Source: Desulfovibrionales bacterium
GTDB taxonomy: Bacteria > Desulfobacterota > Desulfovibrionia > Desulfovibrionales > Desulfonatronaceae
Direction: 5' to 3'
Length of the DNA: 38,634 bases
Assembly: GCA_007693505.1 (NCBI GenBank)
Contig: REDL01000060.1
Span: 1 to 38,634 of the forward strand
Shown here: piece by piece, positions 1 to 38,634 of the stretch
How positions within the stretch are numbered: position 1 is the first letter of the stretch
Layout: the number at the start of each line of letters is the position of its first letter
Position numbers and translations under genes: made by a program
The notes under the pieces: model-generated
The model's input: only the letters and a program-made list of their open reading frames with translations
Database searches by the model: none
What the model was told of the DNA's origin: nothing

Positions 1-31
1 CATTTTTTGCTGAGCCTCACCCTTTTAGGCC

Positions 32-134
32 GCCCCTTCAGGGCTGGATAAAAATCTTATTGATATCCCAGGGTGTTGCCCTGGGCTGTATTTGTTTCGC
101 CCCTTCAAGGACCTGGTTTCAGCCCCAAAGGGGC
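32..134. repeat. Palindrome-rich intergenic element
   Basis: A stretch of short GC-rich palindromes with no convincing gene. They are GCCC/GGGC at 32-44, CCCAGGG/CCCTGGG at 67-73 and 79-85 with a 5-nt loop, and GCCCC-AAA-GGGGC at 122-134. The motif GCCCCTTCA occurs at about 32 and again at about 99. Similar 'GCCCCTTC..GGGC' blocks recur between genes in many bacterial genomes and are often miscalled as small proteins. That family assignment is from memory, not from a search. The element sits beside a decayed gene, as expected for a degraded intergenic zone. Confidence 0.45.
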
Positions 135-208
135 GACATGTTCGAGCCCAGACAACGTCCTGGGACAACGATGGGAAAACAGGAAGAGCTCTGTAACGGC
201 GATCTGTC

Positions 209-458
209 TCAGCGAACGCAGAATTGTGTCAGAAACGCGTAATGCTCTTCATAAATATTCTCCCGCCCGGTCAGAATCGGATTAAACCCTGCCTCCAAAG
301 CAATCAAGACCCCGACACGGTCCCGCATATCGATCCACCCGTATCCGGCTTGATCAGCCCGTTAAGCATGCGTAGCAGGGTGGTCTTGCAGACCCGGTTG
401 CACCCGATGAGCCCCAGGCACTCCCCGCGCTTCAGCTCAAAGCTGACACCCCTGACCG
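209..458 (-). pseudogene. Decayed Wzt-type polysaccharide-export ABC ATPase fragment
   Basis: Two adjacent minus-strand frames together read like the N-terminal part of a Wzt/TagH-type ABC-transporter ATPase. The first frame (about 458-304) gives VSFELKRGECLGLIG, then a ruined Walker A (GCNRVCKTT, where GxxGxGKT is expected), then LLRMLNGLIKPDTG and a stop at 304-306. The second frame (about 328-209) resumes with VGVLIALEAGFNPILTGREN, the usual continuation of Wzt ATPases, and ends at 209-211. The frameshift, the lost P-loop glycine and the missing Walker B and signature motifs show a dead remnant. The 3' end of hyuA abuts it. The neighbouring region has no other O-antigen genes, so a polysaccharide locus was probably lost here. 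Confidence 0.75.
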
Positions 459-1895
459 TTATGTTGCCCTGCACGGTGCCTGGGACGACACCAGCTTCCG
501 GAGCATGGTCAATTCCGGGTCAAAGGCAGGGCGGGGGATGTATTGGCCAATGCCCGGTTCGGCGGTGACGCGGCCGTTCCGGAAGACTTCCTTTCCAGCC
601 AAAAAGGTGGCCACGGGTGAGCCACGGAAGGTCATGCCTTCGAACACGCTGAAGTCTGTGGCGTGGTGGTGGGTTGCGGCGCTGACCGTGTGTTCGGCGT
701 TGGGATCCCAGAGCACGATGTCCGCGTCCGCGTCGGGGCGGATGCAGCCTTTGCGCGGGTAGATATTGAACAGCCGGGCCGCGTTGGTGGAGGTCACGGC
801 CACGAACTGTTCCGGAGTCAGGCGACCCTGGGCCACGCCGCCGTCCCAGACCACCCGCATCCGGTCCTCCAGCCCCGGCGTGCCGCTGGGCAGCCTGGAA
901 AAGTCGCGCAGCCCGGCCTGGCGTTGGGCGTCGGTAAAGGCGCAGTTGTCGCTGGCCGTGACCTGGATGGCTCCATGTTCCAGGCCGCTCCAGAGGGCCT
1001 CGCGGTCCTGTCCGGGCCGAAACGGCGGGCTCATCACGAAGCGGGCCGCGGATTGCGCGTCCTTCTGCTCGTAGACCGCGGCGTCCACGACGAGGTGACC
1101 GCCGAGACATTCGCCAAATACGGGCAGGCCGCGAGCCTGAGCCGCGATGACCGCTTCCAGGGCCTGGGCGCAGGATATGTGGACAACATAGAGCGGTGCG
1201 CCCGTGGCTTCGGCCACGGTGATGGCCCGCCAGGTGGCGTCGGCCTCGCCGGACTGGGGGTGGGTGAGCGGGTGTCCCCGAGGGTGGGTCACACCCTGGG
1301 CCAGGAGCCTTTGTTGCAGAAAGGGGATGATCTCGGCATTCTCGGCGTGCACCGTGCACAGACAGCCCAGTTCCCTGGCCCGGGCGAAACTGTGCGGCAT
1401 CTGCTCAGGGTCGAGCATGATCGTGCCCTTGTAGGCCATGTAGTGCTTGAAGGAATTGACTCCGCGCTCCCTGGCCAGCACGCCCATCTCCCGGGCGACG
1501 CTTGCGTTGAACCAGGTCACGGCCACATGAAAGGAGTAGTCGCAGGTGGCGGTACGGGCCCGGTCCATGCATGCATCAAAGGCCTGGAGCAGGGACTGGC
1601 CCTGGCCGGGGATGGCGAAGTCGATGATTGTCGTGGTCCCTCCGGCCAGGGCGGCCCGGCCACCCTGTTCAAAGTTGTCAACCGTGCGGGTGCCGGCAAC
1701 GGGCATGTCCAGGTGGGTATGCGGGTCAATGCCTCCGGGCAGGGCCAGCAAACCGCCGGCGTCCACGACCCGGGCACCGGAAGGGATGTCCAGGTCTGGA
1801 CCAACGGCGTGGATGCGGCCTTGGGAAACGGTGATATCCGCCCTGGCGGAGTGATCGGCATTGACCACCGTGGCGCCCCGGATCACGAGCTGCAT
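459..1895 (-). CDS. hyuA: D-hydantoinase / dihydropyrimidinase-family amidohydrolase
   Basis: A 478-residue cyclic amidohydrolase that hydrolyses cyclic ureide or amide rings such as hydantoins and dihydropyrimidines. It is cytoplasmic with a binuclear metal site. All expected metal ligands are visible: H59 and H61 (in DPHTHLD), the carboxylatable K150 (NSFKHYMAYKG), H183 (TVHAE), H239 (VVHIS) and D316 (TASDN). Length is normal for the family. The ATG is preceded by AAGGAGA at good spacing. E. coli places a homologue (hyuA/ygeZ) in its selenium/molybdenum purine-catabolism cluster, and the same context is seen here. The true substrate cannot be read from sequence. The last ~15 codons run into the Wzt remnant, so the C-terminus may have been altered by a rearrangement. 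Confidence 0.9.
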   Translation of the reverse strand: MQLVIRGATVVNADHSARADITVSQGRIHAVGPDLDIPSGARVVDAGGLLALPGGIDPHTHLDMPVAGTRTVDNFEQGGRAALAGGTTTIIDFAIPGQGQSLLQAFDACMDRARTATCDYSFHVAVTWFNASVAREMGVLARERGVNSFKHYMAYKGTIMLDPEQMPHSFARARELGCLCTVHAENAEIIPFLQQRLLAQGVTHPRGHPLTHPQSGEADATWRAITVAEATGAPLYVVHISCAQALEAVIAAQARGLPVFGECLGGHLVVDAAVYEQKDAQSAARFVMSPPFRPGQDREALWSGLEHGAIQVTASDNCAFTDAQRQAGLRDFSRLPSGTPGLEDRMRVVWDGGVAQGRLTPEQFVAVTSTNAARLFNIYPRKGCIRPDADADIVLWDPNAEHTVSAATHHHATDFSVFEGMTFRGSPVATFLAGKEVFRNGRVTAEPGIGQYIPRPAFDPELTMLRKLVSSQAPCRAT

Positions 1896-1946
1896 GCGAT
1901 CTCCTTGTTGACGAGAGTCGGTTGAGGTCAGGAATATCAGTAAACC

Positions 1947-2624
1947 ATGCGCATGGATACGACAAGAATCAAGATGGCGGGCATTGTCCTGGCTGCCGGG
2001 GCCGGTCGCCGGATGGGTGGTGGGCTCGGGGGCAAGTTGTTGTTACCGTACCGCAGCGCGCCGCTGGTTGTCCATGTGGCGCGCAAGGCCCTGGCGGTCT
2101 GCGATCTGGTGGTGGCCGTGACGGGATGCAACGCTGAAGCCGTGGCCCTGGCTCTGCGGGAGACGACCTCTGTCGGGTTACGCATTGCCCATGCGCCGGA
2201 TTGGCGTGAAGGCCAGGCCCGTTCGCTGCGGGCCGGATTGGAGGCGCTTGCGCTCGAAATGGCCGAAGATATTGCCGGAGCCTTGGTCCTTCTGGGCGAT
2301 CAGCCCCTGGTGCGTCTGGAGACGTTGGAGGCGCTGGCAGCGGTTTTTCGCGATCACCCGCGAGATTTCGTCGCCCCTCGATATCGCGGCAAGCGGGGCA
2401 ACCCGGTCTGTATTCCCCGGGCATGGTTCGCGCGGGTCATGGCTCTGGAGGGGGATGCTGGGGCCCGGCCACTTCTGGATCATCCGGATGCGTTTCTCCG
2501 CCTGGTGGACGTGATGGATTCCGGGGTGCATCGGGATGTGGACACGCTGGAAGACTACCACGCACTTTTGCGAACCAGGAAATCAGTTCCCATCCACGGA
2601 TCGCACCCATCCCTCGTGGACTGA
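1947..2624 (+). CDS. mocA: Molybdenum cofactor nucleotidyltransferase (MocA/YgfJ-like)
   Basis: A 225-residue NTP-transferase related to MobA and MocA. MocA joins CMP to molybdopterin to make the MCD cofactor used by xanthine-dehydrogenase-family enzymes. The nucleotide-binding start is IVLAAGAGRRMG followed by GGKLLLPY (residues 13-35), and the metal-binding LLGDQP lies near residue 117. The first 9 residues precede the conserved fold, so ATGs at 1953 or 1974 are also possible starts. It is divergent from hyuA (51-bp gap) and overlaps yqeC tail to tail by 42 bp. It is the only plus-strand gene of the cluster, yet its function fits the xdh genes. Confidence in CTP over GTP specificity comes from context rather than residues. 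Confidence 0.85.
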   Translation: MRMDTTRIKMAGIVLAAGAGRRMGGGLGGKLLLPYRSAPLVVHVARKALAVCDLVVAVTGCNAEAVALALRETTSVGLRIAHAPDWREGQARSLRAGLEALALEMAEDIAGALVLLGDQPLVRLETLEALAAVFRDHPRDFVAPRYRGKRGNPVCIPRAWFARVMALEGDAGARPLLDHPDAFLRLVDVMDSGVHRDVDTLEDYHALLRTRKSVPIHGSHPSLVD

Positions 2625-3380
2625 CCCGGCAATCCACAGCGTCGCGGATGTCGGCCCGTCCGGCTGAGCGGCTTTGACGAGTTGCCGGGCATGACGCAGC
2701 AAAGCCCATGCAGCCTCACCAGCAGTGTCCATCTTGTTCACGAAGAGAAGCCGCCGGCATGGAGAAGCCGGGGTGTTCTTGAATAATCCTTGGGGATGCG
2801 CGACCAGGCGGGCCAGGACGTCGGCATCCACGGCTTCGATGGGAAGCGCGTCACAAAGCGCGGCCAGCCGTTCGGGTCGGAAGATATGCTCATTATCCAT
2901 GGACACTCCCAGGGCATCCGCGCCAACAATCCCGATTATCAAATCCGTTGAGTGGGGAATCACGGGTTCATGGTCCGCCGGGGCCTTGATTGCTTTGCCG
3001 CGTGCGCCGTCGGCTTCCACGAAAACCCGGTCCGCCAGTCCGGAGCTGGCCAGAAGTTCGATGCTTTCGGGAGCAAAACCAAGGAGCTTGCCCGTGGAGG
3101 ACTCCCGATCCCGGATCAGGGTCAGGGATCGATCGCGGGCGAGTCGGGCCTGGATCTTGGGCAGAGAACTCCCGTGTTCATCCCAGAAAACCGGGTTGTC
3201 CGGGCCAAAAATTCGGGTGTCAGATGCCAGTTTCGTCGTGGTGGTCCGGATTACTGTCTCGCCCCGGCGCACGGCATGGGCGGCCATGGCGGCCATCAGG
3301 CTGGTCTTGCCTCCGGCGCCCACCAGGGCGACGACCGTTGCGTCCGGCAGATAGAGTTCGTCCGGTGTGTTGCGGATCAA
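2583..3380 (-). CDS. yqeC: Selenium-dependent hydroxylase accessory protein YqeC
   Basis: A putative P-loop protein of the YqeC family, an accessory factor that accompanies selenium-dependent molybdenum hydroxylases. Its biochemical role is unproven. A P-loop GAGGKTS lies at residues 21-27, and [10 protein letters not shown] follows about 30 residues later, as in the family. I chose TTG at 3380. It overlaps the xdhC stop as TTGA, gives 265 residues (E. coli YqeC is about 256), and puts the P-loop close to the N-terminus. The frame is open further upstream to 3470, but that extension only shadows the xdhC C-terminus. Translational coupling to xdhC is likely. The 3' end overlaps mocA by 42 bp. 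Confidence 0.82.
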
Positions 3381-3892
3381 GGCGCTGTGGATTCGGTATC
3401 CATCTTCGAGGGATCGGGCTGTTCGAGGGCCTGGCGCACGGCCTGGACAATGGTTTCGTAGCCTGTGCAACGGCAGAGGTTACCGGCATGGGCCCGGCGG
3501 ATGTCCTCCGGGGTGATGTCTTCCGGATCGCGGCCCTGCTCACGGCAGGACTGCACAAAGGCCGTGGTGGTCATGATCAGTCCCGGGGTGCAGAAGCCGC
3601 ACTGCACGGCTCCGGCGTCCACGTAGGCCTGTTGGACCGGGGAGAGGCAACCGTCCCTGACCTCACCCTCCACGGTGCGGATGCGTTTGCCGTGCACCCA
3701 GGCCGCCAGATAGAGGCAGGCGTTCACGGCCGTGTCGTCCACCAGCACGGTACAGGCCCCGCACTCACCCACGCCGCAGCCCTGCTTCACGCTGGTCAGG
3801 CCCTGGTTTCGGAGCAGGTCCAGGAGGGAGGATCGGGGATCGATGGTCAGCTCATGGGGGCGGTCGTTGATGGTGCAGGAGAGGGTCAGCAT
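3377..3892 (-). CDS. xdhC: Xanthine-dehydrogenase-family 2Fe-2S subunit
   Basis: A 171-residue small subunit carrying two [2Fe-2S] clusters that pass electrons from the Mo site to the FAD. The plant-type ferredoxin domain has C39, C44, C47 and C59. The C-terminal helical domain has C98, C101, C140 and C142 (QCGFCTPG...NLCRCTGY). All eight ligands are present. The gene overlaps the xdhB 3' end by 7 bp and the yqeC start by 4 bp, so the three are translated as a unit. Length and layout match E. coli XdhC (about 159 residues). The name follows E. coli; in other bacteria xdhC denotes a different sulfurase-type chaperone. Confidence 0.93.
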
Positions 3893-4794
3893 GTCCGGGC
3901 CTCCTGGTGGTTGGCGGCGGATGACGCGAAGCGTTTCGCGGCGGTGCGGATCATTCTTTCGGCCAGGGTGCGGATGATGTGCATCCGGAAATCCCCGGCC
4001 GCCCGCCAGGAGGTGCGGGGGGAGACGTCCTGGTCCAGGGCTTCAGCCACGGCCTTGACGGCCTGGCTCAGGGGCAATCCCCGGGCCGCGGCTTCCGCGG
4101 TGGGGCAGCGCACCGGGGTGGGCGCGGCCACGGTGAAGGCCAGGCGCAGTTCGTCCACGATGCCATTGGACTGGTCGTCCCGCAGGCGGACGCCCGCGCC
4201 GCAGCCGATGGTGGCGATGTCCATGGCCTGGCGCATGGAATACTTGACATAGGCCGTGCCCAGACCCTGATCTTGTTCAGACTTGATCCGGACCGAACGC
4301 AGGATTTCCCCAGGCCGCCGTTCCACCCGGCCCGGGCCGAGGTGAAATCCACGCAAGGGGATCAGCCGTTGGCCTTCCGGGCCGATCAGGTCCAAATGGG
4401 CGTTGAGGACCAGCAGCGGGGCCGCGGAGTCGGCACAGGCCGAGCCGTTGCAGATGTTCCCGCCGATGGTGGCCGTGTTGCGAATTTGCGGTCCGGCCAC
4501 CCAGCCCGCGGCCTCGATAAGCATCGGGGCCAGGCGAGTGGCCAGGGACGAGGTCATCAGCGCGGCAAAGGTCGTGCCCGAACCGATGCGCAGTTCGCCG
4601 CGATCCGCGCTCATGCCCTCCAGCTCCGGCAGGCCGTGGATGTCCACGATGTCGGCATAGTCCTTGTGTCCCTCCCGCAACCGGACCAGGATGTCCGTGC
4701 CCCCGGCCATGGGCCGGGCAAACGGATTCGCGGCCAGCAATGCCACGGCATCGGTCAGGCTTTGGGGGCGATGGTAGGATTCAAAGGCGTACAT
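3886..4794 (-). CDS. xdhB: Xanthine-dehydrogenase-family FAD-binding subunit
   Basis: A 302-residue FAD subunit of the CoxM/XdhB type. It takes electrons from the 2Fe-2S subunit and hands them to NAD+ or another acceptor. FAD-binding signatures are [14 protein letters not shown] (residues 29-42) and [15 protein letters not shown] (109-123). Length is typical of this family. The start ATG at 4794 opens [13 protein letters not shown], the usual 'F.Y..P.SL.EA' beginning. The gene lies in the order Mo subunit, FAD subunit, Fe-S subunit, as in E. coli xdhABC. It is separated from xdhA by 177 bp that contain an unusual three-arm inverted repeat, while the next junction overlaps. Confidence 0.92.
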
Positions 4795-4848
4795 GATTTA
4801 TTCCTCAGCCTGACAATCGTTTTGCTCGGCCACATCCATCAAGGTCAT

Positions 4849-4884
4849 GAGTTGCGAGGCTTCTTGCGAGTTCTCTCGCAACTC
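4849..4884. promoter_or_regulatory. Alternative three-arm inverted repeat between xdhA and xdhB
   Basis: In the 177-bp gap between two genes of one operon, gagttgcgag (4849-4858) is the perfect complement of ctcgcaactc (4875-4884). A second copy, ttgcgag (4864-4870), also pairs with ctcgcaa (4875-4881) across a 4-nt loop. One 3' arm can therefore form either of two exclusive hairpins. This could attenuate, process or insulate the transcript between the Mo subunit and the FAD/Fe-S subunits. No T-run follows on either strand, so a simple intrinsic terminator is unlikely. The rest of the gap shows no gene. Confidence 0.5.
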
Positions 4885-4971
4885 CTCGAGGGGTTTGGCC
4901 CTGGGTCATGATCTCGGGATTATCGAGCGGCCTATCTAGCCAGAACTTTTCGGATTTCCAATAGATCATGT

Positions 4972-7266
4972 TCATCGCGCGCCTTCCAGCAACCCGGCAT
5001 CCCGGAACAGCGGGAACAGGGCCTTGGGGGTGAGGGGGATGAAGTCGGCCTTGACTCCGGTGGCGTTCCAGACGGCACTGCGAATGGCCGGGGCCGGAGA
5101 GAGCAGGGGAGGTTCGCCCAGGGATTTGTTGCCAAAGCCGCCAGAGGGCTCGGCGGTCTGGACAAAGGCCACGTCCAGGTCGGGCAGGTCCAGGAAGGTG
5201 GGCATCTTGTAGTCCAGCAGGTTGTTGTTGCGCACCCGGCCGGAGCGCGGATCCACCAGCAGCTCCTCGTACAGGGCCCAGCCGATGGCCATGGCCATGC
5301 CGCCCTGGGCCTGCCCCTTGGCCGTGATCGGGTTGATGACCACGCCGCAGTCATGGACATTGAGCATATCCGTGACCCGGACCCGGCACAGTGGAATATC
5401 CACCTCCACTTCAACGAACGTGCAGCCGAAGGACGGTGCGTTGGACCTGGTCTTGACCGAGCGCTCCGCCGTGAGCTGTCCGCCCCGGTTCTTGTGGTAG
5501 TAGGCATCCAGGGCCAGTTCCTTCAGACTCATGAAGACCCGCGCAGGCTGGCGGGTCGCGACAAGGGAGCCGGCTTTCAGGTCCAAGGCTGATGCCGGAT
5601 AGCCGGTCATCAGCGCCGCATGGTTCAGGATCCTTGCGCGCAGCTCCAGGGACGCGGCCTTGACCGCCGGGCCGACCACGTAGGTCTGGCGGGAGGCGAA
5701 GGCCCCGGGGTCAAAAGGGGTCACGTCCGTGTCCTGGGTGGAGACCACGCGCAGCGAAGTCACTGGCAGGTCCAGAACCGCGGCGGCCATCTGGGCAAAG
5801 ACCGTGTCCGCTCCCTGGCCGATTTCCGTGGCTCCGGCCTGAAGCGTCACACAGCCGTCCTGGTTCAGGGTCAGGCGGATCCCGGAAATTTCCACACCCA
5901 CGGGATAGACCCCGGAATTGAAGCTGAAGCAGGCCACACCCACGCCGCGGCGTATTTCCGGGGCAGCCTGCGTGATTTGGGCCGCAGCCCGGCGCTCGTC
6001 CCAGCCAAACCGCTCCCGGCCCAGGCGCAGGCAGTCGGCCAGGCCATGGGTTTCGATGGGTTTGCCCGAGCGGGGGTTGACGTCGCCGGGCCGGCCGGCA
6101 TTGATCCGGCGCAGATCAAGCGGGTCCATGTCCAGGGCCTTGGCCGCCTCGTCCAGGAGGCATTCGCAGGCAAAGATGATCTGGGGTGAGCCGTAGCCGC
6201 GCATGGCCCCGGCAATGGGCAGGTTGGTATAGACCGTGGCCGCGTGGAAGCGTACCGCGGCATGGGGGTACATGCTGCACAGCTTGCCTCCGCCGGCGGA
6301 GACCACGGAGTGGCCGTGGGAGGCGTAGGCCCCGGTGTTGGACACGGCGTCCATGTTCATGGCCAGCAGCCGTCCGTCCCGGGCAAAGCCCGCCCTGCCC
6401 CGGATGCGCATGGCATGGCGGGTGCGGGTGATCATGCTTTCCTCCCGGGTCAGGGCCATGCGCACCGGGCGGCCCAGCTTCCAGGCCAGGAAGGCAACCA
6501 TGGGCTCCAGGAGCACGTCCTGCTTGGCCCCGAAACCGCCGCCAACGTACGGTTTGACGATCCGCACCCGGCTCCAGTCCAGGCCCAGGGCCTGGCCCAC
6601 CACCCGGCGGCAGATGTGCGGGATCTGGGTGGAGGTGACCACGGTGATCCGCTCCATGTCCTCCATGTAGGCGTGGGCCACCACGGGCTCCATGTGGCAG
6701 TGCTGGGTCACCGGGGTCTGGTACTCGCCCTCCACCACCACGTCAGCCTGGGCCAGGAGCGCGTCCACGTCTCCGCCCACGCTGAACCCGTCCTGCTTGA
6801 CGATATTTCCGCCGGGATGGATGGCGAATGCTTCTTCAGCCATGGCCTCCCGGGGATCGGTGAGCACCGGCAATTCCTCGTAGGACACCGCGACCAGGCT
6901 TGCGGCGCGTTGGGCCGTGAGTTCGTCCCGGGCCACCACCACCCCGATTTCGTCACCGTGGAAGCGGACATGCCCGGTGAGCAGTAATCGGTCGGCCACG
7001 TCGGCATGGTCCGGATCGAGGGAGAAGGGATGGCCGGCCGGAGCGTAGAGCAGCCTGGGCACGTCGGCATGGGTGAAAACGGCTTCCACTCCAGGGAGGG
7101 CCAAGGCCGCGGACAGGTCCATATCCAGGACCCGACCGTGGGCCACGGAGCCGCGGATGTACACAGCCGAGAGCACGCCAGCGGGGAGCAGGTCCTCGGT
7201 ATACCGGGCCCGGCCCGTGACCTTGGCTTCGGCGTCCAGACGGGTGACGGGTTGCCCGATGCTCAT
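4972..7266 (-). CDS. xdhA: Xanthine-dehydrogenase-family molybdenum-binding subunit
   Basis: A 764-residue catalytic subunit (E. coli XdhA is about 752) that hydroxylates purines or related N-heterocycles at a molybdopterin centre. Mo-cofactor contacts are visible as VGGGFGAKQD (241-250) and MRGYGSPQ (355-362). The conserved catalytic glutamate is E718 in SLGEPPLLSPAPAIRSA. No in-frame TGA suggests selenocysteine, which agrees with selenium acting as a labile ligand in this group. It sits downstream of yqeB with a 7-bp gap and upstream of xdhB. The yqeB, yqeC and ygfK neighbours argue for a selenium-dependent hydroxylase. Whether the substrate is xanthine, hypoxanthine, nicotinate or another heterocycle cannot be told. 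Confidence 0.93.
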   Translation of the reverse strand: MSIGQPVTRLDAEAKVTGRARYTEDLLPAGVLSAVYIRGSVAHGRVLDMDLSAALALPGVEAVFTHADVPRLLYAPAGHPFSLDPDHADVADRLLLTGHVRFHGDEIGVVVARDELTAQRAASLVAVSYEELPVLTDPREAMAEEAFAIHPGGNIVKQDGFSVGGDVDALLAQADVVVEGEYQTPVTQHCHMEPVVAHAYMEDMERITVVTSTQIPHICRRVVGQALGLDWSRVRIVKPYVGGGFGAKQDVLLEPMVAFLAWKLGRPVRMALTREESMITRTRHAMRIRGRAGFARDGRLLAMNMDAVSNTGAYASHGHSVVSAGGGKLCSMYPHAAVRFHAATVYTNLPIAGAMRGYGSPQIIFACECLLDEAAKALDMDPLDLRRINAGRPGDVNPRSGKPIETHGLADCLRLGRERFGWDERRAAAQITQAAPEIRRGVGVACFSFNSGVYPVGVEISGIRLTLNQDGCVTLQAGATEIGQGADTVFAQMAAAVLDLPVTSLRVVSTQDTDVTPFDPGAFASRQTYVVGPAVKAASLELRARILNHAALMTGYPASALDLKAGSLVATRQPARVFMSLKELALDAYYHKNRGGQLTAERSVKTRSNAPSFGCTFVEVEVDIPLCRVRVTDMLNVHDCGVVINPITAKGQAQGGMAMAIGWALYEELLVDPRSGRVRNNNLLDYKMPTFLDLPDLDVAFVQTAEPSGGFGNKSLGEPPLLSPAPAIRSAVWNATGVKADFIPLTPKALFPLFRDAGLLEGAR

Positions 7267-7273
7267 GCGATGC

Positions 7274-8209
7274 TCATCCGGTTCTCCCCAGGTGGATGGG
7301 TAAGGTTACTGGTTTGGAAACAGATTTCGGCTGGGACGGGTCAATGTCCGGCTCACGCCCGGATACCGTCGCGGACCGGAGGCCGTGCAGGTGGGCGCGG
7401 ACAGCCCTGACCACGCCCCGGCCCACGGACCGGGCCTTGTCCGAGACGCGGCGACAGCGCCACGTCTCGCTCCTGGGGTCAATATCCCCCAGTTTCAAGC
7501 CTTTTCGGACCATGACGCCGGAACGCAGCAGGCCGCGGATCACCCCGGAGGTCCGTGCCGTCACCGGAGCGGCATCGTCGTTGGTGGCCACCTGGCCGAC
7601 AACCTCGCCCTGTTGGACAACGTCCTCAATGGCCCGCCGGGCGGTGAAGAGGCCGTCCATGGGCGCGCGCAAAAGCCGCTCCACTGTCTTGCCCAGAACC
7701 GGGCCGGGAATGCCGGTGTTCGGAAAGGCCGTGCCAGAGGTGCGGATCTCGCCAAGGCCGTGACCGCGGTGGGTCTCCACCACGCAGTGCACGTGCTTCC
7801 CGGCGCTGAAGCCCGGTCCCAACCCGATGACCAGAGGCGCCAGCCCCAAGTGCACCCCGGTATTGCGCTTGGCCAGCAGGGCATCGACCAAGACATGCGG
7901 GTGAAAATGGGACAGGGGCTGCTTCAGGCAGGTCGTGTCCGGGTCGACAAGAACCGGGATTTCTCCCTTGGCCCAGGCCGACGTCGCCTCCTCCAAGGCG
8001 TGAATCCGTACAGCCTGAACCCCTTCCACATCAACCCGAACCTCGTGAACCGCCTCGGAAAACACCACCAGCCGCCGCACGGCCAAGGGCTGCTCCCGCT
8101 CCAGCAATACCAGGTGCCGAAAACCGGCCTCGTACAGCTCAAGGGCAACACCGGTGGCCAGGTCGCCGGCTCCGCGGATGAGGATGGTTGGGCAAGAGGG
8201 GCTGATCAT
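7274..8209 (-). CDS. yqeB: Selenium-dependent molybdenum hydroxylase maturation protein YqeB
   Basis: A member of the EF2563/YqeB family, accessory to selenium-dependent molybdenum hydroxylases and often used as a genomic marker of that trait. The N-terminus has a Rossmann-like TILIRGAGDLATGVALELYEAG. Further on are GLAPLVIGLGPGFSAGKHVHCVVETHRGH and a lipoyl/biotinyl-like ARTSGVIRGLL segment. I chose ATG 8209 (311 residues) because family members begin just before the GAGDLATG motif. An ATG at 8284 would add 25 unconserved residues. The exact step is not established; delivery of selenium to the Mo centre is the usual proposal. The 7-bp gap to xdhA implies one transcript. Confidence 0.86.
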   Translation of the reverse strand: MISPSCPTILIRGAGDLATGVALELYEAGFRHLVLLEREQPLAVRRLVVFSEAVHEVRVDVEGVQAVRIHALEEATSAWAKGEIPVLVDPDTTCLKQPLSHFHPHVLVDALLAKRNTGVHLGLAPLVIGLGPGFSAGKHVHCVVETHRGHGLGEIRTSGTAFPNTGIPGPVLGKTVERLLRAPMDGLFTARRAIEDVVQQGEVVGQVATNDDAAPVTARTSGVIRGLLRSGVMVRKGLKLGDIDPRSETWRCRRVSDKARSVGRGVVRAVRAHLHGLRSATVSGREPDIDPSQPKSVSKPVTLPIHLGRTG

Positions 8210-8399
8210 GGTAATGCAATAATCCGCTACATTCCGTCTGGAAATCGACCAGGCTGCTATCACTTCATGACATGTGTCATGCATCTAGTCATCAAAGTCA
8301 GCTCCTGAAATCTTTTCCAAGGGCTCAAAATTTTGCGCTCGCTCCCAATTGATTAACAACTCAACCTGATGCGTTTTGCACCACTCTCGCACGATTTTT

Positions 8400-11159
8400 T
8401 CAATCTAAAAGTACCCCCAACGGAGACCCCATGATCATGATGAACAGCAATCCCGCCTCCATGGCTGGTGCAAGGTCGGCCTGATCCGTGTGCGGAGGCA
8501 GGTCGGCGCTGGTGAGTGCCAGGGTATCCGGGTTGAGGGTGAGGGTCAAAGATTTGCTTTCATAGCGCAGGCCCTGGGCAGTGCGGGTCAGGGTTGCCGG
8601 GGTGCCGTTGTGCAGGATTTCCATGCGGTCCGGCGTGGCTGGGAAATAGCCGTTTTGTTCGTCTTCAAAGCTGGACCTAGTCAGGTGAATGCGCGGCTTG
8701 TCCCTGAAGGGCGCTCCGGAGGACGGGCAAAAGGTGGCGCAGTTGCCGCAGGTATTGCAGACGTCGGCCAGGATCACGATCTGGGTGCAGTCTGCCACGA
8801 GACGGTTTTCCCTGATGCGGATGGCGGGAGTGCCGTCCGGACTGCGGTAAACATCCCCCAGGGGAATGGGGCCGATGAAGGACGGCAGGGCCATGATGGC
8901 TCGGTTGGGGCAGACCGTGACGCAGATTTCACACAGGCTGTCGCAGCGCAGACAGCGGGCGGCTTCCTGGGACATGGCTTCGTTGTCGGTGACTTTCAGA
9001 GCCCCGGACTCAGGCCCGGCGTACGGGCCGAAATCGCGGACATGGCGGGCCAGGTGCAGGGCCGTGATATCGGCTTCGGGGCGCTGCGTAGAGCCAGAAC
9101 AGAAGCCGTTGGCTTGCAAATACGCCTGCGCGGCTTCGCGGCCCAGGGTCACGGCCTTGGGCAGGCTGGCGGGGCCGGTGGGCAGGGGGGCGTCAAAGGT
9201 GATGACGTGGGCGTTCTTCGGCTGGTCCTGGGCCGCGCCCTCAAGGACAGTGAGCGTTCCGGTTCGTGTTCCGACCGGAGCAGGGTCTTGTCGGCTCAAA
9301 GCGCTCAGATCCGCGAGGTCCGCAAGCAGGGCGCGCTGGGCCGGCGAGGCGATGTCCGCCTGGTTGGCGTTTTCCGGTACCAGCAGGGCCACGTTCACCC
9401 CGGCCTGGATCAAGGTTCCGGCACAGCTTACGCTCCGGGTGTCCAGGCCATGCACAACCACGGATACAGCGGCTTCTGCGCTCTCAATTGTTTGAGGCCG
9501 GTCCAATGCATTGATCTGGTGGCCGGCTGGACCGGTGCTTCCCTGGCGGGCCGCCACGGCCTTGGCCTCCCGGATACGCAAGGGCGTGTCCAGGTTGCCC
9601 CGGGTGCAGCGCTTGCGGCAGAGGGCGTCGCAGGCCAGACCCAGGTGGTGGGCCGTGGGGTTGGTGGCCCGGATGGTGGCCAGGGCGTTTGCGGGATTCT
9701 TTTGCGCAAAATGGCCCAGATAGGCCGGAATGTCCTGGCCGGCGGCGCAGGCCGAGGTGCAGGGGGCGATGAAGCAGTCCAGGCGAGGCAGTGGGCGAGG
9801 GATTTTTACGTCGACACTGGTCTTGGCCGTTTTGGCATAGCGTCTGGCCGTTGCCGTGGACACGGCATAAGCGGCCAGGCCGGGCCCCTGGGCCTGCCAT
9901 GTGTCCAGACTGGAGGCACCAGCCGCGGCCATCCGTTCCCCGAGGACCTCCAGGTATTGGCGCAGACGGGCGTAGCCGCCGGGTTTGAGCAGGTCGCTGC
10001 AGGTGGTCACCGGTCCCAGCCCGGCGGCCAACAGATCCGGGATGTTGAAGGCATCGGCCCCGGCACAGAAGGACATGGGCGGACAGCCCTCGACGTTTGC
10101 TCCGGTCATCTTTGCCCCAGAATTTTGATGTTCCCCCAGGTGCTCCCGCAACAGCAGGGCGACATGGACCGCCAGGGGGTGCAAAGGACGGCCGCTGCAA
10201 TAGACCTGGGACTCCGCTTCGGGCAGGGCCGAGCGGTTCACGCAGGGCAGGGTGTTGGTCAGCTTCAGGTTGAAGGTCACGCCCCGTTTGCGGGCCGCGG
10301 CGGACAGGGTGCGGATGATGGGCAGGGCCTGAGCCAGGGACAGATCATTGGCGAAAACCGCATCCGGGACCTCCAAGTCCCAGCCCAGGCCCCAAAGCAG
10401 GGCGCGGACCCGTTCCGGCCCGAGTAGGGTGGGGTTGAGCTTCAGGGTGGTGTGCAGCCCCCGGTCCTCGATGAAATGCAGGGCAATGCGCTGGATCTCC
10501 CCCGGAGGACAGCCGTGCATGGTGGAAATGGTCAGGCTGTTGCTGATTCCATCAGGCAGATTGACATCAGCCAGCTCCGGACAGACCCTGGACAAACGTG
10601 CCGCCGCCTCGGCCATGTCATCGGGACAATGGGCCATGCGGTCCAGGAAGCGGGCCATGGCCGGGCTGGTGATCCCGGCCAGGTCGTACCCGGCGCTCAT
10701 GTTCAGGATGAAACCAGGGTCGCGGCCGATCTCGCTGTTGGGAAAACCCATCTTGCGGCGCAGGGCCAGGATCAGCAGCAGGCCATGCAGGTACTCGTCA
10801 AAAGACTGGTCCAGCTTGAGTTCCTGGGACCACTCGCAGTTGTAGCCCTCGTCGCGCATGTCAATGCACGGCCTGGCTAAAGTCAGCTCATCCAGAATCT
10901 GAACGGTCTTCAACTCCAGATACCGCCCCCCGCACAGCCAGGCGGCCACCAGGTTGCGGGCCAGCTGCGTATGCGGTCCGGCAGCCGCGCCGATGGGCGT
11001 TTCCAGATGCTGCCCATAGCGGGTCATGGTAAAGGGGGCGTCCGGGGCCGGCCGATAGAAGCAGGCCTTGGGAATGGCCAGGATCTGGCCCTGCTCGAGT
11101 TCCTCCAGCAGGGAGGCCAGAAGTCGGTCGTGAGGGAGGAGGTGAAAGCGGTCCATCAT
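8400..11159 (-). CDS. ygfK: YgfK-like iron-sulfur oxidoreductase with eroded flavin module
   Basis: A 919-residue relative of YgfK ('putative selenate reductase subunit'). The N-terminal ~430 residues resemble a dihydroorotate/dihydropyrimidine-dehydrogenase-type barrel (STMHGCPPGEI, KLNPTLLGPERV, FNLKLTNTL). A GltD-type Fe-S entry domain follows, with C467, C471, C510, C514 and C518. Ferredoxin motifs then appear at C736/C739/C743/C746/C750 and C801/C804/C807/C811. The FAD/NAD(P) domain that should lie between (about 300 residues in E. coli) is reduced to about 150 and lacks GxGxxG: VVVHGLDTRS stands where VIGAGPAGL is expected. ATG 11159 was chosen; the upstream TTG at 11252 lies in the tRNA terminator. 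It is the first gene of the cluster, 190 bp before yqeB. Confidence 0.85.
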   Translation of the reverse strand: MMDRFHLLPHDRLLASLLEELEQGQILAIPKACFYRPAPDAPFTMTRYGQHLETPIGAAAGPHTQLARNLVAAWLCGGRYLELKTVQILDELTLARPCIDMRDEGYNCEWSQELKLDQSFDEYLHGLLLILALRRKMGFPNSEIGRDPGFILNMSAGYDLAGITSPAMARFLDRMAHCPDDMAEAAARLSRVCPELADVNLPDGISNSLTISTMHGCPPGEIQRIALHFIEDRGLHTTLKLNPTLLGPERVRALLWGLGWDLEVPDAVFANDLSLAQALPIIRTLSAAARKRGVTFNLKLTNTLPCVNRSALPEAESQVYCSGRPLHPLAVHVALLLREHLGEHQNSGAKMTGANVEGCPPMSFCAGADAFNIPDLLAAGLGPVTTCSDLLKPGGYARLRQYLEVLGERMAAAGASSLDTWQAQGPGLAAYAVSTATARRYAKTAKTSVDVKIPRPLPRLDCFIAPCTSACAAGQDIPAYLGHFAQKNPANALATIRATNPTAHHLGLACDALCRKRCTRGNLDTPLRIREAKAVAARQGSTGPAGHQINALDRPQTIESAEAAVSVVVHGLDTRSVSCAGTLIQAGVNVALLVPENANQADIASPAQRALLADLADLSALSRQDPAPVGTRTGTLTVLEGAAQDQPKNAHVITFDAPLPTGPASLPKAVTLGREAAQAYLQANGFCSGSTQRPEADITALHLARHVRDFGPYAGPESGALKVTDNEAMSQEAARCLRCDSLCEICVTVCPNRAIMALPSFIGPIPLGDVYRSPDGTPAIRIRENRLVADCTQIVILADVCNTCGNCATFCPSSGAPFRDKPRIHLTRSSFEDEQNGYFPATPDRMEILHNGTPATLTRTAQGLRYESKSLTLTLNPDTLALTSADLPPHTDQADLAPAMEAGLLFIMIMGSPLGVLLD

Positions 11160-11250
11160 TTTTTCACTTTTGATGCTGGGATGGTTGCTGGGCGGGCAGG
11201 ATGCCTGCGGTTCCATAGGAAGCGCCGCCCTGAGTTTGGTGAGTCGTGAC

Positions 11251-11283
11251 AAAAAAAGGGCTTACGATTTTCACCGTAAGCCC
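11251..11283 (-). terminator. Intrinsic terminator of tRNA-Arg
   Basis: On the minus strand a perfect 9-bp stem, GGGCTTACG / CGTAAGCCC, encloses an 8-nt loop and is followed by seven T. It lies 10 bases beyond the encoded CCA of the tRNA and is a textbook rho-independent terminator. It also separates the tRNA transcript from the ygfK cluster on the same strand. Confidence 0.93.
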
Positions 11284-11293
11284 TGGTATCCCT

Positions 11294-11370
11294 TGGTGCG
11301 CCCGGAGAGATTCGAACTCCCGGCCTGCGGATTCGAAGTCCGACGCTCTATCCGGCTGAGCTACGGGCGC
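11294..11370 (-). tRNA. tRNA-Arg (anticodon TCG), CCA encoded
   Basis: A 77-nt cloverleaf including CCA. The acceptor is GCGCCCG paired with CGGGCGC plus discriminator A. The D arm is GCTC..GAGC, the anticodon loop CTTCGAA places TCG at positions 34-36, and the T arm is CCGGGAGTTCGAATCTCTCCGG. The anticodon reads CGN arginine codons. The top pair of the anticodon stem (T27-C43) is mismatched; all other stems pair. It is transcribed alone, between its own promoter and terminator. The 3' CCA is encoded at 11294-11296. Confidence 0.97.
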
Positions 11371-11379
11371 ATGCAGGGT

Positions 11380-11409
11380 ATCTTGCAGTGTTTTTTGGGG
11401 GAACGTCAA
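11380..11409 (-). promoter_or_regulatory. Sigma-70-type promoter of tRNA-Arg
   Basis: On the minus strand a TTGACG -35 box (11404-11409) is followed after 18 nt by CAAGAT (11380-11385) as a weak -10 box. The mature tRNA 5' end lies 10 nt further on. Position and the good -35 box support it; the -10 box matches only three of six consensus bases. Confidence 0.5.
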
Positions 11410-11468
11410 GTAAAAAATATTTCGGCGACGCGAACCTTGGAGGCATTGCGAGATGGTCGTGGGATCAA

Positions 11469-11494
11469 ATGAAGCGTGAGGCAATCCGCTTCAT
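11469..11494. promoter_or_regulatory. Inverted repeat upstream of the Mrp antiporter operon
   Basis: A perfect 8-bp inverted repeat, atgaagcg / cgcttcat, with a 10-nt spacer lies about 26 bp upstream of the putative -35 box of the antiporter operon. This is a plausible operator for a dimeric regulator. No regulator gene is adjacent. The rest of the 274-bp gap (11371-11644) holds only the promoters noted and no gene. Confidence 0.3.
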
Positions 11495-11519
11495 CGTGTT
11501 TGGGAGCCTGATGCGAGGG

Positions 11520-11548
11520 TTGACGAAATGTTGCCCAGCATCGATAGT
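11520..11548 (+). promoter_or_regulatory. Candidate promoter of the Mrp antiporter operon
   Basis: TTGACG (11520-11525), a 17-nt spacer and GATAGT (11543-11548) form a good sigma-70-type promoter. The expected start near 11555 would leave a leader of about 90 nt before mnhE. It is the only strong candidate in the gap, and the following seven genes overlap or nearly touch. Confidence 0.5.
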
Positions 11549-11644
11549 GCCTGGGCAAAGGAATCTGTATGCGTCGGGCAGCAATTCGGGCCATCCGGCG
11601 AAGTCGGATCATCACAACGGCAGGCAAAAGGCTGGAGGGACGGG

Positions 11645-12187
11645 ATGCGCGATGCATCTTTTGCAGGAAACCATCTCGCGCGATTCTGGCAAACACAGAG
11701 GAACGGCGTCGGCCTGCCTCTGCGTTTGGCCCTGGCGATGCTGATCTGGTGGATTCTCATGGACGGCAGTGGGGCGGATATGTTGCCCGGCCTGCCGGTG
11801 GTCATTCTCGCGGCCCTGACACCTCCCTACCTGGGCAAAAGCAGGCCCTGGAAGTGGAGTTTTTCGGCGTTGCTGCGCATTTTGCCCGTCTTTCTCTGGT
11901 TCTCCATGCGCAGCGGAGTGCAGATTGCCTATCTGGCGCTGCTCCGGCATCGCTTGCTGACACCGGAAGTGATGACGTATGCGTGGCGATTGCCGCCGGG
12001 GCCGGCCCGGCTCTTTTTGGCGAGTATCATCAATCTTGTACCGGGAACCCTGAGCATGCAAATCCGGGAAGAAGCCCTAACGATTCATTTTCTGCACAAT
12101 GCCCAGGCCAACGTGTCATCCGTTCAGGTGCTGGAGGAGATGGTGGGCGATCTCTTTCAGACAGCCCTGCTTGAGAGGCCGCAATGA
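11645..12187 (+). CDS. mnhE: Mrp Na+/H+ antiporter subunit E
   Basis: A 180-residue MnhE/MrpE (MbhA-type) subunit of the hetero-oligomeric Mrp cation/proton antiporter in the inner membrane. Two hydrophobic segments lie near residues 24-39 and 46-60, more follow, and then the family motif LVPGTLS (131-137) and a polar C-terminal domain. ATG 11645 was chosen because GGAGGGA ends 4 nt before it. The frame is open back to 11528, but that extension is polar and lacks a ribosome site. The stop overlaps the mnhF start as ATGA, so the two are translationally coupled. It is the first gene of the antiporter operon. Confidence 0.88.
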   Translation: MRDASFAGNHLARFWQTQRNGVGLPLRLALAMLIWWILMDGSGADMLPGLPVVILAALTPPYLGKSRPWKWSFSALLRILPVFLWFSMRSGVQIAYLALLRHRLLTPEVMTYAWRLPPGPARLFLASIINLVPGTLSMQIREEALTIHFLHNAQANVSSVQVLEEMVGDLFQTALLERPQ

Positions 12188-12471
12188 CCACCTTGTATCT
12201 CGTGCTGGTGGGCGTATTGATGGGCAATATTGCCGTGGGATTGCTTCGCATTCTGCGGGGCCCCACGGCCGCGGACCGCATCCAGGCCGGGCAGCTCTTT
12301 GGGACGGTCACCGTGGCGATCCTGCTTCTTCTGGCCATTATTCTGGAAAAACCCATTTATTTCGACGTGGCCCTGGTTTTTGCCCTCCTTTCGGTCCTGG
12401 CGGTGGTGGCCTTTGTCACCCGCAGCTGGCCCCACCCGGACGCAAAGGACCAGGATGAGCAGCGCGACTGA
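12184..12471 (+). CDS. mnhF: Mrp Na+/H+ antiporter subunit F
   Basis: A 95-residue MnhF/MrpF (MbhB-type) subunit. Three hydrophobic helices fill the protein, with the family motif LLRILRGPTAADRIQAGQL between helices one and two. Its start overlaps the mnhE stop, and its stop lies inside the mnhG start region. MnhF is needed for assembly and activity of Mrp complexes, though its own transport role is unknown. Size and order E-F-G match the family exactly. Confidence 0.9.
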   Translation: MTTLYLVLVGVLMGNIAVGLLRILRGPTAADRIQAGQLFGTVTVAILLLLAIILEKPIYFDVALVFALLSVLAVVAFVTRSWPHPDAKDQDEQRD

Positions 12472-12763
12472 CATGTTTGGCGCGGCCCTGGCAGTGGTCG
12501 GCGTGCTGTTCTTTCTGGCCGGAACGCTTGGTCTGCTGCGCTTTCCGGACATCTATACGCGAATTCATGCTCTGACCAAGGCCGACAACCTCGGCCTTGG
12601 TCTGATCTGTCTTGGCGCCGCGGTGCAGTCAGGAAGCCTCATGACGGCCCTGAAGCTGCTGCTGATCTGGATTCTGGTTCTGGTGGCCGCGGCCACCGGG
12701 GCCAGCCTGATCGCCCAGACTGCCCATGGACGGGGCATCCCACCGTGGACGCGGCAGGAATGA
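12455..12763 (+). CDS. mnhG: Mrp Na+/H+ antiporter subunit G
   Basis: A 102-residue MnhG/MrpG (MbhC-type) subunit. The signature GLLRFPDIYTRIHALTKADN lies between the first two of three hydrophobic helices. I chose ATG 12455 because AAGGA precedes it at suitable spacing; it overlaps mnhF by 17 bp. ATG 12473, directly after the mnhF stop, is an alternative with no clear ribosome site. The following gene starts 4 nt after this stop. Confidence 0.9.
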   Translation: MSSATDMFGAALAVVGVLFFLAGTLGLLRFPDIYTRIHALTKADNLGLGLICLGAAVQSGSLMTALKLLLIWILVLVAAATGASLIAQTAHGRGIPPWTRQE

Positions 12764-12766
12764 TTC

Positions 12767-13735
12767 ATGGCCGTGTTTGACCTGATTCTTGGCCTGCTGC
12801 TGGTGATCCTGGTCCGCAAGTGCCTGAGCATCACGGATATGTTCGGCGCGGTGATCAGTTTCATGGCGTTCGGGTTGCTGATGGCCGTGGCCTGGGTCCG
12901 GTTGGAAGCGCCGGATATTGCCTTGGCCGAGGCGGCCATCGGCTCCGGCCTGACCGGTGCCTTGCTGTTTTCCACGCTCGGCCGCCTGCCGCACTCTGAA
13001 ACCAGGCAGCCTTTGGTTCCCAGGGGGAGTGGCAGCGGACCCGGATACTGGCTGGTCACGGGATTCTGGTGGGCCGCGGCCATGGTGCTGATCGCCACCT
13101 TTGTTTTTTCCTTTCAGGAGCTGCAAACACCAGGACTGGGCGGTCCTCTCCAGGAGAGGCTTGCCGAATCCGGGGTGCTCAATCCGGTCACTGCGGTGCT
13201 GCTCAATTTTCGCTCCCTGGATACCCTGATGGAAATCGCCGTGCTGCTCGCCGCCGTGGTGGTGGCCTGGTCCATGGGCTACGTGGACTGGCCCGCGCGG
13301 CAGACAATTCCGTCACCGCTGTTGCCTGGGGTGGTGCGGCTGTTGACCCCGGTATTCTTGCTGGTGGCCTTTTCCCTGCTCTGGCGCGGCAGCCATGCCC
13401 CTGGCGGGGCCTTTCCCGGAGGTGCGGTCCTGGCGGCATCGGGCATCCTGCTGCTGTTGTCCGGGATGACCGTGCAGATCAGCCCGCGGGGCATGTCGTG
13501 GCTGCGTTGGGTGCTGTCCGCGGGGCTGCTGGTTTTCGTCCTGGCTGGAGTCAGCCTGATGGCTGCCGGGTTCGGCTTTCTGGTCTACCCTGAGCAATGG
13601 GCCGGAAACCTGATCCTCCTCATTGAGGCAAGTGCCGGGGTTTCCATAGGAGCCATGCTGCTGGCCCTGTATGTCGGCGGTGAGCCCGATATGGCCCCGT
13701 CCCAGCCTAATAATCCCGTATCGAGGCCTCAATGA
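12767..13735 (+). CDS. Fused MbhD-MbhE-MnhB antiporter subunit
   Basis: A 322-residue membrane protein that appears to join three subunits usually separate in archaea. Residues ~1-75 match the DUF4040/MbhD fold (SITDMFGAVISFMAFGLL...RLEAPDIALAEAAIGSGLTG). Residues ~90-180 match MbhE (GVLNPVTAVLLNFRSLDTLMEI). Residues ~185-310 are MnhB (LTPVFLLVAFSLLWRGSHAP, GGAFPGGAVLAASG). In bacterial MrpA the first two parts form the C-terminal end of the large A subunit, whereas here they precede B. The stop overlaps the mnhC start as ATGA. It belongs to the proton/cation channel module of the antiporter. Start ATG 12767 gives a hydrophobic first helix at once. Confidence 0.88.
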   Translation: MAVFDLILGLLLVILVRKCLSITDMFGAVISFMAFGLLMAVAWVRLEAPDIALAEAAIGSGLTGALLFSTLGRLPHSETRQPLVPRGSGSGPGYWLVTGFWWAAAMVLIATFVFSFQELQTPGLGGPLQERLAESGVLNPVTAVLLNFRSLDTLMEIAVLLAAVVVAWSMGYVDWPARQTIPSPLLPGVVRLLTPVFLLVAFSLLWRGSHAPGGAFPGGAVLAASGILLLLSGMTVQISPRGMSWLRWVLSAGLLVFVLAGVSLMAAGFGFLVYPEQWAGNLILLIEASAGVSIGAMLLALYVGGEPDMAPSQPNNPVSRPQ

Positions 13736-14028
13736 CCGGCTACTATCTGATCCTGGCCGTGGTGATCCTGGCCATGGCCTTTCATGGCCTGATGGTCAGG
13801 GCCAATCTTTTGCGCAAGCTCATGGCCTTGAACATCTTTACCAGCGCGGTTTTTCTGTTTCTCGTCACCCTGGCCCGCATGGCCGAGCCCCTTGATCCAA
13901 TACCCCATGCCATGGTGCTGACCGGCATCGTGGTCACCGTGAGCACCACGGCAGTGGGCCTGGCGCTTTTGGTCCGTCTATATCGTCGCAGCGGTTCCCT
14001 CACGCTTGACAGCAGCAATGATGATTAA
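13732..14028 (+). CDS. mnhC: Mrp Na+/H+ antiporter subunit C (NuoK-like)
   Basis: A 98-residue MnhC/MrpC subunit homologous to NuoK of complex I. Three transmembrane helices are seen. The family segment DPIPHAMVLTGIVVTVSTTA lies at residues ~55-74, and the N-terminal helix contains the NuoK-like LMVRANLLRKLMALNI. The start overlaps the preceding stop by 4 bp and the next gene begins 14 bp downstream. In Mrp complexes, MnhC links the B and D subunits. Confidence 0.92.
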   Translation: MTGYYLILAVVILAMAFHGLMVRANLLRKLMALNIFTSAVFLFLVTLARMAEPLDPIPHAMVLTGIVVTVSTTAVGLALLVRLYRRSGSLTLDSSNDD

Positions 14029-14042
14029 AATCCGGGTTCAGC

Positions 14043-15529
14043 ATGGCTGAATGGATTCCGGTGGTGATCATTTTCGCGCCGTTGCTGGCGGCCGTACTCG
14101 TGTTTACGCAAGGCATGCGGGGGTCGCTGGCCACTGTGACTGCCGGCGTGTTCGTGCTGATTGGGGTCGTTGCCCTGGGAGCCGACGTATTCAGGCTGGG
14201 TCCTTGGATAACCTGGCAGCTCGGCGGATGGCCTGTGCCTCTGGGACTGCGCTGGCAAGCCGACAGTTTCACCGTGGCCATGCTGGCCATGACGAATGTG
14301 GTGGCCGTGAGCGGGGGGCTGTTCAGTCTTGGTTTCCTGCCCGCGGTGCTGCCATCGGCCCAGCGGCATTTCTGGACCCTTTGGCTCTTTGGCTGGGCGT
14401 CCATGAACAGCCTGCTGATGGCCGCGGATCTCTTCAACATCTATGTCGGTCTGGAATTCATGGCCCTGGCCGCCGTGGGGCTGATCTCCCTTTCCCGGGA
14501 GGCTGAAGCCCTGCGGGCGGCCATGCGCTATTTTCTGGTGACGTTGTTCGGCTCCATGCTCTATCTGCTTGGGGTGGCGCTCCTGTATGGGCAGTATGGG
14601 TTGCTGGATCAGGCGGCCTTGGCCGCGGTCCTGGCACCCGGGCCGGCAAGCGGGTCCGCCGCTGTCTTGATGACTCTCGGGCTGTTGATCAAAACAGCGC
14701 TCTTTCCCCTTCACTTCTGGCTGCCTTCGGCGCACGGCAAGGCTCCCGCGCCGGTCAGCGCCCTGTTGTCGGCCGTGGTCGTGGCGGTCTGCTTCACGGT
14801 CCTGTACCGCTTTTGGACCGGCCTTTTTTTCGTTTTTCTCCAGGAACAACCAGCCATGGTTCTGGGTGGTATCGGGCTGGCGTCGATGCTTTGGGGGGGG
14901 TGCAGGCCTTGCGGCAGCAACGCCTGAAGATGATTGTGGCCTATTCCACCATTGCCCAGTTCGGGTATGTGATGCTGCTATTTCCGGTGTTCGCCTCCAG
15001 TGGCCAACTGGTCCTGGCATGGCATGGAATGGCCATGCTGGTTTTGGCCCACGGCCTGGCCAAGGCCGCCCTTTTTTTTGCCGCCGGCTGTTTTCAGCTG
15101 GCCCATGGACACGACCAGTTGCGTGATCTTTCCGGAGGGAGGGGGCGATTGGGCTGGGTCTGGCTGGCGTTTGCCCTGGCAGGGGCCAGCATTGTCGGGT
15201 TGCCTCCCACCGGCGGCTTTGTCGGCAAGTGGTGGCTGCTCCAGGCGGCCCTGCTCGGAGAGGTCTGGTTCTGGGCCGTGGCCATGGTCCTCGGCGCGCT
15301 TCTGACCGGAGCCTACATGTACCGGAGTCTGGAGGCAGCCTGGCGTCCGGTGGGTTTCTCGACGGGTTTCCCGGTGGATTCGGAGGAGGCGGTGCAGACC
15401 GTGCCGGGAATGCTGGTGGTCGTGACCATGGTTTGCGCGCTGGGAGCCGTGGCTCTTGGCTTTCTGGCGTTTCCAATGGAGGCCTTTTTGGGGCCGACGT
15501 TTGATTCGTTGCCGGGAACAGGTGGTTGA
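14043..15529 (+). CDS. mnhD: Mrp antiporter subunit D, interrupted by a frameshift at a G8 run
   Basis: A NuoM/N-like proton-translocating subunit, about 495 residues if read through. The first frame (14043-14927) encodes the N-terminal half with GLEFMALAAVGLISLS and LIKTALFPLHFWLPSAHGKA. It stops soon after a run of eight G at 14893-14900. The same protein resumes in another frame with VQALRQQRLKMIVAYSTIAQFGY, GLAKAALFFAAG and LPPTGGFVGKW, ending at 15529. One extra G, or two fewer, would restore a single normal-length frame. The homology is seamless on both sides, so this is a sequencing indel, a phase-variable tract, programmed slippage or a recent mutation. It lies mid-operon; the break would kill MnhD if not bypassed. 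Confidence 0.88.
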
Positions 15530-15534
15530 CGGTC

Positions 15535-17313
15535 ATGTTTGGGGATCTTTTTTGGGGCCACGGTTCGAACCTGCTATTGTTGCTTGCGCCGCTCGCGCCC
15601 CTGATCACGCTGCTGGCCATGGCCCGACCCAGTTCCAGGCAAAAACTGGTCACGATCGCTCCCTGGTCCGCGCTGCCGGCCCTGCTGCTGGGGCTGATGC
15701 TGCCCGTGGGCGCCCAGCTCGACCTGCCGGGAACATGGTGGCAGGCCGGTCTGATCCTGGACGACGTGGGCCGTTTTTTTCTGGTGGTTACTGCGCTGCT
15801 CTGGCTGTTGTCCGGAATTTTCGCCACGGCCTGGTTTGGTGGGGAGCACGCGGACCGCCGACGGGATCACTTGTTCATGGCCTTTTTTCTGGCAGCCATG
15901 GCCGGCCATTTCGGCCTGATCCTGGCCCAGGATATTCCCACCTTCTATCTCTGCTTCGCCCTGATGGGTTTTTCCAGCTACGGGCTGATTGTTCATGACC
16001 AGACCTGGTCCTCCCGTCGGGCCGGCCGATTGTATCTGTTCATGCTCATGGTCGGCGAGCTGGGGCTCTTTGGCGGGGTGGCCCTGGCGGCGACACAGTC
16101 GACCGCAATGCTGCTTCCTGGGCTTGGTGGTGCCTGGGTTCCAGGTTTTGCCGCGGTGCTGCTCTTTGCCCTGGGTTTGGGCATCAAGGCGGGCATGCTG
16201 GGAGGCCATGGCTGGCTGCCCCTTGCCCATCCGGCCGCTCCGATACCGGCCAGCGCCGTACTCAGCGGGGTGATGATCAAGGCCGGATTGTTTGGATGGT
16301 TGAGATTGACCCCCCTGGAGACGGGATGGACGGCGGCATGGTCGGAAGCGTTTTTTGGGGTGATGATGCTCCTGGGCGCGACTGCTGCCGTGTATGCCGC
16401 CGTAGTCGGACTGTGGCAGAAGACTCCGAAGACGATTCTGGCCTATTCCAGTGTCAGCCAGATGGGGTGGTTGACCCTGCTGCTGGGTGCGTATCTGGCG
16501 TATCCGACGTATCCGACGTATCCGACGTATCCGGCGCACCCGGTGTATCCGGCGTATCTTGGCAACAGCGATCTGGGCCAGGCCGCCCTGATGCTGTTTA
16601 TTCTGCATCACGCCCTGGCCAAGGGTGCGTTGTTCCTTGGTGTTGGGATATTGCAACGCAGTGCAGGAGCATTTCGTCGGCTCGCCTGGTGGCTGTTGTT
16701 GCTGCCGGCAGCGGCCCTGGCCGGGTTTCCGGCAACCAGCGGCATGCTGGCCAAGCATGCCCTGGAGGCGGTGGTCGGCCCTTTGGCGGGGCATATGCCT
16801 CTGACGTCACTGTTTTTTCTGGCCACCTTGGGCACCACGCTGCTGATGGGGCGGTTTCTGCTGACCGTTAGGTCTTCTGGTCCAGATTCCAAGGCAAAGA
16901 GGGCGATGGTTCCCGGTCTTTGGTTGCCGTGGCTTCTTCTGCTGGGACTGAGCACGACGCTGCCATGGCTCTGGCTGATTGGCCAGACCCCTGACGAGGC
17001 TGCCGCCTGGGCTGGCGCAGTCTGGTCTCTTGAGACGCTGCGCAAGGGGGGAGGACCATTACTGTTGGGAGGGGTGATCGTGATCATGGCCCTCTCCCGG
17101 CCTTGGCCATGGGCCACGACATTCGGAACGGCACTTCTCAAGGAGCTGCGTATCCAACGGCATCAACGGGAACGAGGCCTGCGTCGCTGGTGGCGACGAC
17201 AGGAGTCCGCTGCCCTGCACTTTGAACACCGGCTTCAGCAATGGCCCACAGCCGGCCGGGCCTTGATCCTCCTGGCCGTTCTTCTCGGGGGCAGCCTGTT
17301 GCTGGCATTTTGA
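15535..17313 (+). CDS. Mrp antiporter ND5/MnhA-like (second MnhD-type) subunit
   Basis: A 592-residue NuoL/NuoM-type proton-pumping antiporter subunit. Core motifs are GLGIKAGMLGGHGWLPLAHP with the key lysine K218, then PKTILAYSSVSQMG, HHALAKGALFLGVG and AGFPATSGMLAKH. It lacks the DUF4040/MbhE tail of full MrpA, which is instead fused to MnhB upstream. It therefore acts as the A-type (or second D-type) partner. A polar stretch near the C-terminus (about 525-570) precedes a last helix. ATG 15535 was chosen over TTG 15526; GGTGG lies nine bases before it. Residues ~320-340 contain a tyrosine-proline tandem repeat not expected in the family. It is the last gene of the operon. Confidence 0.85.
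   Translation: MFGDLFWGHGSNLLLLLAPLAPLITLLAMARPSSRQKLVTIAPWSALPALLLGLMLPVGAQLDLPGTWWQAGLILDDVGRFFLVVTALLWLLSGIFATAWFGGEHADRRRDHLFMAFFLAAMAGHFGLILAQDIPTFYLCFALMGFSSYGLIVHDQTWSSRRAGRLYLFMLMVGELGLFGGVALAATQSTAMLLPGLGGAWVPGFAAVLLFALGLGIKAGMLGGHGWLPLAHPAAPIPASAVLSGVMIKAGLFGWLRLTPLETGWTAAWSEAFFGVMMLLGATAAVYAAVVGLWQKTPKTILAYSSVSQMGWLTLLLGAYLAYPTYPTYPTYPAHPVYPAYLGNSDLGQAALMLFILHHALAKGALFLGVGILQRSAGAFRRLAWWLLLLPAAALAGFPATSGMLAKHALEAVVGPLAGHMPLTSLFFLATLGTTLLMGRFLLTVRSSGPDSKAKRAMVPGLWLPWLLLLGLSTTLPWLWLIGQTPDEAAAWAGAVWSLETLRKGGGPLLLGGVIVIMALSRPWPWATTFGTALLKELRIQRHQRERGLRRWWRRQESAALHFEHRLQQWPTAGRALILLAVLLGGSLLLAF
16492..16554 (+). repeat. In-frame 9-bp minisatellite inside the antiporter gene
   Basis: Seven consecutive 9-bp units: TATCTGGCG, TATCCGACG three times, TATCCGGCG, CACCCGGTG and TATCCGGCG. 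They encode YLA, YPT x3, YPA, HPV and YPA in the loop after the AYSSVSQMG helix. The period keeps the reading frame, so unit gain or loss would change loop length without breaking the protein. Three units are identical, which suggests recent slippage. Confidence 0.92.
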
Positions 17314-17380
17314 CGATGCGTTGATTGTGGCTGGGCTTTTTCATGAAGCCGGCAACACCCGTTGTTTCGCAATGACTTCC

Positions 17381-17418
17381 AGCAAAATGCCCTGGATCGG
17401 TGGGCAGGGCATTTTGCT
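17381..17418. terminator. Strong hairpin after the antiporter operon
   Basis: A perfect 13-bp stem, agcaaaatgccct / agggcattttgct, with a 12-nt loop lies 68 bp past the stop of the last antiporter gene. It probably ends the operon. No T-run follows outside the stem on either strand, so it may be a processing or stabilising structure, or part of the repeat element that starts here. Confidence 0.45.
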
Positions 17419-17675
17419 TCTGACGTAACGATATGAACTTTTGAGACTGGCTTGCCCGGTTTGGTGGGACGGATCGACCGGCTTCGCCTGTTTGACAGAA
17501 CCAGGAATCGTTCATCAAGCCGTTGCCGGGTGCTCAACGCACAACTTCCTGTTTTCATGGCGCAACGGCTTGATGTTACGAGGCCGGTGAAGGAGTTTCG
17601 AACCGTTCCAAACAGGGCAAGCCAGCCGTCTTTGCAAGAAAAAATTGGTGAGAACAAAAATGCCTTGGATCGGTG
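17383..17675. repeat. Non-coding repeat element with nested inverted repeats, copy A
   Basis: The gap 17314-17738 has no gene. It is bounded by near-identical direct repeats caaaatgccctggatcggtg (17383-17402) and, with one insertion and one change, 17655-17675. Inside are a perfect 13-bp inverted repeat catcaagccgttg / caacggcttgatg (17513-17525, 17563-17575) and an outer pair GGCTTGCCC(G/T)GTTTGG (about 17447 and 17606). A stretch around 17495-17541 resembles 29130-29176 in another intergenic gap. It looks like a small non-autonomous mobile or structured RNA element. No transposase is present. Confidence 0.5.
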
Positions 17676-17738
17676 CGGCTTCGTTCTGGTCAATCGCGGC
17701 TGTTTAGGCTAACTTTTCGTTTTTTTTTCGGAGACAGG

Positions 17739-18146
17739 ATGAAAACCGAATCACCATTGCATGTGGTGGCCGCGGTGATCTGGCGTGATGGCCGGTATCT
17801 GGCCGTTCAGCGTCCTGAGGGAAAGCCTATGGCCGGATACTGGGAATTTCCCGGTGGCAAGGTGGAGCAGGGCGAAACCCTGGAGCAGGCCTTGGTTCGG
17901 GAGTTGAGTGAAGAGCTGGCCATAACCGTTGAGGACTTTTTTCTATGGCGGCAAGTCCCGCATTCATATCCGGACATGGATGTTTTTTTGCATTTTTTCT
18001 GGGTTACATCCTTTCACGGGAAGCCCTTCCCGTTGGAGAAACAGTCCATGCTGTGGGTTGACCCAGAGGGAGAGTTGCCCTCTTTTCTGCAAGCCGATCT
18101 GGAGATTGTCGCGGAATTGGCAAAAGTTTCAGTGTCGCGAATCTGA
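17739..18146 (+). CDS. mutT: MutT-type Nudix hydrolase
   Basis: A 135-residue Nudix pyrophosphohydrolase, most like 8-oxo-dGTP diphosphatase MutT, which removes oxidised dGTP from the nucleotide pool. The Nudix box GGKVEQGETLEQALVRELSEEL is complete, with REL-EE catalytic glutamates at about residues 56-60. It is preceded by GYWEFPGG. ATG 17739 has GGAG five bases upstream; the frame is open to 17673 but without a ribosome site. Length equals E. coli MutT (about 129). Nine bases separate it from the pilC-like gene. A different Nudix substrate is possible. Confidence 0.88.
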   Translation: MKTESPLHVVAAVIWRDGRYLAVQRPEGKPMAGYWEFPGGKVEQGETLEQALVRELSEELAITVEDFFLWRQVPHSYPDMDVFLHFFWVTSFHGKPFPLEKQSMLWVDPEGELPSFLQADLEIVAELAKVSVSRI

Positions 18147-18155
18147 CCGGGAGCA

Positions 18156-19367
18156 ATGCTTATGGCCATATTTCTCTACAAAGGTCGCAACAAGGTAGGT
18201 CGCCGGGTCAAAGGGGATTTTGACGCCCCAACCCTGGAAATGGCTGAGAACGCTCTGCGCCGTCGCGGATTTACCCAGCTCAAGGTCAAGCCAAAGCCCA
18301 AGGATCTGCTGGAGGGCACGTTTCTTGAGGGGAGGATTACTGACCGGGACATGGTTGTTTTCAGCCGACAGTTTTCCACAATGATCAACGCCGGGGTACC
18401 CATTCTCCAGTCCCTGCAGATCATGTGCGAGCAGACGGAAAACAAGCTCTTGCGTCGGGTTCTCTATTCCGTGCGGAACGACATCGAGGGGGGCAGCTCC
18501 CTTTTTGACGCCATGCGCAAGCATCCCAAGGTGTTCACAGACCTGTACGCCAATATGGTCAACGCCGGGGAAGCCGGCGGCGTGCTGGACGTGATCCTGT
18601 TGCGTCTGGCGGACTACCTGGAAAAAGCAGCCAGGCTCAAAGCCAAGGTCAAATCCGCCATGGTCTACCCGGCTGTTGTGGTCACGGTGGCTGTTGCGGT
18701 TATCGCCATCATCCTGATGTTCGTTATCCCCACATTCGAAACCATGTTCGCGGATTTTGGCGCTGCCCTACCGTTACCGACCCAGATCGTGATCAACATG
18801 AGCCGGTTCACCCAGGACAATATTTTGTATATGATTCTGGGCGCCGTCGCCTTTGCGATCATCGCCAAAAGATTGTACCGGATCGAACGGTTCAAGATCA
18901 TGGTGGACTTCTGGGTGCTGACTCTTCCTGTTTTCGGCCCGTTGTTGCGCAAAGTCGCCGTGGCCCGATTTGGGCGCACCCTGAGTACGATGGTTTCCAG
19001 CGGGGTGCCGATTCTGGGTGCCCTGGACATCGTAGCCCGAACTTCCGGCAACAAGACAGTGGAGCGCGGCGTACTGGAATCCAAAAAAAGTATTGCCGAG
19101 GGGCAGACGCTGGCCGACCCCTTGGAGGCAACCGGTGTTTTTCCGCCCATGGTCGTCCAGATGATTTCCATTGGCGAAACGACCGGGAATTTGGACCACA
19201 TGCTGGCCAAGATCGCCGACTTCTACGACAACGAAGTGGATGTGGCCGTGGAGACATTGACCTCGCTGTTGGAGCCCATAATGATCGTCTTTCTCGGAGT
19301 CGTGGTGGGGGGTCTGGTGGTGAGCATGTATCTGCCGATCTTTCAGATCGGTGAGACCATCATGTAG
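18156..19367 (+). CDS. Type II secretion / type IV pilus inner-membrane platform protein (GspF/PilC)
   Basis: A 403-residue member of the GspF/PilC family, the inner-membrane platform on which the assembly ATPase acts in type IV pili and type II secretion. Two repeats of the T2SSF fold are visible: FSRQFSTMINAGVPILQSLQIM (about 68-89) and RFGRTLSTMVSSGVPILGALDI (about 270-291). Each is followed by a NAGEAGG- or SIGETTGN-type motif and hydrophobic helices near 172-192, 222-240 and 370-392. Length is exactly that of the family. No ATPase, prepilin or secretin gene is adjacent, so pilus versus secretion cannot be decided. The ribosome site GGGAG lies just before ATG 18156. Confidence 0.92.
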   Translation: MLMAIFLYKGRNKVGRRVKGDFDAPTLEMAENALRRRGFTQLKVKPKPKDLLEGTFLEGRITDRDMVVFSRQFSTMINAGVPILQSLQIMCEQTENKLLRRVLYSVRNDIEGGSSLFDAMRKHPKVFTDLYANMVNAGEAGGVLDVILLRLADYLEKAARLKAKVKSAMVYPAVVVTVAVAVIAIILMFVIPTFETMFADFGAALPLPTQIVINMSRFTQDNILYMILGAVAFAIIAKRLYRIERFKIMVDFWVLTLPVFGPLLRKVAVARFGRTLSTMVSSGVPILGALDIVARTSGNKTVERGVLESKKSIAEGQTLADPLEATGVFPPMVVQMISIGETTGNLDHMLAKIADFYDNEVDVAVETLTSLLEPIMIVFLGVVVGGLVVSMYLPIFQIGETIM

Positions 19368-19433
19368 GCGCAACCGTTTGCATGGCGGAAGGACGTTTCT
19401 GACCAGCCAGTTGAAACGAATTGGAGTGTGAGC

Positions 19434-20309
19434 GTGAAGATTAGAGATTTACTGAAGGAGCCGGTGCGGTCAAAAATTTCCCTGGAATTTTTTCCTCCCA
19501 AGGACCGTGCCAACTGGCCGAAGTTTTTCAATACCGTACAGAAACTGCAAGCCGTTGACCCACTGTTCGTTTCCGTAACCTATGGTGCAGGTGGCAGTAC
19601 ACAGGCCGCAACCCTGGAAATCGTGACCACCCTGAAGCGAGACTTTGGCATGGAGCCAATGGCGCACCTGACCTGCGTTGGGGCCTCCAGCCAGGCTTTG
19701 CGGTCGTTTTTGGATGATCTGACCCGGGCCGAAGTGCGCAATGTCATGGCGCTACGCGGAGATCCACCCCAGGGAGAGAGCAAGTTCACTCCCTCGGACG
19801 ATGGGTTTCAGTACGCATCGGATCTGGTGCAATTCATCGCCACGCACTATCCGGATATCGGCATCGGCGTGGCTGGCTATCCAGAGGGGCATCCCGAAGC
19901 TGTTGGACTGAAAGAGGACTTGGATTTTTTGCGAATGAAACTGGGACTCGGAGGTGACTTCGCGGTAACCCAACTTTTTTTCGACAATACGGTCTACTGG
20001 GACTTTGAGCGTCGCGCACGTGCCGTTGGAGTGGACAAGCCCATTTTGCCTGGAATCATGCCGATATTCAGTTTGAAGTTCATTCAGCGAATTACCTCCA
20101 TGTGCGGATCGAGTCTGCCATCTGGATTTATGCGGGATCTGGAGGAAGCTGACGCCAAAGGCGGAGACGCGGCGGTTCAGGAGGTGGGGATGGCCCATGC
20201 CGCCGCCCAAATCCAGGATCTCTTGGACAATGGTGCTCCGGCTGTGCACCTGTACACCATGAACCGGTCCGACGGATGTTTGCGGATCCTGGAGCAGGTG
20301 CGGTGCTGA
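19434..20309 (+). CDS. metF: 5,10-methylenetetrahydrofolate reductase
   Basis: A 291-residue FAD enzyme that reduces 5,10-methylene-THF to 5-methyl-THF for methionine synthesis. Family marks are SLEFFPPKD (catalytic Glu), HLTCVGASS, VMALRGDPP, GDFAVTQLFFDN and PILPGIMPIFS. Length is close to E. coli MetF (296). I chose GTG 19434 because GGAG ends seven bases before it. The upstream in-frame GTG 19428 is only one base from that site. With asd and metK also in the window it serves the methionine/SAM branch. It is followed by 411 bp of non-coding, repeat-bearing DNA. Confidence 0.95.
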   Translation: MKIRDLLKEPVRSKISLEFFPPKDRANWPKFFNTVQKLQAVDPLFVSVTYGAGGSTQAATLEIVTTLKRDFGMEPMAHLTCVGASSQALRSFLDDLTRAEVRNVMALRGDPPQGESKFTPSDDGFQYASDLVQFIATHYPDIGIGVAGYPEGHPEAVGLKEDLDFLRMKLGLGGDFAVTQLFFDNTVYWDFERRARAVGVDKPILPGIMPIFSLKFIQRITSMCGSSLPSGFMRDLEEADAKGGDAAVQEVGMAHAAAQIQDLLDNGAPAVHLYTMNRSDGCLRILEQVRC

Positions 20310-20442
20310 GGAGGCATTGGTCGGAACCCGTTCTTTGCCGTGAACAGGTGCGGACTCCTCATCGAAATTGAGAACAGCAAGTACATCGTGTGAGTCATGG
20401 CCGTATCGCCGGCGCTTTTGATTCGCTCCCGGCTGCTTATCC

Positions 20443-20660
20443 GTTGAAAAACTCCCAATGACTGCGTCGCCGCAAAACATGCAAACTCGCACGTATGAAT
20501 AACGACGCTTCGACCTTGATTCGATTGCCAGGACGGCAATCGAAAATGTGGCAACGCCACAGCCCGCAGGGGGCGGACACAGGACGTGTCTCCGGGTCGC
20601 TTTTTTTGCTTCGTGCTCTTGGGGTTTTTGAACGGACTGCCGGATAAGGACTTTTTCAAC
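20443..20660. repeat. 218-bp intergenic element with terminal inverted repeats and three hairpins
   Basis: The 411-bp metF-asd gap holds no gene. Terminal inverted repeats gttgaaaaactcc (20443-20455) and ggactttttcaac (20648-20660) match at 12 of 13 positions. Inside, three hairpins follow in series: TTCGATTGCC/GGCAATCGAA (20520-20544), TGTGGC/GCCACA (20547-20561) and GACAC/GTGTC (20576-20590). A T7 run at 20601-20607 follows. Such 'TTGAAAAACTCC' ended elements recur in deltaproteobacterial intergenic DNA; that is my recollection, not a search result. It may be a MITE-like repeat or a structured transcript. The first 133 bases after metF show only a short direct repeat (caggtgcgg) and a 7-bp inverted repeat. 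Confidence 0.55.
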
Positions 20661-20720
20661 ACGCACTCATGGTCGGTTGAGCGCAAAGCGGAATGTGAGA
20701 CATCTAAGGAGTAGACAGAT

Positions 20721-21746
20721 ATGCATGCCAAGCAGTTGCGAGTCGCAGTGGTGGGCGCTACCGGAGCGGTAGGCCGGGAAATGCTGAAGATCCTAGAGCA
20801 GCGTACGTTCCCGGCCGCGAGTATCCGCGCCCTGGCGTCATCCCGGTCTGCCGGCCGGGAAATCCCTTTTATGGGAGGACAACTGACAGTGGAAGAGCTT
20901 GGGGAGGATTCATTTCATGACCTTGACCTGGCCTTGTTCTCCGCCGGCGGGAGCATTTCCGAGCAGTACGCCCCCATCGCTGCCCGGTCCGGTTGCGTGG
21001 TTGTGGATAACTCCAGCGCCTGGCGCATGGATCCCGAAGTGCCCCTGGTGGTTCCGGAGGTGAACCCGGATGACCTGGAGTGGCACAAGGGAATCATCGC
21101 CAATCCCAACTGCTCGACAATCCAGATGGTCGTGGTGCTCAAGCCCTTGCACGACGCTGGAAAGATCAAGCGCGTGGTGGTCTCCACCTATCAGGCTGTT
21201 TCCGGGACCGGACAGAAGGCCATCGAGGAACTGGAGGTCCAGGTACGCCAGATGTTCAACATGCAGGAACCCGAGGCAAAGGTTTATCCGCACCAGATTG
21301 CCTTCAACTGCCTGCCGCATATCGATGTGTTTCTGGATAATGACTATACCAAGGAAGAGATGAAAATGGTCCTGGAAACCCGGAAGATCATGGGTGATGC
21401 GGACATGCGGTTGACGGCCACCACGGTCCGGGTGCCGGTCTTCTACGGTCACAGCGAGTCCGTCAATGTCGAGACGGAGAAGAAGATCACCGCGGCTACG
21501 GCCCGGGGCATCCTCAGTCAGGCGCCTGGCGTACAGGTTTTGGACAACCCTGGGGATAAAATCTACCCCATGCCCATTCTTGCCGCCGGGGAGGACCTGA
21601 CTTTTGTCGGGCGAATCCGCGAAGACGAGTCCATCGCCAACGGACTCAACCTTTGGATTGTGGCGGATAATTTGCGAAAGGGGGCGGCCTTGAACACGGT
21701 GCAGATCGCCGAAGTGCTGGTGGATCGGGATCTGGTTCGGGTGTAG
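20721..21746 (+). CDS. asd: Aspartate-semialdehyde dehydrogenase
   Basis: A 341-residue enzyme that reduces aspartyl phosphate to aspartate semialdehyde, the branch point to lysine/diaminopimelate, threonine and methionine. The NADP-binding VAVVGATGAVGREML is at residues 8-22 and the catalytic C131 lies in NPNCSTIQ. The substrate segment SGTGQKAIEEL and the late HSESVNVE histidine are present. The ATG follows AAGGAG at good spacing. It is of the Gram-positive-like/archaeal-shared short type, about 340 residues, rather than the 367-residue E. coli type. No promoter could be picked with confidence in the structured upstream repeat. Confidence 0.96.
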   Translation: MHAKQLRVAVVGATGAVGREMLKILEQRTFPAASIRALASSRSAGREIPFMGGQLTVEELGEDSFHDLDLALFSAGGSISEQYAPIAARSGCVVVDNSSAWRMDPEVPLVVPEVNPDDLEWHKGIIANPNCSTIQMVVVLKPLHDAGKIKRVVVSTYQAVSGTGQKAIEELEVQVRQMFNMQEPEAKVYPHQIAFNCLPHIDVFLDNDYTKEEMKMVLETRKIMGDADMRLTATTVRVPVFYGHSESVNVETEKKITAATARGILSQAPGVQVLDNPGDKIYPMPILAAGEDLTFVGRIREDESIANGLNLWIVADNLRKGAALNTVQIAEVLVDRDLVRV

Positions 21747-21820
21747 CCGGAAATCCGGTTTGCGCGGGCTGGTTCCTGGGCCGCGGAATGGTTGATTGAG
21801 AAGAATTCGAGGTGCGAAGA

Positions 21821-22765
21821 ATGCTTGCTGTTGTCAATGATCCAAATGCGTATGTGGAGCAAATGCTTCAGGCGCCCAGGCCCGGAATAAGCGAAGTCAT
21901 GGCCTTTTACGACCATCGGGTCGGCATAATTGGCACGGACCCGCGATTGATGCTGCTGCCCCTGGACGACCATATGGTGCACCGGGGAGACGGCGTGTTC
22001 GAGACCATGAAGTTCGTGGAGCGCAAGCTCTACCAGCTTGAACCGCACCTGGAGCGGCTGAAGTTTTCGGCTCGCTCGATTCACCTGGACCCACCGTGTC
22101 CCTGGGAGGACATGAAGACCATGATTCTGGATGTGGCCAGGGCTGCGAACAACGATCAGGGCATGGTGCGTCTTTTGTTGGGGCGCGGGCCAGGGGGGTT
22201 CGGCATTGATGCCCGGGAGTGCCCCAAGGCCAGCTTGTATATCGTGGCCTATGCCCTGCATCCTCGACCTGAATCCGTTTATGAGCAGGGGGTAACGGCC
22301 TCTCGTTGTTCCATGCCCGCCAAACGCGGTCTGATGGCCAAGATCAAGAGCGTTAATTATCTGCCCAATGTGCTGATGAAACGGGAAGCCGTGCAGTCCG
22401 GCTGCGACTATTCCCTGTGTTTTGACGAGGAGGGCTTTCTGGCCGAAGGGGCCGTGGAGAACGTCTGCCTGGTGGATGCCCAAGGACGGTTGGTCGTTCC
22501 CGAACTGAACAGCGCCTTGACGGGGACCACCTTGATGCGGGCCTTGGATGCGGTCAAAGACGAGATGCCGGTCATTTTTCGTCAGGTTGCCGAGGATGAT
22601 GTCTACCTGGCCCGCGAGGTGATTCTTCTTGGTACGACCATCGATGCCCTGAGCGTGGTGCGCTTTAACAAGAAGCCCATTCACGATGTCCGGCCGGGAC
22701 CGGTGAGCCAAAAAATGCGTCAATATCTCAACCAGGATCTGCGGAATACCGGCATTGCACTGTAG
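21821..22765 (+). CDS. Class IV PLP-dependent aminotransferase
   Basis: A 314-residue fold-type IV enzyme, the family of branched-chain aminotransferase (IlvE), D-amino-acid aminotransferase and 4-amino-4-deoxychorismate lyase. The PLP lysine is K176 in AKIKSVNYLPN, a wording closer to D-amino-acid transaminase or ADC lyase than to IlvE. The cofactor-side EGAVENV and the phosphate-binding LGTTIDAL are also present. ATG 21821 was chosen because GAGGTG lies six bases upstream; GTG 21812 is in frame but has no room for a ribosome site. It lies 74 bp after asd and 57 bp before waaA. I cannot fix the substrate. Confidence 0.85.
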   Translation: MLAVVNDPNAYVEQMLQAPRPGISEVMAFYDHRVGIIGTDPRLMLLPLDDHMVHRGDGVFETMKFVERKLYQLEPHLERLKFSARSIHLDPPCPWEDMKTMILDVARAANNDQGMVRLLLGRGPGGFGIDARECPKASLYIVAYALHPRPESVYEQGVTASRCSMPAKRGLMAKIKSVNYLPNVLMKREAVQSGCDYSLCFDEEGFLAEGAVENVCLVDAQGRLVVPELNSALTGTTLMRALDAVKDEMPVIFRQVAEDDVYLAREVILLGTTIDALSVVRFNKKPIHDVRPGPVSQKMRQYLNQDLRNTGIAL

Positions 22766-22822
22766 TCAGTTGCCGGTTCCCCATCAAGGCTCAGGCTGGC
22801 ATCCCATCTGGTAACGCGGCGC

Positions 22823-24160
22823 ATGCTTCTGCTTTATCGCCTGCTGTTTCCGCTGGCTTTGCTGGCGGTTTTGCCCCTGTACCTGCCACGCATGCTCCGG
22901 CGGGGCGGGTACTTTCGGCATTTTGGCCAGCGCCTGGGATGGGTGCCGACATTGCCTGCAAAGTGTTCCGGGGCCCAACGAATCTGGGTTCATGCCGTAA
23001 GCGTCGGAGAACTCCTGGCCCTGGGACCGTTGCTGGATTTGTTGCGCCGGGAGCACCCATCGGCCCAGATCGTGATGACCACCACCACCAGTACGGGCTA
23101 TGCGTTGGCGGAGCGGAAATATGGCCCAAACCTGACCTATCTCGGGTATTTCCCGCTGGATTTTTGGCCGATGAGTCGAAGGGTCTGGGAACACCTTCAG
23201 CCGGACTTGTGCCTGCTGATGGAGGGCGAACTCTGGCCGGAGCATTTGCACCAGGCCAGAATTCGCCAAATACCGACCTTGCTGATCAATGCCCGGATCT
23301 CTGAACGGTCTTTTCGCCGATGGCGATTTCTCCCCTCACTGCTGCGCACCCCTCTGGCCATGGTGACCATGTTCGTGGCCGCCTCGGAAGAGGATGCTCG
23401 CCGGTTTGCTCTGCTGGGCGTTCCGGAGCACCGTATTCTGGTCGGCGGAAATCTCAAGCTGGATTTTTCTCCTGCGCCCATCCTGGGCCCAACGGACCTG
23501 GACACGTTGCGACAGGAGTTGGGTCTGCGCTCGGCGGATGTCACCACGAAGAATGTTTCCCAACCTCTGGTTCTGGCCGGGGCGTCCACCTGGCCCGGCG
23601 AGGAGGCGATGCTGACAAGGGTGGTTCGACAGTTGAAGGGCCAGGGGATTTCATGTCATTTATTGCTTATTCCCCGGCATGCCGAGCGCCGTACCGAGCT
23701 CCGAAAACAGTTGCGGAACGAAGGGTGGCGGGTGCACTTCCGGACATCTGGGCCAGCCACAGGGCCGGTTGACGTGGTTGTGGCCGACACTACCGGAGAG
23801 ATGGTTCTGCTGCTCCAAGCCGCGGATGTGGTTTTTGTCGGTAAAAGCATGGGCCTGAATAAGGGAGGCCAGAACCCGATCGAGGCCGCGGCTTTGGGCA
23901 AGGCCGTGCTCTTTGGTCCGAATATGCAGAATTTTCGCGCTGTGGTTGGCTCGATGCTCGAGGCCGGCGCCGGGAAGTGCGTAGAGGATGAGACCGAATT
24001 GGTCCAGGTTGTGGCGGAATTGCTGAGGTGCCAAAAGGCACGGGACACACTGGGCCATGCGGCTCGGCAGTGGCATCAGGCCAGTGCGGGAGCCGCCAGG
24101 TGCACCGTGGAGGTGGTCAACCGTTTTCTTGGTCCAGGTCTCCCCGGTTCGCGTTGCTAG
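22823..24160 (+). CDS. waaA: 3-deoxy-D-manno-octulosonic acid (Kdo) transferase
   Basis: A 445-residue inner-membrane-anchored GT-B glycosyltransferase that adds Kdo to lipid A precursor, the first step of LPS inner-core assembly. An N-terminal hydrophobic anchor covers residues ~2-22. The family motif HAVSVGE is at 57-63 and the catalytic-glutamate segment MEGELWPE at 133-140. The C-terminal KSMGLNKGGQNPIEAAALGKAV marks the sugar-nucleotide site. It is slightly longer than E. coli WaaA (425). Its stop shares the palindrome CTAG with the stop of the convergent heptosyltransferase gene, so the two LPS genes touch tail to tail. Its ribosome site is weak. Confidence 0.93.
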   Translation: MLLLYRLLFPLALLAVLPLYLPRMLRRGGYFRHFGQRLGWVPTLPAKCSGAQRIWVHAVSVGELLALGPLLDLLRREHPSAQIVMTTTTSTGYALAERKYGPNLTYLGYFPLDFWPMSRRVWEHLQPDLCLLMEGELWPEHLHQARIRQIPTLLINARISERSFRRWRFLPSLLRTPLAMVTMFVAASEEDARRFALLGVPEHRILVGGNLKLDFSPAPILGPTDLDTLRQELGLRSADVTTKNVSQPLVLAGASTWPGEEAMLTRVVRQLKGQGISCHLLLIPRHAERRTELRKQLRNEGWRVHFRTSGPATGPVDVVVADTTGEMVLLLQAADVVFVGKSMGLNKGGQNPIEAAALGKAVLFGPNMQNFRAVVGSMLEAGAGKCVEDETELVQVVAELLRCQKARDTLGHAARQWHQASAGAARCTVEVVNRFLGPGLPGSRC

Positions 24161-25167
24161 AGCATGTCCCGGATGGATTCCAGAGCCGCATCGGGCTCCA
24201 GCAGGCGCATGTCATCCTGTGGTGCGCGCAGCACACGGTTGGTTAGATCGTCTCCAGGGTAGGGACGATAGCGAGCCGGGCTTGTGGGTCCGAACAGGGC
24301 CAGGGTCGGGATGCCCATGGCCGCTGCCAGATGCAGCGGCCCGCTGTCGTTGCCCACCACCAGACGGGCCTGGGAGAGCAAATCCGGAAGCTCCGCCAGA
24401 GAGGTTTGCCCGCTCCTGTTGACGAAGCAGGCTTCCGACGGCACCGAGGGAGAGGGCATGGTCCGGGCCCCCGCCCAGACAACGCAAACTTCGGGAATGG
24501 TTTTGAGCAACAGGTTTGTGAGCAATTCGTAACCCGGCCAGTTTTTTTCGGGTCGACTGCTTTCCGGAAAAAGCAGTATTGATCGTTTCGCACGCTGTTT
24601 TGAGCAAGTTGCTTGGTGCTCGTCTTGCGGGGAAGGGAGCATGGCCGCTCCATTCTTCAAGGGGGATTCGTCGAGGCAACCGGGGGCTCGAAAGGACAGC
24701 CGAGGTATGACGTCCCTGGGCAGGCCCAGCAGAGGCAAAAATTCGGCCAGGATGGCCACGGCGTGGGCACCGCGGCCCTGTGGCGGCAGCGGAGCGCGGC
24801 GGTGATACGCGTACTTCGCCCCTTCACGGGCGTCACTGCGACCGATAATCTTGCCGGCCCTGGCCGAACGAGCGATCAGGGCGCTGCGGGCCAGTCCTTG
24901 CAGATCCAGCACATGGGTGTACTGTCGTTGCCGCAGTTTTCGGATCAGCCCCAGGAATCCACGCAGGCCGCGGTGACGCTCAAAGAGCAGAATATTGTCC
25001 ACCACCGGACACCTGGCTACCAGCGGTGCGAAAATGTCTCGGCAGACCCAGTCGATATGGGCCAGCGGCCGCCCTATCTTGATCATCTGGGCGACAAGCA
25101 GGCCGTGGACAATATCTCCGAGTGACGAGGGTTTGATGATCAGAAAATTTGGAGAAGACGTATCCAT
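24157..25167 (-). CDS. LPS heptosyltransferase family protein (GT9)
   Basis: A 336-residue glycosyltransferase family 9 protein that would add L-glycero-D-manno-heptose to the LPS inner core at the cytoplasmic face. The N-terminal FLIIKPSSLGDIVHGL (8-23) and the C-terminal ADP-heptose-binding VVGNDSGPLHLAAAMGIPTL (270-289), followed by LFGPTSPARYRPY, are diagnostic. ATG 25167 was selected because the conserved start follows after seven residues. The frame is open to 25524, but that part is polar and antisense to msbA. It is divergent from msbA with a 78-bp gap. I cannot separate WaaC, WaaF and WaaQ types. Confidence 0.92.
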   Translation of the reverse strand: MDTSSPNFLIIKPSSLGDIVHGLLVAQMIKIGRPLAHIDWVCRDIFAPLVARCPVVDNILLFERHRGLRGFLGLIRKLRQRQYTHVLDLQGLARSALIARSARAGKIIGRSDAREGAKYAYHRRAPLPPQGRGAHAVAILAEFLPLLGLPRDVIPRLSFRAPGCLDESPLKNGAAMLPSPQDEHQATCSKQRAKRSILLFPESSRPEKNWPGYELLTNLLLKTIPEVCVVWAGARTMPSPSVPSEACFVNRSGQTSLAELPDLLSQARLVVGNDSGPLHLAAAMGIPTLALFGPTSPARYRPYPGDDLTNRVLRAPQDDMRLLEPDAALESIRDML

Positions 25168-25245
25168 GTTTGGTTCCAATGAACGAGGGTGGCTGCTTGC
25201 CAGTGGATTCCCGCCGAAGTTCGGTTTTCTGGGCGGTGTGTCCTC

Positions 25246-27012
25246 ATGCGAGTAAAGCAAAGCGACGGATTGTTCAAACGGTTTCTGCCCTATTTCGCCC
25301 TTCTTGGTGCGGTTCGCCTGCAGTTCGCAGCGGCAATTTTTTTCGGAGTGATTTACGGCATTGCCAGTGGCTTTGGTTTGCCCTTTATGGCCGACAGGGT
25401 TTTCCCGGTCATATTCGGTCCGGAGCCACCGGCTTTGGGAGTGCTGCTGGCCGTGACAGCCCTGATTCCGGCAATCTTCATCCTGCGCAGTGCCAGTGGG
25501 TTTCTGAATGTCTATTTGATCCATTACTGCGGGGGGAAGGTCCTGGAAGCGTTGCGGGTGCTGGTTTTCACCAAGTTGCAGTCCCTGCCCTTGGCTTTTT
25601 ACCAGCGGAATAAAAGTGGTGACCTGCTGGCCAGGGTGGTCAACGATACTGGGCAGCTGCAGGGGGTGGTAACCAACGTCGCCAATGATCTGATCAAGCA
25701 GCCGTTGACCTTTGTCGGGGCGCTGGGAGCGGTCGTCTACCTGTCCATGAAGCAGCAGGAATTGCTTTTTGTGCTGCTGGCCCTGCTCTTGGTTCCGGTC
25801 TGTATTTTACCGATCCGGATCATCGGGAAGAAGCTGCTGCACCGGGCCCACAAGTTCTTGGTTCAGACCGCGGATTTGACCACCATTTTGAACGAAAACC
25901 TTACGGCGACCAAGGAAGTGCGGGCTTACGGACTGGAAAAGCGAGAAATCCGCAAATTTGAACAGGCTGCGCGAAGCTTGTTTTACTGGGCCATGAAAGT
26001 GGTCAAATACTCGCACATCCTCTCGCCGACCATCGAGATTGTGGCGGCCATTGGAGTGGCCGGGGCAGTGTTTTACGCCGCCCGCCTGGGGGTTGGCCTG
26101 GAACAGATCCTGCCCTTGCTCTTTGCGTTGTACATGGCCTACGAACCGGTCAAGAAACTGGGGCGGATACATAATGAAATTCGCAAGGGCGAGGCTTCTC
26201 TGGAGCGCCTGGAGTATATTCTGGATTCCGAAGACACGGTTCCGGACCCCGAGGTCCCGCAGACCCTGCCGTTGGAGCAGGTGCGTGGAGAAATTCACTT
26301 TGAACAGGTTTTTTTCGCCTATGAACACGGCATACCTGTTCTCCAAAACGTGAATGCAACAATTTCCCCCGGCGAGGTGGTGGCACTGGTGGGGCCGAGC
26401 GGGGCGGGGAAAACCACCTTCGCGAACCTGATCCCTCGGTTCTACGACGTATCTGCCGGAGCAATCCGCATCGATGGACGGGATGTGCGCGATGTGCGCA
26501 AGGAGGATCTGCGTCGGGCCATGGCCATCGTACCCCAGGATCCGGTGCTGTTCAATGACACGGTGCGGGCCAATATTCTTGCCGGGAATTTGGAGGCTCC
26601 GCCCGAGGCGGTGGAGTATGCCGCGGAACGCGCGTTTGCCAACGAATTTATCCAGCTGTTGCCCCAGGGGTACGAGACCTTTGTCGGGGAAAAAGGCATG
26701 CGTCTTTCCGGCGGCCAGAAGCAGCGCCTGGCCCTGGCACGGGCATTTCTCCGCAACGCACCGATATTGATTCTGGACGAGGCCACCTCGGCCCTGGACG
26801 CCTCCAGTGAGGAAATGATCCAGCAGGCCCTGGCCGGATTGATTCAAGACAAAACCGTGCTGATCATTGCCCACCGGTTCAGCACGATTCGGTTAGCCTC
26901 CCGGATCTTCCTGTTCGAAAATGGTCGGATCAAGGCCACCGGGGATCACGAAAAACTCTACATCACATCGAATATCTATAAAAAACTGTATGATCAGCAG
27001 GTAATGGGCTAG
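25246..27012 (+). CDS. msbA: Lipid A export ABC transporter, ATP-binding/permease protein MsbA-like
   Basis: A 588-residue half-transporter with six helices in the N-terminal ~330 residues and an ATPase domain. Walker A is GPSGAGKTT (383-391), the Q-loop is VPQDP, the signature is LSGGQKQRLALARA, Walker B is ILILDEATSALD and the switch is AHRF. MsbA flips lipid A-core across the inner membrane, which fits the flanking waaA and heptosyltransferase genes. ATG 25246 was chosen: the transmembrane region follows closely and GGCGGTG lies upstream. The longer frame to 25189 adds 19 residues without support. It ends in a CTAG shared with the convergent orphan gene. Confidence 0.9.
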   Translation: MRVKQSDGLFKRFLPYFALLGAVRLQFAAAIFFGVIYGIASGFGLPFMADRVFPVIFGPEPPALGVLLAVTALIPAIFILRSASGFLNVYLIHYCGGKVLEALRVLVFTKLQSLPLAFYQRNKSGDLLARVVNDTGQLQGVVTNVANDLIKQPLTFVGALGAVVYLSMKQQELLFVLLALLLVPVCILPIRIIGKKLLHRAHKFLVQTADLTTILNENLTATKEVRAYGLEKREIRKFEQAARSLFYWAMKVVKYSHILSPTIEIVAAIGVAGAVFYAARLGVGLEQILPLLFALYMAYEPVKKLGRIHNEIRKGEASLERLEYILDSEDTVPDPEVPQTLPLEQVRGEIHFEQVFFAYEHGIPVLQNVNATISPGEVVALVGPSGAGKTTFANLIPRFYDVSAGAIRIDGRDVRDVRKEDLRRAMAIVPQDPVLFNDTVRANILAGNLEAPPEAVEYAAERAFANEFIQLLPQGYETFVGEKGMRLSGGQKQRLALARAFLRNAPILILDEATSALDASSEEMIQQALAGLIQDKTVLIIAHRFSTIRLASRIFLFENGRIKATGDHEKLYITSNIYKKLYDQQVMG

Positions 27013-27416
27013 GCTTGGGGTTTGTCATCACCTCGAGAGCATAGCCCGTGAGCATGCAGGGCGGCCAGGATACTATCCGGAATCGGAGGGTTCTCTTGTT
27101 CAAGGGTATACTCATGGTCAAGAGTATCTGTGCATGGTGCAGCCGGATGGATGCACCAACGGAGATCTCCGGGACTGACAGTAGCAACTACCTTGACCAT
27201 GTTGATCTTGATGGGTGACAGTAAGGCAGTAAATATCGCAGGGCGCTGCGCTCCAATGCAGTCATGCACAACACCGCAATGCAGACAAGCCAGGGCCATA
27301 TGCCGTGCGCCCGCGGAATCGCGGTACCACGGGGCAGTAATGTAATCAGGTGTTGATTTTTTCTTTTGCACGGATCGTCGAAGCAGTTTTTTGCATTGGC
27401 GACAGGTGATATTCAT
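27009..27416 (-). CDS. Cysteine-rich protein of unknown function
   Basis: I do not recognise this 135-residue protein. It has eight cysteines: C5 and C8 (CRQC), C44, C47 and C53 (CLHCG....C), C88, C95 and C126. Two CxxC pairs about 36 residues apart suggest a zinc ribbon or rubredoxin-like knuckle. There is no signal peptide or membrane helix. ATG 27416 follows AAGGAG at 8 nt, a strong ribosome site, which supports a real gene; the frame extends to 27497 without one. It lies 58 bp after mgtE on the same strand and may be co-transcribed with it. Its stop shares CTAG with the msbA stop. Confidence 0.65.
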   Translation of the reverse strand: MNITCRQCKKLLRRSVQKKKSTPDYITAPWYRDSAGARHMALACLHCGVVHDCIGAQRPAIFTALLSPIKINMVKVVATVSPGDLRWCIHPAAPCTDTLDHEYTLEQENPPIPDSILAALHAHGLCSRGDDKPQA

Positions 27417-27474
27417 AGCCTTGGCTCCTTGACTCTTGTGATTAATGCATTCCGATCTCCACAAATCACCTGGT

Positions 27475-28851
27475 TCAACCAACGTGTTGCAGTCCAAGAT
27501 ACCAAGTGGCGATTCCGAAGTAGATCAGAATTCCAAAGATATCGGCCAGGGAGGCGATCAAAGGTGCGCTTGCCGTGGCCGGGTCCATCCGAAAATGGGT
27601 CAGCAGGAACGGCAGGGACATGCCCATCAGGCTCCCCATGAGCACAATGGTCACCATGCTCATGGCCACGACGATGGTCACATCCGGGCCGACCCGGAAG
27701 ATGCCGATCAGGGATACCGCCATGCCCATGCACAGTCCGATGGCCAAGGCAATGATGATTTCCCGGCTGAGCAGCTTGAACCAATCTTTCATATGCACCT
27801 CTCCCGTGGCCAGAGCACGGACCATCAGGGTGGCGGACTGGGATCCCGCGTTGCCGCCGCTACCAATGAGCAAGGGGAGAAAGAAGACAAGGGATACGAC
27901 TGCCTGAATGGTATCCTCGAAGTGGGCGATGCCGGCTCCGGTGAAGATATTGACGAAAACCAAGGCCAGGAGCCAGGGAACCCGTTTCAAGAAGAGGTAG
28001 TAAAGGTCCACGGGTTTGAAGCCGCTGAGATCCGAGGCGGATGGCCCGAAGCCTTCGGCGATGGAGCCCATGCGATGAAAATCCTCGGACGCCTCCTGCT
28101 CAATGACGTCGTGGACATCGTCAAAGGTGATGATCCCGACCAGGGCGTCTTTGGCGTCGATGACCGGGAGGGCCAGAATGTCGTATTTGGCCAGACTGCG
28201 CGCCGCGTCCTCCTGATCGTCGTCAACGCGGGCGCAGACCGGGTCGCGACGCATGACGTCCTCCACCTTTTTTTCCGGCGGGGCCATGATCAGATCACGC
28301 AAGGAAACCAGTCCCATCAATCGTCGTTGCTCATCAATCACGTAGGTATAGTAGATGGTCTCCTTGTCCGGGGCCTCCAACCGCAATTTATCCAGGGCCT
28401 GGCGGGCGGTGAGGGTCGGTCTGAGCACCGCGTAGTCCGAGGTCATGATCGCCCCGGCGGTCCCCTCTTGATAGGCGCCCAAGCGCAAGATGTCCTCCCG
28501 CTCGGCTCTGGCCAAGAGCCGCAGAACGTTCTGGCGGCGTTCTTCCGGGAGAAGCTGGATCAGATCCACCCGCTCGTCGGAGAACATGTTCGTGACAATG
28601 TCCGCCAGTCGCTTGTCGGACAGCCGAAGCACGATATCCAACTGCAGGTCCGCGTCCAGCTGGCCCAGAACTTCCGCGCTGTGATGTGGAAAAAGGATCT
28701 CAAGAACCTGGGCTGCTTCTTTTGTGGAGACTTCATCCAGCGAGTCACCCAGGTCGGCTGGATGCAGAGACGCTGCGAAGTCCCGAAGCGCTTTTGGACT
28801 TTCGGCGTCCAGATATTCTTTGAGTGTCGTGATGATCTGCGGGTCTTTCAT
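27475..28851 (-). CDS. mgtE: MgtE-family Mg2+ channel/transporter
   Basis: A 458-residue magnesium channel. An N-terminal helical MgtE_N domain (about 1-125) is followed by paired CBS domains (about 128-250) that sense cytoplasmic Mg2+, then five membrane helices (about 285-458). The pore/selectivity segment LIGSGGNAGSQSATLMVRAL is present. ATG 28851 is preceded by AGGAGG at six bases, a near-perfect ribosome site; an upstream ATG at 28878 has none. Length is standard (about 450). Upstream lies a 672-bp non-coding gap; downstream is the Cys-rich orphan. Confidence 0.95.
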   Translation of the reverse strand: MKDPQIITTLKEYLDAESPKALRDFAASLHPADLGDSLDEVSTKEAAQVLEILFPHHSAEVLGQLDADLQLDIVLRLSDKRLADIVTNMFSDERVDLIQLLPEERRQNVLRLLARAEREDILRLGAYQEGTAGAIMTSDYAVLRPTLTARQALDKLRLEAPDKETIYYTYVIDEQRRLMGLVSLRDLIMAPPEKKVEDVMRRDPVCARVDDDQEDAARSLAKYDILALPVIDAKDALVGIITFDDVHDVIEQEASEDFHRMGSIAEGFGPSASDLSGFKPVDLYYLFLKRVPWLLALVFVNIFTGAGIAHFEDTIQAVVSLVFFLPLLIGSGGNAGSQSATLMVRALATGEVHMKDWFKLLSREIIIALAIGLCMGMAVSLIGIFRVGPDVTIVVAMSMVTIVLMGSLMGMSLPFLLTHFRMDPATASAPLIASLADIFGILIYFGIATWYLGLQHVG

Positions 28852-29116
28852 GATGCGCCTCCTGCCTATTGGCCGCAAGCTGGACGCGCCGAAGGAAGAC
28901 CTTCACCGGAATTTTCTGCTCTAAGGAAGCATCAATTCCGGGAAGTGCTGTGCGCCGGACAAGCCAATGGGCACGAATGAGGGAGGTTGAGATTGTCGGG
29001 GGCTCCTGCCACCTTCGTCCATTCGGGAAGGCTCCGTGAAAAAAAAGGTGTCAGTCAATCTTTCAGTTGATCGTGATGGTCTGATTCCTCTGCACTCAGA
29101 CCTCTGCCTGGCTGGG

Positions 29117-29290
29117 TCAAACTGGGCGGTTTGCAAGAAATCCGGAATGTTTCATGACCGTTGCCGCGGTCTGCTCAACCATTCTTGGTGAGGCCTTGCG
29201 AGAGGATTTTGCTTGGCAAAACGTGCAGGACCATAGCTGCAGAAACGTATCTTTTTTTAAGCGTGAATTCAAGCTTGGCAAAAATGCCAT
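29117..29290. repeat. Degenerate intergenic repeat element, copy B
   Basis: The gap 28852-29523 contains no convincing gene. Its segment 29130-29176 (ggtttgcaagaaatccggaa..., then ttcatgaccgttgccg, then ctgctcaac) aligns by eye with 17495-17541 of copy A at about four bases in five. Both copies then show GAGGCC and end in caaaaatgcc (here about 29279-29288). A 7-bp inverted repeat, ggtctga / tcagacc, lies just outside at 29078-29102. Homology is judged by reading only and is weak in the middle. The first part of the gap, 28852-29077, shows only the mgtE ribosome site and an A8 run. Confidence 0.35.
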
Positions 29291-29409
29291 TACCTTGTTT
29301 GATCCACTTTGCACGATCTGAAGGCGATTGTTTCGGAGTGGGTGGTTGCACCTTCGTCAAATAACGAGGAGGAGGGGCGATGAGAAAATGCCAGGGAGGG
29401 AGTATCGAT

Positions 29410-29436
29410 AAAAAAGACGAGGCCCGGAGGCCCCGT
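29410..29436 (-). terminator. Intrinsic terminator of the nitronate monooxygenase-like gene
   Basis: On the minus strand ACGGGGCC-TCCG-GGCCTCGT forms an 8-bp stem with one C-A mismatch and a tetraloop, followed by C and six T. It lies 88 bp past the stop of the flavoenzyme gene and fits a rho-independent terminator. Confidence 0.88.
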
Positions 29437-29523
29437 CCGGCATGACTGTCTGATTTATGCCATCGAAATGGTTATCTGGCTGTTTGGCAAATCGCTTGCG
29501 GGGAGACCATTTGGTCGGGACGG

Positions 29524-30615
29524 CTAGGCTGATGCCGGTTCGGCACAAGCCACATTGTATTCGGCTTCCAGGGTTTCCATCAGTTCCTTGACCGAAAGCA
29601 TTTTGTCCACACGATGGGCGGTCTGTCCGGCAAAGGCAAAACCCAGCTTCATCCGTCCCTTTTTGGCGTTGGCCAGAGCTTGGGCAATGCAATAAGGGCT
29701 TTTCTTGACATCACAGGTCACGATGCAGTGATACGGGCATTTATACGGTTTGCGCTTCCCGTCCTGCACGTCGAGAAGGAATTCGTTCTTCAAGGCCCGT
29801 CCCGGCATGCCCACCGGACTTTTGATCACGGTCACATCCCCCTCCTTGGCATCCACGAACGCCTGTTTGAAGGCCATGTCCGCGTCGCACTCATGCGTGG
29901 CCACGAAGCGGGTCCCCAGTTGCACGCCGGCGGCTCCCATCCGCAGGTACTTGCAGATATCCGCTCCGTCGAAGATCCCGCCCGCGGCGATAACCGGGAT
30001 GGGTCTCCCGTGCTCCTGCTCAAACGGTTTGACAGCTTCGATGACCGCAGGCACCAGTTTCTCCAACTGGAATTCCGGGTCGTCAAGCTGCTCGGCCTTG
30101 AAGCCCAGATGGCCGCCAGCCATGGGGCCCTCTACCACGAATCCATCTGGAAGATAGTTGAACTTGGAAAGCCATTTCCGGCAAATGATGGCCGCTGCCC
30201 GCCCTGAAGAGACGATGGGCACCAGTTTGGTCTGGGAGCCCTCTGTGAGATATTTGGGCAAGTCAAACGGCAGTCCGGCTCCGGAGAAGATGACGTCGAT
30301 CTTTTCCTGAATGGAAGTTCGAACCAGGTCGGCAAAATTGCTGAGCGCGACCATGATGTTCACCCCGAGAATGCCCTTGGTCATTTCCTTGGCCTTGCGG
30401 ATTTCCTGTTGCAGGGCGCGAATGTTGGCTTCGGCATAATTCTTCGCCAAGTCCGGTTCATTCATTCCGATCATCGCCGCGGAGATCACGCCGACACCAC
30501 CCTGGTTGGCCACTGCAGAGGAAAGACCAGAGAGTGATATGCCAACGCCCATGCCACCCTGGACAATGGGGACCTTGGCAATCACGTCGCCGAAACGTAA
30601 ACTGGGAAACGTCAT
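29524..30615 (-). CDS. NAD(P)H-dependent flavin oxidoreductase / nitronate monooxygenase family
   Basis: A 363-residue FMN-binding TIM-barrel protein of the 2-nitropropane dioxygenase/YrpB family. It begins with the flavin-phosphate-type PIVQGGMGVGIS. It contains VEGPMAGGHLG with the active-site histidine of the family, the glycine-rich PVIAAGGIFDGADI, and MGAAGVQLGTRFVATHE near the phosphate site. A C-terminal extension carries four cysteines (KCPYHCIVTCDVKKSPYC), which is unusual for classical nitronate monooxygenases and could bind a metal or cluster. FabK-like enoyl-ACP reductases share the fold, so substrate is uncertain. A lone gene with its own terminator, divergent from the mrp gene. 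Confidence 0.85.
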   Translation of the reverse strand: MTFPSLRFGDVIAKVPIVQGGMGVGISLSGLSSAVANQGGVGVISAAMIGMNEPDLAKNYAEANIRALQQEIRKAKEMTKGILGVNIMVALSNFADLVRTSIQEKIDVIFSGAGLPFDLPKYLTEGSQTKLVPIVSSGRAAAIICRKWLSKFNYLPDGFVVEGPMAGGHLGFKAEQLDDPEFQLEKLVPAVIEAVKPFEQEHGRPIPVIAAGGIFDGADICKYLRMGAAGVQLGTRFVATHECDADMAFKQAFVDAKEGDVTVIKSPVGMPGRALKNEFLLDVQDGKRKPYKCPYHCIVTCDVKKSPYCIAQALANAKKGRMKLGFAFAGQTAHRVDKMLSVKELMETLEAEYNVACAEPASA

Positions 30616-30846
30616 AATTCGTGTGTCCTCCCGAAAGGGACTTCCCCTGTTGAGGAATTGGGGTTAGTTGCTGTTGATCATGTATCCATTGTTTTGGGAC
30701 TACTTATACCATTCCCTGCCTGTCGGCAATTCATGGGAAGGGCTGTTTTCGTTCAGGATGCAGGATGTCAGGATGATTGACGATGGTTCAGATCCATCCC
30801 GAACAAGGAAATAACCATTACAGAGCCATTCGCAAGGAGTCTTATC

Positions 30847-31731
30847 ATGAGCACGCAGGAGGGCAAAACCTGCTCGAAAAAAAATGCTGACACGCACTGT
30901 GAAGGAAAAAACGTTGCGAAGCATGCGCTGCGCTCCAGTCTGGACCGGATCAAGCACAAGATCGTCGTTCTTTCCGGAAAAGGAGGCGTGGGCAAGAGTA
31001 CGGTGGCCGTGAATCTGGCCCAGGCTTTGGCCATGTCCGGAAAACTGACCGGGTTGCTCGATGTGGACGTCCATGGACCGAGCCTGCCCCGCCTGCTCAG
31101 CCTTCGAGGTGAACGCCCTCAGTTGGATGCCGGGCGCCTGGAGCCGATCAATGCGGGGCCGAATCTCTGGGTGATGTCCTTGGGGTTTTTGCTGTCCAGC
31201 GAACGGGAAGCGGTGGTCTGGCGAGGTCCGGCCAAGATGAAAATGATCAAGCAGTTTTTGCTGGATGTTATCTGGCGTGATCTGGATTTTTTGGTGGTCG
31301 ATTGTCCGCCGGGAACAGGTGATGAGCCCCTTTCCGTCCTGCAACTTCTGGGGCCGGAGGCCAAGGCCTTGATTGTCACCACGCCACAGGGAGTGGCTGT
31401 TGACGATGTCCGGCGCTCCGTGACCTTTTGCACTGAATTGGGCAATCCGGTGCTGGGACTTGTTGAAAACATGAGCGGTCATCACTGTTCCCACTGCGGC
31501 CAGGTCGACAACATCTTCGGCAGCGGTGGGGGCGAAACCCTGGCTGAGGAAATGGGCGTACCCTTACTCGGCAAGATTCCCTTGGATCCGGAGATGGTTC
31601 GTGCTGGAGACGAGGGCTTTGCCTTTTTGCGCGTCCATTCCGAAGGCCCTACAGCTCAGGCAATGAACAGGATTATTGCCCCGATTCTTGCCATGGCCAC
31701 AAATCCGGTAGGCACGTCGTCATTGACGTAA
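30847..31731 (+). CDS. mrp: Mrp/NBP35-type Fe-S cluster carrier ATPase
   Basis: A 294-residue P-loop ATPase that carries [4Fe-4S] clusters to target apoproteins in the cytoplasm. The deviant Walker A is GKGGVGKST (44-52), Walker B and switch are LDFLVVDCPPGTGDEPLS, and the cluster-bridging CxxC is C214/C217 in HHCSHCG. The N-terminal DUF59-like region of longer Mrp proteins is absent, giving an NBP35-like size. A few extra cysteines occur near the N-terminus (C9, C18). AAGGAG lies seven bases before ATG 30847. It is the first gene of the plus-strand series; cobS begins 13 bp after its stop. The 231-bp divergent gap upstream shows no clear promoter. Not to be confused with the Mrp antiporter. 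Confidence 0.93.
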   Translation: MSTQEGKTCSKKNADTHCEGKNVAKHALRSSLDRIKHKIVVLSGKGGVGKSTVAVNLAQALAMSGKLTGLLDVDVHGPSLPRLLSLRGERPQLDAGRLEPINAGPNLWVMSLGFLLSSEREAVVWRGPAKMKMIKQFLLDVIWRDLDFLVVDCPPGTGDEPLSVLQLLGPEAKALIVTTPQGVAVDDVRRSVTFCTELGNPVLGLVENMSGHHCSHCGQVDNIFGSGGGETLAEEMGVPLLGKIPLDPEMVRAGDEGFAFLRVHSEGPTAQAMNRIIAPILAMATNPVGTSSLT

Positions 31732-31744
31732 TATGAGGCATTGA

Positions 31745-32485
31745 TTGCGCCCGTGGTATGAGTTCATTCTGGCTGCCGGATTTCTGACCCGGCTGGCTCC
31801 AGCGCGTATGGCCTCCCCCGAGGCTCTGGGGCGTAGCCTGCGTTGGTTTCCCCTGGTAGGGCTGTATTTTGGCTGTGTCGCTGTGCTGCCTTTTGCACTT
31901 GGCTTGGGCGAGGGGTATTCTTGGGTGCAGGCATGGCTTTGGCTGGGGCTGGCCATGGTTTTGACGCGGGGGCTGCACTGGGACGGCTGGGTTGATCTGT
32001 GCGATGCATGGGGCAGCGGGTCTCGTGGAGAGCGCTTCTGGGAGGTGCTCAAGGACAGCCGGATGGGCGCCTTTGGGGGGATGGGTCTGGTCATGGGGCT
32101 GGCAGGGTACCTTGTCCTGCTGACAGGGGTTTTTTCTGGTAATGCATGGGGAGTGTTGATCTGGGCGCCCATCGTGGGTCGGACCATGGCCGTGGTTCTG
32201 GCCTGGAAGACTCGAAATTTGGGGCGACCGGGGCTGGCCGGGTTATTTCTGGCTCAGGCCACGGGCGGGAAGGTGGTCTGGGCCGCCGGGATGGCTGTTG
32301 CCCTGGGAGTCGTGCTTGTATCATGGAAAACGCTTCTCTTCGGCACGCTGCTGGGTTGCATCGGGCTGCTGTTTTTGATCCGCTTGGCTCGACTCCAAAG
32401 GGGCGTGAACGGAGATTTTTTTGGTGCGGTGATCGTATGGGGCGAATTGAGCGTTTTTCTCGGATGGATATTCGGCGGAGCCTGA
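31745..32485 (+). CDS. cobS: Adenosylcobinamide-GDP ribazoletransferase (cobalamin synthase)
   Basis: A 246-residue polytopic inner-membrane enzyme that joins alpha-ribazole to adenosylcobinamide-GDP, the penultimate step of adenosylcobalamin assembly. Family motifs are GLHWDGWVDLCDAWGSG, LKDSRMGAFGGMG and GVNGDFFGA, with hydrophobic helices elsewhere. The start appears to be TTG 31745, with GAGG six bases before it; no ATG suits the conserved 'F..A..F.TRLP' opening, read here as FILAAGFLTRLAP. It lies between the Fe-S carrier and fliJ. No other cobalamin gene is in the window, and the 13-bp gap leaves no room for a B12 riboswitch. Confidence 0.92.
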   Translation: MRPWYEFILAAGFLTRLAPARMASPEALGRSLRWFPLVGLYFGCVAVLPFALGLGEGYSWVQAWLWLGLAMVLTRGLHWDGWVDLCDAWGSGSRGERFWEVLKDSRMGAFGGMGLVMGLAGYLVLLTGVFSGNAWGVLIWAPIVGRTMAVVLAWKTRNLGRPGLAGLFLAQATGGKVVWAAGMAVALGVVLVSWKTLLFGTLLGCIGLLFLIRLARLQRGVNGDFFGAVIVWGELSVFLGWIFGGA

Positions 32486-32488
32486 AAG

Positions 32489-32932
32489 ATGCCCAAGACG
32501 TTTCAGTTTTCCCTGCAAAATGTTCTGGACTACCGGCGTCAACTTGTGGACAATGTTCGTTTGGAACTGGTGGTGGCCCAGAGAGCGTATCAAGCCCAGG
32601 TCGAGAAAGTCGAAGAAATGCACGATAAGCTTTCTGAGGCGGCAGGTCGTTTGGAAAGCCGGAACTTGCCGACTCCGCAGGAATTCTGGTTGTGGAGCAC
32701 CTACCGGGAACGTCTTTTGCAGGATGTTCAGCAAGAGGAGAAGCGGCTGCAGCACTTGGCGAACCGGGTCGCCACCTGTCGGGGTGAGCTGATCCAGCGA
32801 TCCCGGGACGCCAAGATTCTGGAACGACTTCGAAACAAAAAGGTCTTGGAATTCCATGCACAAGAAAAAATCAGCGAGCAAAAGGACCTCGATGAGATGG
32901 CAACCCTTCGCTACCAACATAAAAGTATCTAG
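32489..32932 (+). CDS. fliJ: Flagellar export protein FliJ
   Basis: A 147-residue, highly charged, almost wholly helical protein that opens F.FSLQNVLDYR as FliJ does. FliJ is the stalk-like coiled coil of the flagellar export ATPase FliI and a chaperone-escort factor. Glutamate- and arginine-rich heptads run through residues ~12-140. The ATG lies 3 bp after cobS. The following gene, a MotE-type protein, overlaps its last 41 bp, and fliJ-motE adjacency is common in Desulfovibrio-like genomes. Sequence conservation of FliJ is low, so context adds much to the call. Confidence 0.85.
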   Translation: MPKTFQFSLQNVLDYRRQLVDNVRLELVVAQRAYQAQVEKVEEMHDKLSEAAGRLESRNLPTPQEFWLWSTYRERLLQDVQQEEKRLQHLANRVATCRGELIQRSRDAKILERLRNKKVLEFHAQEKISEQKDLDEMATLRYQHKSI

Positions 32933-33557
32933 TCTTTTGGCCGTCGTGGCGCTGCTCAGTTTATGCAAGCTGGTCGTCCTGGCCGTTTGGAGCGGAAGCG
33001 ATGCCCTGAATCCTGGAAATGACGCCGTGGCCGGGTCGTTTCCGGGTGCGGTGAAATCGGCATATGCCCAGGCAATGACTCCGGAATTGCCTGCGGCCTG
33101 GGATGTGGCCCAGGCCGCTGCCCCGGTTGGTGGGTCAGAAGGAAATGGCGATGGCGCAAGCCAGATGGCGGCTCAGGGCGACCTTTCCGAAGAGTGGCAA
33201 AACCTGCGCCGCCGACAGGAGGAGGTCCAGCGCCAGGAACAGACCCTGCGCGCCCTGGAAAGTGAGCTAGACGCCAAGCTGGACCGCCTGCAGGCCCTGG
33301 AAACGCGAATTCAGGGAATGATCGAGGAAGCGGATGTGCTCAAGGATCGCAAGATCAGACATCTTGTGGATGTCTATTCCAACATGAAGCCTCGTGAGGC
33401 GGCCAGAGCTCTGGAAGCCTTGGAGGAACCGGTCGCTGTCAAAATTTTGTCAGGGATGCGCGGCCGGAATGCCGGCGAAGTGCTTTCCTTTGTGGATTCG
33501 GAGCGGGCCGCCCGGTTGACCGAAGCCTTGACCCGAATGCATGTTCCCTTGCAATAA
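32892..33557 (+). CDS. motE: MotE-type flagellar stator chaperone (MgtE_N-like domain)
   Basis: A 221-residue membrane-anchored protein. One transmembrane helix (about 12-33) is followed by a low-complexity periplasmic linker, then a coiled coil (about 100-155, rich in EEVQRQEQ-type heptads), and a C-terminal MgtE_N-like helical domain with NMKPREAARALEALEE and VLSFVDSERAARL. This layout is that of MotE, which folds and stabilises the stator protein MotC in other bacteria. ATG 32892 was chosen over ATG 32856 because AAAGGA precedes it and the helix then follows directly. It overlaps fliJ by 41 bp and truA by 17 bp. Confidence 0.82.
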   Translation: MRWQPFATNIKVSSLLAVVALLSLCKLVVLAVWSGSDALNPGNDAVAGSFPGAVKSAYAQAMTPELPAAWDVAQAAAPVGGSEGNGDGASQMAAQGDLSEEWQNLRRRQEEVQRQEQTLRALESELDAKLDRLQALETRIQGMIEEADVLKDRKIRHLVDVYSNMKPREAARALEALEEPVAVKILSGMRGRNAGEVLSFVDSERAARLTEALTRMHVPLQ

Positions 33558-34338
33558 GCGCAAGACAAATTCGGATATCTTGTTGCGTCTCAAGCTCCAG
33601 GTTGCCTATATCGGGACGGGGTTTCACGGTTGGCAGCTTCAGGATGGTGCACGGACGGTCCAAGGGTGTCTGGAGGCGGCGTTCTGTCGACTGGCCGGGC
33701 GTCCTGTCCGGGTGCATGGCGCGGGCCGGACGGATGCCGGGGTACATGCTCTGGGACAGGTGGCCCATGTGGACGTGCCAGAGGCCAAGCGGGAGCTTCC
33801 CTGGCAGCGGGCTCTGAATGCCTTGCTGCCGTCGGACGTGAGTATTGTCCGCCTAATGCCCGTTTCAGCAGACTTCCATGCCCGGTTTGATGCGGTGCAA
33901 AAAACCTACAGTTACGCGTTGTGGCACGAGTCGAACTGGCTCTGGCCCCAACGCGAAGCCTATGTCTGGCAGGTAGGCGAATTGGACCTGGGTCTCATGG
34001 AGCAGCTAGCGCAGAGATTGGTCGGCCGCCGGGATTGGGCGGCATTTCAGAATCAGGGCACCACGGTTCGCAGCACGGTCCGCACGGTTTGGGACATTCA
34101 CCGGTCTGCCGGGCGCCATCCCCAGGAGTCTCTCTGGCGGTTTACGGCGGATGGTTTTTTGAAGCAGATGGTTCGCAACCTGATGGGCTGCCTGGTCATG
34201 GTCGGCAAGGAGAAGCTGGGCGTTGATCAAGCCCTGGAGATTCTCGCGCAAGGAAAGCGCGAATTTGCTCCGGCCACTGCTCCGGCCCGCGGGTTGTGCT
34301 TGGAACAGGTCGATTATGGCCATGCAGCCGGTGAGTGA
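33541..34338 (+). CDS. truA: tRNA pseudouridine(38-40) synthase TruA
   Basis: A 265-residue enzyme that isomerises uridines 38-40 in the anticodon stem-loop of many tRNAs. The opening VAYIGTGFHGWQLQ, the catalytic aspartate D65 in GAGRTDAGVHALGQVAH, and the later KTYSYAL and FLKQMVRNLMGCLVMVG are all canonical. ATG 33541 overlaps motE by 17 bp. The first ~15 residues (MFPCNKRKTNSD...) are not conserved, so translation may start later, for example at TTG 33580 or TTG 33583. Length matches E. coli TruA (270). panC follows after 23 bp. Confidence 0.95.
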   Translation: MFPCNKRKTNSDILLRLKLQVAYIGTGFHGWQLQDGARTVQGCLEAAFCRLAGRPVRVHGAGRTDAGVHALGQVAHVDVPEAKRELPWQRALNALLPSDVSIVRLMPVSADFHARFDAVQKTYSYALWHESNWLWPQREAYVWQVGELDLGLMEQLAQRLVGRRDWAAFQNQGTTVRSTVRTVWDIHRSAGRHPQESLWRFTADGFLKQMVRNLMGCLVMVGKEKLGVDQALEILAQGKREFAPATAPARGLCLEQVDYGHAAGE

Positions 34339-34361
34339 CTCTCAGATCCAATTGAAACACT

Positions 34362-35216
34362 ATGAAAATAATCACACATCCAGACCATATACAGTCCTGG
34401 TGCCTTGAGCAGCGCTGTTCCGGTTCCCGCTTGGCCCTCGTGCCCACCATGGGTTTTTTTCATGAGGGGCACCTCTCATTGATGCGCTGGGCCAGGGAGC
34501 GCGCTGATCTGTTGGTGGTCAGCCTGTTCGTCAACCCGACCCAGTTCGGCCCTCGTGAAGACTTGAAACGCTATCCTCGGGCACCAGAGCGCGACGCCGG
34601 ACTGGCTGAAGAAGTCGGTGCGGATGTATTGTTCCTGCCCCAGGCGCAGGAGATGTTTCCGGAAGGGCATGCGACCTGGGTCGAGGTGCCACTGCTGAGC
34701 CGAGGCTTGTGTGCCGTGAATCGACCGGAGCATTTTCGCGGTGTGGCAACCGTGGTCACCAAACTGTTCACGCTGACCATGCCGACATTGGCTGTTTTTG
34801 GCGAGAAGGATTGGCAGCAGTTGGCCGTCATCCGACGAATTACTCGCGATCTGCATCTGCCCGTAGAAGTTCATGGTCGGCCCACGGTGCGTGAGGCTGA
34901 TGGACTGGCCATGAGCTCGCGCAATGTGCATCTCTCCGAGCAGGAGCGCGCCCAGGCCGCGACGATTCATCGCGGGTTGCGCCATGTGGCCGACCTGGTC
35001 GCGTCCGGCGAGACCGATTCGAGTTTTTTGTTGGCCTCCCTGGGGGAGATGTATGCGCGGGAGATGCCTTTGGGCCGCGTTGAATATTTGGCCATGGTTG
35101 ATCCGGATCAGCTTTACCCTGTTGAGGAGGTAAGTGATTCGATTCTGCTCGCGGTTGCCGTGCGTTTTTCCAACGCCCGGTTGATCGACAACATTTTAAT
35201 TTCCGCAAAAAATTGA
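34362..35216 (+). CDS. panC: Pantothenate synthetase
   Basis: A 284-residue ATP-dependent ligase that condenses pantoate and beta-alanine to pantothenate for coenzyme A. The HIGH-type signature lies in PTMGFFHEGHLSLM, with VSLFVNPTQFGPREDL, FGEKDWQQLAVIRR and the KMSKS-like AMSSRN following. Length is normal (about 283). Next to panD, seven bases downstream, it forms a compact pantothenate pair: panD makes the beta-alanine that panC uses. panB is not in the window. The ribosome site is weak. Confidence 0.97.
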   Translation: MKIITHPDHIQSWCLEQRCSGSRLALVPTMGFFHEGHLSLMRWARERADLLVVSLFVNPTQFGPREDLKRYPRAPERDAGLAEEVGADVLFLPQAQEMFPEGHATWVEVPLLSRGLCAVNRPEHFRGVATVVTKLFTLTMPTLAVFGEKDWQQLAVIRRITRDLHLPVEVHGRPTVREADGLAMSSRNVHLSEQERAQAATIHRGLRHVADLVASGETDSSFLLASLGEMYAREMPLGRVEYLAMVDPDQLYPVEEVSDSILLAVAVRFSNARLIDNILISAKN

Positions 35217-35223
35217 GGAGTTC

Positions 35224-35619
35224 ATGGCGCAGCGTTGCTTTATGATCGGGAAAATCCACCGGGCCACAATTACCGAGGCCCGGGTGGATTACGAAGGCAG
35301 CTTGTCCGTTTGTCCGAAGCTGCTGGAAGCTTCCGGCATTCATCCCCACGAGCGGGTGGACGTGTACAATCTGGAAAACGGCGAGCGACTGCATACGTAC
35401 GTCATTCCTGGTGAGCCAGGAGAGATCTGTCTGAACGGCGCAGCCGCCCTCAAGGGGGCAGTGGGCCAAATGGTCATTATTGTCGCCTATGCCTGGCTTT
35501 CCATGGACGAATATGCCCATCTGCGCCCCAAAGTCGTGCTTGTGGACAAATCGAACCGCATTGTCACGGAGTCTTTCCAGGATGCCGTGGGGCAAAGCTC
35601 CGGTGCCGTTGATGCTTAG
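35224..35619 (+). CDS. panD: Aspartate 1-decarboxylase proenzyme
   Basis: A 131-residue proenzyme that decarboxylates aspartate to beta-alanine. It self-cleaves before a serine that becomes the pyruvoyl group. Here the site is G25-S26 in DYEGSLSV, matching E. coli Gly24-Ser25. The family motifs KIHRATITEARVDY, NLENGERLHTYVI and GAAALKGAVGQMVIIVAY are present. GAGGAG lies three bases before ATG 35224. The stop overlaps the next start by 8 bp. Confidence 0.97.
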   Translation: MAQRCFMIGKIHRATITEARVDYEGSLSVCPKLLEASGIHPHERVDVYNLENGERLHTYVIPGEPGEICLNGAAALKGAVGQMVIIVAYAWLSMDEYAHLRPKVVLVDKSNRIVTESFQDAVGQSSGAVDA

Positions 35620-36268
35620 AGACACCCCGCCCCGCGGACCGCTGGGCCAGTTGAAGCACTTCATCAAGGCGAATCTGCTGGCCGGGATTCTTTTTTTAAC
35701 CCCGGTCCTGGCCACATTTTTCTTTTTGCGCTTCCTGTTCAACTGGGTTGACGGTATTTTGCAATTTCTCCCGGCACCCTTGCGTCCGGAGAATTTTCTT
35801 CCTGTTCGGATTCCCGGCCTCGGCCTGATTGTGCTCTTTGCCGCCCTGGTGCTGACCGGCTTTCTGGTTCGCAACTACATCGGGCGCAAACTCGTTGTTG
35901 TCTGGGACCGGATCATCGAAGCCATCCCGTTGGTCAACAAGCTTTATCTGGCTGTGAAGCAGCTTGTGGAGACCATCTTCAATCGATCCCCGCAGGATTT
36001 TCAGCGGGTTGTTCTGGTTGAATTTCCCAAGGAAGGGAGTTATGCTTTGGGGTTCGTCACCGGTGTCGCTACTGGTGAAACGCAGCGAAAAACGAGCCAA
36101 AACGTGTTAAATGTCTTTGTTCCCACCACTCCCAACCCAACGTCCGGTTTTTTTCTGATGGTCCCTGAGCAGTCTGTGATTCCGATGGAAATGGGCGTGG
36201 AAGACGCCTTCAAGCTGCTGGTTTCCGGCGGTATCATCAGCCCGGATAAAAAGAACAACACCCAGTAA
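35612..36268 (+). CDS. DUF502-family membrane protein
   Basis: A 218-residue protein of the DUF502 family, conserved widely but without a settled function. Two hydrophobic helices lie near residues 18-42 and 71-91. They are separated by VDGILQFLP and followed by a conserved soluble domain with [33 protein letters not shown] and [21 protein letters not shown] 35612 overlaps the panD stop, so translation is coupled. The frame is open back to 35480, but that part shadows panD. metK follows 14 bp downstream. A role in envelope or osmotic physiology would be a guess. Confidence 0.88.
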
Positions 36269-36282
36269 GGAGGAAGCGACGC

Positions 36283-37452
36283 ATGCACGGGAATACGAAT
36301 TCCTATTTTTTCACTTCGGAGTCCGTCACCGAGGGACATCCGGACAAGGTTGCGGACCAAATTTCTGATGCGGTTCTCGATCGCATCATTGCCCAGGACC
36401 CGACGGCCCGCGTGGCGTGTGAAACATTGGTGACAACCGGTTTGGCCTTTATTGCCGGGGAAATATCCACCAATGCCTATGCGGATCTCCCCAGTATCGT
36501 CCGGGAGACCGTCAGGGAGATCGGCTATACCAGTTCCGAGATGGGGTTTGATGCGGACACCTGTGCGGTTGTCTCCTCCATCGACAAGCAGTCCGTGGAT
36601 ATCGCCATGGGAGTGGATCGGACCAAACCCGAGGAGCAGGGTGCCGGCGACCAGGGCATGATGTTCGGTTTTGCCGTCAATGAAACACCCACCCTGATGC
36701 CTGCGCCTATTTTCTATTCCCATAAGTTGTCCCGCCGTTTGGCCTATGTTCGCAAAAACAAGGTCTTGGATTTTTTGCGACCCGACGGAAAGACCGAAGT
36801 ATGTATCCAGTACGAGCAGGGCAAGCCCAAGCGCATCGACAACGTTGTCATCGCCTGCCAGCATGATGAAAATATTGCGTATGCAGACCTGGTGGAAGCC
36901 ATCAAGAAAGAGGTTATCTTCAAATCTCTGCCCGAGGAAATGGTGGACGAGAAGATGCGGATATTCATCAACACCACCGGTCGTTTCGTTTTGGGGGGGC
37001 CGTTGGCTGACTGCGGTCTGACCGGGCGCAAAATAATTCAAGATACATATGGTGGCATGGGGAACCATGGCGGCGGAGCGTTTTCCGGAAAAGACCCCTC
37101 CAAGGTGGACCGTTCCGGTGCCTACATGGCCCGTTACATTGCCAAAAACGTGGTTGCCGCCGGGCTGGCTGAACGTTGCGAAGTGCAGTTGGCCTATGCC
37201 ATTGGCGTGGCCGAGCCTATTTCCACGCTGGTCACATCCTGGGGAACCGGTGTCGTGCCTGATGACGTTTTGACCAAGGCCGCGCGCGAGGTGTTTGACT
37301 TGCGTCCCTTCTACATCAGCAAGCGCTTGGATCTGCAGCGACCCGTGTACAAGAAGGCCTCGGTCTATGGCCACTTCGGGCGCGAAGATGTGGACTTCAC
37401 CTGGGAAACCACGGACGCTGTGGCCGATCTGCGCACTGCCGCCAAAGTCTAG
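36283..37452 (+). CDS. metK: S-adenosylmethionine synthetase
   Basis: A 389-residue enzyme that makes SAM from methionine and ATP. It carries [18 protein letters not shown] (16-33), the methionine-loop [12 protein letters not shown] (120-131) and the P-loop-like [30 protein letters not shown] lies about ten bases upstream of ATG 36283. Length is standard (about 384-390). With metF and asd it supplies the methionine/SAM branch, though those genes are about 16 kb away. No SAM riboswitch fits in the 14-bp gap before it. Confidence 0.97.
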
Positions 37453-37514
37453 GCCGGATGACGCCATCCATGGAGAGCGCTTCGTGAGGGCCTGGCCTCA
37501 TGGAGGCTATCGGG

Positions 37515-38084
37515 ATGCGTCACCAGGCACGGGTCATGGCCTTTCAATTTCAAGAAGTTCTTCATGACTTTTGGAGCGGGGCTGATCGTGCGCTTCAATG
37601 GCGATTGGCTGAAATCTGGTCTTCCTGGCCGACGATTGTCGGCCAGGAGATTGCAGATTTGGCCAAGCCTTTGGGACGAAACAAGGCCACCCTTTTGCTT
37701 GGTGTCGAGGACGCTCTGGTCATGCAGGAAATGCATTTTCATGCTCCAAACATTCTTCGGGCCGTCAACACAGCTTTGGGAGAAAAAGTTTTTGACAAAG
37801 TCCATCTTGATCTGTTAAGTGGCCGTTCTTCCTTGAGTGCGGTGGCTGAAGCCATGAAGAATGAACTGCGGGAAGAACGAAAAACGATCGCAAGTGGCTT
37901 TTCCGTGTCAGCTACGGAAGCCAATATACGTCTGCAGGATATGAACGTTTCCGCAGGGCGATTTTCCACTGTTCCTGCACTGGAACGTTGCTATCAGACG
38001 TATGTGCGATCGCTTGAGCGGATGAATCAACAACATGAATACCCGGAAGATGTTGCACAGTCCAACATCAATACGGGCAACTGA
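37515..38084 (+). CDS. DUF721 / DciA-like protein
   Basis: A 189-residue protein whose N-terminal ~100 residues fit the DUF721/DciA family: IWSSWPTIVGQEIADLAKP, LLLGVEDALVMQEMHFHAPNIL and VNTALGEKVFDKVHLDL. In several bacteria DciA binds and loads the replicative helicase. Here the C-terminal ~85 residues are polar and look unstructured. ATG 37515 was chosen because GGAGG lies eight bases upstream; ATG 37500 overlaps that site. It lies 62 bp after metK. The domain call is good; the helicase-loading role is by family only. Confidence 0.75.
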   Translation: MRHQARVMAFQFQEVLHDFWSGADRALQWRLAEIWSSWPTIVGQEIADLAKPLGRNKATLLLGVEDALVMQEMHFHAPNILRAVNTALGEKVFDKVHLDLLSGRSSLSAVAEAMKNELREERKTIASGFSVSATEANIRLQDMNVSAGRFSTVPALERCYQTYVRSLERMNQQHEYPEDVAQSNINTGN

Positions 38085-38115
38085 CCCCTAGAGTGTCGTT
38101 TGTAAGGAGACCGGA

Positions 38116-38463
38116 ATGAGTGAGGCCGTAAATATCGTCTTGAAGAAGCCCTTGGACAAGATGACTGCCAAGGAGCTTCGTGAGCTGTGCATTTCTCAAA
38201 TCCCCCAGATCACTGGGGCCAGCGGAATGGACAAGGATGCTCTCGTCGTTGCCGTTCGTGAAGCGCTCGGTTTCAGTGACGACGAGGAGAATAAAGGGCC
38301 TTCCCCCTACAAGCAGCAAATCTGGTCGTTGAAGCAGCAGGTTCGCACTCTGCGGGCGGAAAAGGAACAGCTTTCCGGGGCCCAACGCAAGGATCGTGAT
38401 CAACTGCGTCGAAAGATCAATTTGCTAAAGAAGCGAACCCGACGTCTTGCCGCAGCTGCCTAG
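38116..38463 (+). CDS. Small Rho-N/SAP-like domain protein with basic coiled coil
   Basis: A 115-residue protein. Residues ~10-52 (LDKMTAKELRELCISQIPQI...KDALVVAVREALG) resemble the Rho termination factor N-terminal helix-extended-loop-helix fold, which binds nucleic acid. Residues ~62-115 form a strongly basic helix or coiled coil (QIWSLKQQVRTLRAEKEQL...RKINLLKKRTRRLAAAA). AAGGAGA precedes ATG 38116 at good spacing, so it is surely expressed. It is 31 bp after the DciA-like gene. Nucleic-acid binding is a reasonable inference; no specific role is known to me. Confidence 0.75.
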   Translation: MSEAVNIVLKKPLDKMTAKELRELCISQIPQITGASGMDKDALVVAVREALGFSDDEENKGPSPYKQQIWSLKQQVRTLRAEKEQLSGAQRKDRDQLRRKINLLKKRTRRLAAAA

Positions 38464-38536
38464 ATGCACTCAACGAGCATTGTGTAGGGCTGGGATATTT
38501 ATTCTCTCACCGCGACAGAAAAGGTAACAAAAAGTG

Positions 38537-38565
38537 TTGACAGGCGATTCCCTTTTGTCTATGAC
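38537..38565 (+). promoter_or_regulatory. Sigma-70-type promoter of tRNA-Gln
   Basis: A perfect TTGACA (38537-38542), a 17-nt spacer and TATGAC (38560-38565) place the start near 38572, a few bases before the tRNA 5' end at 38580. This is the best promoter match in the window. Confidence 0.85.
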
Positions 38566-38579
38566 TACGGACTTTGCGT

Positions 38580-38634
38580 TGGGGGATCGTCTAGCGGCAG
38601 GACTACGGACTCTGACTCCGTCAACCTAGGTTCG
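38580..38634 (+). tRNA. tRNA-Gln (anticodon CTG), partial at window end
   Basis: The first 55 nt of a tRNA: acceptor 5' strand TGGGGGA, a D arm with AGCGGCAGGAC, anticodon stem ACGGA/TCCGT enclosing loop CTCTGAC with anticodon CTG, and the T-arm start CCTAGGTTCG. The leading T1 is typical of bacterial tRNA-Gln. The 3' part lies beyond the window, so the acceptor stem and CCA cannot be checked. Confidence 0.92.

Follow-up and report, generated by a model that had tools for sequence, protein, structure and literature searches.

A YgfK-type reductase of Desulfovibrionales that lacks the FAD/NAD(P) module and probably takes electrons from a ferredoxin-like carrier

The window analysed here, a stretch of 38,634 nucleotides (contig REDL01000060.1, assembly GCA_007693505.1) from a Desulfovibrionales bacterium, carries a ygfK-type gene whose product has kept the barrel and both Fe-S domains of YgfK and has lost the FAD/NAD(P) module between them. 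We consider it probable that this protein is a catalytically maintained reductase of the YgfK lineage in the anaerobic uric-acid pathway, that it has been stripped of the FAD/NAD(P)H module, and that a ferredoxin-like carrier delivers electrons via the Fe-S clusters to its FMN. In E. coli, yanthine (2,8-dioxopurine) is converted by YgfK acting with SsnA and NAD(P)H, as part of a reductive uric-acid pathway (Li et al. 2025, PMC12507026). According to modelled cofactor sites, YgfK holds FMN at the substrate site and an FAD that accepts the electrons of NAD(P)H (PMC12507026). The name 'selenate reductase' for YgfK is outdated. An earlier note on this DNA had suggested, as a possibility, a distinct branch of the selenium-molybdenum hydroxylase system. 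This view has to be updated: YgfK works beside a selenium-dependent Mo hydroxylase, but YgfK itself is a flavin-dependent reductase of the reductive uric-acid pathway (PMC12507026). The gene and the parts of its product are located as follows.

8403-11159, minus strand: ygfK-type gene of the window, 919 aa, without FAD/NAD(P) module; stop codon at 8400-8402
9852-11159, minus strand: DHOD/DPD-type FMN barrel, residues 1-436 (TIGR03315 match up to residue 593; fold match to DHODH/DPD)
9531-9785, minus strand: GltD/DPD-type N-terminal Fe-S domain (Fer4_20; FeS1), residues 459-543 (PF14691, E 9e-13)
8955-9527, minus strand: remnant of the FAD/NAD(P) module, residues 545-735 (alignment, motif loss, low pLDDT)
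9432-9461, minus strand: VVVHGLDTRS, residues 567-576, at the position of the FAD GxGxxG (alignment)
9111-9164, minus strand: surviving terminal helix of the flavin domain, residues 666-683, containing LGREAAQAYL (alignment and AlphaFold)
8724-8954, minus strand: 2x[4Fe-4S] ferredoxin domain (FeS2), residues 736-812 (Pfam and conserved columns)

The open reading frame (8403-11159, minus strand) has no internal stop. NCBIfam TIGR03315 (YgfK) matches the window protein with 543.5 bits, best over residues 3-593 and below the curated cut-off of 835.3. Pfam recognises Fer4_20 at residues 459-534 and a C-terminal Fer4 domain, and gave no match to a pyridine-nucleotide or FAD domain on this protein. 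The DHOD-like barrel, the GltD-type cysteine domain and the ferredoxin motifs had been described as intact from the sequence alone, and comparison of conserved columns bears this out. For columns in which full-length homologues agree to at least 95%, the share retained by the window genus is 88% for the barrel (121 invariant columns), 88% for FeS1, 95% for FeS2 and 21% for the FAD/NAD region. The window protein has every one of the 15 invariant Fe-S cysteines, six in FeS1 (Cys 462, 467, 471, 510, 514, 518) and nine in FeS2 (Cys 736, 739, 743, 746, 750, 801, 804, 807, 811). Across all shortened forms examined, 97 of the 121 invariant barrel columns are retained. In the window genus, 14 barrel residues that are near-invariant elsewhere have been lost.

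The stretch from the last FeS1 cysteine to the C-terminal RCLxC measures 211 aa in the window protein versus about 391 aa in full-length homologues, in line with the earlier estimate of a flavin domain of half the usual length. VVVHGLDTRS aligns exactly with V(I)xGAGPxGL of the full-length homologues, as proposed for the place where VIGAGPAGL was expected, and LGREAAQAYL (residues 672-681), interpreted before as the surviving terminal helix, indeed aligns with the conserved GDGRxAAxxI helix. The NAD(P) GxGxxG had been reported missing, and neither GxGNxAxD nor AGGD was found in the stretch between the two Fe-S domains. We infer that the rest of the flavin domain serves as a spacer that separates these two domains.

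Structure prediction agrees with the alignments. AlphaFold, applied to the window protein with an alignment of 62 sequences, gave pLDDT values of mostly 85-97 in the barrel and in the C-terminal Fe-S part. For residues 542-663 pLDDT was below 50 (around 28), which may partly be explained by the almost complete lack of homologous depth in the alignment there. For the full-length homologue L036 (38 sequences) pLDDT was about 90 across the same module. A conserved FAD fold, which would have spoken against the loss, was sought in the model of the window protein; none was seen, and residues 542-663 adopt no confident fold. A canonical FAD site in the remnant is therefore not supported by the predicted structure. 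In VIA-align comparisons the barrel of the window protein reached Z scores of 24-25 to DHODH and pig DPD (Z 24.7 and 2.9 Å over 293 residues for the latter); the list of matches consists of barrel matches throughout and says nothing on the remnant. The barrel is thus recognised by its fold, and FMN binding is predicted. The C-terminal half of L036 matches NfnA/StnA (Z 44-47) and also GltD and DPD. By motifs, length and fold, the FAD/NAD(P) module that characterises YgfK is not present between the Fe-S domains of the window protein.

Of seven congeneric genomes, four encode the same shortened form (70-90% identical) and three have no ygfK; because four genomes share the form, a sequencing error, a chimera or chance was rejected as its origin. 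It is common to all five ygfK-bearing species of the genus, with an intact open reading frame in each and 203-211 aa between the Fe-S domains. Relatives were examined for a full-length domain, which would have marked the window copy as degenerating; the closest ones carry the same deletion. Across the five species, dN/dS values after Nei-Gojobori were 0.13-0.19 for the barrel and 0.27-0.51 for the remnant, which is relaxed, yet below 1. FeS2 also showed high values (0.3-0.85), being a short stretch with few synonymous changes. Amino-acid divergence is highest in the remnant. Judged by these sequences, the barrel is under purifying selection in the species that share the loss, and the window gene does not appear to be a decaying single copy.

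Outside the window genus, shortened ygfK was found in 12 further genomes, seven from the same order (L150, L151, L153, L155, L157-L159) and five from the order of the Desulfobulbaceae/Desulfocapsaceae (L033-L035, L183, L184). In a tree built without the flavin region, and with no root inferred, the shortened forms fall into two groups, and 0% of the bootstrap trees give them one origin. An initial, larger tree had 16 'short' rows, one of which (L089) is a truncated open reading frame and was dropped; with this row set aside, the larger tree agrees with two groups. The extent of the loss is graded. In the five Desulfobulbales forms the loss is confined to the NAD(P) segment, and both GxGxxG and AGGD are still there. 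Within the Desulfovibrionales, GxGxxG remains and AGGD has gone in L150, L153 and L157-L159; the motifs of L151 and L155 have degraded in part, and GxGxxG, GxGNxAxD and AGGD have all disappeared in the window genus, whose stem branch is long (1.3 changes per column). The module thus appears to have been lost twice in sulfate-reducing bacteria. That the NAD(P) part went first and the FAD part later is the simplest reading, drawn as it is from living sequences and a tree without an inferred root. Alignments, tree, structure models and congeners together support the earlier view of a lost FAD/NAD(P) core and of a distinct, conserved branch. One of the shortened forms (L159, genome G130) belongs to a small-genome Desulfovibrionaceae species and is accompanied by a complete uric-acid cluster.

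The neighbouring genes of the window include the following.

7274-8284, minus strand: yqeB, selenium-dependent molybdenum cofactor maturation (TIGR03309, E 1.6e-89)
4972-7266, minus strand: xdhA, Mo subunit of xanthine dehydrogenase (NF043082, 1148 bits)
3886-4794, minus strand: xdhB, FAD subunit of xanthine dehydrogenase (NF043083, over cut-off)
3377-3892, minus strand: xdhC, 2Fe-2S subunit (NF007387 and NF043084, over cut-off)
2583-3470, minus strand: yqeC, selenium cofactor biosynthesis, start codon uncertain (TIGR03172, over cut-off)
1947-2624, plus strand: mocA-like molybdenum cofactor cytidylyltransferase (TIGR03310, E 6.7e-42, below cut-off; PF12804)
459-1895, minus strand: hyuA-like D-hydantoinase/dihydropyrimidinase (TIGR02033, 531 bits, over cut-off)

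The genome also holds the partners of YgfK in the reductive uric-acid pathway. SsnA, an FAD-less Se_dep_XDH, YgeY and YgeW are encoded elsewhere in the genome, outside the window. Within the genus, a close SsnA match, Se_dep_XDH, YgeY and YgeW each occur in all five ygfK-positive species and in none of the three ygfK-negative ones; SsnA of the window genus scores 312 bits against a cut-off of 455. For several Desulfovibrionaceae forms the pathway genes stand in one cluster with YgeX, carbamate kinase and a xanthine-type permease. Each of the 15 genomes with a shortened form that were tested has the FAD-less Se_dep_XDH. None of these 15 contains a YgfM-type FAD subunit (E<1e-20), which 6 of 11 full-length genomes do have. 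With two independent origins, and five full-length genomes also without YgfM, a link between the shortening and the absence of YgfM is suggestive only, and a strict link was dropped on account of those five.

Further observations concern the surroundings of the gene. A tRNA-Arg gene (anticodon TCG; 11294-11370, minus strand) lies directly upstream of ygfK. In the window genome ssnA and the Se-type XDH are found on another contig (L129), while ssnA adjoins ygfK in three genomes (G003, G004, G006), which suggests that a rearrangement took place. Upstream of the Se-type XDH and SsnA on that contig (3925-5466, plus strand) a PALP-fold enzyme of 514 aa is encoded, which is only distantly like cysteine synthase and could stand in for the YgeX lyase. 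Beside ygfK starts an Mrp-like Na+/H+ antiporter cluster (11528-17313, plus strand) with MnhE, MnhG, MbhD/MnhB and two Proton_antipo_M subunits; it adjoins ygfK in one congener (G002) too and was not seen beside ygfK in the other three ygfK-positive congeners. An Mrp/antiporter-type membrane subunit (PF00361; 14043-15529, plus strand) is split over two frames (14043-14906 and 14894-15526) by a frameshift or an assembly error; a congener (L128) has a single open reading frame of 503 aa for it.

How the window protein may be supplied with electrons is indicated by clostridial enzymes. In PydAc of Clostridium chromiireducens the FAD/NADPH domains are missing, and FMN and two Fdx domains are retained; the enzyme accepts electrons for the reduction of uracil from reduced ferredoxin or methyl viologen, and NAD(P)H does not serve as donor (PMC7332683). 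UacX of C. difficile also has no FAD domain (PMC12507026). Because the window protein keeps the same domain set as PydAc, an entry of electrons from ferredoxin over Fe-S to FMN is proposed: the donor, be it reduced ferredoxin, flavodoxin or another low-potential protein of this kind, would deliver directly to the retained Fe-S clusters, the electrons would pass along these to the FMN in the barrel, and this FMN would reduce the purine ring. By analogy to PydAc a supply by ferredoxin is plausible. The presumed substrate is that of E. coli YgfK, a distant relative, and it could have drifted, given the long stem branch and the loss of 14 near-invariant barrel residues. Ferredoxin-like small open reading frames (CxxCxxCxxxC, <220 aa) were not found in the ygfK neighbourhoods examined. 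A recurring small open reading frame (c83), considered as a dedicated neighbouring donor, was rejected; it reads as nucleotidyltransferase-like and was seen next to ygfK in no more than three of the five species. For both sulfate-reducer lineages we tentatively propose, as a possibility, that the uric-acid pathway has been uncoupled from NAD(P)H by an FAD-less Se-type hydroxylase together with a YgfK from which the NAD(P) part was lost first, followed in the window genus by the FAD part.

Electrons of NAD(P)H might instead reach the Fe-S domains through a separate FAD/NAD(P)H protein of the same genome, for instance one like GltD/NfnB or thioredoxin reductase, that docks in trans. Many bacterial PydA enzymes are indeed split into two open reading frames (PMC7332683), and free-standing homologues of the module exist in every genome searched, with about 490-540 aa (E 1e-50) in seven of eight and with about 353-394 aa in most. 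Nevertheless, we regard such a partner as rather unlikely: none of the free-standing homologues of the FAD module is specific to species with ygfK, none was observed next to this gene, and the persistence of the terminal helix and the spacer suggests erosion in situ, not gene fission. A split-off FAD module was rejected, the candidates not being confined to ygfK-positive species.

The remnant (residues 545-700) might also still form a small alpha/beta fold that has taken on a new role, for example to dock the donor protein or to bind a different cofactor. The stretch measures 203-211 aa in each of the five species, dN/dS of the remnant stays under 1, and stretches resembling alternating strands and helices can be made out by eye. 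With a pLDDT of about 28, though in an alignment with almost no homologous depth at this place, and with the highest amino-acid divergence of all regions, a new role seems quite improbable to us. That the gene is degenerating and its product no longer a reductase would fit the lost motifs, the long stem branch and the relaxed dN/dS of the remnant; it is very hard to reconcile with a reading frame intact in five species, a barrel dN/dS of about 0.15, the retention of every Fe-S ligand and the co-occurrence of ygfK with the whole pathway. A maintained reductase supplied by a ferredoxin-like carrier is the reading we prefer.

The donor of anaerobic uric-acid degradation decides whether its cost is paid in NAD(P)H or in ferredoxin, and YgfK has been characterised only recently. 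Proteins whose flavin module ranges from complete to absent exist in nature and offer material for testing which portion of YgfK the use of NAD(P)H requires, and whether the Fe-S clusters suffice as a path to FMN. Caution is advised in annotating shortened forms as NAD(P)H-dependent or as 'selenate reductase'. Shortened forms also occur in several Desulfovibrionaceae, a family with gut members, and may bear on the turnover of uric acid in the host. If the uncoupling from NAD(P)H is true, uric acid would be a sink for electrons at the level of ferredoxin, and intermediate steps of this change would survive in relatives living today.

Compared with known systems, the window protein is homologous to YgfK (TIGR03315, E. 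coli yanthine reductase) in the barrel, both Fe-S domains and the family C-terminus, and SsnA, HyuA and the Mo hydroxylase are shared as gene partners. It differs by a motif-less remnant in place of the FAD/NAD(P)H module and by 543 bits versus a cut-off of 835. No report of an FAD-less YgfK was found in the open-access PMC literature; FAD-less nucleobase reductases are already known with PydAc and UacX. Like these ferredoxin-type enzymes of Clostridia, the window protein combines an FMN-type barrel, recognised by fold only, and ferredoxin domains without an FAD/NAD(P) domain, and belongs to a reductive dearomatisation pathway of a nucleobase. PydAc and UacX derive from DPD/PydA (PF01180 barrel), whereas the window protein has its origin in YgfK and still contains part of the flavin module as a remnant; PF01180 (DHO_dh) gave no match to it at E 1e-3, and its nearest sequences are YgfK. 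Pig DPD has the barrel fold and the Fer4_20 domain in common with it, but in another domain order and with complete FAD and NADPH domains. NfnA/StnA of the NfnABC-type transhydrogenases are the closest solved relatives of the C-terminal half of full-length YgfK (Fer4_20, FAD/NAD, Fer4; Z 44-47, E 1e-130 to 1e-116), and the FAD/NAD part they share with full-length YgfK is the one lost in the window protein. By the curated model and the missing module the window protein is not a standard YgfK; it is a YgfK-derived variant that probably works like PydAc.
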